The notes beneath the pieces were generated by a model. The model was not told where the DNA came from. It did no database searches and worked only from the letters and a program-made list of their open reading frames with translations. Of a stretch of 64,000 nt of DNA, positions 1-64,000 are shown one piece after another. The translations under genes and the position numbers were made by a program. Position 1 is the stretch's first letter; each line of letters starts with the position of its first letter. This DNA comes from an uncultured Acidobacteriia bacterium (GTDB lineage: Bacteria > Acidobacteriota > Terriglobia > Bryobacterales > Bryobacteraceae): assembly GCA_903875575.1 (NCBI GenBank), contig CAIQWJ010000005.1, positions 1 through 64,000 of the forward strand, read 5' to 3'.

Positions 1-399
1 CTGAATCACACGAATGTATGCCTGAGGAATCAGCAACTTCCGTGTTTTCCGCCGTGGGAGTGTGTTCTATTGAGGGTGGTCGTCTCGCTCAAAGAGTTCC
101 GGCCGCCAGCTCCTTGCCTCGAAAATGTTCTTCGGAGCGTGCGCCCTTACCCTGGGACGATTGGCATGTTTGGGTTTCGATGGTCATCTCCGCCGAGGAG
201 CTCCGACCCATGGTTCTTTCTCAACTGAATATCCTGTGCGCTGGTTGACGAATCCGAACTCCCAGAGTGCGCCACGCCGGCCTTGCTCGTGCCGGGCCAT
301 TTTCATCCTCAAGAGTGGCCGCCTCGGGCCGTAGAGGTTGACAACTGAATAACCCTGCCGTGCGGCCACAAGCACCGCACACAGCCTGCGCACCTCCCG
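1..399. other. Left-edge stretch without a recognisable gene
   Basis: Only short overlapping open frames are present on both strands and none has a recognisable motif. Two stretches resemble each other on the minus strand (a GYSV-encoding stretch near 345-355 and another near 218-228), but I could not assign them to a family. It may be the continuation of the degraded gene to its right. Confidence 0.4.
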
Positions 400-830
400 C
401 GCGCGTTTCGCATAATCTCCACCTGGTCCGTCGCATTCACCAGCCGCCGCAAGGCTTGCGTGCGGGCGTCAAAGTGGGCGAACTGCGTCCACCATCTCCT
501 CGCTGCTGCGTTCCGCGAAGTGATAAATATCGGCGTAGAGCGCCATGTTGGTGAAGACGTCGGCCCGGTCCTGAAAATCCACCACGTCGAACTGCGGGTG
601 CAGTCGCCTGAACGCGAAGTCTACGGGTAGCTGGCCACGCCGCCAAAAATCCCGTAATTGCTGTTGATGCGGAGCGAGTCGATTCCGCTCACCACGTTCT
701 TCGCTTCAACCCTCATGGATGGCGGAAACTTCCGGGGCCAATCGGCATTTGCCGTCTCGTCGGCATCTCGCCGGGATCGGGCGGTGGTGGCGGGGTTGCC
801 TTTGCGTGAGAAGATGGCAGGGTAGATGGA
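400..830 (-). pseudogene. Frameshifted gene relic, family not identified
   Basis: Three consecutive minus-strand pieces read like protein but sit in different frames. The first contains AKNVVSGIDSLRINSNYGIF and stops just after GGVASYP near 630. The second reads LHPQFDVVDFQDRADVF and then LYADIYHFAERSSEEMVDA before a stop near 475. The third reads FAHFDARTQALRRLVNATD. Together they suggest one protein broken by at least two frameshifts. The second piece has the look of the C-terminal block of an SGNH-type hydrolase (an Asp and a His shortly before the end), but this is a weak impression. No intact start was found. Confidence 0.5.
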
Positions 831-1611
831 AACCACGCGCGAACGCATGACTACAGAGGAAATCAGCCGGGGAATCAGGGAACTGGGGTCGTGGTTCTAT
901 CCTTTCGACTTTGGCGGCGGTGTACGCACCACGGCGATTGTTCCGCCTGCCGTGACGGAGATTTTCGATACGAGACTCCGCATGGTGGATCGCGCACTGA
1001 CTGCGCATTTTGGCCCGCGAATCAGTGGCCTCGAATGCCTGGACATCGGGTGCCATGAGGGGTTCTACTCGCTGGCCATGGCACGGCACGGCATGAACGT
1101 GACCGGCGTGGATGCGCGTCCGGAGAATCTGGAGCGGGCCCGTTTTGTCGCCCGCGCGATGGACATCGATAATGTCGGGTACCGCCTGGGTCGTGTAGAA
1201 GCTCTGGCTTCGGATCTGGGCCGAACCTTCCCGTTGACGCTGTTCCTTGGCGTTCTCTATCACGTGGAAGATCCCATGATGTGTCTGCGGCAGGTCTCCG
1301 CGGTGACCGGTGAGATGTGCATTGTGGAAACGCAGGTGGTCGACGAAGTGGAGGGGACGGCCGAGTGGGGTGCGCGCGACTGGCAGCGGCCCTATCAGGG
1401 GATTCTCGCGCTGATCGATGAAACCGGAGAGTTCGACGCCGGCGTCCGCGAAACCGGCATGACGCCGATGGCGACGTGCCCTTCGCCCAAAGCACTGCGC
1501 TTTATGTTGCGGCAGGCAGGCTTCCGGCGTGTGGAACAGGTGCCGGCCCACGAAGGCGCCTACGAGCAGCACGCGCGTGGCAAGAGAGTCGTCTACGCTG
1601 CCTGGAAGTAA
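826..1611 (+). CDS. SAM-dependent methyltransferase
   Basis: Class I SAM-dependent methyltransferase of 261 residues. Motif I, LDIGCHEGFYS, lies at about residues 72-82, the acidic end of strand 2 is GVDARPENLERA, and the post-motif block reads FLGVLYHVEDPM. The LYH block is reminiscent of CmoB/DUF1698-type and sugar methyltransferases. The start could be ATG 826 or ATG 847; neither has a convincing ribosome site. The gene ends 12 bases before a polysaccharide-exporter ATPase gene, so a role in modifying a surface glycan is plausible. The acceptor cannot be read from sequence. The upstream part of the presumed cluster lies outside the window. Confidence 0.85.
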   Translation: METTRERMTTEEISRGIRELGSWFYPFDFGGGVRTTAIVPPAVTEIFDTRLRMVDRALTAHFGPRISGLECLDIGCHEGFYSLAMARHGMNVTGVDARPENLERARFVARAMDIDNVGYRLGRVEALASDLGRTFPLTLFLGVLYHVEDPMMCLRQVSAVTGEMCIVETQVVDEVEGTAEWGARDWQRPYQGILALIDETGEFDAGVRETGMTPMATCPSPKALRFMLRQAGFRRVEQVPAHEGAYEQHARGKRVVYAAWK

Positions 1612-1623
1612 CAGGGGATTCAT

Positions 1624-2907
1624 TTGGAAGCCGCGGTGAACGCCGTCGAAGTCCGGAACATCTCGAAGTATTACGCGCTGTCGGGCTCGCAGTGGACTCG
1701 TGTGCGACGCATGTTCTCATCCTCGACAGCGGGCGCGGGCCGCGAGTTGTGCGCCCTCCGCGACGTGAATTTCTCGGTGGCTCCGGGCGAGGCCCTGGGT
1801 ATCGTGGGTGCCAATGGTTCCGGGAAAAGCACCCTGCTGCAGATTGTGGCGGGAATCCTCCGGCCCTCCACCGGTGCGGTGACGCTGAATGGGCGATGTT
1901 CCACGCTGCTGGAACTCGGTTCCGGGTTCGCGCCGGAGTTCAGCGGGAGGCAGAACGTGTTCCTGAACGCGACGATTCTGGGTTTGTCGCAGGAAGAGAT
2001 TGCGGAGAAGTTCGATGCGATCCATCGCTTTTCCGGCATCGGCGATTTTATCGACCAGCCGATTCGCACTTACTCGTCCGGTATGGTGTTGCGCCTGGCC
2101 TTCGCGGTGGCCGCGCACTCCGAGCCCCGCATTCTGATCGTCGACGAGGCGCTTGCCGTGGGGGATGTCGCTTTCCGGCAGCGGTGCATGCGGCGCATTC
2201 ATGAATTGCGGGCAGCGGGCGTGACGATTCTCTTTGTGTCGCACGATGCAGGCGACGTGAAGGCTTTATGTGAACGATGTCTCTGGCTGGAGCGCGGCAC
2301 AGTGCGGGGACTTGGCGAGGCAGACGAGGTGGTTGCGAAATACCTGGCCACGACGCTGAATCCTTCCGCGCACGGAGCCGGGACTGCAACTGCCGGGACG
2401 GTGGAGGCCAAGGTTGACAGCGCCGCACATCAACCTGTGGGTGCCCTGCCAAAAGCTGTGGGCGCCCTGCCAAAAGGTACCCATCGGTTCGGCGATGGCG
2501 CGGCGGAGATCACGGCCGTCGGTTTTCCCGGGACGGCGGGCAGTGTGGACTTTCTGCTGCGAACGAGTCTTCGGGCGAAGAGGTCTTTAGTTTCCCCGAT
2601 CATCGGGTTTCTGGTGAGGAACAAAAAGGGCGAGACGATCTTCGGGGCTAATTCAGCAGCTGAGAATCATCCCCTTCCCGCTATGTTGCCGGGTGAGGAA
2701 CACGCGGTCGATTTCCGGCTGACGATGCCGCGACTGGCGGCGGGCGTGTACACCGTATCCGTCGCGATTGCGGTTGGCACGAGCATTGATTTCCGGATCT
2801 GCGATTACATTGAAGACGCCGTGGGCTTCACTGTCGAACCAGAGGCGAGGCCGGTGGATGGATACATGGAACTGCGCTGCAGCGCTGTTACCGTGCATCG
2901 GCACTGA
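1624..2907 (+). CDS. wzt: Wzt-like ABC transporter ATP-binding protein
   Basis: ATPase of an ABC-2 O-antigen/teichoic-type polysaccharide exporter. Walker A GANGSGKST is at residues 62-70, the signature motif is the YSSGM variant near 150, and Walker B LIVDEAL is near 171. These are followed by a C-terminal carbohydrate-recognition domain from about residue 285 that begins FGDGAAEI, as in Wzt proteins that read the chain terminus. The linker carries a seven-residue duplication (VGALPKA, VGALPKG). The start is TTG 1624 or GTG 1636; no ATG is available near the conserved N-terminus. The partner permease (Wzm) is not in the window. The methyltransferase just upstream could cap the chain this domain recognises; that is inference. 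Confidence 0.85.
   Translation: MEAAVNAVEVRNISKYYALSGSQWTRVRRMFSSSTAGAGRELCALRDVNFSVAPGEALGIVGANGSGKSTLLQIVAGILRPSTGAVTLNGRCSTLLELGSGFAPEFSGRQNVFLNATILGLSQEEIAEKFDAIHRFSGIGDFIDQPIRTYSSGMVLRLAFAVAAHSEPRILIVDEALAVGDVAFRQRCMRRIHELRAAGVTILFVSHDAGDVKALCERCLWLERGTVRGLGEADEVVAKYLATTLNPSAHGAGTATAGTVEAKVDSAAHQPVGALPKAVGALPKGTHRFGDGAAEITAVGFPGTAGSVDFLLRTSLRAKRSLVSPIIGFLVRNKKGETIFGANSAAENHPLPAMLPGEEHAVDFRLTMPRLAAGVYTVSVAIAVGTSIDFRICDYIEDAVGFTVEPEARPVDGYMELRCSAVTVHRH
2435..2476 (+). repeat. 21-bp tandem duplication in wzt linker
   Basis: Two adjacent 21-bp copies (2435-2455 and 2456-2476) differ at one base. They encode VGALPKA and VGALPKG in the flexible region between the ATPase and the glycan-binding domain, so the reading frame is kept. 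Confidence 0.8.
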
Positions 2908-3017
2908 CACGTTTCATTTCCTTCGCTAACGCTGCGGATTCTCTTTCGTCACATGGGCGAACGTTTCGACCGCCGGAAAGTCTGTAACCAATCTCCGGCC
3001 GTCGAGTTCGCCTCATT

Positions 3018-5840
3018 ATGCGATTTACCGTCCTGCTTCTTTTTGCGTCCCTGATGCTTTGCGCACAGTCACAATCCGGAGGCCTGTCCGGAACTGTGAC
3101 CGATTCTTCGGGCGCTGTAATACCTGCGGCGCGAGTTGTGCTCAGCAGTGGCGGCCAGCCGCAACGGGAGGTGCGGGCGCAGGCGGACGGGAGCTATTCG
3201 TTCACGGGGCTGGCGGCGAACGAATACAAGGTGACAGTCTCGTATCCGGGATTTGCAGCTTTTGAACGCACGCTGGCGGTTGGGGCCGGAACGGTGACAC
3301 CGCTTCCTGTCCAACTGGTGCCGATCAGCGGGAAACAGGAGGTGAATGTCTCGGCTGAAGCGGCCGCTGTCACTGTGGATTCGGAACATACGGCGTCGGC
3401 AATCGTGATGAAGGCGCAGGACCTGGACGCATTGCCGGACGATCCAGACGATCTCAGCGACATGCTGACGGTGCTGGCGGGACCGTCACAGGCGCCGGGT
3501 GGCGGGGCGTTGCTGGTGGATGGATTCAGCGGTGGGCAGTTGCCGCCGAAGAACACGATCAAAGAAATCCGTCTCAATCAGAACCCGTTTTCCACTGAAT
3601 ATGAGTACCTCGGTTTCGGCCGTATCGAGATCATCACGAAGCCGGGCACGGACACGTTGCGCGGCAACTTTCAACTGACCGACAGCGACTCGCTTTTCAA
3701 TTCCCGCAATCCGTTTGCTGCGAACAAAGCTTCGTATGTGAACCGGAATCTCAATGAAACGCTGAGCGATTCCTTTCGGCACAAGGGTTCGTGGTCGCTC
3801 AATGCCACTCAGAACAGAATCAACAGCAATGCCATCATTCACGCGCTGACTCTGGATACAGCGACCCTGGCGACGGTGCCTGTGGACGAATCGGTCACCA
3901 CGCCGCAGCGCAACCTGGCGGGTACCGCCCGGGTGGATTACCAGTTCTCGCAGAATCACAGCTTAACGGCGCGCTATTCCTACAGCCGGTTCGACCGGGA
4001 GAACAGCGGGATCGGTGCCTATTCACTGGTTTCGCGCGCCTACAGCGGGGAGGGTTTTGGGCACGAATTGCAGTTGACCGAGACCGCGGTAGTGAATCCG
4101 CATATGGCATCGGAAACGCGCTTCGGATATAACCGCAATGGCAATCAACAGTACGGCGACAATTCCGCCCCCGCTATCAACGTGGACGGAGCGTTTAGCG
4201 GAGGCAGTAATCCGGTGGGTGCGGCGTCCGTTGGTCGCGATCACTTTATGGTGCAGAACGTCAGTACCTGGATTCACGGCACTCATACTGTGCGCTTCGG
4301 CGGCGACTGGTATTACGACCGCGTCACCGACGTGGCACCTGCCAATTTTGGCGGCACGTTTACTTTTCTGGGTGTTGGAAATGCGCCGGCACTGGATGCG
4401 AACAATCAACCACTGCCGGGCACGAGTATTTCCATTACATCGCTGGAGCAATACCGGCGGACGCTGCTGTTCGAAAAGCTGGGCTATCCGTATGCCACGA
4501 TTCAGGCTCTGGGCGGTGGCGCTTCGCAATTCTCGATTGCCGGCGGCAACCCGGCGGCACGCGCGAATGAATCGCAGTTCGAGGAGTTCGCGCAGGAAGA
4601 CTGGCGCATCCGGCCGAATTTCCAGCTCAGTATCGGCGTGCGCAGCGAGGTGCAAACGCATCTGCGGAACCCTCTGCCAGTGGTGCCGCGGATCGGGCTG
4701 GCATGGTCGCCAGGCTCGACCGCCGCGAAGCCGGGCAAGACGGTGTTTCGCGTTGGTGCCGGGTTATTCTACGACCGCTTCGGAACCGGCCCTGCGTTGA
4801 CATCCGCGCACTACAACGGCATTACAGAGCAGCAGTATCTCGTCACGAATCCGGGTTTCTTTCAGACGATTCCCTCGCTGGCAACACTGGCCGCGCAACG
4901 GCAGGCACCGGTAACGTGGAGGATGAGCCCCGACATGCGGCCTTCGATCGATAAGATCCAATCCGCCACCATGGAGCGGCAACTGCCACGCAAGACGACG
5001 CTGACGGCCACGTTCCTGCATATTGATGGCAGCTTTCCGTTCATTGCGAATATCAATACGCCTTTGCCCGGCACTTACGATCCGGCGAATCCGGCAAGCG
5101 GCGTACGACCCTATGGCAACGCGGCCGGAAACATTCTGGAGTATCAATCCGGTGGACGTTATAACCAGAAGCTGACGATGATCAAGTGGGATGGCAGGAT
5201 CACACAGAAGATTTCGCTGGTGGCGAACTACACGCTGCAGTTTTCGAATCACGATGGAAACTGGCTGGCGACGCCGTCAAATCCATACAACCGTAAACAG
5301 GACTACGGGCGCGCAGCTTACGACCGGCGACACCAGTTCAATCTCACGGGGACGGTGCAGGCTCCGTGGAAACTGCAGTTCAATCCGATGCTGGTAATGG
5401 CGACGGGCGCACCGTATGATCTGACCATCGGGCATGATTTGAATGGTGATTCCTTCGGGAGCGACCGGCCGGCGTTTGCGACGGACCTCACACGACCGAG
5501 CGTGGTGTTCACGCGCTTCGGTGCGTTCGATACGAATCCGATGCCGGGTCAGACGATTGTTCCGCACAACTATCTGATGAGTGCCGGAATGTGGAATCTG
5601 AATGCGCGACTGGGGCGCACGTTCGGGATAGGGAGGGCGTTGGCTCCGGGCAGCAGCGGTGACAAACGGGTGAAACTGAATGTCAATCTGGATGTGAACA
5701 ACGTGTTCAATCATCTGAGCCCGGGCGGGTATGTGGGGAATCTGTCATCGCCATTGTTCGGGCAGCCCACGGGTGTGACTTTGTTCCGCGAGGCGTCCAA
5801 TTTGCGGCGGATGCAGCTCGGGATGTCCGTTAGTTTTTAG
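3018..5840 (+). CDS. TonB-dependent receptor with carboxypeptidase-like domain (Oar type)
   Basis: Outer-membrane protein of 940 residues with a signal peptide (MRFTVLLLFASLMLCAQS). Residues about 22-100 form a carboxypeptidase regulatory-like fold (GLSGTVTDSSGAVIPAARV). A plug-like segment with IKEIRLNQNPFSTEYEY follows, then a large beta-barrel ending in an aromatic C-terminus (MQLGMSVSF). This is the Oar/CarboxypepD_reg-TonB-receptor architecture that is heavily expanded in Solibacter-type Acidobacteria. Its likely role is uptake or surface binding of a large substrate, possibly a carbohydrate; no substrate-specific partner such as SusD is next to it. Its last 11 bases overlap the end of the convergent gene on the minus strand. 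Confidence 0.9.
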   Translation: MRFTVLLLFASLMLCAQSQSGGLSGTVTDSSGAVIPAARVVLSSGGQPQREVRAQADGSYSFTGLAANEYKVTVSYPGFAAFERTLAVGAGTVTPLPVQLVPISGKQEVNVSAEAAAVTVDSEHTASAIVMKAQDLDALPDDPDDLSDMLTVLAGPSQAPGGGALLVDGFSGGQLPPKNTIKEIRLNQNPFSTEYEYLGFGRIEIITKPGTDTLRGNFQLTDSDSLFNSRNPFAANKASYVNRNLNETLSDSFRHKGSWSLNATQNRINSNAIIHALTLDTATLATVPVDESVTTPQRNLAGTARVDYQFSQNHSLTARYSYSRFDRENSGIGAYSLVSRAYSGEGFGHELQLTETAVVNPHMASETRFGYNRNGNQQYGDNSAPAINVDGAFSGGSNPVGAASVGRDHFMVQNVSTWIHGTHTVRFGGDWYYDRVTDVAPANFGGTFTFLGVGNAPALDANNQPLPGTSISITSLEQYRRTLLFEKLGYPYATIQALGGGASQFSIAGGNPAARANESQFEEFAQEDWRIRPNFQLSIGVRSEVQTHLRNPLPVVPRIGLAWSPGSTAAKPGKTVFRVGAGLFYDRFGTGPALTSAHYNGITEQQYLVTNPGFFQTIPSLATLAAQRQAPVTWRMSPDMRPSIDKIQSATMERQLPRKTTLTATFLHIDGSFPFIANINTPLPGTYDPANPASGVRPYGNAAGNILEYQSGGRYNQKLTMIKWDGRITQKISLVANYTLQFSNHDGNWLATPSNPYNRKQDYGRAAYDRRHQFNLTGTVQAPWKLQFNPMLVMATGAPYDLTIGHDLNGDSFGSDRPAFATDLTRPSVVFTRFGAFDTNPMPGQTIVPHNYLMSAGMWNLNARLGRTFGIGRALAPGSSGDKRVKLNVNLDVNNVFNHLSPGGYVGNLSSPLFGQPTGVTLFREASNLRRMQLGMSVSF

Positions 5841-7152
5841 GACGCGGGGTTACCGTGAGTTTGTGTGCGGCGTCGTTCCACTCAGCCCAGGCCACGGCCC
5901 GGCTGGCGAGCGCCTGTTTCGCTTCGGGTAAGTCCCTGTAGTACGCGAACAGATGGAGCGTGCGGTGGGCGAGATTCCATGCGGCGGAGGCACCCCAGTT
6001 GTGGAATCCGGATGGAAGTCCGTCATAGATAAGAGTGGTGATGTCGGAATTCTTTGCGGCCCAGTGGTTGATGGAATCGACAAAGGCAAATGCGTTGTCG
6101 TCGGCCGCCAGAGCCGCGCGTTCCTCGGCGCGCAGGTGGCGCAGATTCATTGGCATCCACAAAGCGAGGACGAGCCATGCCCAGGCTGGCTTCGTACGTG
6201 TGGCAAAGGCCGCCAGTGCGATCGCGATGCACGCCAGGGGCAGGTAAGTGTAGGCCTCATACAGACGCCCGGGAAGGAAAAGCAGCGTGAAAAAGAAACA
6301 CGCCGTGGCTGCGAGCCCGAACAAGACGCGGCGGTCGCCAATGAACAGAAGCAGGATCAGGAGCAGGCCGCTTCCACGGAACAAAAATATGCGCCGCGCG
6401 TAGAAAGGGACTGTCGCGGCGAGGGCTTGCCAGTTGAAGCGAAAGGTGTATTCGTTGTCCTTGTTGGGATTGAGCAGGATTCCCTGGATGCCGAAAGAGA
6501 GCGACACCAGCAGGAATGGGATGAGTCGCAGATAGCGGCGGTCGCCGAACCAGTGCTCCCAGGCGAGCAGCGCCAGGGGCAGCATGACAGCGAGTTCCTT
6601 CGATTTGTAGGCACACCAGAAGGCGACGAAGCTCAGCACCCAGCGGCGATGCGACCACAGCAGGAGACTGGTGAGGCTGAAGCAGGTACAGAGCAGGTCA
6701 AAGACATACATCGGTTTCCGGTAAGCGTCGAAGGCGGAAGCGCTCAGCAGGAAGAAGGCTACTGCGGCCAAGGCATGCCAGTCTCCGACGCGAAGCCTGC
6801 GCAACAGCAGAAAAAGCAGCAGGCCGTTGATCAGGTGGATAGCGAAGACGGGCGTCATGTACGGCGGGAAGTCTTCGTTAAACTCCGCGCCCATCAGCGC
6901 GAAGTAGAGGTGTCCGACGGGACGGAAGTTGGAAACGTCGAAGAACGGTTTGGCGAAGGCCGCGCCGAATTCGGCGGGGGTGACGCGGGGTGCCCAACTG
7001 ATGTTGTCGAGTTCGTCATCCTGAAAGTAACCGTCGTAGGCGCGATAGTTCAGGGCGATGAAAACGAGCGCGATGGCCAGGGCTGCGGCCAGGAGCGGCA
7101 GTCGCGCGCGGAGCGGACTTTGCTCTTCTTTACTGGACACGGGACTGGACAC
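5830..7152 (-). CDS. Polytopic membrane protein, GT-C glycosyltransferase-like
   Basis: A 440-residue integral membrane protein with about ten hydrophobic segments; the first is at residues 18-36. An acidic periplasmic loop immediately after it ([15 protein letters not shown]) is how GT-C family glycosyltransferases place their catalytic Asp. Other landmarks are [15 protein letters not shown] and the basic, aromatic block [17 protein letters not shown] do not recognise a named family, and activity on a lipid-linked sugar is inference. It is divergent from queC, with 59 bases between the two starts, and overlaps the TonB receptor tail-to-tail. Confidence 0.7.
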
Positions 7153-7211
7153 GGGTTCGATGTAACGATTCTACGAGAGCACTCGCTATCATCAAAAGGC
7201 AAAGAGTAAAA

Positions 7212-7910
7212 ATGCCTGATTCGAACAAGAAAGCCGTTTGTCTGCTCAGCGGAGGCCTCGATTCCGCGACCTGTCTGGCGCTGGCGCGACGCGACGGTTA
7301 CGATTCCTATGCGCTGTCGTTCGACTACGGGCAACGGCATCTGACCGAACTCGATGCCGCGCGACGCGTAGCGGAGGCGCTGGGGGCCAAAGCGCATCGT
7401 GTGGCGAAGATCGATCTGCGGGTGTTTGGGCATTCTGCGCTGACGGCCGATATCGACGTACCGAAGGGGCGCGACGAGGCGACTATGGGCGAGGGGATCC
7501 CGATTACCTATGTTCCCGCGCGGAATACGATTTTTCTTTCTTTCGCGCTGGCGTGGGCCGAGGTGCTGGAGGCGAGCGATATCTTTATCGGCGTGAACGC
7601 GCTGGATTACTCGGGGTATCCCGACTGCCGCCCGGAGTTCATTGATGCCTTTGAGAAGATGAGCAATCTGGCGACGAAGACCGGGGTGGAGGGGATTACG
7701 CGGATCACAATTCACACGCCACTGATCCAGCTTTCCAAGGCCGGGATTGTGAAGCTTGGTGCGGAGCTTGGCGTGCCGTTCGGGCTGACGCACAGTTGCT
7801 ATGATCCCGACGCTTCCGGCCGTCCCTGTGGCGAATGCGATTCGTGTCTGCTGCGGGCGAAGGGCTTCCGTGAGGCCGGATTAACGGACGACGCTCTGCA
7901 GGTTGCCTGA
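7212..7910 (+). CDS. queC: 7-cyano-7-deazaguanine synthase QueC
   Basis: Makes preQ0 from 7-carboxy-7-deazaguanine, ammonia and ATP for queuosine or other 7-deazapurines. The PP-loop SGGLDS is at residues 13-18. The conserved FDYGQRH follows, and the zinc-binding C-terminal cysteines lie in [18 protein letters not shown]. At 232 residues it has the usual length. The stop codon overlaps the queE start by one base (TGATG), so the two are translationally coupled. No queD or queF lies nearby, and no preQ1 riboswitch could be seen in the 59 bases upstream. Confidence 0.97.
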
Positions 7911-8584
7911 TGCGCATCTCCGAGATTTTCTATTCGGTGCAGGGCGAAGGCGTGCTGGCGGGCGTGCCTTCGGTCTTTGTGCGCACGAGTGGCTGCAATT
8001 TGCGGTGTTCGTGGTGCGACACGCCGTATACGTCCTGGAAGCCCGAGGGCGAAGAGATGACAATCGACGCCGTAGTGGCGCGTGTGGCGGAGTATCCGAC
8101 GGCGCGGCACGTGGTGGTGACCGGCGGGGAACCGATGATCGCGAACGGCGTGGTGGAGCTTTCGGAAAAGCTGAGGGCATGCGGTCTGCATATCACGTTT
8201 GAGACGGCGGGCACGGTGTTTGCGCCGGTGGCGTGCGATCTGATGAGCATCAGTCCGAAGCTGGCGAATTCGACGCCGGAGGGTGTCTACCAGGAACGGC
8301 ACGAACAGCTGCGGTTGCAGCCGGATGTGCTGCGACGGTTGACGCGCGAGTGCGACTATCAACTGAAGTTCGTGGTGGCGCGTGAAGAGGATCTGGCGGA
8401 GTTGCAGGCGATTGTGAAGATGCTGGATGCGCCGGCGGAGAAGGTGATCCTGATGCCGGAAGGGGTTTCGGGGGAGATCCAGAGCGAGCGCGGGGTGTGG
8501 ATTGCGGAGTTATGTAAGGCGCATGGATACCGGTTCGGGCCGCGGCTGCATGTGTATTTGTACGGGAACCGCCGGGGCGTTTAG
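7910..8584 (+). CDS. queE: 7-carboxy-7-deazaguanine synthase QueE (radical SAM)
   Basis: Radical SAM enzyme that contracts the ring of 6-carboxy-tetrahydropterin to CDG, the substrate of QueC. The Fe-S motif is CNLRCSWC at residues 29-36 (CxxxCxxC), preceded by the substrate-contact block FYSVQGEGVLAGVPSVFVR, and VVVTGGEPM follows. At 224 residues it is the normal length for the family. The gene overlaps queC by one base, and its stop codon lies in the loop of a strong hairpin. Confidence 0.97.
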   Translation: MRISEIFYSVQGEGVLAGVPSVFVRTSGCNLRCSWCDTPYTSWKPEGEEMTIDAVVARVAEYPTARHVVVTGGEPMIANGVVELSEKLRACGLHITFETAGTVFAPVACDLMSISPKLANSTPEGVYQERHEQLRLQPDVLRRLTRECDYQLKFVVAREEDLAELQAIVKMLDAPAEKVILMPEGVSGEIQSERGVWIAELCKAHGYRFGPRLHVYLYGNRRGV

Positions 8585-8593
8585 CCCCGGCGG
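8569..8593 (+). terminator. Hairpin containing the queE stop codon
   Basis: A perfect 10-bp GC stem (CCGCCGGGGC paired with GCCCCGGCGG) encloses the 5-base loop GTTTA, and the queE stop TAG spans the loop and the start of the 3' arm. No U-tract follows, so this is either a Rho-independent terminator of weak type or an mRNA-stabilising 3' end. Confidence 0.6.
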
Positions 8594-8783
8594 CGCAGAG
8601 CAGCGCGACCAGCATGAAAGGCGGCCACGTTCGTGATTGACCCTGGCCCCGGTCACGCGGGACCGGCATTTCGACAAGCTTCCGCAGTTGCGCCGCGCGA
8701 TGTAAGGCGAGTGAAGCGTCGGCGCTCAGGCCGAGTGCCACTCTCAGAAGGGTTCACGCCACCGTTTGAGACAATGATGGAAC
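8594..8783. other. queE-asnB intergenic region
   Basis: No convincing gene. Open frames here on the minus strand are continuations of antisense reading through queE. The region should hold the asnB promoter, but no clear -35/-10 pair was recognised. Confidence 0.4.
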
Positions 8784-10697
8784 ATGTGCGGCATCGCGGG
8801 ATTCACGGGTAACAGCGGAGGTTCCGGTTTTGGCCCGAAAGACGGGCTGATTGAGCGCATGACGGCCACCATCACGCATCGTGGCCCAGACCAGCAGGGC
8901 GTTTACCGGTCAGAGGGGATTGCGCTGGGGGCGGTCCGCCTTCAGGTGATCGATCTCGATGGCGGCGAACAGCCGGTCCGATCCGGCATTGAAGATGCAG
9001 CCGGTGGTTCCGACGCTGAACACAGCGTAATCGTCTACAACGGCGAAATCTACAATTTTCGGGAACTGCGCGCAGAACTGGAATCGCTTGGTCACACGTT
9101 CCGTTCCGATTGCGATACCGAAGTGGCACTGCGGGCCTTCCTGCAATGGGATACAGGTTGTTTCGCCCGGTTGCGCGGAATGTTCGCGATGGCGATCTGG
9201 TCGGAACGCGACAGACGGCTGGTGCTGGCGCGCGACCGGCTGGGAATTAAGCCGCTCTACATCCGCCGGATCGGGCAGGATCTGGTCTTTGGTTCGGAGA
9301 TCAAGGTATTGCTGGAACACCCGGGAGTGACACGGCGTCTCGACAGGACGGGTCTGAGCGATTTCCTGTCTCTGCTCTACGTGCCCAGTCCGCGGACGCT
9401 GATTGAGGGGATTGAGAAATTGCCCTCCGCTCACTATCTGGAGTGGCAGGATGGTGTGACGAAAATCACGCCATACTGGACGCTGAAATTCGCCCCCGAC
9501 GAATCGATCCGCGAAGAGGATGCAAAGGCCGAATTGGACCGTTTGCTCCGGGCTGCCGTGCGGGAGCAACTGGTGAGCGACGTACCACTGGGGGTTTGGT
9601 CAAGCGGCGGCATCGATTCCTCCACGTTGCTGCATTACGCAGCGGAGCTGGGTGCAGGGCCGATCCAGACTTTCTCCATGGTGTTCGAATCGAAATCCTG
9701 CGACGAGAGTCCGTACTTCCGCGAGATTTCGAAGATCTACGGGACCGGGCATCACGAATTCGAACTAAACCGGGATTCGGCCATCGTTTCCGCGATTGAA
9801 GACTTCGCGTTTTATTCCGATGAGCCCGGTGGGGACGCGGGCGCTCTGCCGGTCTGGTTCCTATCCAAAATGAGCCGTCAGGATGTTACGGTGGCGCTTT
9901 CGGGCGAGGGTGGCGACGAGCTTTTTGGCGGCTACATGACGTACCGGGCAGACGCACTGGCCCGTTATCTGCGCGTCGTGCCGGCCGTGTTCCGCGAGGC
10001 GGCCCTGCGGGCTGCTCATGCTCTGTTGCCCGCTTCGGACGCGAAGATCGGCTTTGAGTATAAGCTCAAGCGGGGAATTGAAGGTTCACTGCTCCATCCG
10101 GATGAAGCCCACCTCTTCTGGAACGGGGCTTTTTCGCGCGCGCAGAAAGAGGAAATCTGGCCCACGGTGCCGCCGCACGAATTGCGGCGGCTGACCGCGG
10201 GCTTGCCTTCCGCACGGGAGATCGGTTTCCTCAACCGCTATTTATTGCTCGACCAGCACTACTATCTGCAGGACAACCTGCTGTGTAAAGTGGATCGCAT
10301 GAGCATGGCTCATTCGCTGGAGGTGCGCCCGCCACTGCTTGACCACAGGATCGTGGAGTTTGCGGCGAGGCTGCCGGAGGGGCTGAAGATCAACGGTTCG
10401 CGACAGAAAGTCATTCTGAAAAGCCTGATGCGGGACAAGCTGCCCGCGTCGATCCTCGCGCGGAAGAAGGCCGGGCTGGACATTCCGGCGCATGAGTGGT
10501 TCCGTGGGCCATTGTTGCCGCTGTTCGAAGATACGGTCAACGAGAATGCGGTAAGGGGCACCGGGTTGTTCGACTATGCGGCCATCCGAAAGATGGTGGA
10601 CGACCACACCAGCCGCCGCATCAATGCCGGATATCAGTTGTGGGCGCTGCTTACGCTGTTTCTCTGGCTGAAAAGGTGGCGCATCGCGACAGTATGA
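8784..10697 (+). CDS. asnB: Asparagine synthase (glutamine-hydrolysing)
   Basis: Class II glutamine amidotransferase fused to an asparagine synthetase domain. MCGIAGF places the nucleophile at Cys2, and the glutaminase landmarks THRGPDQQG and YNGEIYN are present. The synthetase P-loop reads SSGGIDSS near residue 272, followed by LSGEGGDELFGGY. At 637 residues it is full length and carries the extended C-terminus of the AsnB1-like form often found in surface-polysaccharide loci. Degenerate copies of its last ~25 codons occur at 14850-14932 and perhaps 13511-13545, so the 3' end has been duplicated locally. Confidence 0.95.
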   Translation: MCGIAGFTGNSGGSGFGPKDGLIERMTATITHRGPDQQGVYRSEGIALGAVRLQVIDLDGGEQPVRSGIEDAAGGSDAEHSVIVYNGEIYNFRELRAELESLGHTFRSDCDTEVALRAFLQWDTGCFARLRGMFAMAIWSERDRRLVLARDRLGIKPLYIRRIGQDLVFGSEIKVLLEHPGVTRRLDRTGLSDFLSLLYVPSPRTLIEGIEKLPSAHYLEWQDGVTKITPYWTLKFAPDESIREEDAKAELDRLLRAAVREQLVSDVPLGVWSSGGIDSSTLLHYAAELGAGPIQTFSMVFESKSCDESPYFREISKIYGTGHHEFELNRDSAIVSAIEDFAFYSDEPGGDAGALPVWFLSKMSRQDVTVALSGEGGDELFGGYMTYRADALARYLRVVPAVFREAALRAAHALLPASDAKIGFEYKLKRGIEGSLLHPDEAHLFWNGAFSRAQKEEIWPTVPPHELRRLTAGLPSAREIGFLNRYLLLDQHYYLQDNLLCKVDRMSMAHSLEVRPPLLDHRIVEFAARLPEGLKINGSRQKVILKSLMRDKLPASILARKKAGLDIPAHEWFRGPLLPLFEDTVNENAVRGTGLFDYAAIRKMVDDHTSRRINAGYQLWALLTLFLWLKRWRIATV

Positions 10698-10723
10698 GCG
10701 CCGCCGCTCAGGGCTGTTAACGC

Positions 10724-10750
10724 CCATCAGGAAACGTGGTTTTCTGATGG
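10724..10750 (+). terminator. Hairpin downstream of asnB
   Basis: An 11-bp stem (CCATCAGGAAA with TTTTCTGATGG, one G-T pair) around the loop CGTGG lies 27 bases after the asnB stop. There is no clear U-tract after it. It is likely an asnB transcription terminator or 3' stabiliser. Confidence 0.55.
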
Positions 10751-10962
10751 CTTGGCGAAGGATTTACGATCAGGGTCATCCGATCCCGCCGCCGCGATCA
10801 GGGTGCCGTTCGGTACAATTTCACTTTCGACCCTCCCCCGAACGATAGTGACTACCTTGTGACGGAGGAATCGCCCCGGGCTTTGGAGTACCGCTCCTTT
10901 TGCGCGCGGCTCGGAATGATGTGGCGGTCGCGAATCGGAAAGCAGGAAGGCGGGCGGGACGC

Positions 10963-13437
10963 ATGGGCCGTTACATCATCACCGGAGGACTTCTGCTCGC
11001 GTGGCTGGCGGCCGCGCAGACCAGCACGCTGAATGTCTCTCATGACCTTACGACCCTGAAGATCACGACGCAGAACATGACGCCGAATGTGGCGGCACTG
11101 GATTCGCAGCCTCTTTTCACGGCGGCCGCAGCGTATGCACGTACCAACGGCATCAGCACTATTACGGCCGATCCGGGTTCGTACTACTTTCTGACCTCTC
11201 CGTCTGGTCGGGACGCCTATCTGAATCTGGCGAATCTCAGCAATCTCACAATTGACCTCGCGGGTTCCGATCTCTATTTCCAGTCGGGCAGCTGGACCGG
11301 CATCTGGTGCACCAACTGCCAGAACGTGCGATTCCTCAATTTCACGATGGACGCGCTGCAACTGCCTTACACGCAGATCAAAGTCACATCCGCTGACGCG
11401 GCGAGCGGGCGAATCAGCTACAGCCCTTTCGGCAACTGGGAACCGGCGACAAACTTCAACGTCATCCGCAACCCATCGGGCACGGCACTGGAGCCGCTTT
11501 ATGCTTTTGTCTTTCGCAACGGGACGCCGCTTCGAACGACAAGCCGGATGAGCGTGCAGCGACCGATCGGTGCGACGTCGCTTACGGTGGCAAGCGACGG
11601 GTCGCCATGGTCCAATCCTGCGCAGCTGGCGAGCGTTCAGGCCGGCGACGTCATCGTTCTCTCCGCGCGCGCCGGCACTCCCACACTGAACATCAGTGGC
11701 GGCGGCAACAATACCGTCCGAAACGTGTCGGTTTACTATGGAGGCGGCGTTGGCGTTATGTTGCAGGCGTGCCCCGGCGCGGTGGTGGATCAGGTGCTGG
11801 TGATTCCGCGGCCCGGGACCGACCGGCTGATGAGTTCGAATGCCGACGGTATCGGCGCGATTCAACTGGGACAGAACCTGACGATTCGCCGCTCGCGGGT
11901 GAGACGGACGGGAGACGATGGCATGTCGCCCAACTCTCAGCAGTTGGCCATTGTGACGGGTCAGCCGGCGACGCGCACCGTGCAGGTGAATCGTTCGGGG
12001 TATTCGGACTTTGCCAACGGCACGGCGGTGCAGTTCATCGATAATGCTACCGGATTCACGGCGGTGACGGCGAAAATCGTGTCACAGGATCCGCCCTATA
12101 GTACGGCCACGCCTGCATTCGGCAGCGCGGTAACGCTGGTGTTCGACCAGGATATTCCGGTGCTGGCGAAGAGCGATGCGATGGTTTACGCGGACGCGGC
12201 ATTTCGCGGGGCGGGTCTGCTGATGGAGAACAATCTGGTGCAGGATGTGGTATTCGCGAGGGGCATGAGTCTGTGGGGGCTGCAGGGCGGAACGATCAGC
12301 GGCAACATGATCCGCAATGTTCCGATGAGCGCCATCAACGTACTGGAAAAGACGTCGACCGAAAACTGGATGACCGGCCCTGTGGCGAATGTCACGCTGC
12401 GGGCCAACGCGATTGAACAATACTCGGGAGCTTATGGCACAGCCCTGAACCATGGGCTGGCGGGCATCGATATCTATGCGACCGACCTGAACAGTGCGTT
12501 CGTGGCGGGCAGTCCGTTTCAGAACCTGACGATCAGTAACAACTTCATCGGTGCTGGAGCGTATTCAGGCATGCTGGTGGGGAATACGAATGGTGCCGTG
12601 CTGGCGGACAATACGCTGATGAACGTTGCGACGAATCCGGCCGCCAACAATCCCTCCGCGGCGTTTGCCCGGCTGGTGAGTCAGCCTGTTGCGATCAATA
12701 ACAGCGTCGGCATCTCGCAGACGGGCAACACGGTGGATAACGTTGCGGCCCAGGCATTTATTACCTCCGCGATCAGCTATTCGAATGAAGCGGTCGCGCC
12801 GGATTCGTGGGCCGCGGTATTTGGTTCGAAGCTGGCGGCCCGAACGGATGTGGCGTCGACGAGTCCGTTCCCGACAACCTTAGACCAGGTAACGGTGGCG
12901 ATCAAAGACAGCCTGGGAGTCGTGCGACTGGCTCCGATCTGGTTTGTTTCGCCGGGGCAAATCAACTTTCTGGTTCCATCGGACTGCGCGGCGGGGGCGG
13001 CAGTGGTGACGGTGAGTTCGGGGGGCGTCGTGGCGGGGCGGGGCGCCATCCTGATCGACACGCTGGCCCCGGCGCTTTTTTCTGCGGATGGCAGCGGGGG
13101 CGGACCAGGGCTGGGGCAGGCTGTGGTGACGAAACCGGACGGGACGCAGAAGTATTCGGAACTGAGTCAACCGATTGACACGGGTTCGGGCGGGGATGTC
13201 GCAACGCTGGTGCTGTATGCGACGGGGGTCCGGGGTTTCACGTCGCTCAGCGGAGTGGTGGCATACATCGGCGGAGTGCGGGCACCGGCGCAATATGCGG
13301 GGGTGGTGGGGACGTATTTCGGTCTGGATCAGATCAATGTAAATGTTCCGGCGCAATTGCGCGGCGCGGGTGCGGTCACGCTGCAGTTGTCGGTGAACGG
13401 GCTGATGAGCAACTCGCTGCAGCTTGTGATTCACTAA
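10963..13437 (+). CDS. Secreted beta-helix protein with Solibacter-type C-terminal domain (TIGR03437)
   Basis: Starting at ATG 10963 gives a clean signal peptide (MGRYIITGGLLLAWLAAAQT); the longer frame from 10900 would bury it behind 21 charged residues. The middle (about 40-620) is a right-handed parallel beta-helix of the pectate-lyase/polygalacturonase type, with Asn-rich ladders such as NLSNLTIDLAGSDLYF and RRSRVRRTGDDGMSPNS. The last ~215 residues (from WAAVFGSKLA to the end, with PIWFVSPGQINFLVPS and GLDQINVNVPAQLRG) match the domain catalogued as TIGR03437, seen as a terminal module on exported Solibacter proteins. A polysaccharide-binding or -cleaving role is likely, but no catalytic site can be assigned. 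Confidence 0.85.
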   Translation: MGRYIITGGLLLAWLAAAQTSTLNVSHDLTTLKITTQNMTPNVAALDSQPLFTAAAAYARTNGISTITADPGSYYFLTSPSGRDAYLNLANLSNLTIDLAGSDLYFQSGSWTGIWCTNCQNVRFLNFTMDALQLPYTQIKVTSADAASGRISYSPFGNWEPATNFNVIRNPSGTALEPLYAFVFRNGTPLRTTSRMSVQRPIGATSLTVASDGSPWSNPAQLASVQAGDVIVLSARAGTPTLNISGGGNNTVRNVSVYYGGGVGVMLQACPGAVVDQVLVIPRPGTDRLMSSNADGIGAIQLGQNLTIRRSRVRRTGDDGMSPNSQQLAIVTGQPATRTVQVNRSGYSDFANGTAVQFIDNATGFTAVTAKIVSQDPPYSTATPAFGSAVTLVFDQDIPVLAKSDAMVYADAAFRGAGLLMENNLVQDVVFARGMSLWGLQGGTISGNMIRNVPMSAINVLEKTSTENWMTGPVANVTLRANAIEQYSGAYGTALNHGLAGIDIYATDLNSAFVAGSPFQNLTISNNFIGAGAYSGMLVGNTNGAVLADNTLMNVATNPAANNPSAAFARLVSQPVAINNSVGISQTGNTVDNVAAQAFITSAISYSNEAVAPDSWAAVFGSKLAARTDVASTSPFPTTLDQVTVAIKDSLGVVRLAPIWFVSPGQINFLVPSDCAAGAAVVTVSSGGVVAGRGAILIDTLAPALFSADGSGGGPGLGQAVVTKPDGTQKYSELSQPIDTGSGGDVATLVLYATGVRGFTSLSGVVAYIGGVRAPAQYAGVVGTYFGLDQINVNVPAQLRGAGAVTLQLSVNGLMSNSLQLVIH

Positions 13438-13510
13438 ACGCCCGGCCGTCCCACCGCTGCCAGAGGGTCCGGGTTCGGGAAACGTGGCTTCCTCGCAGCG
13501 GATGATTTCG

Positions 13511-13545
13511 CATACCGGGCGATTCAACTGGTTCCGCCTGAAGAC
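13511..13545 (+). pseudogene. Possible very decayed asnB 3' relic
   Basis: The stretch starts CATACCGGG and continues to GCCTGAAGA, matching the two ends of the clearer asnB relic at 14856-14910 with the middle deleted. It sits the same distance (about 90 bases) before a copy of the hypothetical gene's tail as the clearer relic does. Taken alone the match is too short to be sure. Confidence 0.35.
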
Positions 13546-13596
13546 AGATTAGGCTGCTTCGGTCACGGCTCTGATGTATGCAGCGGCGTTCGGTGC

Positions 13597-13690
13597 GGTC
13601 AGAGCAGGCGTTCGAGTTCCGTCGCCAGGTAGTCGATCACGTTCCAGCAGGTGCTGGTTGAGAGATGGACGCCGCCGTGCAGGACATAGC
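13597..13690 (-). pseudogene. Relic of the 3' end of the 14955-15500 gene
   Basis: About 40 bases (13597-13640) match 14953-14996, the last codons of the intact hypothetical gene, with few differences. A second block at 13672-13690 matches 15123-15143 (RRYVLRGG-coding part). The sequence between them is deleted or scrambled. The minus-strand reading shows the same C-terminal ATELERLL-type ending. Confidence 0.65.
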
Positions 13691-13792
13691 GGCTGAGCAG
13701 GGCAGGCCGATGCCATTTCAAATCCGTTTTGCGGAGCGATGCATCAACACTCGGAGTTCGTGGCAGGGGGCTGAAGGTGTAAGCTAAGCTCG

Positions 13793-14848
13793 ATGTGGAA
13801 ATGCCTGATGCTGCTGGCTGTGCTGGCTGGTGCGGGGTTCTCGCAGGATATCAGCCGTGACTTGCCTTACGTCTCCGTCGATATCCGCAGGGCACCTGTC
13901 GCGCCGAAGACCGCGGGTGGGTACCTGCTGCAATACGAGCTTTTCGTGACCAACTGGTACGACAAAGACATCACCATTCGGGCCGTCGACATCCTCGCCG
14001 GTGATGTCCTTGTGCAAAGACTCGAGGCTATTGAGGGCCTGTTCCCGGTCGGCAGTGGGCAAACCGCGAACATCGGCCCCAGACAGACGACCACGCTGGT
14101 ATTGTCGGGGGTCGCGAACAATCTCCCAACAAAACTCGACCACCGCATCCACTTTCGTATTGTCGGCGATTCGCAGGACACGGTTGTCCTCTATCCGGGA
14201 ACGCCAGTCCATAAAGACGCTGTGCGGCTTCAACCGCCACTCAGGGGTGACTCGTGGGTCGTGATGGCGGGGCCTGGCGGCAACAACCACCACACCGCAG
14301 GCGTTCTGCAATTTGACGGGCGCAACCTCGTCCCGCAGCGCTTTGCCATCGACTTCATGAGGTCCTGGGACGATGGCCAACTGGTCCATGGGGACCGCGC
14401 GAATGTCCACAACTATCGAGCTTACGGTGCCGAAGTTTTCGCCGTCGCCGACGCCCGGGTCATTTTCGTACGCGACGACATTCCCGATAACCCCGGGCAA
14501 GCGAAGGCCAACGCACTTCCGGATACGCTCGCCAATCTCGGCGGAAATCGAGTGGTTCTCGATCTGGGCGACGGCAGGTTCGCCAGCTATATGCACGTTC
14601 AGCCAGGGTCGATACGGGTGAAAGCGGGGGACAGCGTCCGAGTGGGCGACGTGCTGGCGCTCGTGGGAAACTCAGGCGCGCCCGCCCCGCATCTGCATTT
14701 TCAGGTAAATGACGGGCCGGGGCCGATGATCTCCGAAGGGCTCCCTTACGTGTTTGACTCGTTCGTACGGGACGGGAAGAAGGTTGCCGAGCAGATTCCA
14801 CTGGATGGCTGGGTGGTCGGCTTCGAGAGCGCAGTTCCCCAACGTTAG
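13793..14848 (+). CDS. Secreted M23 (LytM-type) metallopeptidase domain protein
   Basis: 351 residues with a signal peptide (MWKCLMLLAVLAGAGFSQ). Residues 40-150 look like a beta-sandwich domain. Residues 180-330 are an M23 domain: NLVPQRFAIDFM supplies the Asp ligand (D187), YMHVQPGSIRVKAGDSV carries H268, and PHLHFQV carries the metal and catalytic His pair 300/302. The usual first His of the HxxxD motif is Gln here (QRFAID), as in many secreted M23 relatives, so peptidoglycan hydrolysis is likely but not certain. The gene directly abuts an asnB relic on its 3' side. Confidence 0.85.
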   Translation: MWKCLMLLAVLAGAGFSQDISRDLPYVSVDIRRAPVAPKTAGGYLLQYELFVTNWYDKDITIRAVDILAGDVLVQRLEAIEGLFPVGSGQTANIGPRQTTTLVLSGVANNLPTKLDHRIHFRIVGDSQDTVVLYPGTPVHKDAVRLQPPLRGDSWVVMAGPGGNNHHTAGVLQFDGRNLVPQRFAIDFMRSWDDGQLVHGDRANVHNYRAYGAEVFAVADARVIFVRDDIPDNPGQAKANALPDTLANLGGNRVVLDLGDGRFASYMHVQPGSIRVKAGDSVRVGDVLALVGNSGAPAPHLHFQVNDGPGPMISEGLPYVFDSFVRDGKKVAEQIPLDGWVVGFESAVPQR

Positions 14849-14932
14849 TCGCATCCATACCGGGTATCAGTTGTGTGCGCTGCTGATAGTTTTTCTCTGC
14901 CTGAAGAGATGGCGCATCGTGACGGCCTGAGC
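14844..14932 (+). pseudogene. Relic of the asnB C-terminus
   Basis: Translation after the M23 stop gives SRIHTGYQLCALLIVFLC and then LKRWRIVTA followed by a stop. The true AsnB tail reads SRRINAGYQLWALLTLFLW then LKRWRIATV stop. About four in five bases match by eye over some 83 bases, and the similarity continues a few bases past the stop. No other part of asnB is present. Confidence 0.85.
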
Positions 14933-14954
14933 GCCGCAGCCTGGGCGCCGCAGA

Positions 14955-15500
14955 TCAGAGCAGACGTTCCAGTTCCGTCGCCAGGTAATCGAGAGTCAGG
15001 ATGCCAGTGCGGTAAGTGCGCGCGTCGAAGAAATGCCATTCCGCCCCGGTATCGTGTGGGCAATAGAAGATCTGCTGCTCATCCACCGTATCGTGTTCCA
15101 GTAAATCCTGATTGAAAGAGCGGACGCCACCCCGCAGAACATAGCGACGCCGGAAGTCCTCCATGGAAAAAGACTCTTCGGTGGCCGCGAATTCGATCTG
15201 CAGCAATCGGCCGCGCAGGCTGATCTGAAACAGATTCGGAATTCCGTCGTTAAAGCTCTTCTGGGTCCACTCGGGAGGATCGAGTATGAGGGCTGGCTGC
15301 GTCAGTCTGCCGTTGAGCTCATCCACAAACTCCCGGCACAACCGGTAGAGCGACTCCGCGCCCTGAAGCCTGAGGCCGTCGACAAGCGCGTTCTCGTCGA
15401 TCTTCCGCTGATCGCGGGCGGCAACGGCCTCAATCGCCTGCGCCAGTCGGCCCAGTCGATCCTTCGGGTGGCGTTTCCATTTCACGTCCGATCCAAACAA
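14955..15500 (-). CDS. Conserved hypothetical protein coupled to a regulator
   Basis: 181 residues, soluble, family not recognised. Landmarks are RLAQAIEAVAARDQRKIDEN near the start, then WTQKSFNDGIPNLFQIS and DEQQIFYCPHDTGAEWHFF. Its start lies 71 bases inside the upstream regulator gene, so the two are probably translationally coupled; a GTG five codons further in (15485) is an alternative. Its tail is duplicated as a relic at 13597-13690. It could be the effector whose expression the upstream HTH protein controls, but nothing in the sequence shows its activity. Confidence 0.65.
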   Translation of the reverse strand: MFGSDVKWKRHPKDRLGRLAQAIEAVAARDQRKIDENALVDGLRLQGAESLYRLCREFVDELNGRLTQPALILDPPEWTQKSFNDGIPNLFQISLRGRLLQIEFAATEESFSMEDFRRRYVLRGGVRSFNQDLLEHDTVDEQQIFYCPHDTGAEWHFFDARTYRTGILTLDYLATELERLL

Positions 15501-16131
15501 TGCGTGCCCTCACTATGTCAAGAATACTTCTGCCCTGGAGCGGTATCGGCTGCCAGTGCCGGAGTTCGGAGCCGACGCCGTCCGGCTCGCTGCTGGATTC
15601 AATGACTTTTCCGGCGCGTCTCACGTATCTTACACGCAGCCCGCCGGTTTCCGCCACCACCCAGCAGGTGACAGGGCTGAGCCCGAGCCGAAGGGCGGGG
15701 TCCCGATCCAGCAGCACCAGATCTCCTCGCCTGCACGCGGACGGCAAAGCCAGATCCGGCGAGAGGTAGCCGCACAACGGGTCCACCAGGTTTTCCGCCA
15801 GATTGGCGGGGAATGGCATAAGACCCTGAAATACGTCGAAAGATGCCGCTGTTCCGGGGCCTATCCGGTTCCGCAGGAGCGGCACGGGGATAATCCGGGA
15901 TGCCCCGGCGGCTTTGGCGGACCAGAGGATCTGGGGGATGGAAGTATCCAGCGCCTGCATCAGGCGATCCGCGGAATCCGGCGAAAGCACGCGTATCCCC
16001 TTCAGAACATTGTGCATGTGGGGCTGGGAAATACCTGCTTTACGGGCAAGACTCCGCTCGCTGATCTCGCCGGAGTGTACACGGTGACGAGCCAGTTCGA
16101 TGAGCCTCTGGCAGAGCTCCGCTATGAACAG
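15430..16131 (-). CDS. HTH regulator with LexA/S24-like C-terminal domain
   Basis: The frame upstream of the only ATG (16017) is open and encodes an obvious XRE-type helix-turn-helix (SERSLARKAGISQPHMHNVL), so the gene must start before 16017. No ATG, GTG or TTG exists between the upstream stop and that helix. CTG at 16131, 13 bases after GGGAGG, is the best candidate. The C-terminal half resembles the S24 fold (RRGDLVLLDRDPALRL; ILDIVRARIVWIGRE), but the catalytic Ser/Lys pair is not where it should be, so autocleavage is unlikely. It is divergent from the 16307 gene with tandem repeats between them, and probably represses its own coupled operon. Confidence 0.6.
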   Translation of the reverse strand: MFIAELCQRLIELARHRVHSGEISERSLARKAGISQPHMHNVLKGIRVLSPDSADRLMQALDTSIPQILWSAKAAGASRIIPVPLLRNRIGPGTAASFDVFQGLMPFPANLAENLVDPLCGYLSPDLALPSACRRGDLVLLDRDPALRLGLSPVTCWVVAETGGLRVRYVRRAGKVIESSSEPDGVGSELRHWQPIPLQGRSILDIVRARIVWIGREMETPPEGSTGPTGAGD

Positions 16132-16223
16132 TTGAGAAACCGCCGCCTCCCGCCCCGGTATATTTCCCGCAGAAATAGGTCAGTACATTACGGTACACCA
16201 GAGGCATCAGGCGATACCCTCAT

Positions 16224-16241
16224 AAGTACTGGAAGTACTGG
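16224..16241. promoter_or_regulatory. Tandem 9-bp operator-like repeat
   Basis: Two adjacent copies of AAGTACTGG, each centred on the palindrome AGTACT, lie between the divergent regulator gene and the 16307 gene. Spacing and position fit binding sites for the HTH regulator. Function is inferred. Confidence 0.5.
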
Positions 16242-16306
16242 ATAACGAAGGTGAACCGCGTTCATAACCATAAATTGCCGAAATAATTTTTGCCTTTTTT
16301 CAATAA

Positions 16307-17047
16307 ATGAGAGACATTATAAAAAGAATTCGGCGGCGCCTTTGGCGTGGGCCGGAAGGAGCGTACTTGACTTTTGACTGGAGCAGTTCCGAAGCCGTAG
16401 GTTTGGCGAGAGAGCGTTGCACGCATTGCCTGGGAAATGGATTGCGTCGCCGCGGGAAGGTACCGGAAACGGCACCCTGCAGTTGTGTTTTGCGAAAGAT
16501 CTTCCGGAGTTGTTATGCGAAGTTCCGGTCCTGTGCAACGAAGGAGAAGCACATGGGCAAGGTTCGTCTGGAGGCGGTAAAAGGCTCGAATTCGAGCTTC
16601 TGCTGGGGCATGAAAGACGAAGAGTATATGGCGGACTTTTGCCTGGTCAGCCGGCGGGCGCTGGACCCGGCGGAGTACCAGTTGTTCCGTTATCATTTTC
16701 TGCTGGGGGCGGACTGGAAGCTGTGCTGCCGGCGCCTGAAGATGGACCGGGGCAGTTTCTTCCATCATGTCTACCGGATCGAGCAGAAGCTCGGAAAGGT
16801 CTACCGGGAGTTGCGTCCGTTTGCGTTATTTCCGCTGGACGAGTATTTCGGTGGAACGGTGCGCAAGGCACTGCCTCCGGAGTATTCAGCGTTGAGACTT
16901 GACGAAGTGGAAGGCGCTTTTGAAACCGGCTCCGACTCCACCCTGGATGAGTGGACCAGTCGCGATGTGGCGGCGGGGAATGTGGTGGAAATGCCTTTGC
17001 GAAGAATCGGGAAACCGCTTCGGGCGCCAATCAGGAAGGTCGCCTGA
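16307..17047 (+). CDS. Cys-rich N-terminus plus HTH-like protein, unknown function
   Basis: 246 residues. The N-terminal part has a zinc-knuckle pattern (CTHCLGNGLRRRG, then CSCVLRKIFRSC). The C-terminal part is helical (EYMADFCLVSRRALDPAEYQ; DWKLCCRRLKMDRGSFFHHV), with a spacing that resembles sigma region 4 or another HTH. I have no name for the family. ATG 16553, with AAGGAG seven bases upstream, could produce a 164-residue version without the Cys-rich part, so there may be two products. The region just before 16307 is unusually AT-rich and likely holds the promoter. Confidence 0.6.
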   Translation: MRDIIKRIRRRLWRGPEGAYLTFDWSSSEAVGLARERCTHCLGNGLRRRGKVPETAPCSCVLRKIFRSCYAKFRSCATKEKHMGKVRLEAVKGSNSSFCWGMKDEEYMADFCLVSRRALDPAEYQLFRYHFLLGADWKLCCRRLKMDRGSFFHHVYRIEQKLGKVYRELRPFALFPLDEYFGGTVRKALPPEYSALRLDEVEGAFETGSDSTLDEWTSRDVAAGNVVEMPLRRIGKPLRAPIRKVA

Positions 17048-17062
17048 GGGCGGTCAAGTGAC

Positions 17063-17098
17063 CCTTTGGACACGTCGTGGCCACGACGTGTCCAAAGG
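17063..17098. terminator. 36-bp perfect palindrome between convergent genes
   Basis: A perfect inverted repeat with arms of 18 bases and no spacer, starting CCTTTGGACACG and ending with its complement. It lies between the end of the 16307 gene and the end of ftsZ, so it can act as a bidirectional terminator. No T-tract flanks it on either side. Confidence 0.7.
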
Positions 17099-17119
17099 CG
17101 AACGGCCGTTGCACGGGGT

Positions 17120-18367
17120 TCAGCTCAGCAGTTTTCCCTGACGCAGGTAGGCCGGCACGTCAAGTTCATCGTCAAAAGTATGTCCGCCGTGGGCGGAACC
17201 AGCGTGACCCGCAGCGGCAGCCATTGCCATTTCGGGCTCAGGTTCCGGTTCCGGTTCCACGAAGCGTGGCTCCTGCGCCACAGGCTCGGGGGCTGTATTT
17301 AAAGCCGCAGGAGTACCCGCAGGCAGAGGTTCTCTGGGCGAGAAAAAGGCTTCCGCAGGCAACGCTTCAATGGCGGGTTCGCGTTCGGGTGGTGGCGCTG
17401 GAGGAAAGCCAGTCGCAATTACTGTTACCCTGACTTCCTCACCCAATCCCGCCTTTTCAATTACGCCAAAACTCAGATGGGTATCGAAAGAACCGCAGGC
17501 GTCGCGAATCAGCGAGCAGGCCTCATTCATTTCGTGCAGCCCGATTTCCCTGGATGCCGTGATATTCATCAACACCTGCTGCGCGCCGCGAATTTTCGTA
17601 TCTTCCAGCAGGGGCGAGTTAATCGCCGCACGCGCCGCTTCCACAGCCGCCTCTTCACCGGCAGCCGATGCCCGGCCGATCAGCGCGTGTCCCATGCCCT
17701 GAATTGCCGCCCGAATATCGGAAAAATCGAGACTGATTAAGCCCGGAGTCAGGATGATTTCGCTGATCCCTTCCACGGCCTGTCGCAGAACCTCATCGGC
17801 CAGACGGAAAGCCTGTTTCATGCCGGTGCCGCGCGGCGCGATCTGCAGCAGCCGTTCGTTCGGAATGGTGGTGAGAATGTCGGCGGATTCGGCGAGGTCG
17901 TCCACGCTGATGCCCGCCTGCCGCATGCGTTTCGCGCCTTCAAAAGCGAATGGGGTGGTCACAATGGCGATGGTGAGCGCGTCGAGCGACTTCGCGAGCG
18001 AGGCCACCACAGGGGCGGCACCCGCGCCCGTGCCGCCGCCGAGTCCGGCGGTCACAAATACCAGGTCCGCGCCTTCCAGAATGCCGAGAATGCGCTCGGT
18101 GTCTTCAAGGGCTGACCGGCGGCCGATTTCCGGATTGGACCCGGCGCCCAGGCCCCCGGTGATCTTCTGGCCAATCTGAATCCTGTTAGGAACGCACGAT
18201 GCTTCAAGAGCCTGCGAGTCCGTATTCATGACGTAGAACTCCACGCCTTCGAGACCCGCTTCAAACATGCGGCCGACGGCATTCGAGCCGCCGCCGCCGA
18301 CGCCAATGACCTTAATCCGCGCGCCGCGCCGGATTTCATCCTGTATTTCGTATTTGAATATATCCAT
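17120..18367 (-). CDS. ftsZ: Cell division protein FtsZ
   Basis: Tubulin-like GTPase that forms the Z ring. The N-terminal nucleotide-binding block is IGVGGGGSNAVGRM (residues 21-34), the tubulin signature GGGTGAG is at 110-116, and the T7-loop region follows. A Pro/Glu-rich linker of about 75 residues (325-400) leads to the conserved tail DELDVPAYLRQGK that binds FtsA. Its 415-residue length is slightly above average because of the linker. It is the last gene of the dcw cluster, 15 bases after ftsA, with AAGGGGA as ribosome site. Confidence 0.98.
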   Translation of the reverse strand: MDIFKYEIQDEIRRGARIKVIGVGGGGSNAVGRMFEAGLEGVEFYVMNTDSQALEASCVPNRIQIGQKITGGLGAGSNPEIGRRSALEDTERILGILEGADLVFVTAGLGGGTGAGAAPVVASLAKSLDALTIAIVTTPFAFEGAKRMRQAGISVDDLAESADILTTIPNERLLQIAPRGTGMKQAFRLADEVLRQAVEGISEIILTPGLISLDFSDIRAAIQGMGHALIGRASAAGEEAAVEAARAAINSPLLEDTKIRGAQQVLMNITASREIGLHEMNEACSLIRDACGSFDTHLSFGVIEKAGLGEEVRVTVIATGFPPAPPPEREPAIEALPAEAFFSPREPLPAGTPAALNTAPEPVAQEPRFVEPEPEPEPEMAMAAAAGHAGSAHGGHTFDDELDVPAYLRQGKLLS

Positions 18368-18382
18368 TTCGCTGGTCCCCTT

Positions 18383-19585
18383 TTACCTGAGAATACGACC
18401 GAGAAAACCTGTGGAGCGCCGCTCCACGTCTACATTTGCCCTGAGCCGGGCGGCATACATGGAAAGACCGGCAGCCGTGGTCCACGCCGGATCTCTCAGT
18501 TCCACCGGAAGATCCCGGTAGCCCTGCGTCAAGCCGATTCTCGCGGGCCGCTCCAGAATCTGTTCCGCTACATCGCAGATGCCGGGCAGAAGAGCACCCG
18601 CGCCGGTGATGACCAGGCCATTGGAAAGCGCGGGATAGAGACCGGCTGCCGTCAGTTCCTCTTTCACCTTGATAAACAGTTCCTGCGTCCGCGATTCCAG
18701 AATGCGATTAATCAGCACACGCGGCACTTCACGAGACTCCCGGCCTGCCTCGTCACGGAAGGGCAATTCCACCACACTGTTCTCCGCTGTTCCCGCGGCA
18801 ATGGCGCTGCCGAATTCCTCTTTGACCAGCGCACCGTCTTCGAGCGGCACGTGCAGCGCAAATGCGACGTCGCGGGAGAAATGATCGCCGCAGATTTTGA
18901 TGGTCGTCGCCAGTTGCACCGATTCGCCGAAGTAGCAGACGAGTTCCGTCGAGTGAGCGCCGATATCCACCACAACGATGCCGCCTTCGCGCTCTTCCGG
19001 CAACACGCTGGCATAGCAGGATGCGATAGGTTCAAACACCGTTTCATCCACCACCAGGTGCGCCAGATTGACCGCGGCAATCAGAGAGGCATGTTCATGC
19101 GAGGAGACCGTCACCAGATGGGCGTTGGCAACCAGGCGGGTTGCCCACATCTGGCGGGGGTCCTGACAATCCTGCTGATCGTCCACCACAAAAGCCTGCG
19201 GCAGAACGTGCAGGATCATGCGATCTTCCGGCAGGCGAACGTTGGCCGCCAGTTCCATGGCTTTATCGACGTCGCGTTTCTCGATTTCACGGGGCCGGAT
19301 GTCGACGCGTCCGGCGTTGCTCGCACCGATGACGGTGAACCCACCGACGCCGGCGAGGATGGTTTCCACGTGAACGCCCGCCATTGCCTCTGCCTGCTCC
19401 ACGGCGGCCAGAATGCTTTTCGAAACAGCCTGCTGGTTGACGATGCGGCTCTTCGCCCAGCCTTCAGATGGTGCGCAGCCACAGGCGAGAAAACGCAGCC
19501 TGCCTTCCTCCACTATCCCGACGATCACACGCGTGTAGCTGCTGCCTGCGTCAACGCCTGTCGCGAGTATTGGTTTCGTTGTCAT
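18383..19585 (-). CDS. ftsA: Cell division protein FtsA
   Basis: Actin-like ATPase that tethers FtsZ to the membrane. ATP-binding segments are seen in GVDAGSSYTRVIVGIVEEG at the N-terminus and VVVDIGAHSTELVCYF in the middle, with the adenosine block NGLVITGAGALLPGI near the end. The last residues STGFLGRILR form the short amphipathic membrane-targeting helix. It is 400 residues long and sits 24 bases after ftsQ and just before ftsZ, as expected. Confidence 0.96.
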   Translation of the reverse strand: MTTKPILATGVDAGSSYTRVIVGIVEEGRLRFLACGCAPSEGWAKSRIVNQQAVSKSILAAVEQAEAMAGVHVETILAGVGGFTVIGASNAGRVDIRPREIEKRDVDKAMELAANVRLPEDRMILHVLPQAFVVDDQQDCQDPRQMWATRLVANAHLVTVSSHEHASLIAAVNLAHLVVDETVFEPIASCYASVLPEEREGGIVVVDIGAHSTELVCYFGESVQLATTIKICGDHFSRDVAFALHVPLEDGALVKEEFGSAIAAGTAENSVVELPFRDEAGRESREVPRVLINRILESRTQELFIKVKEELTAAGLYPALSNGLVITGAGALLPGICDVAEQILERPARIGLTQGYRDLPVELRDPAWTTAAGLSMYAARLRANVDVERRSTGFLGRILR

Positions 19586-19609
19586 GCTTATCCTTAAAAA
19601 ACGAACTGC

Positions 19610-20401
19610 CTATCGCACCAAAATCCTGTCATCCAGCCGGAGGTCGAACACGGCGGAATCGGAATCCTGCCGCATCTCCCGGTAATGATTCATGAAGTTC
19701 TGGTATCGCGAGCGAAAATGCTGATCGCCCAGCCAGAGTTCCACGGCGTGACCATTTGCCGCAGTCACAATGCGCATGTCTTCCACCGTGGCCGCGTTGA
19801 TTTCCGAAATCTCTTTCGCCTGCGGCCCCAGATCGGCCAGCAGATGCTGCATGGCTTCCACGCGCTTCTGGCGCTCGGGTTCGGACTGATCTTCCGTAAT
19901 GCCACTGAGCACCGGGAGCGGAAAACGCGTTCGCGGCGGCAACGTGAGAAGAACTCCCTGATCGTCAATCAGCGCCAGCCAGTGGCGGTTGGAGCCACCG
20001 ATGGGCAGACTCGCAAAGGCCACAGGCACGCGCTCCGCAATGGTAATGGAAATCCGGTTGGGCCAGATCCGCATCACCGAGGCTTCCCGCACCCAGTCTA
20101 CGGCCAGCAAATGCCGGCGGCGCTCAGCCAGCGGAATATCGAACACGCTCTTGCCAGCATCCTGCGCGAATATACCCTGAATGCGCGCCATATTCGAATG
20201 CACCGCGCCATGCACTTCGATATCCGCGCAGGAAACCGCGCGGGGATCGCAATGCAGCGCGAAACGCGAATCGCTCAGCATGAACGAGTGGACTTCAATA
20301 CCGCCAAACGCCAGTCCGGCGCACAACCCGGCCCACAGGACGATGCGCCCCGCCAGGCTCCAGCTGAATTTCGGTGCTTTCGGTTCGGGTGGCTTTGGCA
20401 T
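19610..20401 (-). CDS. ftsQ: Cell division protein FtsQ
   Basis: Bitopic divisome protein of 263 residues. A short cytoplasmic N-terminus is followed by one membrane segment (about 16-38). The POTRA domain runs from ADIEVHGAVHSNMARI through VDWVREASVMRIWPNRISIT and is followed by the FtsQ domain ending LRLDDRILVR. It bridges FtsL and FtsB to late division proteins. It lies 8 bases after murC; the murB and ddl genes that often sit in this gap are missing. Confidence 0.93.
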   Translation of the reverse strand: MPKPPEPKAPKFSWSLAGRIVLWAGLCAGLAFGGIEVHSFMLSDSRFALHCDPRAVSCADIEVHGAVHSNMARIQGIFAQDAGKSVFDIPLAERRRHLLAVDWVREASVMRIWPNRISITIAERVPVAFASLPIGGSNRHWLALIDDQGVLLTLPPRTRFPLPVLSGITEDQSEPERQKRVEAMQHLLADLGPQAKEISEINAATVEDMRIVTAANGHAVELWLGDQHFRSRYQNFMNHYREMRQDSDSAVFDLRLDDRILVR

Positions 20402-20409
20402 AGTTCTCT

Positions 20410-21783
20410 CTAGCGCGGCAGGCTCTCCAGAATTTTCTCACCCAGTTGCGACACGCTTCCGGCGCCGAGCGTTACGATCAGATCGCCAGGCTTCACGCCG
20501 CGTACAACTTCCGTCACGCCGGCATCGTTGCCGCCGGCGTAGACAACGTCGCGCTGTCCGAACTCACGCATGCGGTCCGCCAGAGCCTGCGAGTTCACGC
20601 CCTCAATGGGCTTTTCCGAAGCGGCATAGATATCCAGCAATACGACGCGATCCGCCGAGTGGAACGCGCGCGCAAACTCATCCATCAGATGCATGGTACG
20701 GGTGTAGCGATGGGGCTGAAACAGGACGTGAACGCGGCCCGCGCAGCAGGAGCGCGCCGCCGCCAGAGTCGCCAGAATCTCCGTGGGATGGTGACCGTAA
20801 TCGTCCACCACGCGAACGCCGTTCACTTCACCCTTGATTTCGAAACGGCGCCCCACGCCGGCGAACTTCGCGAGGCCTTCGCGCGCCGCGTCCGGCGTCA
20901 TGCCGAGTTCCAGGGCTACCGCCACCGCAGCTGTGGCGTTCAGAACATTGTGCGCACCAGGGCTGTTGATGCGGAAGGTTCCCAGATCCGCCGTACGGGT
21001 TCGCAGACGGAAGCTGCTGCCCATGCCTTCCACCTCGACATCAAATGGCTGGTAGTCGGCCTGAGAGCTCCTGCCGTACGTTACTTTGCGGCGACGGATG
21101 GCGGGCAGGATGGCCTGCACGTTTTCGTCATCGAGGCACACAATCGCCGCGCCATAGAAAGGCACCTTGTTGACGAACTCGGTGAAGGCGTCGCGGATGG
21201 CCTGAATATCGGCATAGTGGTCCAGATGTTCGCGGTCGATATTGGTAACCACGGCCAGGATTGGCGAAAGGCGCAGAAACGAGCCGTCACTTTCGTCGGA
21301 CTCCACCACGAGGAACTCACTAAGGCCCACGCGCGCGTTGGAGCCGCCCATGGTGGCGGCTTTACCGCCCACAACAACGGTGGGATCCATGCCTGCGTGG
21401 CTCAGGATAGCGGCGACGATGGAGGTCGTCGTGGTCTTGCCGTGACTCCCGGCGATGGCGATGCCGTATTTCAGCCGCATCAGTTCGGCGAGCAGTTCGC
21501 CGCGCGGGATGACCGGGATGCCGAGCCGCCGGGCTTCCTGGACTTCCGGATTCGCTTCGTTCACCGCGGAACTGACCACCAGGGCCTTCGCGCCGCCAAG
21601 ATTCTTCGCGTCGTGGCCTTCAAAAACCGTCGCACCCAGTGTCGCCAGGCGATCCGTGGTGGGCGACAGCTTCAGATCCGATCCGGAGATCGTGTAGCCG
21701 AGGTTCAGCAGCACTTCGGCGATGCCGCTCATGCCGATGCCGCCGATTCCCGCGAAATGAAGATGTTGCCGAGAAAAAAACAT
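20410..21783 (-). CDS. murC: UDP-N-acetylmuramate-L-alanine ligase MurC
   Basis: First amino-acid ligase of the peptidoglycan stem. [20 protein letters not shown] is the N-terminal UDP-binding block, [13 protein letters not shown] the ATP P-loop near residue 115, and [12 protein letters not shown] the conserved C-terminal motif. At 457 residues it is full length. It starts nine bases after murG, inside the minus-strand dcw operon. Confidence 0.97.
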
Positions 21784-21792
21784 TTTGAATAA

Positions 21793-22902
21793 CTATTGTT
21801 TCGGTCCGGGACCCGTGCTGTCAACGTTTTTCGACGCTTTTGCCGCTTCCGCCATGAGTATTTCCGCCGCACGCCGCGCGGAGCCGGGCTTTGCCAGCGC
21901 GCGAGCCGCATTTCTCATCTCACGCAGTCGTTCCGGGGCTGCCGCAAGGTTACCCGCAATCTCAAAAAAACGTTCGCCAGTCCAGTCTTTGTCGCTGGAG
22001 AGCACCGCGGCACCGGCCCGCTGCAGAACTTCGGCATTCTTCGTCTGGTGATCGTCCGCAGCAAAGGGAAATGGCACCAAAACGGACGGTTTCCCCGCCG
22101 CGGCGAGTTCCGAAACGGCTCCAGCGCCGGAGCGGCAGACGATCAGGTCGGCCTGGGCGAAAGCCGCGGGCATGTCGTTGATGAACGGGACCACATCTCC
22201 CGGCAGGCCAGAGGCTGCAAAATCCCGCTTCAGTTCTTCATACATGGGAATACCCGTCTGGAGCAAAAAGCGCACGGGCAAACCGGATTCGCGAAACCGC
22301 GGCCAACTTGCGCGTGCCGCCTCATTGAGCGTTCGCGAGCCCTGGCTGCCGCCGGTGATCAAGACCGTAAACTCACCCGCTGGTTGCCTTGCGGGGATTG
22401 CGAAGAACTCGTCGCGTACCGGCAGGCCCGTGAGTTCCGTGCGGTCCTTCGGGAAGAAACGCCGGGTTTCTTCGAAGCTGATCAGAGCGCGTCGCACCCA
22501 ACGGGAGATCCAGCGATTGGTAGCGCCGGGAACGGCGTTCGGCTCCATCACGACGACGGGCACGCCCCGAACCAGGGCGGCAAGGACCGGCGGTCCGGCC
22601 ACGTAGCCCCCCATGCTGAAAACGGCGGCCGGGTGCAGTCGTCCGAATTCACGCCACTGGCCGACTGTTTCGGCGAGGAGCCGCCAAAGACTCATCAGTC
22701 TGGTCAATACGCCGAGGTTCTTCATGCCGCCCACCCGGATTTTGTCGAGCCGAAAGCCGGCGGCGGGCACAAGGCGGGACTCCACGCCGCGATCCGTTCC
22801 GACGAAGCGCGCTTCGTGGCCGGCGCGCGTCAGTTCGCGCGCCACGGCAATCGCCGGGATGACGTGTCCTCCTGTGCCTCCGCCTGCCATGACAAAAATC
22901 AC
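21793..22902 (-). CDS. murG: UDP-GlcNAc:lipid I GlcNAc transferase MurG
   Basis: Makes lipid II from lipid I at the inner face of the membrane (GT28). MAGGGTGGHVIPAIAVAREL forms the first glycine loop, and ITGGSQGSRTLNEA the second. The UDP-GlcNAc site reads VCRSGAGAVSELAAAGKPS. At 369 residues it is normal. Its start overlaps the ftsW stop by four bases (ATGA), so translation is coupled. Confidence 0.97.
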   Translation of the reverse strand: MIFVMAGGGTGGHVIPAIAVARELTRAGHEARFVGTDRGVESRLVPAAGFRLDKIRVGGMKNLGVLTRLMSLWRLLAETVGQWREFGRLHPAAVFSMGGYVAGPPVLAALVRGVPVVVMEPNAVPGATNRWISRWVRRALISFEETRRFFPKDRTELTGLPVRDEFFAIPARQPAGEFTVLITGGSQGSRTLNEAARASWPRFRESGLPVRFLLQTGIPMYEELKRDFAASGLPGDVVPFINDMPAAFAQADLIVCRSGAGAVSELAAAGKPSVLVPFPFAADDHQTKNAEVLQRAGAAVLSSDKDWTGERFFEIAGNLAAAPERLREMRNAARALAKPGSARRAAEILMAEAAKASKNVDSTGPGPKQ

Positions 22903-24035
22903 CCCGCCTGCTCCGAAACATTCATGAGAATGCCGAGCGAAGCCAGCGTGACCAGCAGCGAGCTGCCGCCGAAGCTGATCATCGGCAGCGGGAAGCCCTT
23001 GGTGGGAATAATTCCAAGGACTACGCTGATATTGAAAAAAGCCTGAACCACGAGCAAAGTCGTGATGCCGAGAGCGAGATAACGCCCGAACTCATCCTGC
23101 ACCAGAACTGTCGCGCGAATTCCGCGCCAAAGGATAACCACGAAACCCAGCAGCACCCCGACCGTGCCGAATAAACCCCATTCTTCGCCGATGATGGCGT
23201 AGATCGTGTCTGTGTGTGCCTCGGGCAGATATGCCAGTTTTTGCCGGCTCTGCATCAGCCCGACACCCATAGGGCCACCCGAACCGACCGCGATTTTCGC
23301 CTGATCCTGCTGATAGCTGGTATCGTGCGTGGTGGCAGATTTCTCCATTCGCGCGGCGATCCAGCCATGCCTGTCGAATTTGGCCATGCGCGTCCCTTTC
23401 GGATCGACAAATGTAATGACGCGGCGCAGGCGGTAGGGTCTTTGCCAGACCGCGCCGATGCCGACCAGCAGGCCCAGCAGCGCGGCAACCATGATGTAGC
23501 GTTTCTCTAAGCCCGCAACAAAGAACACCACGGCGGCGGTCAGGACCAGAACGATCGCAGTGCCCAGATCCGCCAGCACCACTGCGAAGGTGAGGAACCC
23601 GACCGCGAGAATCGCGGGGAGCAGCGTATAGCGGCTGTTGAGGGCGCGTGAGCGGAGCGCGATGAAGTACGCGAGGAAGATCACCAGCGCGGGTTTGGCG
23701 AACTCCGACGGCTGGAGCCCGATGAACTTGATGCGGATCCAGCGGTGCTGCGCGGGATCGGCAAAATAGACCACCACCAGCATGACGATAATCAGCGCCA
23801 TCGCAGTGAATGCCACTTCCGGCGTCTGCAGCCTGCGGTAATGAAACTTCTTAAAGAACAACATCAGCGGGATGGAGAGGGCGACCCAGACGAGTTGGCG
23901 GACCGCGTAGTAATAACTGGAGCCTTTGGCGGTCTCCGCCGTCACGCTCGACGCGCTGTAAACCATCAGGGTGCCGAAGAGCACCATCAGGATCACCGTG
24001 ATGAAAAGAATTCTATCCGTTCTAAGCCGCTGCAT
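22899..24035 (-). CDS. ftsW: Peptidoglycan polymerase FtsW (SEDS)
   Basis: SEDS-family lipid II polymerase of the divisome with about ten membrane segments, 378 residues. Family landmarks are the N-terminal GTLMVYSASS, the QPSEFAKPALVIFLAYF block with the catalytic-region residues, and the C-terminal MGVGLMQSRQKLAYLPEAHTD followed by GIIPTKGFPLPMISFGGSS. The partner transpeptidase is encoded by ftsI in the same cluster. It overlaps the end of murD by 14 bases. Confidence 0.96.
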   Translation of the reverse strand: MQRLRTDRILFITVILMVLFGTLMVYSASSVTAETAKGSSYYYAVRQLVWVALSIPLMLFFKKFHYRRLQTPEVAFTAMALIIVMLVVVYFADPAQHRWIRIKFIGLQPSEFAKPALVIFLAYFIALRSRALNSRYTLLPAILAVGFLTFAVVLADLGTAIVLVLTAAVVFFVAGLEKRYIMVAALLGLLVGIGAVWQRPYRLRRVITFVDPKGTRMAKFDRHGWIAARMEKSATTHDTSYQQDQAKIAVGSGGPMGVGLMQSRQKLAYLPEAHTDTIYAIIGEEWGLFGTVGVLLGFVVILWRGIRATVLVQDEFGRYLALGITTLLVVQAFFNISVVLGIIPTKGFPLPMISFGGSSLLVTLASLGILMNVSEQAG

Positions 24036-25314
24036 TTTTCAGGTCCTTCACCAGCTGTTTGAAAGTTCGTCCGCGCTCTTCGTAATTCCGGAACTGGTCA
24101 AAACTGGAGCAGGCGGGCGCGAGCAGTACCGTATCACCGGGATGGGCGGCGGCACCGGCCTCAGCAACCGCGCGGGCCAGGGTGTCGCAGGGGATCAGCT
24201 TCACCGCGCCATCGAGATGGGATTTGATCTTCTCCGCGGCGGTGCCGATCAGCAGGACGGCGCGCGCTTTCTGCCGGAGTTTTTCCCGCATCAGCCGGTA
24301 GTCGCTGCCTTTGTCCGTACCGCCAAGGATCACCCAGAGGCCGCCGGGAAAGGAGTCAATCGCTTTCATCGCGGCGTCCACGCTGGTGGCTTTGGAATCG
24401 TTGTAGTAGCGCACTCCGTGAATTTCCGCGGTAAATTCCAGGCGATGTTCCACCGCGTGAAAGCTGCTGACCGCGGCTGCAATCGCCGGAACCGAAACAC
24501 CGGCAAGCCGCGCAATATGGGCCGCCGCCAGAACGTTTTCAGCGTTGTGACTGCCAGGGATCGGAATCGCGGAGAGCGGCATCAGCGGAGTTTCGTCGTC
24601 CAGCCAGACATGGTCCTTCCGGATATCTTCGCGGCTGAACCAGATCTTCTCCGCCACAGTCAGTTCGGCGTACGATCTGCAGATCTCGCTGCCATGGTTG
24701 AGCACCGCATAGCTGCCGGGCAACTGCATGCGGAACAGGTTGCCTTTTGCCGCGACATAGTTCTCCATGGTGCGGTGGCGGTCCAGATGGTTCTGGGTGA
24801 CGTTCAGACAGACGCCAATATGCGCCCGGAACGTGTGCGCGGTCTCCAGCTGAAAACTGGAGAGTTCCAAAACGTTCCACTGATCGTCCCTTGAGTTCTC
24901 CGTCATGGCAATCACGGGGGTTCCAATATTGCCACCCACCTGCGCCGATACTCCAGACGATCGGAGTATGTGACCTACCAGCGAAGTGGTGGTCGTCTTG
25001 CCGTTGGACCCGGTAATGCCAATCGTCTTCCCGCGAAGAAACGGCGCGGCCAGTTCGATCTCCCCGATGACATTCACGCCACGCATGCGGGCCTTTTGCA
25101 ACGGTTCCAGATCTGCCGGTACGCCAGGTGAAAGCACGATGAGGTCCCAGGCTTCGGCGAACAGTTCTTCGGATTGCAGGCGAAAACCCGGCAGTGTGAG
25201 CGGTTTGATATCCGTCGTGGTGACGTCGCTGCCGTGCGCGCGCAGGAAGGCGGCCGAGGCTTGCCCCGACTTCTCCATCCCCACCACCAGAGCTTTGAGA
25301 CCTTGCAGTTTCAT
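24022..25314 (-). CDS. murD: UDP-N-acetylmuramoyl-L-alanine-D-glutamate ligase MurD
   Basis: Adds D-Glu to UDP-MurNAc-L-Ala. The N-terminal Rossmann-like domain begins KALVVGMEKSGQASAAFL, the P-loop reads GITGSNGKTTTTSL near residue 115, and YNDSKATSVDAAMKAIDSF is the MurD-specific C-terminal motif. It has 430 residues. It follows mraY with a three-base gap and overlaps ftsW. Confidence 0.97.
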   Translation of the reverse strand: MKLQGLKALVVGMEKSGQASAAFLRAHGSDVTTTDIKPLTLPGFRLQSEELFAEAWDLIVLSPGVPADLEPLQKARMRGVNVIGEIELAAPFLRGKTIGITGSNGKTTTTSLVGHILRSSGVSAQVGGNIGTPVIAMTENSRDDQWNVLELSSFQLETAHTFRAHIGVCLNVTQNHLDRHRTMENYVAAKGNLFRMQLPGSYAVLNHGSEICRSYAELTVAEKIWFSREDIRKDHVWLDDETPLMPLSAIPIPGSHNAENVLAAAHIARLAGVSVPAIAAAVSSFHAVEHRLEFTAEIHGVRYYNDSKATSVDAAMKAIDSFPGGLWVILGGTDKGSDYRLMREKLRQKARAVLLIGTAAEKIKSHLDGAVKLIPCDTLARAVAEAGAAAHPGDTVLLAPACSSFDQFRNYEERGRTFKQLVKDLKNAAA

Positions 25315-25317
25315 TCG

Positions 25318-26451
25318 TTATCTCAGTTTGAGCGTCGTCAGGGCGAACAGCGCGAGCACCAGCCCCGCAATCCAGAAGCGCGCGATAATCTTCGATTCCT
25401 GCCAGCCCAGCGCTTCGAAATGATGGTGAATCGGCGCCATCTTGAAGATGCGTTTCTTACGCAGCTTGTAGCTGCCCACCTGAAGGATGACGCTGACCAG
25501 TTCGATCACGAAGACACCCGCGACAAACAGGAGCAGGATCTCCTGCTTGATGAGAATCGCAACAACGCCGATCGCGCCACCCATGGAAAGCGAGCCGACG
25601 TCGCCCATGAAGATGTCCGCGGGATGCGAATTCCACCACAGGAAGCCGAGACTCGCGCCTGTCAGCGAGCCGCAAAAGATGGTCAGTTCAGCAGTGTGAG
25701 TGTTGCGAACGATCTGCAGATACTGAGACAGTTCGCGATGGCCGCCCAGGAAGGCGAGGACAGTCAGGGCGCTGCCGGCAATCACCATCAGTCCTGCCGC
25801 CAGCCCATCCAGACCGTCCGTCACGTTGACCGCGTTACTCGAGCCCACCACTACAAACACGACGAAAAGATAGAACGGCAGGAACGCCAGTGCGTAGGTA
25901 TATGGGTTCCCCATCAGAGAATGAATCAGCAGATCGGGACGGAACTGCTTGATGAATGGCACGTTCAGCGTGGTCGTGTACAGGTTTTTATAACGCATGA
26001 AACCGAGTACACAGGTAATCAGTGCCGCCACCACTAACTGCATCGCGAATTTTTGTTTCGCGGTCAACCCGAGATTTCGTTTGTTGCTGACCTTGGCATA
26101 ATCGTCAATAAACCCGATCACGCCGAATCCGACAAAACCGAAGAGCGCGATCCACACATACACGTTCGTAAGATTGGCCCACAGCAGCGTGGGTCCGATG
26201 GTGCTCACCATGATCAGCAGGCCGCCCATGGTGGGGGTACCGGCTTTTTTGTGATGCGACTGCGGGCCGTCTTCGCGAATGCTCTGGCCAAAATGAAGCT
26301 CGCGCAGTCTGCGGATCATCCACGGACCCAGCAGCACGCAAAGAAACAGCGACGTGAGGCTGGCGAACATGGTCCGCGCCGTCACGTATTCGAAGACGCG
26401 AAACGGCGAGATCACCGAGTGCAGCTTTTCGTAGAGGAGCCAATAGAGCAT
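25318..26451 (-). CDS. mraY: Phospho-MurNAc-pentapeptide transferase MraY
   Basis: Forms lipid I by moving phospho-MurNAc-pentapeptide onto undecaprenyl phosphate. It is a ten-helix membrane enzyme of 377 residues. The conserved loops are KKAGTPTMGGLLIM, the aspartate pair in GFIDDYAKVSNKRN, NAVNVTDGLDGLAAGL and the C-terminal PIHHHFEALGWQESKI, which holds the HHH motif. It lies 18 bases after murF. Confidence 0.98.
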   Translation of the reverse strand: MLYWLLYEKLHSVISPFRVFEYVTARTMFASLTSLFLCVLLGPWMIRRLRELHFGQSIREDGPQSHHKKAGTPTMGGLLIMVSTIGPTLLWANLTNVYVWIALFGFVGFGVIGFIDDYAKVSNKRNLGLTAKQKFAMQLVVAALITCVLGFMRYKNLYTTTLNVPFIKQFRPDLLIHSLMGNPYTYALAFLPFYLFVVFVVVGSSNAVNVTDGLDGLAAGLMVIAGSALTVLAFLGGHRELSQYLQIVRNTHTAELTIFCGSLTGASLGFLWWNSHPADIFMGDVGSLSMGGAIGVVAILIKQEILLLFVAGVFVIELVSVILQVGSYKLRKKRIFKMAPIHHHFEALGWQESKIIARFWIAGLVLALFALTTLKLR

Positions 26452-26469
26452 CTGGTGTTTCTTGTTTCC

Positions 26470-27852
26470 TTAACCTGCCTGTCGGACTAAAAGCGCGGCG
26501 GATTCGTCCGCCAGCACCGCTTCCAGAGCTCTTTCCACGTGTACGCCTCGCGAGCCCTTGAAAAGGGCGACGTCACCTGGTTTCAGATAGCTTTTGAGGA
26601 ACTCGCCCGCCTCTTCCGGAGTTTCAAAAAATGACGCGGCACCGCCCGACAATCCCGCTGCCATGGCTTCGTCAACCATCCAGCGTCCGGCGCCGCGTAT
26701 GCCAATGACGGCATCAATACCCTGCTCCGCGGCGAACCTTCCTATATTGCGGTGCAGGGTCCCGGCCTCGCGGCCAAGCTCCAGCATTTCCCCCAGCACG
26801 GCCACGCGCCGCGTCGCGGGAGTGTCCCGCAGCAACTCCAGCATGGAGCGCATCGCTTCGGGATTTGCGTTGTAACAATCGTCGATAAACGTGATGCCGT
26901 TGTGGAGGTGGCGCTCCCCGCGCATTTTGCCGGGAGTTAAAGACTTCACAGCATTGTGTAACGTTTCCGGCGCAATACCCATCGCGTGCGCTACCGAGAT
27001 AGCAGCCAGCACGTTGCTCACGCCGTGCCTGCCAGCCAGCGGAGATTCGAACTCCACTCCAAGTGCACGGAACCGAGCGCCTTCCGGCCCCAAGTGCACG
27101 TTTTCTGCGCGAACCTCGGCATCGGAAGCGAACCCAAACAGAATACTCCGCCTCGGATGCAGTTTCGCCATACCCCGTACATATTCGTCATCCGCATTGA
27201 GCACGGCAATGCCCTGCGGCGGCAGTGCCCCTATGAGTTCGCTCTTGGCACGCGCAATGCCGGCGATGCCGTCTTCAAAGTTCTCGGCATGGGCCCAGCC
27301 GACATTGGTGACCACACCGATTTGTGGCGCGGCGATGGAGGCAAGATCGCGAATCTCACCTTCGTGATTCATGCCCATTTCGAGGACCGCCACTCTGCAT
27401 TTGTCATCCAGGCGAAGGATGGAGAGAGGCAGCCCCAGATGATTATTCAGATTGCCCAGGTTGCGCCCGGTGGGGATGGCCGTGGCAAGCAGAGCGGCAA
27501 TGGTGTCTTTCGTGGTCGTCTTGCCCGCACTGCCCGTGACGCCCACCACCGTACCGTTCCAAAGCCGGCGTGCGCCGCCACCCAGTGACTGCAAGGCAAT
27601 CGCTGCATCCGGCACCTGCAACTGAAGTCCTCGCACATCGCACGGCCGCTCTACAATGGCCAGCGCCGCACCGCGTTCGAATACCCCAGCCACGAAGTCA
27701 TGGCCGTCATGAGTGGGCCCACGAAGGGCAAAGAAGCAGTCTCCCGGCGCGACGGTTCGGGAGTCGATGCTCCAGCCGGATATCGGCGGGCAGGCTGCGG
27801 CGGGCAGACTCGCGCCGATCAGGTCCGCGATCGTTTCGAGCGGGAGTGTCAC
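26470..27852 (-). CDS. murF: UDP-MurNAc-tripeptide-D-Ala-D-Ala ligase MurF
   Basis: Adds D-Ala-D-Ala to complete the pentapeptide. DSRTVAPGDCFFALRG is the substrate-binding N-terminal block, VTGSAGKTTTKDTI the ATP loop near residue 110, and IDDCYNANPEAMRSMLELL the C-terminal Mur-ligase motif. It has 460 residues. Its start overlaps the murE stop by four bases. A ddl gene for its dipeptide substrate is not in the window. Confidence 0.97.
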   Translation of the reverse strand: MTLPLETIADLIGASLPAAACPPISGWSIDSRTVAPGDCFFALRGPTHDGHDFVAGVFERGAALAIVERPCDVRGLQLQVPDAAIALQSLGGGARRLWNGTVVGVTGSAGKTTTKDTIAALLATAIPTGRNLGNLNNHLGLPLSILRLDDKCRVAVLEMGMNHEGEIRDLASIAAPQIGVVTNVGWAHAENFEDGIAGIARAKSELIGALPPQGIAVLNADDEYVRGMAKLHPRRSILFGFASDAEVRAENVHLGPEGARFRALGVEFESPLAGRHGVSNVLAAISVAHAMGIAPETLHNAVKSLTPGKMRGERHLHNGITFIDDCYNANPEAMRSMLELLRDTPATRRVAVLGEMLELGREAGTLHRNIGRFAAEQGIDAVIGIRGAGRWMVDEAMAAGLSGGAASFFETPEEAGEFLKSYLKPGDVALFKGSRGVHVERALEAVLADESAALLVRQAG

Positions 27853-29339
27853 GCCGTTTGCCTCCGGAAGCCAAAAGCCTGAAGGGCTTTTCCCGCTTCT
27901 TCGCGATCGTCGAAATGAATGGTTCTATCGGCGAAGATCTGATAGTTCTCGTGACCTTTTCCCGCCAGAAGCACCAGGTCTCCCGCACGGGCTTCTTCGA
28001 GCGCCATGCGAATCGCATTCGCGCGATCGGGTTCCACCAAAGTTTTGACATCGAAGCGCCGAATCCCGACCAGCACGTCGTTCATGATCCGCAGCGGGTC
28101 TTCGGAACGCGGGTTATCGCTGGTCAGGACGACCACGTCGCTCAGTTCGGCCGCCACCTGACCCATCAGCGGGCGCTTGGTGTGGTCGCGATCGCCACCA
28201 CATCCGAAAACGGTAATCACGCGGCGCGGTCCCAGTGCACGGGCTGCGGTGATGGCATTTCGCAGCGCATCGTCGGTATGCGAGTAGTCCACAATGACGA
28301 GGAACGGCTGGCCTTCGTCAACTTTTTCGAAGCGACCAGGCACGCCGCCACAGGCCGCGATGCCGGCCGCAATGGTCTCCGGCGGCAATTGATATGTCAT
28401 GGCCGCCCCGCAGGCCGCCAGAATATTGAAGACGTTGAAGTGGCCGGTCAAAGGCGAAGAGATTTCAAATCGGGTCTTCTCAAAGGCCACTTCAAAGCGC
28501 AGACCCTTCCCTTCGGCGTGAATGTGTTTCGCACGCAGCGCCGCGTCTTTCCCCAGGCCGTACCAAAGAATCTCGGTACCAGCACCCGGCGTAGTCAGCT
28601 TCCGCCCCCACTCGTCGTCGCGGTTGAGCACTGCGTAACGCGGTTCCGGGCCGCCGGTACCATCCACCAGAAGCTTCTTCGCTTCGAAGTAATTCTCCAT
28701 GGTGCCGTGATAATCGAGATGGTCACGCGTGAGATTCGTGAAGACAGCGGTGTGAAAGTGGAGCCCATACGCCCTGCCGAGATGGAGCGCATGCGAGGAG
28801 ACTTCCATGGTCACGTGGGTGCCGCCGATGGCGTCCAGATCCGCAAACAGACGCGCGAGATCGAGCGATTCCGGCGTCGTATTCGGAGCCGGCAGCGTCT
28901 TCGTTCCCATGCGATATTCGATCGTCCCCACCATTGCCGTCGTTTTGCCCGCGTGCCGCAGGACCGCGTCCAGCAGATATGCCGTCGTTGTCTTTCCGTT
29001 GGTGCCTGTGATCCCTGTCAGGCAGAGCTTTTCATCCAGCCGGCCGTAGAATTCCCGCGCCGCCAGCGCCAGCGCATGACGCCCATGCGCCACCTGAATC
29101 CAGGGAGCCGTCCAGCCCTCCGGGGCCGGCAATTCACTGACTGTCGCGATAGCCCCTTTTTCCCGGGCCTGGGCGGCAAACTGACGTCCATCCACCTTTG
29201 CACCGGGAAAGGCGAAGAATACGAAACCCGGACTCACTTTTCTGGAATCGTACTCCAGCCCCGCCACTTCGGTGCGCGCGAGGTCCGGCGGAATCTCCGA
29301 TTGCAACTCCGCTCCCGCCAATACCTCGCTCAGAATCAT
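27849..29339 (-). CDS. murE: UDP-MurNAc-dipeptide-meso-DAP ligase MurE
   Basis: Adds the third residue of the stem peptide. GITGTNGKTTTAYLLDAVL is the ATP loop near residue 115, and the UDP-site block is YDSRKVSPGFVFFAFPG. The motif DNPR in LTSDNPRSEDPLRI marks meso-diaminopimelate specificity, so the peptidoglycan is expected to be the Gram-negative DAP type. It has 496 residues. The gene is two bases downstream of ftsI. Confidence 0.97.
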   Translation of the reverse strand: MILSEVLAGAELQSEIPPDLARTEVAGLEYDSRKVSPGFVFFAFPGAKVDGRQFAAQAREKGAIATVSELPAPEGWTAPWIQVAHGRHALALAAREFYGRLDEKLCLTGITGTNGKTTTAYLLDAVLRHAGKTTAMVGTIEYRMGTKTLPAPNTTPESLDLARLFADLDAIGGTHVTMEVSSHALHLGRAYGLHFHTAVFTNLTRDHLDYHGTMENYFEAKKLLVDGTGGPEPRYAVLNRDDEWGRKLTTPGAGTEILWYGLGKDAALRAKHIHAEGKGLRFEVAFEKTRFEISSPLTGHFNVFNILAACGAAMTYQLPPETIAAGIAACGGVPGRFEKVDEGQPFLVIVDYSHTDDALRNAITAARALGPRRVITVFGCGGDRDHTKRPLMGQVAAELSDVVVLTSDNPRSEDPLRIMNDVLVGIRRFDVKTLVEPDRANAIRMALEEARAGDLVLLAGKGHENYQIFADRTIHFDDREEAGKALQAFGFRRQTA

Positions 29340-29341
29340 AA

Positions 29342-31609
29342 TCAGCGCGTGAACACGATCCTGATCTTGTCGCCCTGACGCAACGGCGTGCCAGGCAAAG
29401 GTAACTGCGCGCGAGCAACACCGCTGCCCTCTACCGTAACTTCGATTCCGCTACCGGATGCCGTTGCCAGTGCGTCCCGCATGGACTTACCGCGGAAATC
29501 CGGCACCAAAGGCTCGTGGCTGCGCGCCATCATCCCGCCTGCCTGTGGCGCGACCGGCGCGGGCGGAGACATCGTTGGCTGCACCGAAGTTGCCGCGCTC
29601 ACCGCCTGCGGACTCGGCGTCATTGCCGGATTGCGCACCGGACCACGGCCACCACCGCCAAACGCCAGAGACGGCGCGGGCGGAATATCGGCCTCATCTG
29701 CGGCAGGCACAAAGTTCATCTGCGCCGCCAGCAACTGTCTGACGCTGGGATCTTCTTCCATCACGCTGGGGCCGCCCAGGTCCGCAATCGAAACGTCGTT
29801 GAAATTCTTTTCTTTCTTTGTCTTCTTCGCGGAGGCTGCTTCCGTCTCCGGAATGTCGCGCGGAACATCCAGCATCCGCAAAGCTTCGGTCATGATCGCG
29901 CTGAACACGGGAGCCGCCGCATCCGCGCCCTGCCCATTCTCACCCGATGTGTTGTGAACCGTGACCAGCACTACCAGCGCCGGATTTGTCACCGGCGCAA
30001 AACCCACAAAAGAAGCATTGTAATTGTGCGTGTAGTGGTGGGTAGTGGAATCGAAGATCTGCGCCGTGCCGGTCTTTCCAGCCGATGTGTAGCCGTTCAG
30101 TCGTGCATGAACACGGCCGGTTCCGTGCAGCACTACGCCTTCCATCATCTCGCGCATCAGGATGGCGTTTTCCGGTTTCAGAATGCGGACCGGCGCCTCG
30201 ATCGGTTCCGCCTTATCGCCGCGCTTCAGCACCAGTCGCGGCTTCACCAGCAGTCCGCCGTTGGCAACCACGCAGGCGGCACGCGCAATCTGGAGGGAAG
30301 TCACACTGACTTCCTGGCCCATCGCGATCGACGCCAGCGACGTGGTGCCCCACCGACTGACAGGCCGAAGGATACCGGGCGATTCCGCCGGCAGCGGCAG
30401 GCCGCTCTTCTGCCCGAAGCCAAAGCGGCGGGCATAGTCGTACATGTTTTCCCTGCCCACTTTCATGCCGATCATGATGGCACCGATGTTCGAAGATCTG
30501 GCCAGGACGTCCGCCATGCTCAGTGTGCCCAGCCCGCCATGCGATTCGTGAATCACACGCCCCGGCAACACCAGAATGCCGTTGCCCGTATGGATGGGAG
30601 AATCGGGCTTCAGATCCGTCGTTTCGAGCGCGGCCGCCAGTGTGATGACCTTAAACATGGAGCCTGGCTCAAACGGCACCGAAGCGCCCAGATTCCACCG
30701 TGCAATGGGGTCTTCCCCGCTCGTCGGCCTTTCGTTGGGGTTGTAAGTCGGATAGTTGGCCATCGCCAGAATTTCACCGGTATACGGATTCATTACGATG
30801 GCGCTGCCACTGCGCGCGTGTTTGGCAATCACGCCGGCCTTCAGTTCCCGTTCCGCTACGAACTGCATTCGTGAATCGATGGACAGAGTGAGCTGGGTGC
30901 CTGGATGGGCCACCGAGTTCACATGCGATTCAATGCCCGCATAATGCACGTCGTGCAGAAGGTTCTCGGAGCCATCCTGCCCGCGCAGTGCGCCGTCCAG
31001 ACATCGTTCCACGCCCATAACGCCCTGCGGGTCCGGACCGGGTGTCAGTACCGAACAAGGTCCACCCGGAGTGGGAGTCCCCTTTACGGACGGCACCACG
31101 CCAAGCCCGCCCAGTACGTGCGCCGCCGTTTCGCCCGCCGGATACTGCCGCGCGGCTTCCGTCTGGAAGGTCGCATACCCAAGCTTCAGCGATTTCAGCT
31201 TCTCCGTCTCAGAGGGCTCCATGCCGCGCTTGATCCAAAGGAAGCCGGAGTGCTTACTCTTCGCTTTGCTCAGCCTCTCGAAGAGAACCTTCTCATCCAG
31301 ATTCAGGAATGACGCGAGAATCTGAGAGGTCATCCGGACATCTTTAATCTCCCGCGGATTCACCGAGAGCGAATTGACCGGAACACTGATGGCGAGCGAC
31401 TGCCCGTTGCGATCGAAGATGGAACCGCGCGGCGCGAGAATCGCCACGCGCTGCTCCTGCTGGTGCTTCGCAATCGCGGCATACTTATCGTGCTCCATCA
31501 CCTGGAGCATGATGAGCCGGGCGAATATTCCGATGGCCCACAAAAGCAAAATCACCGCCATCGAAGTAAGGCGGTGATTCACTGCGGCCGAGCGACCTCT
31601 GACCTCCAC
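29342..31609 (-). CDS. ftsI: Division transpeptidase FtsI/PBP with C-terminal PASTA domain
   Basis: Class B penicillin-binding protein, 755 residues. One membrane helix (about 16-38) is followed by the dimerisation domain (RGSIFDRNGQSLA). The transpeptidase motifs are S317MFK, SSN 372-374 and KTG 512-514. After a long Pro/Ala-rich spacer (about 570-690) there is a single PASTA domain (VPDFRGKSMRDALATASGSG). The spacer plus PASTA make it much longer than the ~590-residue E. coli form; this Spo-VD-like layout is seen in Acidobacteria and Gram-positives. It crosslinks septal peptidoglycan with FtsW. Confidence 0.95.
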   Translation of the reverse strand: MEVRGRSAAVNHRLTSMAVILLLWAIGIFARLIMLQVMEHDKYAAIAKHQQEQRVAILAPRGSIFDRNGQSLAISVPVNSLSVNPREIKDVRMTSQILASFLNLDEKVLFERLSKAKSKHSGFLWIKRGMEPSETEKLKSLKLGYATFQTEAARQYPAGETAAHVLGGLGVVPSVKGTPTPGGPCSVLTPGPDPQGVMGVERCLDGALRGQDGSENLLHDVHYAGIESHVNSVAHPGTQLTLSIDSRMQFVAERELKAGVIAKHARSGSAIVMNPYTGEILAMANYPTYNPNERPTSGEDPIARWNLGASVPFEPGSMFKVITLAAALETTDLKPDSPIHTGNGILVLPGRVIHESHGGLGTLSMADVLARSSNIGAIMIGMKVGRENMYDYARRFGFGQKSGLPLPAESPGILRPVSRWGTTSLASIAMGQEVSVTSLQIARAACVVANGGLLVKPRLVLKRGDKAEPIEAPVRILKPENAILMREMMEGVVLHGTGRVHARLNGYTSAGKTGTAQIFDSTTHHYTHNYNASFVGFAPVTNPALVVLVTVHNTSGENGQGADAAAPVFSAIMTEALRMLDVPRDIPETEAASAKKTKKEKNFNDVSIADLGGPSVMEEDPSVRQLLAAQMNFVPAADEADIPPAPSLAFGGGGRGPVRNPAMTPSPQAVSAATSVQPTMSPPAPVAPQAGGMMARSHEPLVPDFRGKSMRDALATASGSGIEVTVEGSGVARAQLPLPGTPLRQGDKIRIVFTR

Positions 31610-31623
31610 GAATTGTCCTCCTG

Positions 31624-32121
31624 TTACCTGCCGCCGGGCACTGTTGGTGTCTGATTGCTCGCGTAGCCGGCCGTGGAATTCTGGCCGTCCAGGTGGGTGA
31701 TCTGGCCTGACATCGGGCTGGTCAGATTGTGCGCTTTCGCAATATCGTTGAGCCGCGCCGGGCTCAGCATGGTCGCTTCACGCACGTCGAGTTCGCGCCG
31801 CTTATCCAGCAGCACCTGCCGCTCCGTCTTGAGAGATTCCAGCTGGTAGCCGGTTCGCACCAGCGCCAGCTTCGGCGCGATAATGCTGGCGCCCAGCATC
31901 AGCAGCAGTGCTGCCGCGCCTACCGCGGACCAGCATTCGCGGCTCGCCGCAGGGTCCAGCTGGCGCACCAGGCGCGAATTATCGATCTTCTTCGAATAGA
32001 AGTACACGCCGTCGTTCGGCAGACCACGCAATGCGTACGGGTCGATCTCGCAGATGCCGTTGCCTTCGCCAACGGCGGCCATTGCGTTACTTCTCTTCCA
32101 GATTGTCGCCAGTGTCCCCAT
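31624..32121 (-). CDS. ftsL: FtsL-like division protein
   Basis: 165 residues and poorly conserved in sequence, but it occupies the ftsL position between rsmH and ftsI. It has one membrane segment (about 65-88, SAVGAAALLLMLGASIIAP), followed by a short periplasmic coiled coil (LKTERQVLLDKRRELDVREA) and the FtsL-type block LSPARLNDIAKAHNLTSP. The cytoplasmic N-terminus is long (~60 residues), and internal ATGs could give a shorter product. Called from context plus topology. Confidence 0.8.
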   Translation of the reverse strand: MGTLATIWKRSNAMAAVGEGNGICEIDPYALRGLPNDGVYFYSKKIDNSRLVRQLDPAASRECWSAVGAAALLLMLGASIIAPKLALVRTGYQLESLKTERQVLLDKRRELDVREATMLSPARLNDIAKAHNLTSPMSGQITHLDGQNSTAGYASNQTPTVPGGR

Positions 32122-32127
32122 GATTTT

Positions 32128-33042
32128 TTACTCCTCGCTGTCGGTCTCGCTGAAATCGTCCGAATCCGAGCTCGGCTGCTCCTCCGTATCACCCGAAAAC
32201 ATCTCCACTGCCCTCAGCTTTGCGCTGCGTGACGGCGGATTGTCGTATAACTCCCGTTCACCTGGTACAACGGGTTTCTTTGTCAGCAATCGGGCCCTGC
32301 CCGTGCGTGCCAACTCGCGAAAACTGTTTTTTACTTTGCGGTCTTCCAGTGAATGGAACGAAATGATGACGATGCGCCCTCCGGGACGAACCATCTCCGG
32401 AGCGCGTGTTAACAACGCATCCAGCTCTTCCATTTCCTGATTGACCACCATCCTCAGTGCCATGAAGGTACGAGTCGCAGGATGTATGGGTCCCGTTCTT
32501 GGAACGGCCCGTTCCACGATATCCGCCAGATGCCGTGTGCTCCGAACAGGCCGTCCTCGAACGATTGCTCCAGTAATCTTCCGCGCTCTCCTTTCTTCGC
32601 CGAGCTGGTGAAGCCAGTCGGCTATTGTTTTTTCTGCACTGTGATTCACCAGATCGGCCGCCGTCATACCCCTGGTTTGATCCAGGCGCATATCCAACGG
32701 CCCATCTGACATGAAACTGAAACCGCGTTCCGCGTCCGTCAGGTGGAATCTGCTCACACCGAGGTCCGCCAGCATCCCGTCCAGTCCTGAATGCTTCAGT
32801 TCCGAGAACGCGCGATGCTGAAATTCGATCCGATCCCAATACTCCGCCGTGTTCGCCCGCGCCATTTCCAGCGACTGCGAATCGCGATCGCTCGCAATCA
32901 CGGTTCCGGCTTCCGACAGCCGCGAGGCTATCGCCTTTGTATGACCGCCCATCCCGGCCGTGCAATCGAGATAGGTTCCGTCCGGCCGGATGTTCAGTAA
33001 CTCCAGCGACTCCTCTAACAGGACGGAATAATGTGACGTCAT
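32128..33042 (-). CDS. rsmH: 16S rRNA m4C1402 methyltransferase RsmH (MraW)
   Basis: Methylates N4 of C1402 in 16S rRNA. HYSVLLEESLELLNIRPDGT is the family N-terminus and YLDCTAGMGGHTKAI is SAM motif I. The C-terminus holds RLVINQEME-like RMVVNQEMEELDALL and the block RIVIISFHSLEDRKVK. It has 304 residues. It lies three bases after mraZ, as in nearly all dcw clusters. Confidence 0.97.
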   Translation of the reverse strand: MTSHYSVLLEESLELLNIRPDGTYLDCTAGMGGHTKAIASRLSEAGTVIASDRDSQSLEMARANTAEYWDRIEFQHRAFSELKHSGLDGMLADLGVSRFHLTDAERGFSFMSDGPLDMRLDQTRGMTAADLVNHSAEKTIADWLHQLGEERRARKITGAIVRGRPVRSTRHLADIVERAVPRTGPIHPATRTFMALRMVVNQEMEELDALLTRAPEMVRPGGRIVIISFHSLEDRKVKNSFRELARTGRARLLTKKPVVPGERELYDNPPSRSAKLRAVEMFSGDTEEQPSSDSDDFSETDSEE

Positions 33043-33045
33043 AAC

Positions 33046-33588
33046 TCATTTCGGCAACCCCGCCGCCCGCATCACTTCGTTCAGCTTCACCGGGTCGGCC
33101 GTCGCCAGCTTCGCTTCCATCTCCTCGAAGACCGGCTGCGGGATGATCTGGAGGCGGCTGCGCCGATACGGCTCGATGTGCAGATCCTGTCCGTCCAGCT
33201 TCAACGCTTTGCGCAACTCCGCCGGAATCCCTACCCTGCCCTGACCATCCACCGACGCCACCGCCCCGAACCGCATCGCGTTCTTCGAGGCCATGAAAAT
33301 CTCCGGCACAGACTCGTTCTGTTCGAAGAATTCTTCCATCCTGCGCCATAGCCCGATGGGGAAAATTTCTGCTATACTCCGATCCAGCGTGGTTACAAAA
33401 ACTGATTGCTCGGGCAACGACTCGAAATACCTGACATACTCCGCCGCCAATTTGATACGACCCTTGTCGTCGGTCTTGGCGTTGGCCGTACTTCGTGGGA
33501 ACTCTACTGGAGGCACCGATGTTTGGGGCAACTGATCCATTTTTGATCCAGATTCGTTCCACAGACTGAACACTATGGATTGTGCCAT
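33046..33588 (-). CDS. mraZ: Transcriptional regulator MraZ
   Basis: First gene of the dcw cluster and its usual autoregulator. Two AbrB-like halves are seen: DDKGRIKLAAEYVRYFESLP and SVDGQGRVGIPAELRKALKL. At 180 residues it is longer than the usual ~145-150; the extra ~35 residues are at the N-terminus, so the true start may be the internal ATG 33540 (MDQLPQTS). It binds DNA as a ring upstream of itself in species where it was studied; repeat boxes could not be assigned here. Confidence 0.93.
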   Translation of the reverse strand: MAQSIVFSLWNESGSKMDQLPQTSVPPVEFPRSTANAKTDDKGRIKLAAEYVRYFESLPEQSVFVTTLDRSIAEIFPIGLWRRMEEFFEQNESVPEIFMASKNAMRFGAVASVDGQGRVGIPAELRKALKLDGQDLHIEPYRRSRLQIIPQPVFEEMEAKLATADPVKLNEVMRAAGLPK

Positions 33589-33881
33589 GTCTGTAACCGA
33601 AACACAAGCGGTTTTTTTAAGCCATCCCTATGTTTTTCTGCTAGTTAGGTTAGGTACTAGATAAGTGGCATTAAGAGGTAGTAGCTACTATTAGTAGGGA
33701 TATAGGCGAAAGTGAGGCGAATGGTTTTCACCTCGTGGTTTATACAGGGATACCACGGCAGTCTGGGCCGTTCCACAATGGGTCCACTGGAGCGATCCAG
33801 ACGGCAGCAGTGGATAATATCGACGACCTGCCAGGGAGCCGCAACTGCAAGGGGAGCGGGCTTCCCCCCGGCACTCTCACC
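33589..33881. other. Intergenic region upstream of the dcw cluster
   Basis: 293 bases with no gene. The part nearest mraZ (33600-33700) is markedly AT-richer than its surroundings and contains the 12-bp palindrome TAGTAGCTACTA (33679-33690). It should hold the dcw promoter read leftwards, but no -35/-10 pair or canonical MraZ box repeat was convincing. The part near 33760-33880 separates it from the end of the outer-membrane protein gene. Confidence 0.5.
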
Positions 33882-34460
33882 CTAGAAGTGAGCGCCCAAC
33901 AGCACTTCGGCCTGATTCAACTGCGACACATTCAGAATAGAAGCGTTGAACTGCCGGGTGTAACGAATTTCCGTGCTGAGCCGGAACAACTTAAGCTTAT
34001 AGTCAATGCCGCCATCGAGCAGCATGCCGCCCGGCGAGTTGGTCGCAATGCTCCCGGGCCCGGAAACCACTGCGTTCTTGATCTGGTAGATGTGTTCGAA
34101 AGACGCACCCACGCCGACAAACGGCTGGATGCCCTTGCCCGAACCCAGTCTGTACTGGGCGATCAGGGGGAAGCGCCATTCCGTCGCCGTCGTGTTGCTC
34201 AGCAGATTGGACACTTTGAACGACGCCGGCCGTGCCAGAGCGTCCAGTTCCAGCCTCAGGTGGAAAGGCAGATTCAACTGGAAAGAGCCGCCCACCACAA
34301 ACTTGTGGCTCTGCGGCAGATAGGTGACGGCGCTGATTGTGGTCGCGCTCTCCACGTCCGTGAACGGTACGCCGGCAATGGCACCGACTGAAATACCCTG
34401 AGCGCATGCCGCCGCGGCGGTCATGGCAAAGGCCACAAGTAACTTTCGCATCTCTTTCAA
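33882..34460 (-). CDS. Outer-membrane beta-barrel protein
   Basis: 192 residues with a signal peptide (MRKLLVAFAMTAAAACAQG, starting at the second Met). The rest alternates polar and aromatic/hydrophobic residues, as in a small eight-stranded OmpA/OmpW-like barrel: LRLELDALARPASFKVS, RFPLIAQYRLGSGKGIQPF and LFRLSTEIRYTRQFNASI. It ends EVLLGAHF, with the terminal Phe used as a BAM signal. Substrate or function unknown. It lies downstream of glmS on the same strand, 34 bases away. Confidence 0.75.
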   Translation of the reverse strand: MKEMRKLLVAFAMTAAAACAQGISVGAIAGVPFTDVESATTISAVTYLPQSHKFVVGGSFQLNLPFHLRLELDALARPASFKVSNLLSNTTATEWRFPLIAQYRLGSGKGIQPFVGVGASFEHIYQIKNAVVSGPGSIATNSPGGMLLDGGIDYKLKLFRLSTEIRYTRQFNASILNVSQLNQAEVLLGAHF

Positions 34461-34494
34461 GATAACAGCCCTCCTGCCGAATGGACGCGGTGGC

Positions 34495-36348
34495 CTATTC
34501 GACCGTTACGCTTTTTGCCAGATTCCGCGGCTGATCCACGTCGCAGCCAAGCCGAACCGCAATATGATAAGCCAGCAACTGGAGCGGCACAATCTCCAGA
34601 ATCGGGGCCAGAAGATCCGGCGCGGCAGGAACTTCAATCACGTCGTCCGCAATCTTCCTCGCCTCGGTATCGCCTTCGGTAACGATCGCTACGAGCCGGC
34701 CTTCGCGCGCCTTGACTTCCTGCATGTTGGAAAGCGTCTTCTCATACAACAGGCAGCTGGCGGGATCGGACCGGTCATGTGTGGCCAGCACGACTACCGG
34801 CAGATTCTCGTCAATCAGCGCGTTTGGCCCGTGCTTCATTTCGCCGGCCGGATAGCCTTCTGCGTGGATGTAGGAAATTTCCTTGAGCTTCAAAGCACCT
34901 TCGAGCGCGATCGGGAAGTGCGCGCCGCGTCCGAGGTACAGAAAATCCTTCGCCCGGAAAAGCTTGCGGCCCAGATCTTCGTAAAGCCTGTCGTTCCCGA
35001 GGATGGTCTCAATTTTGCCGGGAATCAGCAACAACTCCTGCACGAAATCCCGCGACGTCGCTTCGGTCAAATGCCCCCGCGTCTGGCCAAGATAGAGCGC
35101 CAGAATCGCCAGCGCCGTCAACTGGCACGTGAACGCCTTCGTCGACGCCACGCCGATTTCCGGCCCCGCGTGTGTATAAATCGACCCCGAAGCTTCGCGC
35201 GTGATCATGGAACCGACCACGTTGCAGATGGCGAGCGTCTTCGAGCCCTTCTGTTTGGCCTCCCGCTGTGCCGCCAGCGTATCGGCCGTCTCGCCCGATT
35301 GCGAAATCACCACGGTCAGCGAATCCGCCGTTACGATCGGGTCGCGATAGCGAAACTCGCTGCCGTAATCCACTTCCACGGGGATTCGCGCCAGCTTCTC
35401 GATCATGAACTTGCCGGCCAGAGCCGCATGCCAACTGGTGCCGCACGCAATAATGCGCACCTGACGGAAGGCCTGGAACTCGGCGGGCGTGATATCCATT
35501 TCCTCCAGGAAAATTCGCCCCGTCTCCTGGCTCACGCGCCCAATCGTGGTATCGCGAATGGCGCGCGGCTGCTCAAAAATCTCCTTGAGCATGAAGTGCT
35601 TGTAGCCACCCTTCTCCGCCATGATGGGATCCCACAGGACGTGTTGTACCGCCCGGTTCACGTGATTGCCATTGAAATCGCACAGCCGCACGCCGTCCGG
35701 CGTCAGAATGGCCATGTCCCCATCGGCAAGGAAGAACATGTCACGGGTGTGGCTGAGAATCGCAGGCACGTCGGAAGCGACGAAATACTCGTTCTTGCCG
35801 AGCCCAATCACGACCGGGGGGCCTTCGCGGGCTGCGACGATCTTATAGGGATCCCTGCGGCTCAGCACCGACAGCGCGAAGACACCACGCAGATCCTTCA
35901 CCGCGCGCTGCACCGCCTGCTCCAGATTGCCTTCAAAATATTTCTCTACAAGGTGCGCAATGACTTCGGTATCTGTCTGAGTCTTGAAAGTGTGGCCTTC
36001 GCGCTGGAGTTGCTCCTTCAGCGGAAGGTAGTTCTCCACGATGCCGTTGTGCACGACGACGATATCGCCCGTGCAATCCCGGTGCGGGTGAGCGTTTTCC
36101 TCGGTCGGCCGGCCATGCGTGGCCCAGCGGGTGTGACCGATGCCGTAACAACCGTCCACGGGATCAATCTGGAGAACGTCTTCGAGATTCCTCAGCTTGC
36201 CGGAAGCGCGGCGGATGCCGAGCGTTTCGTCGTCACGATAGACGGCGATACCCGCCGAATCGTAACCACGGTATTCGAGGCGCTTGAGGCCGTCGAGAAT
36301 GATGGGAACTGCTCGCTGCGTGCCGACATACCCTACGATTCCACACAT
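34495..36348 (-). CDS. glmS: Glucosamine-fructose-6-phosphate aminotransferase GlmS
   Basis: Makes glucosamine-6-phosphate, the precursor of UDP-GlcNAc for the cell wall encoded by the neighbouring cluster. MCGIVGYVG puts the nucleophile at Cys2, and the glutaminase loops [16 protein letters not shown] and [10 protein letters not shown] are intact. Two SIS domains follow with [17 protein letters not shown] and [16 protein letters not shown]. The C-terminus [13 protein letters not shown] carries the catalytic Lys. At 617 residues it is standard. No glmS-ribozyme was recognised upstream. Confidence 0.97.
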
Positions 36349-36408
36349 AAGTTCATTGTACGAACAGGTGTTGAATAGGGCCTTCGGAGCGCGGAAAGGA
36401 GCCTTGGA

Positions 36409-36633
36409 CTAATCGAGCTTTTCGATCCGGTAGTCTTCAATCACGGGATTGCTCAGAACGTCGCGGGCTATCGCATCCAGATCTTCTCCGGCATCGAGCG
36501 TGATTTCGAAGAACTTACCCTGGCGGACTTCTTCCACACCCTTGTGTCCGAGGCCGCTCAGCGCCGCCCGAATGGCCTGGCCCTGCGGATCGAGAACGGA
36601 TTTTTTGAAGGTTACGTAGACGCGTGCTTTCAC
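36409..36633 (-). CDS. purS: Phosphoribosylformylglycinamidine synthase subunit PurS
   Basis: Small subunit of the three-part FGAM synthase (PurSQL) of purine synthesis. At 74 residues it has the family length, with the typical start RVYVTFKKSVLDPQGQAIRA, the block LSGLGHKGVEEVRQGKFFEI and the end SNPVIEDYRIEKLD. PurQ and PurL are not nearby, so the subunit is encoded apart from its partners. Confidence 0.92.
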   Translation of the reverse strand: MKARVYVTFKKSVLDPQGQAIRAALSGLGHKGVEEVRQGKFFEITLDAGEDLDAIARDVLSNPVIEDYRIEKLD

Positions 36634-36694
36634 TGATCCATCTTAGCGCCCGGCATTTAGTGCCCGCCCGGCGATGCACGGAGGCCGGCCCGGC

Positions 36695-36937
36695 TTACTC
36701 TTCTTCGAAAAGTCCGATCTGCCGGTCGGACACCAGCGAAACTTTTTTCTTCTTGTCCGGCGGAGGCGCGAAGGTGCGCATGAGCGCCATCATCTTCTGG
36801 TGCATCTCGCAGATCTCCACCAGCAGCAGGCACCGTTCGCAGCCGCCGCGTACGGCTCCGCGTCCACCATCGAACGGGTCGAACATGGGGTGTCGCGAAC
36901 ATTTGCCGCGCCAGCGGACAATTCCAAGTTTCAACAT
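36695..36937 (-). CDS. Small conserved Cys-containing protein
   Basis: 80 residues with the motif RHPMFDPFDGGRGAVRGGC followed by CLLLVEICEMHQKMMALM. Cys13, Cys33, Cys36 and Cys44 could form a metal site. The C-terminus is basic and then acidic (DKKKKVSLVSDRQIGLFEEE). I do not know a function. It lies 31 bases downstream of the RND adaptor gene and 61 bases upstream of purS on the same strand. Confidence 0.6.
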   Translation of the reverse strand: MLKLGIVRWRGKCSRHPMFDPFDGGRGAVRGGCERCLLLVEICEMHQKMMALMRTFAPPPDKKKKVSLVSDRQIGLFEEE

Positions 36938-36968
36938 CGGAACTATTGTATATGCCGGGAGTTACGGC

Positions 36969-38336
36969 TCAGCGGCCTGCGCCCCGACCTGACCCGCCCG
37001 CAGCCCCCGGTGCCGCATACGGCCGCACGACAACGCCTTCCCGAACCAGATCGCTCGGGTTCACCACCACCTGCTGTCCGGCGACGACGCCGCTGAGGAT
37101 CTCCAGATCGGCACCGTAGTCGCGGCCCGGTTGCACCGGGGTGAGGTGAATCTTCTTCAGCCCCTTGCCCCCAGCTGCGTCAGTCAGTACAGCAACCTGC
37201 ATGCCGGAAGCACTGGTGATGAGAGCGTCGCCACGCACGGTTGGCGGTGGCGAATCCCGATGATTGCGGAAATGGACGCTGGCATACATGCCGGGAAACA
37301 ACTTGCCATCGGCATTGGGCAACTGCAACTCCGTGAGCAAAGTTCGCGCGGTCGGGTCCAGCGTGCCCGAAGTACGGGTTACCTTCGCCTGATACTCTTT
37401 GCCCGGCCGGTCGGCAAACGTCAGCGTCGCGGTCATACCCGGGTGCATCGCGGAGGCCGCCGATTGCGGCACGCCGACGAACACCCGCAGGGTCCCGATC
37501 TGCGCCACGCGGAACATCTCATTGCCCGCGGCCGGAGTGGCGGCCACGGTGCCGGACTGCGTAGAGGGCGAACTGCCCTGCCCGCCGCCGTTCGCGGAAA
37601 TCAAATACCCCACGTCGACATTGCGGACCGTCACCACCCCTGCAAGGGGCGAACGAACATTCTTGAACTCCTGCAACGCGATGACGCGGTCCAGATTCGC
37701 CTGTGCCGCGCTCACGTTGTCCTGGCCGCCGCTCACATTGGCCTGCTGAGCCGTCACAAGGGCTTCCGCCGATTTCCCGCTCGATACCTGAGTCTCATAC
37801 TCCTGGCGGGCCACGGCACCGTCTTTTACCAGGCCTTCATAGCGGGCCAGTGTCGCTTTGGCCAGATCCCGTTGCGCTTCGGCCTGCACCAGCGACGCGC
37901 GCGCCATGCCCAATTGCTGTTTTGCCTGGCCCAGGGCCGCCCGCGCCTGCGCCACCTCCTGATCCAGATCCGGCGTATCCAGTTCCGCGAGGATCTGGCC
38001 CGCTTTCACGTGATCCCCAATGTCTGCCAGACGCTTTCGCACATAGCCTGGAGCCCGCGCGTAAATCGACGCTTCCGAGACCGCCGTGACGCTGCCCGGC
38101 AGCACGATATCCACGTCGGCCACCGCCTGGCGTACGATCGCGGTAGTCACCAGTGGAACCTCGTCAGCCACTTCTTTCGCTGCGGCAACTGCGGCGTTTT
38201 CACGATCCCGGTGCGGCAGGTATCCACCCAGCCACACCGCCACCACAACAACCGTCATCACAATGACCAGCAACGCGATCTTGCCGGCCGGAATATGGTG
38301 CGGGTGACCGGGCTGTACGTTCTGCTCCTCGCTCAT
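36969..38336 (-). CDS. RND efflux periplasmic adaptor (membrane fusion protein)
   Basis: 455 residues. One N-terminal membrane anchor (about 17-37) is followed by the split lipoyl domain (ARAPGYVRKRLADIGDHV; LAGVVTVRNVDVGYLIS). Between these is a long coiled-coil hairpin (QEVAQARAALGQAKQQLGMA, continuing to about residue 215), then the barrel and membrane-proximal domains. The C-terminus is Gly/Arg/Pro-rich. It forms a tripartite pump with the permease encoded 42 bases upstream. No TolC-like outer channel gene is in the window. Confidence 0.93.
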   Translation of the reverse strand: MSEEQNVQPGHPHHIPAGKIALLVIVMTVVVVAVWLGGYLPHRDRENAAVAAAKEVADEVPLVTTAIVRQAVADVDIVLPGSVTAVSEASIYARAPGYVRKRLADIGDHVKAGQILAELDTPDLDQEVAQARAALGQAKQQLGMARASLVQAEAQRDLAKATLARYEGLVKDGAVARQEYETQVSSGKSAEALVTAQQANVSGGQDNVSAAQANLDRVIALQEFKNVRSPLAGVVTVRNVDVGYLISANGGGQGSSPSTQSGTVAATPAAGNEMFRVAQIGTLRVFVGVPQSAASAMHPGMTATLTFADRPGKEYQAKVTRTSGTLDPTARTLLTELQLPNADGKLFPGMYASVHFRNHRDSPPPTVRGDALITSASGMQVAVLTDAAGGKGLKKIHLTPVQPGRDYGADLEILSGVVAGQQVVVNPSDLVREGVVVRPYAAPGAAGGSGRGAGR

Positions 38337-38378
38337 GAGTTTGCCACCAATCGATCCTGTCTCATTTCAACCATTCCG

Positions 38379-41300
38379 TTACTCCGCCGCGCCAAAGCCA
38401 AGCCTCTGGTGCGCCTCGTCTTCAATCTGCCGGTCCTGATTCACCGGCGGCTTCCGCCGCAGGAAGCTGTAAACCATCGGCACGAAAAACAACGTACTGA
38501 AAGTTGCGAACAGCAGGCCGCCGATGACGGCGCGCCCCAGGGGAGCGTTCTGTTCCCCGCCCTCGCCCATCCCCAGTGCCATCGGGAGCATGCCGACAAT
38601 CATGGCCAGCGCGGTCATCAGCACCGGCCGAATGCGGGTCACGCCCGCGGAGAGCGCGGCCTCAATGTGATCCTTACCCTCGAACCGTTCGTCATTGGCG
38701 AACGTCACCAGCAGAATACTGTTCGCGGTGGCCACGCCAACCGCCATGATCGCGCCCATCAGCGAAGGCACGTTGATCGTCGTCTGCGTCGCGAACAACA
38801 TCCAGAGAATACCCGCAAACGCGCCAGGCAGCGCGGTGAGAATGATGAACGGATCCAGCCACGACTGGAAATTGACCACCATCAGCAGATACACCAGCAG
38901 CACCGCAAATACCAGCCCCAGGCTCAGCCGTTTGAACGACGAAACCATGGTCTCCACCTGGCCGCGAAGTGAGACCACAAGTCCCTTCGGCACGTCTTTC
39001 GCCGAATCGTCCAGTACCTTCTGGATATCAGTGGCAACGCCCCCAAGGTCCCGCAGATCCGTGTTGGCGTAGACGTCGAAAACGGGCTGAACATTGAAGT
39101 GATTCAGCATGCCGGCGGTGGTGGTTCGTTTGGTGGCGCTCAACAGGTTATCCAGCAACTGAGGCTGTGCGCTGCTGCCGAGCGCGTTGATCGGCGTCTG
39201 GCGGACCGCATCGAGCGAGTTCATGCGCGATTGCGGGGTCTGCACGGCCACGCCGTAGCTCACTCCATTGACCGGATTCAGCCACTGCGCCGGCGCGATC
39301 TGGCCGCTCCCGCTGAGTGAAATCAGCATACTGTTGGCGACATCGCGCTGCGTCATGCCCGCCTGCACGGCCTTGTCGCGATCCACGTTCATTTCGATGG
39401 CCGGAGTATTCACTTCCTGACGAATATGAACATCCACCGCGCCGGGAATTACCCTGAGCTTGCGTTCCAGCATCTGCGCCACTTTCAGTGCCGCATTCTG
39501 ATCGCGCCCGGTAACCTGTACATCAATGGGCGCCGGAATGCCGAAATTCAAAATCTGGTTCGTGATGTTGGCAGCCTGAAAGAAAAATGTGTCGTCGGGA
39601 AAATGCGCATGCAGCATCGTCCGCAACTGGCGTTGAACTGCCGGGACGGAAAGGTGGCTCTCAGGGTTCAGAGACAGAAGGATTTCGCCGTCGCTGCTGC
39701 CGATAGTGGCGGAATCGCCGAAAGCCAGATTGAAGCCGCCGTTGGGCAGTCCGATGTTGTCGATCACTTCCGAAAGTGCGCCCTTGGGCAGGTCGGCGCG
39801 GATGGCATCTTCCACCTGACCGAATACCTTTTCCGTTTCTTCGATGCGCAGACCTTCCGGGGCCCGCACATGCAGACGCATCTGGCCGGAATCGATCGTC
39901 GGGAAGAAATCCGTACCCACCATCGCCGCCAGGAAAATCGACGCGCCCACAAAGAAGAGATAGATAAAGGTCACGCGTACCCGATGGTGCAGGCACCATC
40001 CGAGCGCCTTCTCATACTTATCGCGCATCCTCTCGAACTGGATATTAAACAGGTGGTGGGTCTTCCATATGATGCCCTTCGCGTGGGCCAGACCCGCTTC
40101 GCCCCGCGCGTAAATCTCCACTTCCGGCTTGAGCATGAAGTGCATCATGGTGGGCACGATGGTCCGCGAAAGAAAGTACGACATCATCATCGCGAACACC
40201 ACCGCCAGGGCCAGCGGCGTAAACAAAAATTTTGCCGGGCCCGTCAACAGGAGCACTGGCACGAACACGATACAAATCGCGAGCGTAGAAACGAAAGCCG
40301 GCAGTGCGATCTGTTGCGCGCCATCGAGAATGGCCCGCGTCAGCGGCTTGGCCATGCCCATATTGCGATGCACATTTTCAATTTCCACGGTCGCATCGTC
40401 CACCAGAATGCCCACCGCGAGCGCCATGCCGCCGAGCGTCATGGAATTAATGGTGTGGCCCATGGCCCACAGAATGATACAGGAAGTCAGAATCGACAGG
40501 GGTATGGAAGTACAGACAATCAGCGTACTTCGCCAACTGCCCAGGAACAGGAGAATCATCAGCGCGGTGAGCCCCGCGGCAATCAGGGCTTCGCGGGCCA
40601 CGCCGAAGATGGCGCCTTCCACAAAGAGACTCTGATCGAACATCGGCTTGACGTCCAGCGTGGGCGGCAGCCCGGCCAGAATGGTGGGCAGCAGCTTCTT
40701 GATGGCCTTCACAATGTCGAGCGTGGATGCCTGACCGTTTTTCAGAATCGTAATCAGCGAGGAGCGCTGGCCATTTTCCCGCACGACGTTGATCTGAGGG
40801 CCGTAGCCGTCGCGGATCTGCGCCACGTCTTTGATGCGAATCACGGAACCGTTCGATACTTTCAGGGGCAGATCGTTCAGTCCCTGAATCGTGGTGGGGC
40901 TGCTGTTCAGCCGGATAAAGTAGTCGCGGTCCCCCATCTTCGCCTGGCCGGCGGGCAGAATCAGATTCTGCGCGACCATGGCGTTGGAAACATCGGTCGC
41001 CGTAACGTTGTTCGCGAACAACGCATTTGGATCCAGATCCACCATCACCTGAGCGAACTTGCCGCCATAAGGGAGAGGAATGGATGCACCCTGAATGCTG
41101 GCCAGCTGCGTGCGGATAAAGTTCTGACCGAGGTTGAAGATTTCCTGCTCGCTGAGCACTTTGCTCGAAAGTCCCAGTTGCAGAATGGGAACGCTGGAGG
41201 CGTCGTACTTCAGGATGGCCGGCGGGAAAATGCCCGGCGGCATGGTGCGAATAATCGGCTGGCTGATCGCGGTGATCTGGGCGATGGCCAGATCGATCTT

Positions 41301-41600
41301 GACGTTCGGCTGAAAGAAGACGCGAATCACGGCAACGCCGGTGTAAGACGACGAATCGATATGCTCGATATCGTTGACCGTGGTGGACAGAGCGCGCTCG
41401 AACGACGTGACGATACGGCTGTTCATCTCCTCGGGCGAGATGCCATTGTAAGTCCACACCACGCTCACCACGGGGATGTCGATGTAAGGAAAAATATCCT
41501 TCTGCATCGTGTCAATGGCAAGACCGCCGAGGACGGCGATCAGGATGGCCATCACGACAAACGTATAAGGACGGCGTAAAGCGAGTTTAACGATCCACAC
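38379..41600 (-). CDS. RND efflux permease (AcrB/MdtB-like)
   Basis: 1073-residue inner-membrane proton-driven transporter with twelve membrane helices and two large periplasmic loops. The start MWIVKLALRRPYTFVVMAIL is typical. The helix-4 proton relay has the Asp pair in VGILVDDATVEIENVHRNMG, and the conserved SVVWTYNGISPEEM and NSRIVTSFERAL are in the first porter domain. The family exports drugs, solvents or lipophilic compounds; the substrate cannot be told. It is probably cotranscribed with the adaptor downstream. Confidence 0.94.
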   Translation of the reverse strand: MWIVKLALRRPYTFVVMAILIAVLGGLAIDTMQKDIFPYIDIPVVSVVWTYNGISPEEMNSRIVTSFERALSTTVNDIEHIDSSSYTGVAVIRVFFQPNVKIDLAIAQITAISQPIIRTMPPGIFPPAILKYDASSVPILQLGLSSKVLSEQEIFNLGQNFIRTQLASIQGASIPLPYGGKFAQVMVDLDPNALFANNVTATDVSNAMVAQNLILPAGQAKMGDRDYFIRLNSSPTTIQGLNDLPLKVSNGSVIRIKDVAQIRDGYGPQINVVRENGQRSSLITILKNGQASTLDIVKAIKKLLPTILAGLPPTLDVKPMFDQSLFVEGAIFGVAREALIAAGLTALMILLFLGSWRSTLIVCTSIPLSILTSCIILWAMGHTINSMTLGGMALAVGILVDDATVEIENVHRNMGMAKPLTRAILDGAQQIALPAFVSTLAICIVFVPVLLLTGPAKFLFTPLALAVVFAMMMSYFLSRTIVPTMMHFMLKPEVEIYARGEAGLAHAKGIIWKTHHLFNIQFERMRDKYEKALGWCLHHRVRVTFIYLFFVGASIFLAAMVGTDFFPTIDSGQMRLHVRAPEGLRIEETEKVFGQVEDAIRADLPKGALSEVIDNIGLPNGGFNLAFGDSATIGSSDGEILLSLNPESHLSVPAVQRQLRTMLHAHFPDDTFFFQAANITNQILNFGIPAPIDVQVTGRDQNAALKVAQMLERKLRVIPGAVDVHIRQEVNTPAIEMNVDRDKAVQAGMTQRDVANSMLISLSGSGQIAPAQWLNPVNGVSYGVAVQTPQSRMNSLDAVRQTPINALGSSAQPQLLDNLLSATKRTTTAGMLNHFNVQPVFDVYANTDLRDLGGVATDIQKVLDDSAKDVPKGLVVSLRGQVETMVSSFKRLSLGLVFAVLLVYLLMVVNFQSWLDPFIILTALPGAFAGILWMLFATQTTINVPSLMGAIMAVGVATANSILLVTFANDERFEGKDHIEAALSAGVTRIRPVLMTALAMIVGMLPMALGMGEGGEQNAPLGRAVIGGLLFATFSTLFFVPMVYSFLRRKPPVNQDRQIEDEAHQRLGFGAAE

Positions 41601-41661
41601 AGTAGAGTTGTTCCGAGAGGAAGGCGCGTAAAAACCAGTGTAACGGACGCGGTTCGGCTAT

Positions 41662-42708
41662 CTAACGGTGGAGGGCGGAAATCACGTAAGCGTGGGCCAA
41701 AGTTGGTACGAAATCGCTCGTTTCGAGCCCAGCTTCGGCCAACCAGGCACGGTATTCGGCACCGCTGTAGGCGCGGCCTTCGGTGAGAGTAAACAGCTGC
41801 GCCGAATAGCACGCCACTGCCAAAGGGCCATCCAGCGCGTCATTGAGAAGGACGTCATGAATGATCAGGCGGCCGCCCGGTCGCAGGCAGTCCGCGCATT
41901 TGCGAATGAGAGTTTGGCAATCTGTAACATCCCAGTCATGCAGAATATTCGAGAGCAGCGCAAAATCAGCGGAGGGTAAAGGAGCCGTAAACATATCGCC
42001 TTCCAGCCACTCGATGCGGTCGCTCACACCGTAGCTTTCGGCAAACTCCTTCGCAATGCGAAGTACTTCGGGGCGGTCGAGGATGATGGCGCGAAGGTCC
42101 GGGTTCCGTTGCAGGAGAGAGATAGAGTAGATCCCCGTACCGCCGCCCACATCGAGCAGCGTCCCGGAACAGGGCGACAACCGTTCTGCCAAAACCGGCG
42201 CGACATTCTTCGCCCGTCCGGCAAGGGCCAGTGTCAGTTGACGGGCAGAAGCCTCCTTCTCCATCGCCGATTCCATGCCTTCTTTATAGATGAAAGCGGC
42301 ACCGGCGTCCTTGTCGACGCTGTTCGCCGGACGGTTGCTGCGCAGACGCTCCACGAGTTCCAGAACGGCGGGCGATTCCGCCGCCAGCCCGATGTAGCCG
42401 GCGATGCTGAAATAATTCTCCGGCACAAGCTGCTCTGCCGCCTGGGGCGACAGCGTCAGCAGGCCGGCGGCGTCAGCCACAATGAGGCCCATCGCGCGGA
42501 GCGCGGTGATCAGCACGATGGCGGGGCGTTCTTCCAGGCCCAGCGCACCCGCAAGATCCCCAAATGTCATTCCACCCGCCACCAGATGCTCGAAAACGCG
42601 GAAATGCGCAACGGCGGCAGTGAGCAGATTCGACGCGAAACCCGCACGGAAGTATTCGAAGATCGGGGTCGGGTCCAGGCTCGGCGGTTCAGTGGCGTTC
42701 AGCGGCAT
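41662..42708 (-). CDS. O-methyltransferase (dimerising, type 2)
   Basis: 348 residues with an N-terminal winged-helix dimerisation domain (MTFGDLAGALGLEERPAIVL) and a C-terminal class I methyltransferase. Motif I is LLDVGGGTGIYSISLL, and the catalytic region NILHDWDVTDCQTLIRKC resembles O-methyltransferases of small phenolic or polyketide substrates. It starts only seven bases after the STAND gene's stop, so it is probably the last gene of the gasdermin operon. Its place in that system is unclear: it could modify a signal, or be a passenger. No regulatory site separates it from the operon. Confidence 0.85.
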   Translation of the reverse strand: MPLNATEPPSLDPTPIFEYFRAGFASNLLTAAVAHFRVFEHLVAGGMTFGDLAGALGLEERPAIVLITALRAMGLIVADAAGLLTLSPQAAEQLVPENYFSIAGYIGLAAESPAVLELVERLRSNRPANSVDKDAGAAFIYKEGMESAMEKEASARQLTLALAGRAKNVAPVLAERLSPCSGTLLDVGGGTGIYSISLLQRNPDLRAIILDRPEVLRIAKEFAESYGVSDRIEWLEGDMFTAPLPSADFALLSNILHDWDVTDCQTLIRKCADCLRPGGRLIIHDVLLNDALDGPLAVACYSAQLFTLTEGRAYSGAEYRAWLAEAGLETSDFVPTLAHAYVISALHR

Positions 42709-42715
42709 GCCTCTC

Positions 42716-45700
42716 CTAATCGTGTTGCTTTCTCTTGTTCAGATCGGAAATCACTACGTTGCGCACTGCCTGTTCGGCCGTGAGACGGCCCGGCACCACA
42801 TTCGTGGAACCGGCAAAACCAAGGGCATCAGACAACCCGGTCATGTCCACCTTTTTGTAAAGTACTTCCCGCCCCTCAAACAGGACTCGCACCGCATTCT
42901 CCGTTCTGCTGACCTCCACCCTCACGTGCCGCCATTCCCCGTTGGTATAGGTGTCGGCACTCCCTTCGGCCGTACCCACCAGTTGATCCGCCTTACCGGT
43001 TTCATTCCTGACCATCTGGATTAACCGGGCGTCAAAGGTGTTGATATGCAGCGCCAAACCGGAACCTACTTCTCCCCTTTTGGGCAAATCGGCGTAGGCC
43101 GAAATTATCGACCGGTAGGCCAGGCGATCCCGCGCGAAAAGAAAAACGACACCCTGCCCCGTGGCGGAAGGACTGGCAGAGACCGAATTCCGTACCGAGT
43201 ATTCGAAATCCACGGCATAATCGCGCGGGAGCCTCGTGTCATTATCCAGCAGCACGGCAGTGTTTTGCCCAAACCTCTGATCGGTGGCCAGAATGATCCT
43301 GTCGTTTTGAAAGGCCGGAATGGCGGGCAGGGAGATGGTGCGCAGCTTTTCTTTCCCCAGTCGCGCCAGAGTGATCACGTTGTTCGAACGAAAAGCCAGG
43401 CTGGCATCCGGGGCCGAAGTACCAGCATGGGTAATTCTCACATTACTGATGGTCTGCTCTTCCACCGCATCACCCGTGGCACCACCAAAGCCGAAACTGC
43501 CATAGGTGGTATCGAGCGCGGGCCGCGTGGGAGCACGGGAAATCGCAAGGAGGCCGTCAATGTAAACGTTGATGCCCTGGAAATTCGGCCCGGAAGCACC
43601 AGGGCACATCGACGCGGTACTAAACGGGCTGACCTCGATACACACATGCCTGGGATTGTCGCCCGGCTTCACGTTCGGGAACACAGCGGTACCCTCATGG
43701 TGCCCGTCGTCCGATGTCCCCGGACCGTAGAAGCGGAGTCCAATGCCGGGATTCCTGTAGACGTAAGAGTTGAAGACCACAGCGTAACCACTGCCGGGAG
43801 CGAAGCTGAAATCGGGCGTTTTCAGAGAATTCTCTTCATAGGGCACCGGGTCTTTATAGAACATGAAAGAGAAGCCATCTCCGAAGTAACTGGGGGAATT
43901 TCCCAGGCTTCGAAGGTTGTAATCGAACTCCACCTTGAACGCGCCCCGGAGGCTCTGCCGGTGCAGAATGGCGGTGCGGGCTCCGCCAAGCTGATCGGGC
44001 ATCAGCCGGATCGTATCGCCAACCACGGACGGATAGGTGGCTGCGGCTATCGCCCCGCGACTCAGCAACTCAGAGTCGTCGGCCTCCTGCTTCGTAAAGT
44101 GCGTTTGACGTGTCGATCCGGTTCCAAAGAATTTCGCGGCTGCCTGCTTTGCTTTGTCGTTCATGGCCAGACGGGTTTCGTCTACCGGTTCGTCGCCAAA
44201 GTCGCCGTAACCCAACTCCGCACCCGATCTCACCAGCAACTTATGCCGCAGTGCGTGGCTGCTCTCGCCGGAAAGGAGTACCTTCAGATCCCACTTCTCT
44301 TCCTTTGATTTAGGCCCCGGCTTAAATATCTCCGGGAATAACGGCGTGCGGTGGATATCCCCGTCCATCGACACGTTCGTCAGTGTGTCCGCCTTTTCGC
44401 TGAAGCCCACAGCGACCACCGCGAGCTTGTGCTGCAGTGAATCCGCCCGCACGATTCCGCTTTTGCCGTCCAGCACTCTGACGTGTCCGTTGGCGTAGCC
44501 AGCCACAATCATTGACGATCCGGGCCAGAAAGCCAAAGACGTCACCGGGCCGGCCGCGGGCGTGTTGAAGGTGCCATCGCGGAGCAGGACGGGTTTGCCC
44601 GCTGCGATCCGGTAGAAACGGATAGAGGCATCCTCAAACCCTGCGGCCAGCACAGGCGAGGGATCCTTTGACCACGCCAGCGTCCGCACAATGGGACAGC
44701 CCACAGCCAACTGGCAGGGTAGTTCAGCAAATGGCTCCGGGTTGGCGGTGGCCGAAGGAGAACGAAACAGCAACAGGTGTCCGGAGGATGTGCCCGCCGC
44801 CAGAAGACCACCGCTCCAGGAGAGCGCAGTAATCCGATCGTTCCCGGAATACGTCCAGGTCCGCTTTGAAGTGGCGTCGTCCGCGAAGATAATTCCGTTC
44901 TCCGTTCTTTCCGGACTGGGAAATCGCTGGAAGCCGATCGCAAACTTCTGCTCGGTGGAATCCACGGCGATGGATTCAATCCTGACCTGATTGAGGACGG
45001 TACCAGGCTGACCAGACAGGCTCGCGGGAATCTTACAGTCACGGAAGCACTTGAGAACGGAAGGCCGCTTCCCTTCGGGCTCCGTCGATCCCGCGATGTC
45101 TTTACTCAGATAGAGATGGCCCGTCGAGGGTACCAACGCGGCATGGTCCATGGCTTCCGTGCTGGCGGTGTCATTGCCGGTGCTTCTATAGCCCGGATAG
45201 AAATCCGGCCACAGCAGATAGCCAGCCACAGACGATACATCCGGCACGGGGCCGTGAGCGCGGTCGAGGGCATCGAGGGCGTACATCCAGGCACGCTGCG
45301 AATCTTCCGGAGAGTCGTTTTGTGAGCGAAGGTCGGCACTGGTGGCCTTCTCGATAAACAGCCCGGTGACCGCATTGTCCGTCGCCGCCAGGGCGTCGGT
45401 GGCGGTCTTCTCCGCCGCTACTGCCTGCAGTTGGCGAACCTTGGCGTCCGTCTGCGCGGCAAACTCTTTGGCTGCCTCTCCCAATGCGCTCGCCGCTGCA
45501 CTGACCGCAACACTCTTGGCCATGCCCGCGATGACCGAACTGCTCCGTGCCGCATTCCACTCCCATCCCGCGACGCACAACGCAATCACTGACAATCCGA
45601 CCAGAGCCTTGAGGAAGATGTTATTCCTGCGCAGACGGTCGGCCTGGGCTTTTTCCCGGACCGCCTGCTCTCTTTCTCTCTGCGCCTGGTCGCGGTCGCG

Positions 45701-47005
45701 CTGTTCGGCCTCCTCCCTCCGCCCGGAGCGTTCCAGAAACTCGCTCTCTTCCGGCGAGAGAGTCATCGCGGCGGCTTCAGCCTTCGCGGTCTCCAGGTCT
45801 GCACCCACCAGCAGCAGCGCCCGCGGCTTACCCTGCGAAACCCACAGCCGGGCACTCTTCTGCAGTTTATTGAGATGAGCGTCCAGCCATTCTTCATTGC
45901 TGCCCATGACAGGCTTCACCAGGCGGTCGTGCGACAGTTCATACCAGATAGACCCGCCTCTGGGCTCTCCGCGAATCAGGTAAGTGTCTCCCAACTCGCC
46001 GATGGTGCCGTTATCCAGACCGCCGCTGGAACCGGGTTCCCTGCGAACCTGGTTGCGCACTCCATCCGCCGTGATCAGCTTGTGCTGAAACCACTCGCGG
46101 ATGCCGCGCTCCTTTGACTCATCCTTGCCTGCGACCTCCTGCACCGAATTGTCGTAGTAGTTCTTCAGCGCCAGACTCACATCGCCGATGTCATCGGCGG
46201 TGATGAGCATATCGTCCGGCCGATCGCGCTCCATTCGTTCCCAAAGGTCGTAACAAACCACCTGGAGTTGCAGCGGTTCGACGTAATCGCCATCGAGTTC
46301 TTCCGGCGTGCCATCGGGTTTCTGGCCTTTGACCCTGGCCAGATTGAGCACCAGTTGATCTACCACTCCGGCCCCGTACTGACGCGGGCAATCCGCGACG
46401 GGACTCGATATGGCTTCGGCCGCTCCTTCCGTGGTCAGTCGATCCAGACGGTAACGATTCAGCAGGTGAGTGGGGACCAGGTGGGCGTAGGGATCGAGCG
46501 GCGCCAGAAAGTCTTCGCGCAGAACCAGCAGCGCCCAGATGCCGGGAACGCTCAGCATCTCGCCCAGTTGAGTAAAGAACTCCAGTTTTTTCGCGCCGTC
46601 CTGCGGGTCCACACGCAGGATCTCTTCGAACTGGTCGATGATGATGAGTGGATTGCGATTGCGCCCGCGCTTCGCGGCCCACGCCGACAGGGTAATGTCG
46701 GGAAAATCGTCTTTCTTCTCCACCCCGGCAATCACACTCCACACGAAACGGTTTGCCACGCTCACGCCGGGCGGAGGCTCGGTGTTGACGCGAGTGGGCC
46801 CCCAGATATCGAAGCGTTTCCTGAGTTGCGGAATGAGGCCCGCGTTCACCAGCGAACTTTTGCCGGCCCCGGAAGGCGAATGCAGCAGCACGATGCGTTC
46901 GGAAGTGATCAGCCCACGCAGTTCCGTGACTTCGCGGTCGCGTCCGAACAGAGTATTTTCGAGCGCAAAGGGCTGAGGGCCGACATAAGGATTGGGAAGG
47001 GCCAT
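42716..47005 (-). CDS. Transmembrane STAND NTPase (nSTAND1) with propeller and lectin-like domains
   Basis: 1429 residues. The N-terminal P-loop NTPase begins NPYVGPQPFALENTLFGRD, has Walker A SPSGAGKSS (43-51) and Walker B LIIIDQFEEI (120-129), the nSTAND1 form. A charged coiled coil (about 425-462) leads to one membrane helix (465-484). Beyond it, about residues 580-900 look like a beta-propeller of WD40-like blades (VTSLAFWPGSSMIVAGYANG). Two concanavalin/L-type lectin-like domains follow, about 970-1210 (FGDGFSFMFYKDP) and 1230-1429 (GQGVVFLFARDRL). STAND proteins are sensor switches that oligomerise on ligand. Which side of the membrane the propeller and lectins face is inferred to be outside. 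The gene starts three bases after the CHAT gene's stop. Confidence 0.85.
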   Translation of the reverse strand: MALPNPYVGPQPFALENTLFGRDREVTELRGLITSERIVLLHSPSGAGKSSLVNAGLIPQLRKRFDIWGPTRVNTEPPPGVSVANRFVWSVIAGVEKKDDFPDITLSAWAAKRGRNRNPLIIIDQFEEILRVDPQDGAKKLEFFTQLGEMLSVPGIWALLVLREDFLAPLDPYAHLVPTHLLNRYRLDRLTTEGAAEAISSPVADCPRQYGAGVVDQLVLNLARVKGQKPDGTPEELDGDYVEPLQLQVVCYDLWERMERDRPDDMLITADDIGDVSLALKNYYDNSVQEVAGKDESKERGIREWFQHKLITADGVRNQVRREPGSSGGLDNGTIGELGDTYLIRGEPRGGSIWYELSHDRLVKPVMGSNEEWLDAHLNKLQKSARLWVSQGKPRALLLVGADLETAKAEAAAMTLSPEESEFLERSGRREEAEQRDRDQAQREREQAVREKAQADRLRRNNIFLKALVGLSVIALCVAGWEWNAARSSSVIAGMAKSVAVSAAASALGEAAKEFAAQTDAKVRQLQAVAAEKTATDALAATDNAVTGLFIEKATSADLRSQNDSPEDSQRAWMYALDALDRAHGPVPDVSSVAGYLLWPDFYPGYRSTGNDTASTEAMDHAALVPSTGHLYLSKDIAGSTEPEGKRPSVLKCFRDCKIPASLSGQPGTVLNQVRIESIAVDSTEQKFAIGFQRFPSPERTENGIIFADDATSKRTWTYSGNDRITALSWSGGLLAAGTSSGHLLLFRSPSATANPEPFAELPCQLAVGCPIVRTLAWSKDPSPVLAAGFEDASIRFYRIAAGKPVLLRDGTFNTPAAGPVTSLAFWPGSSMIVAGYANGHVRVLDGKSGIVRADSLQHKLAVVAVGFSEKADTLTNVSMDGDIHRTPLFPEIFKPGPKSKEEKWDLKVLLSGESSHALRHKLLVRSGAELGYGDFGDEPVDETRLAMNDKAKQAAAKFFGTGSTRQTHFTKQEADDSELLSRGAIAAATYPSVVGDTIRLMPDQLGGARTAILHRQSLRGAFKVEFDYNLRSLGNSPSYFGDGFSFMFYKDPVPYEENSLKTPDFSFAPGSGYAVVFNSYVYRNPGIGLRFYGPGTSDDGHHEGTAVFPNVKPGDNPRHVCIEVSPFSTASMCPGASGPNFQGINVYIDGLLAISRAPTRPALDTTYGSFGFGGATGDAVEEQTISNVRITHAGTSAPDASLAFRSNNVITLARLGKEKLRTISLPAIPAFQNDRIILATDQRFGQNTAVLLDNDTRLPRDYAVDFEYSVRNSVSASPSATGQGVVFLFARDRLAYRSIISAYADLPKRGEVGSGLALHINTFDARLIQMVRNETGKADQLVGTAEGSADTYTNGEWRHVRVEVSRTENAVRVLFEGREVLYKKVDMTGLSDALGFAGSTNVVPGRLTAEQAVRNVVISDLNKRKQHD

Positions 47006-47008
47006 CGC

Positions 47009-49111
47009 TTATTCGCTCCTGTCTTCGGCCGTCGGTGCCTTGTCGAGCTGTATGCGGAGTTGACGCAGGAAGTCAGCCGCAGTGCCCCAGTAGATGTCGA
47101 TTTTCGCCGTCGTGAAATACTTCTGCAGATACTTCTTCGCCAGCCGGGCATTGGCGAGCGTGGTCTCGGCCGGGTCCACCTGCACCGCCACGTGGTTGAA
47201 GCCCTGAAGCAATTCCGCTCCGCCCTTGGCGACGATCATGCGGAACAGCACGCGGAACTTCCAGTCGTCCAGAGGGAAGCCGACGAAAAGCAGAGAGCCC
47301 GCCACCAGCGCTTCGCTCACTACGCCAGGCATCAGCTTGTATTGGGTGGTGCGGATCAGGTAATCGAAGAAATCGTCTTCCGTGAGTACCCAGGTGTCTT
47401 CTTCCGGCTCCCGGCGCTTGCCGAAGACGTAATAGATGAAGGGCTTTTCCACCGTGGGATCGCCCTGAAACGCCTGCTTCTTCGTTTTCAGTGTCCGTTC
47501 GTCGCGCCATTGCGAGACCAGTGCAACGGGAGTCTTCTTTCCGCCTTCGCAGGCCGCTTCTTTCACGTACGCTTCGAGCAGCGTATCGTAGCCCGCGTTG
47601 ACAAAGACCGGGACATCGAAGCCCGCGACGATGCGCAGGGGATCGCGCTTCAGCGGGTCTGCGTCCAGCGTGGCAGCCTGAGCAGCCAGGGCCTGCTGCA
47701 AATCGAGCACGCCCATCGCGCTGACCGGCTTGCCGTTAACAGACTTACCGAGGATGCGCTCCCCTGCTTTGTAGATCTCGTTCTGAAAAGCGGTTCTCAC
47801 TGTAGCGCGGGCAAATTTGGGACTCTGCTGGATCGCAAGATACTGGGCAACCTTCGCGAGATCGAACTGATCGCGGGTATCGAGCGGAAAGTTCTGATCC
47901 CGCGCGATCTGCGCCGCGACCGCGCGGGAACTGCCGTTGATATGTTCGGCAACATCGGGGCCGAGAATTGGCACGCACTGGCCTTCTCTCACGAACTTGC
48001 ATATGGACGTCCACTGCTGGAACTCATCCACACCAGCGTCACCCTGGAAGCCGGGCACGTACCAGATGCGCCCGTTGCGCAGGCGCATGAAAAGCGAGGG
48101 CATCCAGCAATCCGGCCGATCGCGAACCGCGCCGCGCGCCACCGACATGGCGCGGTCAATCTGACCGTCGGTCAGAAGCTGGGTAAAGAACTCTTTCATG
48201 AAGACAGCCGAAGTCTTCATGCTGAAGTTGCCCTGCATGGCGATCACCGCGGGGATACCAGCATCAGCGAGGCGCGGACCCAGTCCGGCAAGGCCAACTC
48301 CGCCCTTCCCCGCGCTCTGGCACGAAGCGAGGACAATCAGGCTGGGGCGTGAATCGAGCGCCCAGATGCGTTTGACGAGTTCGCCGCCGGGCACGGGGCC
48401 GGAGTCGTCCAGGAAGATGTTGGCCTCATTCTTCAGCAACGCGCCGTGGCAGACCAGATAGAGAATGTCGTAGCCGTCGCCTTTAGCCAATTCGTCCGAA
48501 ATACTCTGGAGGGAGATCGCTCCGCCAGGGGCAAGCGTAGTGATGCGAACGCTGCTCCCGCTGGCACCGAGCGCCTGCTGGACGTTCGCGAGTTCATCCG
48601 CGACCGCGACAGGCTCCAGGTCGAATTCGTCCAGGTTCTGCGGATTCGCAATGACTACAAGCGCGGAAAGATCGGCCTTCGGCTTGAGCCGAACGGGGCG
48701 TGAGTCAAGGCTGCTGGCGAGGAAGCGCGAGACCAGGGTCGTCTCCCCCATGAACAGCGGAGCATCCGGCATGGCGGGGTCCGCCAGCGTCTCCCAGTGG
48801 ATGGCGTGGAGTTCCGGTGCGCTGGATTCGATGGAGAGGCGGACGCGCAGCGAAGAGTTCTGATTCTGCGCCAGACTCCGGAAACGCAGGAACTCGGACT
48901 TCAGATCGCCCTGGAAGAACGCCACTCCGAGCTGGTTGCCATAGGTTGCGGGATCGAAGACCTGAAGCGCAGCGGGATCCAGGGTAAAGACGGGATCGGC
49001 CGGCGAGCGCTGTTCGGCATCGTCGTCCGGCCCATTGAAGCGGAAACTGGCCGCGTACGTGAGCGAGTCACGCCGTCGTAACGCGAGTTCCAGATCCGAG
49101 TATCGAGCCAT
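47009..49111 (-). CDS. CHAT caspase-like protease fused to a degenerate SIR2-like domain
   Basis: 700 residues. Residues about 90-350 are a CHAT domain with the clan CD dyad His222 (LYLVCHGALL) and Cys264 (LIVLASCQSAGKG). Residues about 378-670 resemble the SIR2_2 fold, beginning VPILGPDVAEH. However, the NAD-contacting Asn of the TTNYD-type motif reads NAGYD (VFVNAGYDTLLE), and the His of the HLFG-type motif is Tyr (FIYYVFGK). This half is therefore probably not an NADase but a recognition or scaffold domain. The gene starts directly after the gasdermin stop codon with no gap, so tight coupling suggests that the gasdermin is its substrate. Confidence 0.85.
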   Translation of the reverse strand: MARYSDLELALRRRDSLTYAASFRFNGPDDDAEQRSPADPVFTLDPAALQVFDPATYGNQLGVAFFQGDLKSEFLRFRSLAQNQNSSLRVRLSIESSAPELHAIHWETLADPAMPDAPLFMGETTLVSRFLASSLDSRPVRLKPKADLSALVVIANPQNLDEFDLEPVAVADELANVQQALGASGSSVRITTLAPGGAISLQSISDELAKGDGYDILYLVCHGALLKNEANIFLDDSGPVPGGELVKRIWALDSRPSLIVLASCQSAGKGGVGLAGLGPRLADAGIPAVIAMQGNFSMKTSAVFMKEFFTQLLTDGQIDRAMSVARGAVRDRPDCWMPSLFMRLRNGRIWYVPGFQGDAGVDEFQQWTSICKFVREGQCVPILGPDVAEHINGSSRAVAAQIARDQNFPLDTRDQFDLAKVAQYLAIQQSPKFARATVRTAFQNEIYKAGERILGKSVNGKPVSAMGVLDLQQALAAQAATLDADPLKRDPLRIVAGFDVPVFVNAGYDTLLEAYVKEAACEGGKKTPVALVSQWRDERTLKTKKQAFQGDPTVEKPFIYYVFGKRREPEEDTWVLTEDDFFDYLIRTTQYKLMPGVVSEALVAGSLLFVGFPLDDWKFRVLFRMIVAKGGAELLQGFNHVAVQVDPAETTLANARLAKKYLQKYFTTAKIDIYWGTAADFLRQLRIQLDKAPTAEDRSE

Positions 49112-49906
49112 CTAGAAACGAATCTCAACCAGTTCCGCCGGGACCACGATGGGAGCGTCAGGCGTATCTTCATCAGCGAATGCAACGGCACCGGAGGGCG
49201 CAACGCCCTGGATGTTCCATTTGCCACCCACATACGTTATGGCGTAGACCTGAAAACCGAAGACGAGCGGCACGGCGTTTTCATACGTCACTTCGGTGTT
49301 TTCGGTGCCGGTTACTGTGACGCCCACCTTCGCCCCAAGCGCGGCCTGAATGGCTGGCACGTTCACATTGGCGGATTTGTTGTCATCGCGTTTCGCCGAA
49401 ACCTTGATGGACTTCGCCAGAAGAACCTGCGAAACTACCAGCACCTGCGTGCCCTTCGCGCCGCCGAAATAGCGCTGCACGAAAGGGTTGTGGGAGGCCA
49501 GTTCGCCCTTCGCGATGTAGTTGCCGATCACGAAAGGATCAATGCCCGAGACCGTCACGTCGCCCAGTTCAAACTGGATCGACTTCGCGTCGCTGTAAGC
49601 GCCGCTCACGCTCGGGGCCGAGCCACCAAACATGCCGCTGAGCGCGTTGGCCAGGATATCGAGACCGGCGGACAGCTTGAGTTCACTGGTGCGGAAGCCG
49701 GTGATCTTTGCGGCGGCCTGCTGGGGCGCGGGCACAGGAACCGGTAGTTCGGACTTCCAGATCTGATCGAGCGTGCCCAGCCAGTTCTTCGAATCGCCAT
49801 CGACGCCGATCACTCCCAGCGGGGCAATACCCTGGCGGGGAAGGCGCAAAACGCTATAGCCAAGATCATTCAGATACGTTAGTTTCGGATCGACGCAGAC
49901 AGCCAT
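49112..49906 (-). CDS. Bacterial gasdermin (bGSDM) pore-forming protein
   Basis: 264 residues from ATG 49906, which has GAGGT seven bases upstream; a GTG nine bases earlier is also open. The N-terminus MAVCVDPKLTYLNDLGYSVL followed by RLPRQGIAPL fits known bacterial gasdermins, including a Cys at position 4 where those proteins carry a palmitoyl group. The middle reads ITGFRTSELKLSAGLDIL, and the conserved late block is VTYENAVPLVFGFQVYAI. About 30 residues after the core (AFADEDTPDAPIVVPAELVE) fit the short autoinhibitory tail removed by a dedicated protease. Once cut, family members assemble into large inner-membrane pores that kill the infected cell. Neighbours encode two clan CD proteases. 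Confidence 0.88.
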   Translation of the reverse strand: MAVCVDPKLTYLNDLGYSVLRLPRQGIAPLGVIGVDGDSKNWLGTLDQIWKSELPVPVPAPQQAAAKITGFRTSELKLSAGLDILANALSGMFGGSAPSVSGAYSDAKSIQFELGDVTVSGIDPFVIGNYIAKGELASHNPFVQRYFGGAKGTQVLVVSQVLLAKSIKVSAKRDDNKSANVNVPAIQAALGAKVGVTVTGTENTEVTYENAVPLVFGFQVYAITYVGGKWNIQGVAPSGAVAFADEDTPDAPIVVPAELVEIRF

Positions 49907-49930
49907 CAGGGACACCTCTCTCTTTCGCGA

Positions 49931-51388
49931 TTAACTGAGTATAGCCATGTCTGAGGTGCGTAAGCGAACGGCAGGGTCGCCCAGGATGATGTAGTTGCGG
50001 GCGTCGTCGCGTGCCACCCACTGGTTGGCTAACTGCTTCATGTTTTCGGGCGACAGAACCCGCTCGCCGGACTGCACCTGCTGAAGCGTTTCGGCGATGC
50101 CTGTCGAAAGCGCGCCCCAGTTGGTGTTGAACTGGTCGGTGGCCTGGCCGATGCGATCACCGGCCATCAGTTTGTTCAGGATCATGCGGAAGTCGCCGTT
50201 CTGCGCGGTGCCGCTATCGGATTCGAAAGACCAGCCCCAGGCTCGATCAATGTGGCCGATGACGGCGAGCGCACCACCTTCCGGATGCGTCAGGAGCTTG
50301 CGCGGAAGTTTGGCGAGCGCGGGCGCGGGCGAGATCTGCGGAGCAGCTTTGGCCGTGCGGCTGAAGGTATCGTATTGAGGCCAGCCAACACCGTAGCAGG
50401 CGAACATGAAGTGGATCATGCCGTGAACGCGGGCCCCGGCATCGAGATCGACTCCGGCGAAGATCTGATCGGGCGTCGCGGGCGTGCCGCGCACCCATTC
50501 CTGACAGATCAGTGCACCCCGCATTTCGGGCAGGCGCGGATCGGCTGGATCGTTGATGGAACGGCCATGCGAGCCGGTGAAGATCAGGGCCGGACGGCCT
50601 TTCGCAATGTCGCCGCGCATGAGTTTGTCGATAGCGGCCTTATCGGCGAAGTCGCCGAGGAAGGACTGGACCTGGAAGTTCTGCTTGCGTCCCTGGCCGA
50701 TGGGCTTCGAAATATCGGTGCCTTTGATGAGAGGCAGGGCGACCTGATTGGTGAGCAGGTTGGTGGCTGCATCGCCCTCGTTGCAGGGCGCGAAGAAGGC
50801 GAGTTGCCGCGTGGTTTCAACCGCGGCGTCAGTCTCGTACTTCACCACGGAATCGGCGTATTGGCGGAACTCGTCGGGCGTGTCGAACCAGATGCGTCCC
50901 ACGGCCCAGAAGAGATCGAGCTGGTATTGAAACTCGAAGGAGATATCGACTGGCGAGGCCACGATCAGCACGTAATACGGGATGCCCTGAAGAGGCACCA
51001 CCGTGCGCATACTGGCCCCGTGGCGGGTGATCCAGTCGGAGGCGGATTCGGCAGGCTGGTAGTCGCCGTCGAAGACTTTGAACAGGCGGTCGTCGGCTAC
51101 CTGCGACTTGCGGAGGGCGAGCAGGGGCGCGAGCGCGTCTTTTATGGATTGATCGACGCCCGGTGCGAAGAGTACCGCCCAGCCGACCTCATTGAGGGCG
51201 TTCGGATCGAACTCGCTGTCATCGACTCCGAAGTGGGCCTCGCCCGCGGCGGCTTTGCGCGCCAGTGCGTCGGGATCCATGGGATGCACCGGCGAGGCGA
51301 GGATGGCGTCAGGCTGAACCCCATCGAGGACCGAGCCATCGTCGCGGACGCCGAAGGGCACCGGGCCGGAAAGGAGATTGTTGGTCAT
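49931..51388 (-). CDS. Clan CD (caspase/gingipain-like) cysteine peptidase
   Basis: 485 residues, not a CHAT protein. It shows the clan CD signature: a hydrophobic strand ending in His-Gly (PALIFTGSHGRS, His274) and a second ending in Ala-Cys (GMIHFMFACYGVG, Cys331), followed by a block PEGGALAVIGHIDRAWGW as in C25/gingipain-type enzymes. The N-terminal ~240 residues are an unassigned domain with FEFQYQLDLFWAVGRIWFDT. The start is well supported by GGGAGGT upstream. It ends 24 bases before the gasdermin ATG, so a role as gasdermin-activating or upstream processing protease is likely. No signal peptide is present, so it acts in the cytoplasm. Confidence 0.75.
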   Translation of the reverse strand: MTNNLLSGPVPFGVRDDGSVLDGVQPDAILASPVHPMDPDALARKAAAGEAHFGVDDSEFDPNALNEVGWAVLFAPGVDQSIKDALAPLLALRKSQVADDRLFKVFDGDYQPAESASDWITRHGASMRTVVPLQGIPYYVLIVASPVDISFEFQYQLDLFWAVGRIWFDTPDEFRQYADSVVKYETDAAVETTRQLAFFAPCNEGDAATNLLTNQVALPLIKGTDISKPIGQGRKQNFQVQSFLGDFADKAAIDKLMRGDIAKGRPALIFTGSHGRSINDPADPRLPEMRGALICQEWVRGTPATPDQIFAGVDLDAGARVHGMIHFMFACYGVGWPQYDTFSRTAKAAPQISPAPALAKLPRKLLTHPEGGALAVIGHIDRAWGWSFESDSGTAQNGDFRMILNKLMAGDRIGQATDQFNTNWGALSTGIAETLQQVQSGERVLSPENMKQLANQWVARDDARNYIILGDPAVRLRTSDMAILS

Positions 51389-51412
51389 AAGTGAGCACCT
51401 CCCGCGCGAGTT

Positions 51413-51433
51413 CGCTCCCTTGCGGTCGCGGCT
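51413..51433 (+). repeat. Dispersed 21-bp repeat, copy 1
   Basis: Core sequence beginning CGCTCCCTTGCGGTCG and ending CGGCT, identical to copies at 53980-54000 and 54062-54082. This one lies in the 89-bp gap between the repeat-protein gene and the peptidase gene. Confidence 0.8.
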
Positions 51434-51477
51434 CGGTATGAGCGGCTCCGTCTGAAGTTGCGCCGGAAAGTCGTTGG

Positions 51478-51720
51478 TCAGTTGCCGGCGGAATTGGCCT
51501 TTTCGCCGTCGGAGAAGCTCGGCTTGTCGTCACCGGAGGAGAAGCTGGGCTTGTCGTCACCCGCCGAGAAGCTCGGCTTATCATCGCCTGCCGAGAAGCT
51601 CTCCTTCTCCTCATCGGAGAAACTTGGCTTGTCATCTCCGGACGAAAAGCTGGGCTTTTCGTCGCCAGACGAGCAACTCAGACTGCCGAACTGTGAGTAA
51701 TATTCATTTTCGCTATTCAT
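51478..51720 (-). CDS. Ser/Asp/Lys-rich 9-residue-repeat protein
   Basis: 80 residues. After MNSENEYYSQFGSL come about seven copies of an 8-9 residue unit of the form SFSSGDDKP or SFSAGDDKP, with two diverged units (SFSDEEKE, SFSDGEKA). It should be intrinsically disordered and hydrophilic. A strong ribosome site AAGGAG lies ten bases before ATG 51720, which supports this strand. The gene sits between the kinase and the peptidase. The Ser-rich repeats beside a Ser/Thr kinase suggest a phosphorylation target or an adaptor or bait for the protease. All of that is inference. Confidence 0.7.
   Translation of the reverse strand: MNSENEYYSQFGSLSCSSGDEKPSFSSGDDKPSFSDEEKESFSAGDDKPSFSAGDDKPSFSSGDDKPSFSDGEKANSAGN
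51510..51680. repeat. 27-bp in-frame tandem repeats
   Basis: Imperfect 27-bp units, recognisable by GAGAAGCTCGGCTTGTC and variants, recur across this stretch. The unit length is a multiple of three, so the coding frame stays open, and the opposite strand stays open as well. The array encodes the Ser/Asp/Lys repeats. Confidence 0.8.
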
Positions 51721-51753
51721 ATAAAAGGGTCTCCTTACGCTACTTTTCGAACC

Positions 51754-53913
51754 TTACTTACTCTTCGCGGCAATAGCTGAAAATCTCTTGTCAGCAACCA
51801 GTGCCGCCATCTCGGGATTTCGTTTCAACATCTCCAGCGAATACTTCTTCTCCAGCGCCTTGCCGATCCAGCGCAGAGCCTCATCCCTTTGGTGCAACAA
51901 CTCAAAACCTTCGCCCGCGCGGAACAGGACCTGAGGGTTATCAGGCTCCAGCGCCGCCGCCTGCCGCAACAGTGGCAGACTCTTCTCGGGCATATTGAGA
52001 GTAGCGTAGTATGAGCCCAGATTGGAAATCAAGGTGGCGTCCTGCGGACTCCGCTGATGCTCCTGCTCCGCCAGATCGATCGCTTTGCGGTAGTTTTCGA
52101 GCGCGAGGGCGCGATCGCCAGGGATCTTATCGTAAGCGGAGGCGAGGTTCGCCCACGTCAGATAGTTCGATGGATTCAGGGAACCGGCGCGCAGGTATAA
52201 CTTCACGGCCTCCTGATAGTCGCCTTCTTCCACCAGCACCAAACCGAGATTGGCAAAGTAGTTATCGGCGGGGTCGAGTTCAATCGCCTTGTTGTAAGCT
52301 GCTTTAGCTTCCGGAAGCTTGTTCAGGCGACGGTAGGCGATGCCCAGATTATTCCAGGCTTTGGAGTTGTCTTTGGTCAGGTCCACGGCCAACTGGAACT
52401 GCTTGACGGCATCTTCAAGGCGGCCATTCAGACGATAGAAATTACCTAACTGGTTGGGCCAGCGCCAGTCCTGCGGAGCGAGGGTTTCGGCTTGTTGGTA
52501 GGCAGGTTCGACGTCAGCGGTCCTGCCCTGGCGCGCATACAGATCGGCCTGTGCGGCGAAGACTTCGGCGCTGCGGGGCGCGAGGCGGAGCGCGGTATTG
52601 ATCTCATGTTCGGCCGCATCGTTCTTGTTCGTGAGCGTGTAGAGCATGCCGAGAGTGACGTGGACCGACGCCAGATCGTCCGGCTTGCCGGCTTTCTCAC
52701 AGGCTTCCTGTGTGCTGGTCAGAAGCTCCGGGGTGGCCTGCGCGCGGTAGTTAATAAAGTCGGCGCGGCAAAGTCCCGCGTAAGCAAGCTGAGATTTCGG
52801 GTCGGCGGCGATTGCCTGCCGGAAGCCGTCGATCGCCTTATCCAGATTGCCGGGCAGGTAGTACTTATCCAGATACTCCTGCGCCTTCATCGAAGATGCA
52901 GTCCCGGAAGCGCTGCTCGCCGGGTTGGCGAAGGGCAGCAGCTGGCGAACCGGACTGAACCAGGCAGCGGCGGCAAGCACCGCGACCGCGGGGACAGCGA
53001 GGCCCCAGTATGTCCGCTTCTTTTCCGGCGCGGTGGCCGTGCCGGTTACAGAGTGGACGGAACTCGCCGCGCCCAGGCTTTCCGAAAGGGCGAGCAGCAT
53101 CTGGCCCGCGCTTTGGTGGCGCTGCGCAGGGTCCTTATGGATGGCGGTTTCCACGGCGTGGACCAGCTTCTCCGGCAGGTCCGAACGCTGGTCGTAGAGC
53201 GACTTACGCGGGGCCTTTTCGTGCGCCTCGGCGATCTCCTGAAGTGTGGGCGCATCCACCGGGTACTTCGCGGTCAGCAGGTGATAAAGAAGGATGCCGA
53301 GGGCGTAAATGTCGCTTGCCACTGAGGCACCTTTGCCGGTGAACAGTTCCGGCGCCATGTAGGTTGGGGTGCCACCGAGGTGATGCTGGTCGCGGGCTTC
53401 GAGCGAGAGGCCGAAGTCTACCAGCAAGATGCGGCCACCCTCTTCGCGCATGGCGTTGCTCGCCTTGATATCGCGGTGCAGCAGGCCAGCACTGTGGACC
53501 GCGGCGATCGCCTTGCACAGATCGATACCGACATGGGCAGCTTCGCGGGCGCTGAACGGACCTTGTATGGCCAGCAGGGTGGAGAGTGTCTTGCCCTTGA
53601 CGAAATCGCTCCAGAATCCTACGCGGCCTTCGTGGGTATCTACGCCATAGATGGTGACCACGTTGGGGTGGCGGATGCGGGCCAGCAGGCGGGCTTCGCG
53701 GAGGATGGCTTTTTCCTGATCGGCCTGATCCGAGAGACGCGGATAGAGAAGTTTGAGCGCGACTTCGCGCTGGAGCACCGTATCGAAGGCACGGTAGACC
53801 TCGCCGAAACCACCGTGGCCGACCATCTCCAGAAGCTGGAACGGTCCCCAGGATTTCGGCGCTTCCTTGCGGTAGTGAGGGTCGTCTCCGAGGATGGTGA
53901 GGGTTTCATCCAT
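51754..53913 (-). CDS. Membrane Ser/Thr protein kinase with TPR domain
   Basis: 719 residues, first gene of the gasdermin operon. The kinase domain shows the Gly-rich loop GHGGFGEVY (32-40), Lys54, HRDIKASN (146-153), DFG 166-168 and APE 187-189, so it is expected to be active. One membrane helix (302-320) is followed by a C-terminal array of about ten tetratricopeptide repeats (345-700, e.g. AWNNLGIAYRRLNKLPEAKA). TPRs outside or along the membrane may sense a partner. The repeat-protein gene begins 33 bases after its stop. Kinase-led operons of this kind are common in Acidobacteria, but pairing with a gasdermin is not one I know. Confidence 0.9.
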   Translation of the reverse strand: MDETLTILGDDPHYRKEAPKSWGPFQLLEMVGHGGFGEVYRAFDTVLQREVALKLLYPRLSDQADQEKAILREARLLARIRHPNVVTIYGVDTHEGRVGFWSDFVKGKTLSTLLAIQGPFSAREAAHVGIDLCKAIAAVHSAGLLHRDIKASNAMREEGGRILLVDFGLSLEARDQHHLGGTPTYMAPELFTGKGASVASDIYALGILLYHLLTAKYPVDAPTLQEIAEAHEKAPRKSLYDQRSDLPEKLVHAVETAIHKDPAQRHQSAGQMLLALSESLGAASSVHSVTGTATAPEKKRTYWGLAVPAVAVLAAAAWFSPVRQLLPFANPASSASGTASSMKAQEYLDKYYLPGNLDKAIDGFRQAIAADPKSQLAYAGLCRADFINYRAQATPELLTSTQEACEKAGKPDDLASVHVTLGMLYTLTNKNDAAEHEINTALRLAPRSAEVFAAQADLYARQGRTADVEPAYQQAETLAPQDWRWPNQLGNFYRLNGRLEDAVKQFQLAVDLTKDNSKAWNNLGIAYRRLNKLPEAKAAYNKAIELDPADNYFANLGLVLVEEGDYQEAVKLYLRAGSLNPSNYLTWANLASAYDKIPGDRALALENYRKAIDLAEQEHQRSPQDATLISNLGSYYATLNMPEKSLPLLRQAAALEPDNPQVLFRAGEGFELLHQRDEALRWIGKALEKKYSLEMLKRNPEMAALVADKRFSAIAAKSK

Positions 53914-53979
53914 TGTCAGTACGCTCTATACCGCCGCGAGGAGTGTGCGGCGCGAACAGGGTGCGCAGCCCTCCAGGTT

Positions 53980-54000
53980 CGCTCCCTTGCGGTCGCGGCT
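53980..54000 (+). repeat. Dispersed 21-bp repeat, copy 2
   Basis: Same 21-base core as at 51413-51433. It lies in the leader region upstream of the kinase gene, 61 bases from copy 3 and in the same orientation. Confidence 0.8.
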
Positions 54001-54061
54001 CTCCATTTTCGGCGGAGGTGCGGGGATTGTGTAACCCGAGGAGCGTGCAACCACTGAGGAA

Positions 54062-54082
54062 CGCTCCCTTGCGGTCGCGGCT
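54062..54082 (+). repeat. Dispersed 21-bp repeat, copy 3
   Basis: Third identical 21-base core, also in the region between truB and the kinase gene. All three copies sit in gaps between genes, never in a coding region. Confidence 0.8.
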
Positions 54083-54129
54083 TTCAATTCCCGCTGATTC
54101 ACCAGTTTCACGTCGCATGCCGAACTCCG

Positions 54130-54152
54130 GACACTATAGCTATTCACTATAA
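54130..54152 (-). promoter_or_regulatory. Possible promoter/operator of the kinase-gasdermin operon
   Basis: On the minus strand TATAGTG occurs twice, 14 bases apart (54146-54152 and 54132-54138), in an AT-rich patch overlapping the truB stop codon and 217 or more bases before the kinase start. Each copy resembles a -10 hexamer (TATAGT), and the direct repetition may be an operator. No good -35 was found. Confidence 0.35.
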
Positions 54153-55064
54153 GCTAAAAACCACTACGGGGTGATAAACATGGGGCAAAGCGATGCGGCC
54201 AATGGCGACCAGGTGGCCGTCCGGACCGATCGCTTTCACGAATTCAGCCCAGGGATTCGCCCGGAAGGCGGAGACGCTGAAATCGCGGCCCTGGCGGACC
54301 TGGCGGACCGTGACGTCGTCGAGGAAGGCCGGGGGGAACTGGGGGAGCAGTTCGGCCATGGGGAGCAGGGCTTCGTGGAGGCGGTTGGCCGCGCGGAGGT
54401 CCTGGAGTTCTTCGATGGTTCGTGCCTGGGCCAGCGTGAAGGAGCCGGACATGGTGCGAAGCAGTTCCTCCACGTGTGCGCCGCAGCCGAGCGCGGCACC
54501 CAGTTCGTGGGCAATGGAGCGGATGTAGGTGCCGGCCGAGCAGCGAACGCGCAGACGGGCGCGGTCGCCATCGACGCTGAGCAGGGTCAATTCGTAGATG
54601 GAGACGGGGACCGGCGAGAGGTTGACCTCAATGTTCTTCCGCACCAGTTTGTAGGCCGGCACGCCGTTGATCTTCTTGGCTGAGACTGGCGGCGGTTGCT
54701 GCGAGATATCGCCACGCATGGGGACGAGGCAGGCTTCGAGTTGATCGGCGTTGAGGCTGACTTCGGTGACCGGGGTGGTCGGTTCGCCTTCGCGGTCCCA
54801 TGTGGTGGTGGCGAAGCCGAAGCGGACAACCGCTTCGTAGGCTTTCTCCGATTTATCGAAATAGCGGGCGAGGCGCGTGGCCTGACCCACCATGACGGGG
54901 AGGACGCCGGTGGCGATCGGATCGAGCGTGCCAAGGTGGCCGACGCTGCGGGTGCCGCAGATGCCGCGCATTTTCGCGACCACATCGTGCGAGGTCCAGC
55001 CGGTCGGCTTGTTCACGACGATGACGCCGTCCGGGCTTGTGTAGTTCAACTGGGGTTCCGGCAC
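54147..55064 (-). CDS. truB: tRNA pseudouridine-55 synthase TruB
   Basis: Makes pseudouridine 55 in the T-loop of tRNAs. GVIVVNKPTGWTSHDVVAKM and VGHLGTLDPIATGVLP contain the catalytic Asp region, and RVRCSAGTYIRSIAHELGAA is the second conserved block. It has 305 residues with a C-terminal PUA-like end. It overlaps the upstream peptidase gene by one base. In many bacteria it follows rbfA; that context is absent here. Confidence 0.96.
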   Translation of the reverse strand: MPEPQLNYTSPDGVIVVNKPTGWTSHDVVAKMRGICGTRSVGHLGTLDPIATGVLPVMVGQATRLARYFDKSEKAYEAVVRFGFATTTWDREGEPTTPVTEVSLNADQLEACLVPMRGDISQQPPPVSAKKINGVPAYKLVRKNIEVNLSPVPVSIYELTLLSVDGDRARLRVRCSAGTYIRSIAHELGAALGCGAHVEELLRTMSGSFTLAQARTIEELQDLRAANRLHEALLPMAELLPQFPPAFLDDVTVRQVRQGRDFSVSAFRANPWAEFVKAIGPDGHLVAIGRIALPHVYHPVVVFSL

Positions 55065-55930
55065 TACTTTTCCGATTCCAGGGTGGGGATGACGCGCATC
55101 AGCACGTTGCCGATGACTTCGAAGCTGTGGGCACTGAGTTTATCCATGGTGTCTTGTGGGGTGTGCCAGTAAGCGTTGTTGGGGCCGTAGTTGAAGTCGA
55201 TCAGATCGAGCGAACGGACGCCGGCTTCGAGGAACGGCAGATGATCGTCTTCAATGGCGCTGGGCTGTTTGTCGAAAAAAGCGGAGTAGCCGATGACGGC
55301 GGCGGCGTCCCAGACGATTTTGCGGAGGCTGGCGACGGAGTTCATTTCGTAAACGATGTCGAGATTTTTGTCGCCGGTCATATCGACATTGATGAGGGCT
55401 TTGATGTGGGCGTTGGTGCCGTCCGCGGTCCATTTGCGGGCGAGGTGGCGGCTACCGTAGACGCTGTCTGTCGCGGTCCAGTCGCGAACAGCTTCTTCGC
55501 CATCGAAGAAGACGAGATAGACGTCGTCCGTGCGGGGCGCGCCTTTGAGGGCGGCGGCCATTTCGAGAAGGATGCCGGTGGAGGAGCCGCCGTCATTGGC
55601 ACCGACGAAGTTGGGCAACTTCTTGGTATCGAAGTGACCGGTGATGGCGATGGCGCGGCCGGATTTACCGGGAAATCTGGCGATGATGTTTTCCATGGCG
55701 ACGGGGCCATCGGGAGTCTGGGCGGTGAAGGTGTCGCTGGTGACCTGGCAGGCGCAGGTGGCGAGCTGGGCGTGGATGTACGCGCGCAGTTTCGTGTTGG
55801 CTGGACTGCCTGAGGGGCGGGGGCCGAAGGCTACGGATTTCGCGGTGAAATCGAGCGCGGCTGGGCCGGAGAATGGCGCGGCTGGACAGAGTGCGGCTAT
55901 GACCAGGAGATAGATGGGGAGACGGTGCAT
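55064..55930 (-). CDS. Secreted M28 family zinc peptidase
   Basis: 288 residues with a signal peptide (MHRLPIYLLVIAALCPAAPF). The zinc ligands follow the M28 order: His in AIAITGHFDTKKL, Asp in VGANDGGSSTG, Glu pair in VFFDGEEAV and a later Asp and His (IDFNYGPNNAYWHTPQDTMD). The sequence is close to glutaminyl-cyclase/aminopeptidase-type members, so it may be an aminopeptidase or a glutaminyl cyclase. It overlaps truB by one base. Confidence 0.9.
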   Translation of the reverse strand: MHRLPIYLLVIAALCPAAPFSGPAALDFTAKSVAFGPRPSGSPANTKLRAYIHAQLATCACQVTSDTFTAQTPDGPVAMENIIARFPGKSGRAIAITGHFDTKKLPNFVGANDGGSSTGILLEMAAALKGAPRTDDVYLVFFDGEEAVRDWTATDSVYGSRHLARKWTADGTNAHIKALINVDMTGDKNLDIVYEMNSVASLRKIVWDAAAVIGYSAFFDKQPSAIEDDHLPFLEAGVRSLDLIDFNYGPNNAYWHTPQDTMDKLSAHSFEVIGNVLMRVIPTLESEK

Positions 55931-55994
55931 GTTCTTTAGTTAGGGTAACGCCGAACCTTTCACACAGCGACCACAGAGAGCACAGAGAAGACAT

Positions 55995-56116
55995 TTTTGC
56001 AAAACGAAGCCGTTTCGGGGCCGGGTCACGCCGCCTGTTGGAGCGGGGGTGCGGTTTCGGGGGTTTTGCAAAACGAAGCCGATTCGGGCTGCGCGGGTGT
56101 TTTGCAAAACGAAGCC
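55995..56116 (+). repeat. Three copies of a TTTTGCAAAACG-containing repeat
   Basis: TTTTGCAAAACGAAGCC occurs at 55995-56011, 56064-56080 and 56100-56116; the last two start exactly 36 bases apart. The core TTTTGCAAAA is a palindrome. The copies run into the 3' end of the gene at 56026-56631, where they encode repeated SFCKTP-like peptides. Similar FCKT-encoding repeats recur in acidobacterial and planctomycete genomes (recollection, not checked). An adjoining CACAGAG-rich stretch (55968-55990) looks similarly repetitive. Confidence 0.75.
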
Positions 56117-56631
56117 AATTTTTGCCGATCGGCGATGGTTTTGCGGATGCGGGCTGTGTCGGCGAGAACCGGGGCGGCGGTGGGAGTTTCCAGGTGTTCT
56201 TCGCGGGAGAGGCGTTCGGTCTGGAGTTTGCGGAGTTCGGCGTTGCATTTGTGGAGAGTGCGAAGAGAGAGGCTGCGGCCGCGGTCGGCGGAGCGCTGGA
56301 GTTTTTCGAAGTCGTCGCATAAGAGAGGTTCGCCGGCGAAGTTGGCGAGTGCTTCCTCGGCGAGGCTGCAACGGCGGAGCCGCCATGTGGCACGGCGGAT
56401 TTCGGCAACGAGAGTATTTTCGAGGATGCCGACGGGGGCGTGTTCGCGTTCGAGCGAGGTGATGAGTTCGTCGTAGATAGGTTGTTCGCCGGGGAGGATG
56501 AAGTCGGCGGTGGTGAAGAGGCCGTATTTGATGGCGTTTTTGGATGAGGTGGCGCGGCCTGCTTCGGAGGTGGGTCCGGTGGAGGACTGGGCGTTGATGG
56601 CGTTGGCGGTTTGCTGTGCTGAAGTGCTCAT
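56026..56631 (-). CDS. Conserved hypothetical protein of the NAINAQSSTGP type
   Basis: 201 residues beginning MSTSAQQTANAINAQSSTGP, then a Ser/Lys-rich switch to NAIKYGLF. This N-terminal signature is common to a multi-copy Solibacter-type family of unknown function. The middle is helical and charged (RRATWRLRRCSLAEEALANF). The C-terminal ~35 residues come from the repeats described at 55995-56116 (ASFCKTPAQPESASFCKTPE), suggesting that repeat insertion extended or replaced the original end. Confidence 0.65.
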   Translation of the reverse strand: MSTSAQQTANAINAQSSTGPTSEAGRATSSKNAIKYGLFTTADFILPGEQPIYDELITSLEREHAPVGILENTLVAEIRRATWRLRRCSLAEEALANFAGEPLLCDDFEKLQRSADRGRSLSLRTLHKCNAELRKLQTERLSREEHLETPTAAPVLADTARIRKTIADRQKLASFCKTPAQPESASFCKTPETAPPLQQAA

Positions 56632-56792
56632 TTTGGTAGATCCTTTCGGGGGAGCGGAATTGGGCTCCCTGGTGAAAGAAATAACATGCGGGGGGTGGGG
56701 GATTGGGTCGCGAGTTTTGTTAAGTATATGAAAAATATGGCGAAAATAAATTTTGGTTCGTTGTCACTGATTTTTGCTGGTAGACTCAGGGC

Positions 56793-57095
56793 ATGGACGG
56801 GAAGCTCAGCGACGTTCTGGAAACCCTGCGTGGACATGAGGCGGAATTGCGTCGTTTTGGCGTTTGCCATGCCGCTGTGTTTGGCTCTGTAGCGCGGGGA
56901 GAGGCGCGGGCGGATAGCGATATTGACGTTCTTATCGATCTGGATCGCGAGCGTCCGATGGGAGTTTTTGAGTACGCGCGTTTGAAGCTCACGATTGGCG
57001 AGATGTTGGGTGGCGCGGCGGACGTGGTGAATCGGAAGACGCTGAAGCCGTTGTTGCGCGATGGCATTCTTCGCGATGCGGTCGATGTCTTCTAA
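56793..57095 (+). CDS. mntA: MNT-type nucleotidyltransferase antitoxin (MntA-like)
   Basis: 100-residue minimal nucleotidyltransferase. AAVFGSVARGEARADSDIDV carries the GSxxxG...DxD catalytic pattern of the DNA-polymerase-beta fold. In MntA-HepT modules this enzyme neutralises the toxin by adenylylating it on a Tyr. The next gene encodes a HepT-like protein overlapping by 11 bases, which supports that pairing. The region just upstream is AT-rich and probably holds the promoter. Confidence 0.88.
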   Translation: MDGKLSDVLETLRGHEAELRRFGVCHAAVFGSVARGEARADSDIDVLIDLDRERPMGVFEYARLKLTIGEMLGGAADVVNRKTLKPLLRDGILRDAVDVF

Positions 57096-57435
57096 GAATC
57101 CCAGACAGCGGCTTCGTGACATTGTGGACAATGTGGATGCGATCCGGGCATTCATGGCGGGGATGGACCGCGACGATTTTGCGGCAGATCAGAAGACGAT
57201 CTACGCGGTGGTGCGGGCGCTCGAGATCGTGTCAGAAGCCACGCGGAGAATTCCTGCGGAGATGAGAGACCGTCATCCGGGTATCGACTGGATTGCTGTC
57301 GCTGCTGCGGGGAATGTGTATCGGCATGAGTATGAGGGCGTGGATGCGGATCTGATTTGGCACACGGCAAAGTTTGGGTTAGAGGCCTTGCGAGATGCGG
57401 CGGTGGATGAGTTGGAGGGCGGGGATCCGAAGTGA
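57085..57435 (+). CDS. hepT: HepT-like toxin (DUF86)
   Basis: The start ATG 57085 (MSSKNPRQRL) overlaps the antitoxin's end. The all-helical fold contains QKTIYAVVRALEIVSEATRR and the active-site region AAAGNVYRHEYEGVDADLIW. In classical HepT the motif reads R-N-x-x-x-H-x-Y; here the Arg is Gly (GNVYRHEY), with an Arg just before the His, a form shared by one DUF86 subgroup. Family members are RNases or, when adenylylated on the Tyr, silenced. Whether this variant is toxic cannot be told. Confidence 0.85.
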   Translation: MSSKNPRQRLRDIVDNVDAIRAFMAGMDRDDFAADQKTIYAVVRALEIVSEATRRIPAEMRDRHPGIDWIAVAAAGNVYRHEYEGVDADLIWHTAKFGLEALRDAAVDELEGGDPK

Positions 57436-57761
57436 GAACCCGGAACATGACGGCGAAAGGACCAGGCGCATATCGGCCCACGAGGCTGATCAACGTCAGC
57501 GCAGAATCTATGTTCAGCAAGCCGGTGGGTAAGACTCAGAAGGCGGTATTGGCCCGGATCGAGAAGCGGCAGGCTGCCGGAGACGATTCCGGGATCGACT
57601 ATTCGGGTATTCCAGCTCTGACAGACGCGCAATTGGCGGAATTCAACGGCGAGCTTAGCCGCCGGCTTGCGGCTCTCGATCGCGGCGAGACGGTCGACCC
57701 GGTCGAATCGCGCGCGCGGCTACAGCGAAATTCCACCGAGCGCCGGAAACCGCGGGCTTGA
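57432..57761 (+). CDS. Antitoxin-like small protein (ParD-like tail)
   Basis: 109 residues from GTG 57432, which overlaps the hepT stop (GTGA), or 104 from ATG 57447. The C-terminal half (LAEFNGELSRRLAALDRGET, then VDPVESRARLQRNSTERRKP) has the charged helical look of ParD-type antitoxin tails. Its stop overlaps (TTGA) the start of a ParE relic, supporting an antitoxin role. No ribbon-helix-helix was clear in the N-terminal half, so the call is tentative. Confidence 0.5.
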   Translation: MRTRNMTAKGPGAYRPTRLINVSAESMFSKPVGKTQKAVLARIEKRQAAGDDSGIDYSGIPALTDAQLAEFNGELSRRLAALDRGETVDPVESRARLQRNSTERRKPRA

Positions 57762-57856
57762 GCGGCTGCGTCCTCAACGTCGATGCGGACTTCGATCTGG
57801 ACGAAGACCATCCTATCGAAATTGTTGCGGTGACGCAGGGTTACCTGGCGGCTTCG
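57758..57856 (+). pseudogene. Internally deleted ParE-type toxin
   Basis: From TTG 57758 the frame reads (M)SGCVLNVDADFDLDE, like the start of ParE (LSGFVL-x-DAD-x-DLDE), and then jumps directly to HPIEIVAVTQGYL, like the ParE C-terminal strand (PIEIVAVLHG). The central ~60 residues of a ~95-residue toxin are missing without loss of frame, and the original end is also gone. Non-functional as a toxin. Confidence 0.6.
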
Positions 57857-58281
57857 GAGCGGGCATTGGCTATCACTTTCTCAACCTCAGCTTCGTCCGC
57901 TCCGGCTGCTCGTTGAGCGATGATTTTGATGGCAGCATTTATGACGGCGCGGATATTTTCCAGGTAAAAGCGGTCCATCGCTACGGCGACCTCTGCGGGA
58001 CTCATGCCACTTGGGAAAAGTTCCTTCAGTAGCGGAGTCCCATCTCGCCCCGCTCGTTCAAAGATCAGACCCGCTGCGTCATGGCTGCCGGGCGCATAAC
58101 CCAGCACAAAGAGTTCCTTCATCACCTTGGTCCGGGCATTCCAGAAGCGGCCGTTGAGAAGACCATGGGGTGTTCCCCATTCCGGCTGAGTTCCGTCTTT
58201 GATCGGAACAACTTGGGCGAACGCCCCAACCGAGAGCACGACACAAAGTAGAACTGGTTTCAGAGCAACCCAGTTACCCAA
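57841..58281 (-). CDS. Exported hypothetical protein
   Basis: 146 residues with a signal peptide (ALKPVLLCVVLSVGAFAQ). The mature part contains WGTPHGLLNGRFWNART and AMDRFYLENIRAVINAAIKI, with an Ala/Glu-rich end. Family and function not recognised; the layout resembles small exported proteins common in this group. It converges on the ParE relic. Confidence 0.6.
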   Translation of the reverse strand: MGNWVALKPVLLCVVLSVGAFAQVVPIKDGTQPEWGTPHGLLNGRFWNARTKVMKELFVLGYAPGSHDAAGLIFERAGRDGTPLLKELFPSGMSPAEVAVAMDRFYLENIRAVINAAIKIIAQRAAGADEAEVEKVIANARSEAAR

Positions 58282-58368
58282 GTACGGAAATACGCAAGTC
58301 TCCGTAATGGTAGAGCCTGACGATCATATCTCTCTCAACGGCATCGCCACGCTACGCCCGCCAAACGG

Positions 58369-58686
58369 ATGAAGTCGTATTCGACAGTTCTGGCAGGATA
58401 TCCAAAGCTTCACGAACATATTCGACAATTTCCCGAGCTATACACCGGAGAATATGGCTGGCAAACCGGCAAGTTATTTGAGGACGGAGGCAAGCGGGCC
58501 AAGACCCAGTTATTGGACCATCTGCGCACCCTCGGCCCTATCGCGGAGCACGGCGCGCAGCAATTGCTCGTGCATCTGTTTCCGCAACTCGGGGACCTGC
58601 TCAGGAAAGATAAGTACGGCGGATTCAATCGGGAACGGGCACGAGGCGAACAACGCGTCTCGCTTCACGAATACCTCAAGCGTTAC
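58369..58686 (+). pseudogene. C-terminal fragment resembling a KAP-type P-loop NTPase
   Basis: An open frame from 58369 runs to 58761, but only its first ~105 residues look like protein of one family: FPELYTGEYGWQTGKLFEDG, LLVHLFPQLGDLLRK, then QRVSLHEYLKRY. This pattern resembles the tail of KAP-family NTPases (LFP-x-x-x-x-L ... RYF). No Walker motifs are present upstream, so it would be a remnant. The last 25 residues overlap the DUF433 relic on the other strand. Confidence 0.35.
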
Positions 58687-58899
58687 ACCCGTTCGCTGTG
58701 CAGTAAGTCGCCCGCGTATTGCAGACAAGCCAGGATGTCCTTCTCGGTCAGATGCGGGTAATTCTCAAGGATCTTCGCATGACTCCAGGCGCGAAGACAG
58801 AAGGTCCACGATGAATTCCACGAAGATTCGGGTACCCGCAATCACGGGCTTGCCCACGAGAATCTTCGGTTCGATTGCGATTCTGTCTCTCAGTTCCAC
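58683..58899 (-). pseudogene. Frameshifted DUF433 antitoxin-like gene
   Basis: From GTG 58899 the minus strand reads VELRDRIAIEPKILVGKPVI, AGTRIFVEFIVDLLSSR. After a one-base shift near 58788 it continues WSHAKILENYPHLTEKDI and LACLQYAGDLLHSERV stop. The joined ~72 residues are a complete DUF433 protein (GKPVI-x-GTRI and ILENYPHLT signatures). DUF433 proteins act as antitoxins beside DUF5615-type PIN toxins; no such partner is present. A sequencing error could mimic the shift. Confidence 0.85.
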
Positions 58900-59014
58900 G
58901 TCTCTATGATCCACCAAAACACTGCACTCGTGGAGCCGTGCGATGCCTGGCGCGCTTACGATTTGGGCGTACAGAGCGAATTGCTCTTTCGGTGACAGAT
59001 TTCTCTGCGTACCT

Positions 59015-59037
59015 GGAAAAAGCGCAGGCCAAAGGCC
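59015..59037 (+). repeat. Direct repeat left of the DinB-like gene
   Basis: A 23-bp sequence beginning GGAAAAAGCGCAGGCC, matched with one mismatch at 59659-59681. Its 3' part also forms the 7-bp hairpin GCAGGCC-AAA-GGCCTGC (59024-59040), which may terminate transcription of the DinB-like gene. Confidence 0.75.
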
Positions 59038-59087
59038 TGCTCTACACAGAAAGCGCGTCGAATGCCGACGCGGGACACCTGACTGGT

Positions 59088-59591
59088 TTATTTGGTTTGG
59101 TTGAAACCGTAGTAGAAGAGGATGTCGAAATTGCCAGGAGGCTGGCCGAGGGCTCGGAGGAGGAGTGCGACCTGGCCGCGATGGTGGACGCCGTGGATGG
59201 CGGCGTGGTGCATGATGTCGCCGAGACGCATGGCGTGTTTGGGGCCGGAGCCAAGGGAGAATTCGATGGTACGGTTGAGGTCGTCGTCAGTGAGCTTGGC
59301 CAGGAAGTGGCGGAGGCTGGCTTCTACCTGTTGCCAGCGGGTGAGTAGTTGGGGGAGGGTTGGGTAGTCTTCGGGCGCGAGGGCGGGGCCGCGCGTGGGG
59401 CCGCCGCAGCGGTCGAGCCAGCCACTTTCGGCGCTGAGCATGTGAACCAGGGTGTTGCGGATGGAGCCGTAGCTGCCAGCTACGGGTTGCGTGAATTGGT
59501 CGGGGGTGAGGCGGGAGATGGCGTCGAAGAGTTTGGTGTTGGCCCAGGAGGAGTAGTCGAAGAGGGTGCGGAGGTCGTTGGCGCTGGTCAT
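59088..59591 (-). CDS. DinB-family (DUF664-like) metal-binding protein
   Basis: 167 residues forming the DinB four-helix bundle: LRTLFDYSSWANTKLFDAIS, then RNTLVHMLSAESGWLDRC with the first metal His, and DIMHHAAIHGVHHRGQVALL with the remaining His ligands. Members of this superfamily include thiol-dependent transferases (bacillithiol/mycothiol-type) and damage-induced proteins; the substrate is unknown here. The gene is bracketed by two direct repeats. Confidence 0.9.
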   Translation of the reverse strand: MTSANDLRTLFDYSSWANTKLFDAISRLTPDQFTQPVAGSYGSIRNTLVHMLSAESGWLDRCGGPTRGPALAPEDYPTLPQLLTRWQQVEASLRHFLAKLTDDDLNRTIEFSLGSGPKHAMRLGDIMHHAAIHGVHHRGQVALLLRALGQPPGNFDILFYYGFNQTK

Positions 59592-59930
59592 GTGGAATAT
59601 CGTAAACCGGGGGACGGCCCAGGGGCAACAAAGCGCAAAGTGTCCAGTTTCAAATGCAGGAAAAGGCGCAGGCCAAAGGCCCGATAAGCTGCCACATGAC
59701 CCAAAAAACCACCGTTTTCAGGATAGAGGCGAGTGACGCGCGACGACGTCATCGTCAGCAGCGGGGCTGCCACCCGAGAATCGTATACGCTTGCACGGGT
59801 CAGAAACGCATTGACCGGCGCCCGTCCTTCCGCGACGCCGCAAGCGCTTTATGAAATGATTCTGGAGGAATTACACTCCTTCATTTTGTGGTGCAAAATT
59901 TCTCCGGCATCGATGCAGTAGAATTGCAGA
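59592..59930. other. Gap between the DinB-like gene and a methyltransferase gene
   Basis: Holds the second direct-repeat copy (59659-59681). A plus-strand open frame 59733-59921 (62 codons, MTRDDVIVSSGAATRES then ARVRNALTG) ends nine bases before the methyltransferase start and has GC-rich third positions; it may be a small gene, but it shows no known motif. The promoter of the methyltransferase should lie here. Confidence 0.4.
59659..59681 (+). repeat. Direct repeat right of the DinB-like gene
   Basis: Same 23-bp sequence as at 59015-59037 with one base changed, same orientation, 621 bases further on. The two copies flank the DinB-like gene and may mark a duplication or insertion event. Confidence 0.75.
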
Positions 59931-60941
59931 ATGTCCGCACCCGACCTCGATCACATTCTTCAGACTGGCCTCGCTTTCTGGGCCTCCAAGACTCTTTTGA
60001 GCGCCATCGAAATGGAAGTCTTCACCGAACTGGCGAAGCGTCCTGAAGATCTGGAAACGCTGTCCGGTCGACTCGGTCTGCATCCGCGCGCCTCCCGCGA
60101 TTTTCTCGACGCGCTCGTCGCGCTGCATTTCCTCGAACGCCACGATGGCATGTACCGCAACACTCCATCCACCGACTTCTTCCTCGATAAGCACAAGCCC
60201 TCCTATGTGGGCGGCCTCCTGGAGATGGCGAATCTTCGTCTCTACCCGTTTTGGGGCAGCCTCACTGCCGCCCTCCGCACGGGCCTGCCGCAAAACGAAT
60301 CCGCCACCGGTGCTGCCGACATGTTCAGCACTCTCTACGCCGATCCCGCACGCCTCAAAGGCTTCCTCCGCGCCATGACCGGCATCAGCCGCGGCTCCAA
60401 CCAGACCATTGCGTCAACCTTCCCGTGGGCGAATTACAAGACTGCCGCAGACGTCGGCACCGCGCAGGGAGATCTGATCGTTCAGGTCGCCCTTGCCAAT
60501 CCGCATCTTGCCTGCATCGGTTACGACCTTCCGGAGGTCGCCCCGGTGTTCGAGGAATACGTGGAGACGAACGCCCTGGCGTCGCGTGTCCGCTTCCAGC
60601 CCGGCAATTTCTTCAAAGATCCGATGCCCTCGGCGGACGTCATCATGATGGGCCACATCCTGCACGACTGGAACGTGGATGAAAAGCGTGTCCTCATCCG
60701 CAAGGCTTTCGACGCTCTGCCGCAGGGCGGTGCGCTGATCGTCTATGACGCCATCATTGACGACGACCGATCGAAGAACGCCTTCGGTCTGCTGATGAGT
60801 CTGAACATGCTGATCGAAACCCCCGGGGGGTTCGACTACACGGGTGCCGATTGCCGCACCTGGATGGCGGAAGCCGGTTTCCGAGAAACGCGCGTGCAGC
60901 ATCTGGTGGGCCCGGATTCCATGGTGATCGGGATCAAGTAA
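59931..60941 (+). CDS. O-methyltransferase (dimerising, type 2)
   Basis: 336 residues. The N-terminal dimerisation/winged-helix domain is [20 protein letters not shown]. The SAM domain has [20 protein letters not shown] in place of the usual DVGGGx[21 protein letters not shown] as the catalytic His-Asp region and a C-terminal [19 protein letters not shown] block. It belongs to the same broad family as the gene at 41662-42708 but is clearly diverged. Substrates of the family are small aromatic or polyketide molecules. It appears monocistronic. Confidence 0.88.
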
Positions 60942-60956
60942 TGCAGCGTTCGCACA

Positions 60957-60969
60957 CGGGTATAACCCG
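60957..60969. promoter_or_regulatory. Palindromic operator of the mazEF-like pair
   Basis: CGGGTATAACCCG, two 5-base arms around ATA, 15 bases before the antitoxin start codon. The position fits autoregulation by the toxin-antitoxin complex. Confidence 0.45.
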
Positions 60970-60984
60970 AATTAAACTATTGAT

Positions 60985-61221
60985 GTGAAGATCGCCGTTT
61001 CAGTACCTGACGACGTATTCCGCCTGGCGGAGGCAACCGCGCGCCGCCTCGGTGTTTCGAGGAGCCAGTTGTACGCCACCGCTCTCGCCGAATTCCTCCA
61101 GCGGCAGGAGTCGAACGCCACCACCGAGCGCCTCAACCAGGTGTATTCGAAGAATTACGCAAAGCTTGACCCGCTCTTACAACATGCACAGCTAAGTTCG
61201 CTCGATCAGGACGTTTGGTAA
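60985..61221 (+). CDS. Ribbon-helix-helix antitoxin (MazE-like)
   Basis: 78 residues from GTG 60985. The N-terminus is a ribbon-helix-helix (KIAVSVPDDVFRLAEATARR then LGVSRSQLYATALAEFL). The C-terminal tail (LDPLLQHAQLSSLDQDVW) would wrap the toxin. The next gene, 16 bases on, is a MazF-type toxin with a frameshift, so the antitoxin is now without an intact partner. Confidence 0.85.
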   Translation: MKIAVSVPDDVFRLAEATARRLGVSRSQLYATALAEFLQRQESNATTERLNQVYSKNYAKLDPLLQHAQLSSLDQDVW

Positions 61222-61237
61222 GCCTCAGCCGGACGCG

Positions 61238-61586
61238 ATGAGTAAGCTTCTCCGCGGTGAAATCTGGTGGGCAGATCTTCCGGAACCCCGTCGCGGGGGA
61301 GCCTGGCTTTCGGCGACCCGTGCTGATTGTGCAGGCAGACTCTTTCAACGGCAGTCGCATTCAGACGGTCATCGTTGCCGTGATTACAGGCAATACGGAT
61401 CTTGCCGATGCCCCTGGTAACGTATTGCTTCCGGCGCGGGCCACGGGGCTGCCGCGCGATTCTGTTGTAAACGTGTCTCAGTTGCTGACCGTTGACCGCG
61501 CTTTTCTGGCCGGTCAGGTTGGTGTACTGTCACCGCGAATTCAGGCCGTCGTCGACGCGGGTTTACGGATGGTTCTCCAATTGTGA
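61238..61586 (+). pseudogene. mazF: MazF-type endoribonuclease toxin, frameshifted
   Basis: The first frame reads MSKLLRGEIWWADLPEPRRG, the canonical MazF start. After one extra G in a run of five (61295-61299) the family sequence continues in the next frame: EPGFRRPVLIVQADSFNGSR, TVIVAVITGN, then NVSQLLTVDRAFL to the end. Removing one base would restore a ~115-residue toxin. This may be a real inactivation, a phase-variable G-tract or a sequencing error. Confidence 0.88.
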
Positions 61587-61635
61587 AGTGCCATTTGAGA
61601 TGAATGTCGTAGAATCCGGTCAAATCAATCCGCCC

Positions 61636-61695
61636 ATGGACCTGGCTCCAGACGCAAAGGTCGGCCCCTACGAGATCCTTCCGGTTGGGCGCTGA
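61636..61695 (+). pseudogene. 19-codon stub of a Ser/Thr kinase gene
   Basis: MDLAPDAKVGPYEILPVGR then stop. The first 17 residues match the N-terminus of typical acidobacterial Ser/Thr kinases (L-x-x-GTKLGPYEIL-x-x-IG), ending exactly at the Gly-rich loop. No kinase sequence follows in any frame that I could recognise. Confidence 0.6.
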
Positions 61696-61817
61696 AATCA
61701 GCCTGGACGCATCTACTGACGGCACAAATAGACCTGTGGCCGATTCCGTCCTAATCCCGCTCATGTTTCTACGCGCATCTCTGAAGTTTCATCCCCCAAA
61801 AGCCGATGAACTGAAGG

Positions 61818-63065
61818 ATGGACTACTTCGTCGCCCGCCAGGCCATATTCGACCGTGAACTGAACGTATGGGGCTATGAACTGCTGTTCCGTCCCGGCCT
61901 CTCCGACCGCTGCGACGCACTGGATGGCGAAGCTGCCACGGTACGCGTCATAGCCAGCGGCCTGTTTGAGCCAGGCTTCGAAAACCTGCTGCACGGACGC
62001 AGGGCCACCGTCAACTTCGATCGCGCGCTACTGGTCAGTGAGATGGGCCGCGAACTGCCGCTGCCGCCGGGCACTGTCATCGAAGTCCTGGAAACTGTAG
62101 AACCGGACGAAGCTGTTCTGGCGGCCTGCGCAGCCCTGCGTGTCCAGGGTTTCTGGATAGCACTCGACGACTATACCGGCGATCCGAAGCTGGACCCCTT
62201 ACTCGATGTCGCCGACCTCTTGAAGATCGACGTACTCGCGATCCCCGTCGCCATGCAGGAGACGATTCTGGCACGCGCCCGGGAGCTCGGGATTTCCACC
62301 CTGGCCGAGAAGGTGGAAACCAGGGAAGAATGGGAGCGGGCTCGCACTGCCGGCTACGACTATTTTCAGGGCTTTTTCTTCGCCCAGCCGGTTCCGGTCG
62401 CAACCCAGCAGATACCGGCGACGGCGCACAACGCGCTCGGCCTGATGCGGGAAGTGCAGAGCAGGGACCTCGACTTCGTCCGTCTGGAGCAACTCATTAA
62501 GCGCGAGGTCGGGTTTTCCCACCGCCTGCTCCGTTACCTGAACTCCGCCATGTTCGCGTTTCAGGGGCCGGTTTCATCCATTCGGCAGGCTTTGTTGCTG
62601 CTGGGCGAACGCGAAATCCGCCGCTGGGTAACGCTTGCCACCTTCTCGCTCCTCGGTTCGGAAAAACCGGCGGAACTGGTCACCCAGTCCATGATCCGGG
62701 GACGGTTTTGCGAAATGCTGGGGCGCGAAAGCGGACTCGCCTCGGATGGCGACCTGTTCCTGCTGGGAGTCTTTTCGCTGCTGCCCGCCCTGCTGGACCG
62801 GCCGATGCCGCAACTACTGGAAGAGCTGGCGCTGGCACCGGAATTTGCCGCGGCACTGCTCGGCCAGGCCCCTCCAAATGACCGATTCACAGGGCTACTC
62901 GGCCTTGTCCGTGCGTGGGAAGCAGGCGACTGGGAGACCGTTGGCTTCATCGCATCCCGGTTGGAGATTTCCCGACAAACGATCGGGAAATCGTACATTG
63001 AGGCCGTCTGTTGGGCGGACGCGATCGCCGGGGAGTCCGGCCGTGAGACCATCCCGCGGAGCTAA
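61818..63065 (+). CDS. EAL-HDOD signalling protein
   Basis: 415 residues in the YuxH-type layout. The N-terminal EAL-like half (1-200) begins VARQAIFDRELNVWGYELLF, where the catalytic EAL motif reads ELL, and LDDYTGDPKLDPLLDVADLL follows. With metal ligands incomplete it probably does not hydrolyse c-di-GMP. The C-terminal HDOD half (205-400) has RLLRYLNSAMFAFQGPVSSI and LLLGEREIRRWVTLATFSLL. Such proteins act in signal transduction through protein contacts. It lies alone between the kinase stub and a toxin-antitoxin pair. Confidence 0.92.
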   Translation: MDYFVARQAIFDRELNVWGYELLFRPGLSDRCDALDGEAATVRVIASGLFEPGFENLLHGRRATVNFDRALLVSEMGRELPLPPGTVIEVLETVEPDEAVLAACAALRVQGFWIALDDYTGDPKLDPLLDVADLLKIDVLAIPVAMQETILARARELGISTLAEKVETREEWERARTAGYDYFQGFFFAQPVPVATQQIPATAHNALGLMREVQSRDLDFVRLEQLIKREVGFSHRLLRYLNSAMFAFQGPVSSIRQALLLLGEREIRRWVTLATFSLLGSEKPAELVTQSMIRGRFCEMLGRESGLASDGDLFLLGVFSLLPALLDRPMPQLLEELALAPEFAAALLGQAPPNDRFTGLLGLVRAWEAGDWETVGFIASRLEISRQTIGKSYIEAVCWADAIAGESGRETIPRS

Positions 63066-63083
63066 TACCATTTCGAAATGGTA
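63066..63083. promoter_or_regulatory. 18-bp perfect palindrome upstream of vapBC
   Basis: TACCATTTCGAAATGGTA, 20 bases before the antitoxin ATG. The position and symmetry fit the operator for autoregulation by VapB/VapBC. Ten bases of it (CGAAATGGTA) recur at 63378-63387 inside the start of vapC. Confidence 0.65.
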
Positions 63084-63102
63084 AATGCCATAATCAAGTG
63101 GT

Positions 63103-63363
63103 ATGACCCTCACAATCGACGGTGCCGGACGAATCGTGATCCCTAAGCCGGTGCGGGACAAACTGGGCCTGCGTGCTGGCAGCACTCTCGAAGTCGTGGA
63201 AACGGCGGAGGGCGTGACACTGAAACCCGCCGAGCGGGAGTCTCCCTTCGCCATGGTCGACGGGCAACTGGTGATTACAGCCAAGTTGCCTCCCGGTTTT
63301 GATATTGTCAAGGCCATAGCGGAAGAACGCGAGGAACGTGACCGAAGGAATCTGGGGTACTGA
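63103..63363 (+). CDS. vapB: AbrB-type antitoxin VapB
   Basis: 86 residues. The N-terminal swapped-hairpin AbrB/SpoVT domain is IDGAGRIVIPKPVRDKLGLR then AGSTLEVVETAEGVTLKP. The charged helical tail (DIVKAIAEEREERDRRNLGY) should bind the toxin. It is followed ten bases later by the PIN toxin. Confidence 0.92.
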   Translation: MTLTIDGAGRIVIPKPVRDKLGLRAGSTLEVVETAEGVTLKPAERESPFAMVDGQLVITAKLPPGFDIVKAIAEEREERDRRNLGY

Positions 63364-63373
63364 TTTCAGAACT

Positions 63374-63814
63374 ATGGCGAAATGGTATTTCGATACGCCA
63401 GTCCTGGTGGCTGCCTCCGTCACTGAGCATGAGCATAATTTCCGGGCAAAGAGCATACTGAACGAACTTCAGGATGACCAACACATGGGCTACATGAGCG
63501 CCCACAGTCTGACCGAGGTGTATTCCGTCCTGACCAGGGTTCCGTTTACCCCGCGTGTCTACCCGGCCGACGCCATGCGAGCGATCGAAGAACGAATTCT
63601 CTCCCGCATGACTCTCGTTTCCCTCGATGAAACCGAATACGTCGAAGTCGTCCGCCGCGCCGCCCGCGAGGGCTGGATCGGCGGTCGAATCCACGACGCC
63701 ATCCACGTTCAATGCGCCGCGAAATCGAACTGCGACCGCATCTACACCTTCAATCTGCGAGACTTCCGCGCAATCGCCCCGCCGGACCTCGCCCCACGAA
63801 TCTCCGCACCCTGA
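63374..63814 (+). CDS. vapC: PIN-domain RNase toxin VapC
   Basis: 146 residues from ATG 63374, ten bases after vapB; an earlier ATG at 63338 would overlap vapB and add 12 residues. PIN acidic residues are seen in MAKWYFDTPVLVAA (Asp), HSLTEVYSVLTRVP (Glu), GRIHDAIHVQCA (Asp) and TFNLRDFRAIA (Asp). VapC toxins cut tRNA or rRNA; the exact target is unknown. Confidence 0.92.
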   Translation: MAKWYFDTPVLVAASVTEHEHNFRAKSILNELQDDQHMGYMSAHSLTEVYSVLTRVPFTPRVYPADAMRAIEERILSRMTLVSLDETEYVEVVRRAAREGWIGGRIHDAIHVQCAAKSNCDRIYTFNLRDFRAIAPPDLAPRISAP

Positions 63815-64000
63815 TTTCCGCAGAATTGGCCGCTTTAACCAAAACTGTGTCCCAGTGACACACCGCCGCCACACCACGCCACGCGCCCCCGCCGGATCAT
63901 CCAAAATAAACGATTTAAATCAACACTTTAGGGCTAGCGCAGACGGTATCCGACTTGCTACTATGGTTGGCGAATCGTTTGAAGTACTCCAACCTGCCCT
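63815..64000. other. Right-edge noncoding stretch
   Basis: No gene recognised. A small hairpin TGTGTC-CCAGT-GACACA (63845-63861) could terminate vapC transcription. The section 63900-63935 is AT-rich and may be a promoter for a gene beyond the window. Confidence 0.4.

Follow-up and report, generated by a model that had tools for sequence, protein, structure and literature searches.

A bacterial gasdermin as an apparently exchangeable effector of a kinase, protease and STAND core in an uncultured Acidobacteriia bacterium

The stretch of DNA that we analysed (the window; 64,000 nucleotides of contig CAIQWJ010000005.1) carries a run of seven open reading frames between positions 41662 and 53913, all on the minus strand, with coordinates and strand as claimed in an earlier note on this DNA (Table 1). 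In order, they encode a kinase with TPRs, a KPSFS-repeat protein, a C25-like peptidase, a gasdermin, a CHAT-SIR2-like protein, an nSTAND1-WD40 protein and an O-methyltransferase. The intergenic gaps are 33 bases (kinase to repeat gene), 89 (repeat gene to C25), 15 (C25 to gasdermin, counted from a GTG at 49915, or 24 from the ATG), 0 (gasdermin to CHAT), 3 (CHAT to STAND) and 7 (STAND to methyltransferase); most fit the 0-33 bases described earlier, but the 89-base gap does not. The proposed gene identities hold up, with Pfam matches for the kinase and its TPRs, C25, CHAT, SIR2_2, nSTAND1 and Methyltransf_2, and with PADLOC, NCBIfam and PDB matches for the gasdermin. The block is flanked by truB and an RND pump gene, and this truB-RND site is empty of it in three relatives.

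Table 1. Open reading frames of the locus, with their positions in the window.
Feature	Coordinates	Strand	Length	Details
Membrane Ser/Thr kinase with C-terminal TPRs (KIN)	51754..53913	-	719 aa	Pkinase 3.6e-45 and TPR (Pfam)
Small repeat protein (REP)	51478..51720	-	80 aa	KPSFS units: 5 exact, 1 degenerate
C25-like (gingipain-family) cysteine peptidase	49931..51388	-	485 aa	Dyad H274/C331
Bacterial gasdermin	49112..49906	-	264 aa from preferred ATG (267 aa from GTG at 49915)	N-terminus MAVC
CHAT protease fused to SIR2-like domain	47009..49111	-	700 aa	CHAT 3.3e-28, SIR2_2 1e-14 (Pfam)
nSTAND1 NTPase with WD40 repeats and lectin-like C-terminus (weak)	42716..47005	-	1429 aa	
O-methyltransferase	41662..42708	-	348 aa	Methyltransf_2 1e-31 (Pfam)

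The gasdermin is genuine, as had been claimed. It exceeds the curated cut-off of the NCBIfam family prok_gasdermin (NF051890; 8.3e-54, 182 bits, cut-off 100) and also matches PADLOC bGSDM (5.5e-58) and, in a sequence search, the PDB gasdermin 7n51 (1.9e-38). Because the orthologues in two relatives, G752 and G756, begin at the equivalent of the ATG (MALC/MAVC), translation more likely starts there than at the GTG. For loci L012 and L017 of this comparison a crude gene caller picked the wrong reading frames, and none of the counts draws on these two rows. The protein has an N-terminal cysteine and a short tail past the gasdermin core, with no large C-terminal domain; in most of the bacterial gasdermins studied, the N-terminal cysteine is lipidated. 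Protease genes adjoin it on both sides, C25 upstream and CHAT directly downstream, and caspase-like proteases encoded next to bacterial gasdermins are described, in the part of a review drawn on here, as cutting them about 20 residues from the C-terminus (PMC9612521). No plasmid-borne match to the gasdermin was found among 72,556 plasmid records.

The two proteases are distinct, in keeping with the earlier note, and both catalytic dyads are conserved: that of the C25-like peptidase is invariant in all 22 sequences, and H222/C264 of the CHAT domain is kept in 13 of 13. The C25-like peptidase matches the C-terminal part only of its Pfam profile (PF01364; 1.2e-8, 35 bits, cut-off 23), and a sequence search found no relatives of it in the PDB. 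Another protein, 'C25up', initially grouped with C25 by way of a fused protein, was dropped from the family; it has no Pfam match, and its GHSFG and HGW motifs resemble those of an alpha/beta-hydrolase.

The SIR2-like half of the CHAT protein aligns to ThsA of Thoeris (4e-11). ThsA and DSR2 are active SIR2 NADases, whereas the window protein has Gly in the column of the ThsA catalytic Asn and Phe in place of the His of the HG motif. This motif is absent from the catalytic position in all 13 SIR2-like parts compared, four of which have a His three residues ahead of the Gly. The SIR2 part thus appears, from its residues, to be inactive, and since the catalytic Asn and His are missing we set aside the reading in which it serves as an NADase and second killer.

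The STAND protein matches the nSTAND1 profile of Pfam strongly (4.1e-30, 106 bits, cut-off 27) and has WD40 repeats as well. Hydropathy predicts a single transmembrane helix at residues 463-481, a helix being predicted in 14 of 15 STAND proteins, and another in the kinase at about residues 304-322, in line with the membrane location claimed for both. The claimed lectin is weak: the L-type lectin match at the C-terminus (4.9e-4) reaches 20 bits where the cut-off is 78, and the last 480 residues match no PDB sequence at E up to 1. Across seven relatives, the NTPase half is 41-65% identical to that of the window, while the regions beyond it are 18-44% identical where alignable and partly missing in two of the seven. 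A conserved NTPase half with a divergent remainder is the pattern as for a swapped sensor.

Directly after the kinase lies the small repeat gene. Differences in KPSFS codons between genomes are overwhelmingly synonymous (207 against 9 others, among 460 non-independent codon comparisons), and REP is for this reason a real coding sequence. Inspection by eye revealed neither a signal peptide nor a transmembrane segment in it. Relatives of REP occur in G752 and G756, the distances past the kinase stop in the three genomes being 33, 22 and 21 bases; excluding one weak match in G806, REP is thus found in 3 of 237 family genomes. A small, variable open reading frame follows 12 of 12 kinases of the same family, compared with 30 of 250 other genes.

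We next to these features set the distribution of the genes in relatives. The complete order was observed only in the window and in one genome of the same genus, G752, which has all seven genes. Kinase, C25, CHAT-SIR2 and nSTAND1 are found together at 7 of the 26 C25 loci examined, only two of which have a gasdermin; CHAT-SIR2 is present at nine of the 26, each time with nSTAND1 (9/9), and the kinase at 11. Conversely, the stretch examined lacks a C25 gene at 10 of the 20 gasdermin loci. Over 237 genomes, with kinship ignored, C25 is nevertheless enriched with gasdermin (8/14 genomes versus 23/223 others, p 6e-5) and with CHAT-SIR2 (14/15 versus 17/222, p 3e-13). Mapped onto the C25 tree, the presence of gasdermin requires seven changes, at least six of them forced by supported branches, and well-supported neighbours differ in having or lacking a gasdermin. 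Kinase presence needs six changes, so the kinase too has been gained or lost. In G394 and G191 the sole kinase match below 1e-60 is the copy adjoining the gasdermin; G802 has gasdermins and no such match, and in G332 the best match lies on another contig than the gasdermin. The methyltransferase is probably a passenger, since in G751 it is the only one of the seven beside the RND gene.

These patterns bear on two earlier proposals. The expected co-conservation is borne out in the C25 associations, but gasdermin is missing from five of the seven four-part loci, and a seven-gene unit defined by gasdermin is not supported, the methyltransferase being separable too. Of the 'new gasdermin system', the gasdermin itself, the two proteases and the full order in G752 stand, but the other parts recur mostly without gasdermin. 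Judged from these sequences, the gasdermin resembles an exchangeable effector added to a core of kinase, C25, CHAT and STAND proteins.

On balance, and with slightly better than even confidence, we read the locus as a cell-suicide operon built of interchangeable parts, in which the two sensor-like membrane proteins and both caspase-like proteases would trigger a gasdermin pore; an antiphage role is what we infer for it. Damage to the envelope or an attacking phage may be detected by regions that would face outward, WD40 and lectin-like in the STAND protein and TPR in the kinase. STAND would then cluster and activate the adjoining CHAT-SIR2 protein, whose apparently inactive SIR2 part could act in docking or in nucleotide binding. 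The gasdermin would be cleaved near its C-terminus by CHAT, C25 or both, and the released N-terminal part would form pores and kill the cell before phage maturation, with the kinase and its small partner possibly setting the firing threshold. We favour this reading because of the gasdermin identity, the conserved C25 and CHAT dyads, the recurrent core, the C25 associations, the changes on the tree, the variable STAND sensors and the small reading frames after kinases. It is weakened by the gasdermin loci that lack C25, by the sporadic kinase, by a motif common to REP and the gasdermin linker that stood out in only one genome of three, and by G756. In that genome one contig holds an unbroken KIN-REP-gasdermin run but no C25, and C25-CHAT-SIR2-STAND is found on a different contig.

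The arrangement in G756, the C25-CHAT-STAND sets without gasdermin and the separable methyltransferase would also suit two or three independent neighbouring modules (KIN-REP-gasdermin, C25-CHAT-STAND and the methyltransferase) that merely share a gene run. We consider this unlikely, though worth weighing: in the window short gaps separate C25 from the repeat gene on one side and from the gasdermin on the other, a kinase lies near C25 without gasdermin at seven loci (L091, L094, L095, L097, L099, L100 and L107), and G756 is listed as 10% contaminated, with contig C90 ending 140 bases upstream of the C25 match. A dedicated gasdermin system requiring all seven genes, as first proposed, agrees with the order in G752 and with the lack of terminator-like sites between the genes on the minus strand, in a scan that yielded fewer sites than chance; the four-part loci without gasdermin, the lone methyltransferase of G751 and the rarity of REP make it improbable. 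Programmed lysis in place of antiphage defence, such as particle release or developmental death, is similarly hard to credit: a CARD-NLR-like set, LypABC of Caulobacter, is described as governing lysis for gene transfer agents in the portion of PMC13236601 considered here, and a search of positions 36000-60000 found no tRNA and therefore no sign of a tRNA-borne island, but the patchy distribution, the variable sensors and the effectors that come and go resemble conflict systems.

The suicide operon that we favour has several partial counterparts. A CARD-NLR gasdermin system reportedly exists in Lysobacter enzymogenes. As described in part of PMC13236601, its protease and NTPase activate a gasdermin that other killers can replace; that protease is trypsin-like, whereas Pfam finds no trypsin family among the seven window proteins, nor, with its sequence profiles only, a CARD domain. 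The legend to Fig 2 of the review (PMC9612521) already shows, in gasdermin operons, genes for caspase-like proteins (C14 or CHAT), NLRs and C-type lectins, so that CHAT, STAND and lectin together are not in themselves new. As far as that source goes, those operons and the window alike place a gasdermin next to caspase-like proteases and to an NTPase sensor that has a binding domain; the window differs in its C25-like peptidase, its TPR kinase with a small partner, its CHAT fusion to an apparently inactive SIR2 and an optional gasdermin. Fungal gasdermin genes likewise adjoin genes for a CHAT or other protease (CHAT/subtilase) with repeat domains, but C25, kinase and nSTAND1 do not figure in the parts of PMC10989679 consulted. 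The nSTAND1/EAD conflict systems also pair nSTAND1 with swappable effectors (PMC8195603, in part), but the window proteins contain no FGS or EAD family (Pfam), and the main text of that paper does not mention C25. Unlike the TPR-CHAT of Craspase (type III-E CRISPR, with gRAMP/Cas7-11), the window CHAT protein has no TPR family by Pfam, which also found no Cas family among 10 scanned proteins. Thoeris, whose ThsA aligns with the SIR2-like half, differs as well in that no TIR family turned up among the proteins scanned.

What looks new here is the gasdermin as an optional effector of the core, together with the small variable gene after all 12 kinases of the family. In relatives, many of the parts are found without gasdermin, much as though it were a module that can be fitted into the kit or left out. 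If so, gasdermin would not be the centre of the system but a killer plugged into a sensing core (kinase, C25, CHAT and STAND), a gingipain-family protease would be a candidate gasdermin activator, and the kinase and its bespoke small protein would point to a layer of control. Comparing the numerous natural versions, with and without gasdermin, could reveal the part that recognises the attack and the protease that opens the pore.

A far more speculative idea, which we think very doubtful, is that the kinase family is always accompanied by a fast-changing small partner of its own. Here its KPSFS(D) units would be a multi-copy bait mimicking the gasdermin cleavage linker, soaking up protease until the kinase phosphorylates them, so that a phosphorylation-controlled decoy would set gasdermin firing. 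For each operon protein, we set the best match of REP without gaps against those of shuffles. In the window, the best match to gasdermin lies away from the linker, and in G756 it lies at the linker, yet below the shuffle mean. The common motif stood out in one of the three genomes, G752, where the match at the gasdermin linker scored 46, the highest of 60 shuffles being 37, and gasdermin was the sole protein to stand out.

The window operon is a gasdermin suicide operon, a mechanism that we infer, whose remaining parts come from a reusable core. The earlier note had claimed a seven-gene gasdermin operon in this stretch, likely a new gasdermin system; by translation and profile matches, seven minus-strand ORFs do fill the interval, and their coordinates agree. 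From kinase to methyltransferase, the intergenic gaps are 33, 89, 15, 0, 3 and 7 bases. For the gasdermin, the ATG at 49906 is the more likely start codon, and with it the gap between the C25-like peptidase gene and gasdermin would be 24 instead of 15 bases. Both minus-strand terminator-like sites lie inside genes (5 sites in the whole scan vs 11.6 in shuffles), and one of the promoter-like sites (4 vs 2.8 in shuffles) falls at the gasdermin-CHAT border; with such counts, the scan weighs neither for nor against a single transcript over the operon genes, which is plausible. A 33-base repeat occurs in three copies: one separates the repeat gene from C25, and the other two precede the kinase. The 19-base core of this repeat is found in exact form only three times within the window.

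Positions of the operon and of related features in the window and in relatives' loci (L numbers)
Feature	Locus	Position	Strand	Basis
Operon, in reading direction: kinase-TPR, 80-residue repeat protein, C25-like peptidase, gasdermin, CHAT-SIR2-like, nSTAND1-WD40, O-methyltransferase	window	41662-53913	-	profile matches
Promoter-like site	window	49128-49099	-	
33-base repeat	window	51408-51440; 53975-54007; 54057-54089		
132-134-residue protein	L011	11575-11973		
132-134-residue protein	L016	7460-7864		
C25 gene in two pieces	L097	7228-8542		
C25 gene with one stop	L098	10642-12060		
Plasmid C25 locus	L111	8635-19804		
Other ORFs, ~2.9 kb, G133	L118	6087-9020		
Layout B, with or without gasdermin	L013, L015, L038-L040, L101-L104, L110			

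A genome of the same genus, G752 (locus L036; listed contamination 6%), has all seven genes in the same order, with identities to the window of 69% (kinase), 57% (repeat protein), 64% (C25), 76% (gasdermin), 68% (CHAT-SIR2), 47% (STAND) and 75% (methyltransferase). In G756 (listed contamination 10%), kinase, repeat protein and gasdermin are on one contig (L037) and C25, CHAT-SIR2 and STAND on a second; L010, from an uncultured Acidobacteriia bacterium, lies on a contig of equal length and gives matches equal to those of L037. The window operon is flanked upstream by truB and an M28 peptidase gene and downstream by an RND pump gene. As truB and RND matches lie 153-161 bases apart in G756, G177 and G267, leaving an empty site, the operon must have been inserted or removed here. 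The methyltransferase is probably a passenger, since in G751, where truB lies on a different contig, it directly adjoins the RND gene with the other six genes absent. A tRNA search of window positions 36000-60000 gave no match. In G133, other ORFs lie between the RND gene and truB, and thus the site may accept other inserts too.

Gasdermin was found in 9 of 399 class genomes, with the G082 match scoring under the curated threshold, in 4 of 396 phylum genomes (two already in the class set) and in 14 of 237 family genomes (six already in the class set), in total 19 genomes and 20 loci. Of these, the G765 match is weak, and G802:C17 is a short fragment located where its contig ends. We examined the surroundings of the 19 loci besides the window. 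Within the stretch examined around each, a C25 relative was near gasdermin at 10 of the 20 loci and absent at ten, including L037 and L046, which are near contig ends. A Pfam scan of one neighbouring protein at each of eight C25-less loci gave a C14 caspase, the known arrangement, at two (L014, L018), and otherwise a sulfatase, a DUF1800 protein, a TPR protein or no match. At L012 and L042, the single scanned neighbour was a sulfatase or TPR protein, no protease. Gasdermin had no match in the plasmid record collection.

According to a review, caspase-like (C14, CHAT), NLR and C-type-lectin genes accompany gasdermin in its operons, and gasdermin is cut about 20 residues from its C-terminus (PMC9612521); another paper describes CARD-NLR variants that replace gasdermin by phospholipase or endonuclease (PMC13236601). 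The present gene set is not described in the 10-20 top-ranked titles and abstract openings of each literature search, and the locus lists of the primary gasdermin papers may include loci with C25 or a kinase. The main text of PMC7159879 mentions neither C25 nor gasdermin.

With E-value limits of 1e-10 for C25 and 1e-40 for CHAT-SIR2, searches of the 237 family genomes found the former in 31 and the latter in 15. C25 was present in 14 of the 15 CHAT-SIR2 genomes (p 3e-13) and 8 of the 14 gasdermin genomes (p 6e-5), and CHAT-SIR2 in 5 of those 14 (p 7e-4); these p values take no account of relatedness or of missing sequence in draft genomes. Among 191 class genomes, a profile search detected C25 in 8, every one from the window's family; G394 and G191, both of another family, have C25, so this sample missed some. 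We then called the parts of 26 C25 loci, all from Acidobacteria (23 places from 24 of 41 family search rows, plus G394, G191 and G546), at fixed bit-score cut-offs. Kinase was present in 11, CHAT-SIR2 in 9 (all with nSTAND1), and a large CHAT with an alpha/beta-hydrolase-like gene in 10. Gasdermin was present in 10 and absent from 16, a share inflated because ten of the 26 were chosen for their gasdermin. Kinase and large CHAT never occurred together at these cut-offs, below which the more distant kinase of L013 falls, so the loci form, as judged from gene content, two layouts: A, kinase and C25 with or without CHAT-SIR2 and nSTAND1; and B, large CHAT, hydrolase-like gene and C25. Gasdermin is found in both. 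The large CHAT protein of layout B has about 1,120-1,270 residues; the hydrolase-like gene, whose L013 copy has no Pfam match, is fused to C25 in L039 and L104.

Three plasmid records (Sinorhizobium, Planktothrix, Nostoc) have C25 and nearby CHAT genes. Sinorhizobium terangae plasmid pCB3126_2 (L111), typed as conjugative, encodes a hydrolase-like protein, C25, a ~1,600-residue ATP-binding protein and CHAT, with a gasdermin match absent; by its gene content, this locus is a mobile relative of the core. The C25 genes of L097 and L098 look broken, which suggests that the module is decaying in some genomes.

We built a C25 tree from 27 proteins (the 26 loci and three plasmid rows, minus L097 and L098); gasdermin presence requires 7 changes on it, at least 6 of them forced by supported branches (shuffled labels average 8.4). 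Well-supported neighbours unlike in gasdermin are L013/L103, L039/L104, and the window with G752 vs G756 contig C90. Kinase presence requires 6 changes, at least 4 forced, and thus the kinase is not fixed either. Contig ends touch these calls: the G756 contig stops just upstream of C25, and that of L101 just after it.

The sole kinase below 1e-60 in G394 and in G191 (72 and 89 first-look candidates) adjoins gasdermin; the single match in G332 sits in a C25/CHAT-SIR2 locus that lacks gasdermin. A second kinase copy lies elsewhere in G756, and G802 has no kinase match below 1e-60. A small ORF (closed, 40-140 aa, starting within 60 bases after the gene, overlapped by any ORF of at least 150 aa to not above 30%) follows 12 of 12 kinases of the window kinase's family vs 30 of 250 other genes of at least 350 aa, a control of genes in general rather than of unrelated kinases (p 7e-11, kinship ignored); with the overlap rule dropped, 82 of the 250 have one. 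The 12 include L093, whose stretch has no C25, and the distant L013 kinase was grouped with the other genes despite a 51-residue ORF there. The small proteins form unlike groups: KPSFS-repeat proteins (window, G752, G756), a W-AG-DHP type recognized by eye (L091, L099, L100), and alike-looking proteins of L011 and L016 with no Pfam match, where the preceding kinase converges on C25-gasdermin. Exact KPSFS/PSFS units number 5 in the window (plus one degenerate), 4 in G752 and 8 in G756 (one without Lys). KPSFS codon differences are 207 synonymous vs 9 not between genomes, and 99 vs 7 within, so the motif, on these counts, is kept by protein-level selection.

H274 and C331 of C25 are kept in 22/22 proteins, and H222 and C264 of CHAT in 13/13; from the clan CD pattern, we infer these to be catalytic pairs. 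The SIR2-like half aligns with ThsA (the SIR2 protein of Thoeris), DSR2 and KomC. One column holds Asn in ThsA 6lhx, Ala in 8bto, which we take to be a ThsA catalytic mutant, and Gly in the window, where the HG-motif His is Phe. None of 13 CHAT-SIR2 proteins has HG at the ThsA motif place, and four have His three residues before Gly. We predict that the SIR2-like half lacks NADase activity.

Hydropathy predicts a membrane helix after the NTPase in 14 of 15 STAND proteins, with Lys/Arg richer on the NTPase side in 13 of these 14 and equal in one. A helix is likewise predicted beyond the kinase domain in 10 of 13 kinases, with none above the cut-off in that of G752. Across seven relatives, the STAND NTPase half is 41-65% identical to the window; in the three parts that follow, identity is 18-44% where they can be aligned, and the last part is absent in two relatives. 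All six scanned STAND relatives have nSTAND1, three without WD40 repeats and three with them.
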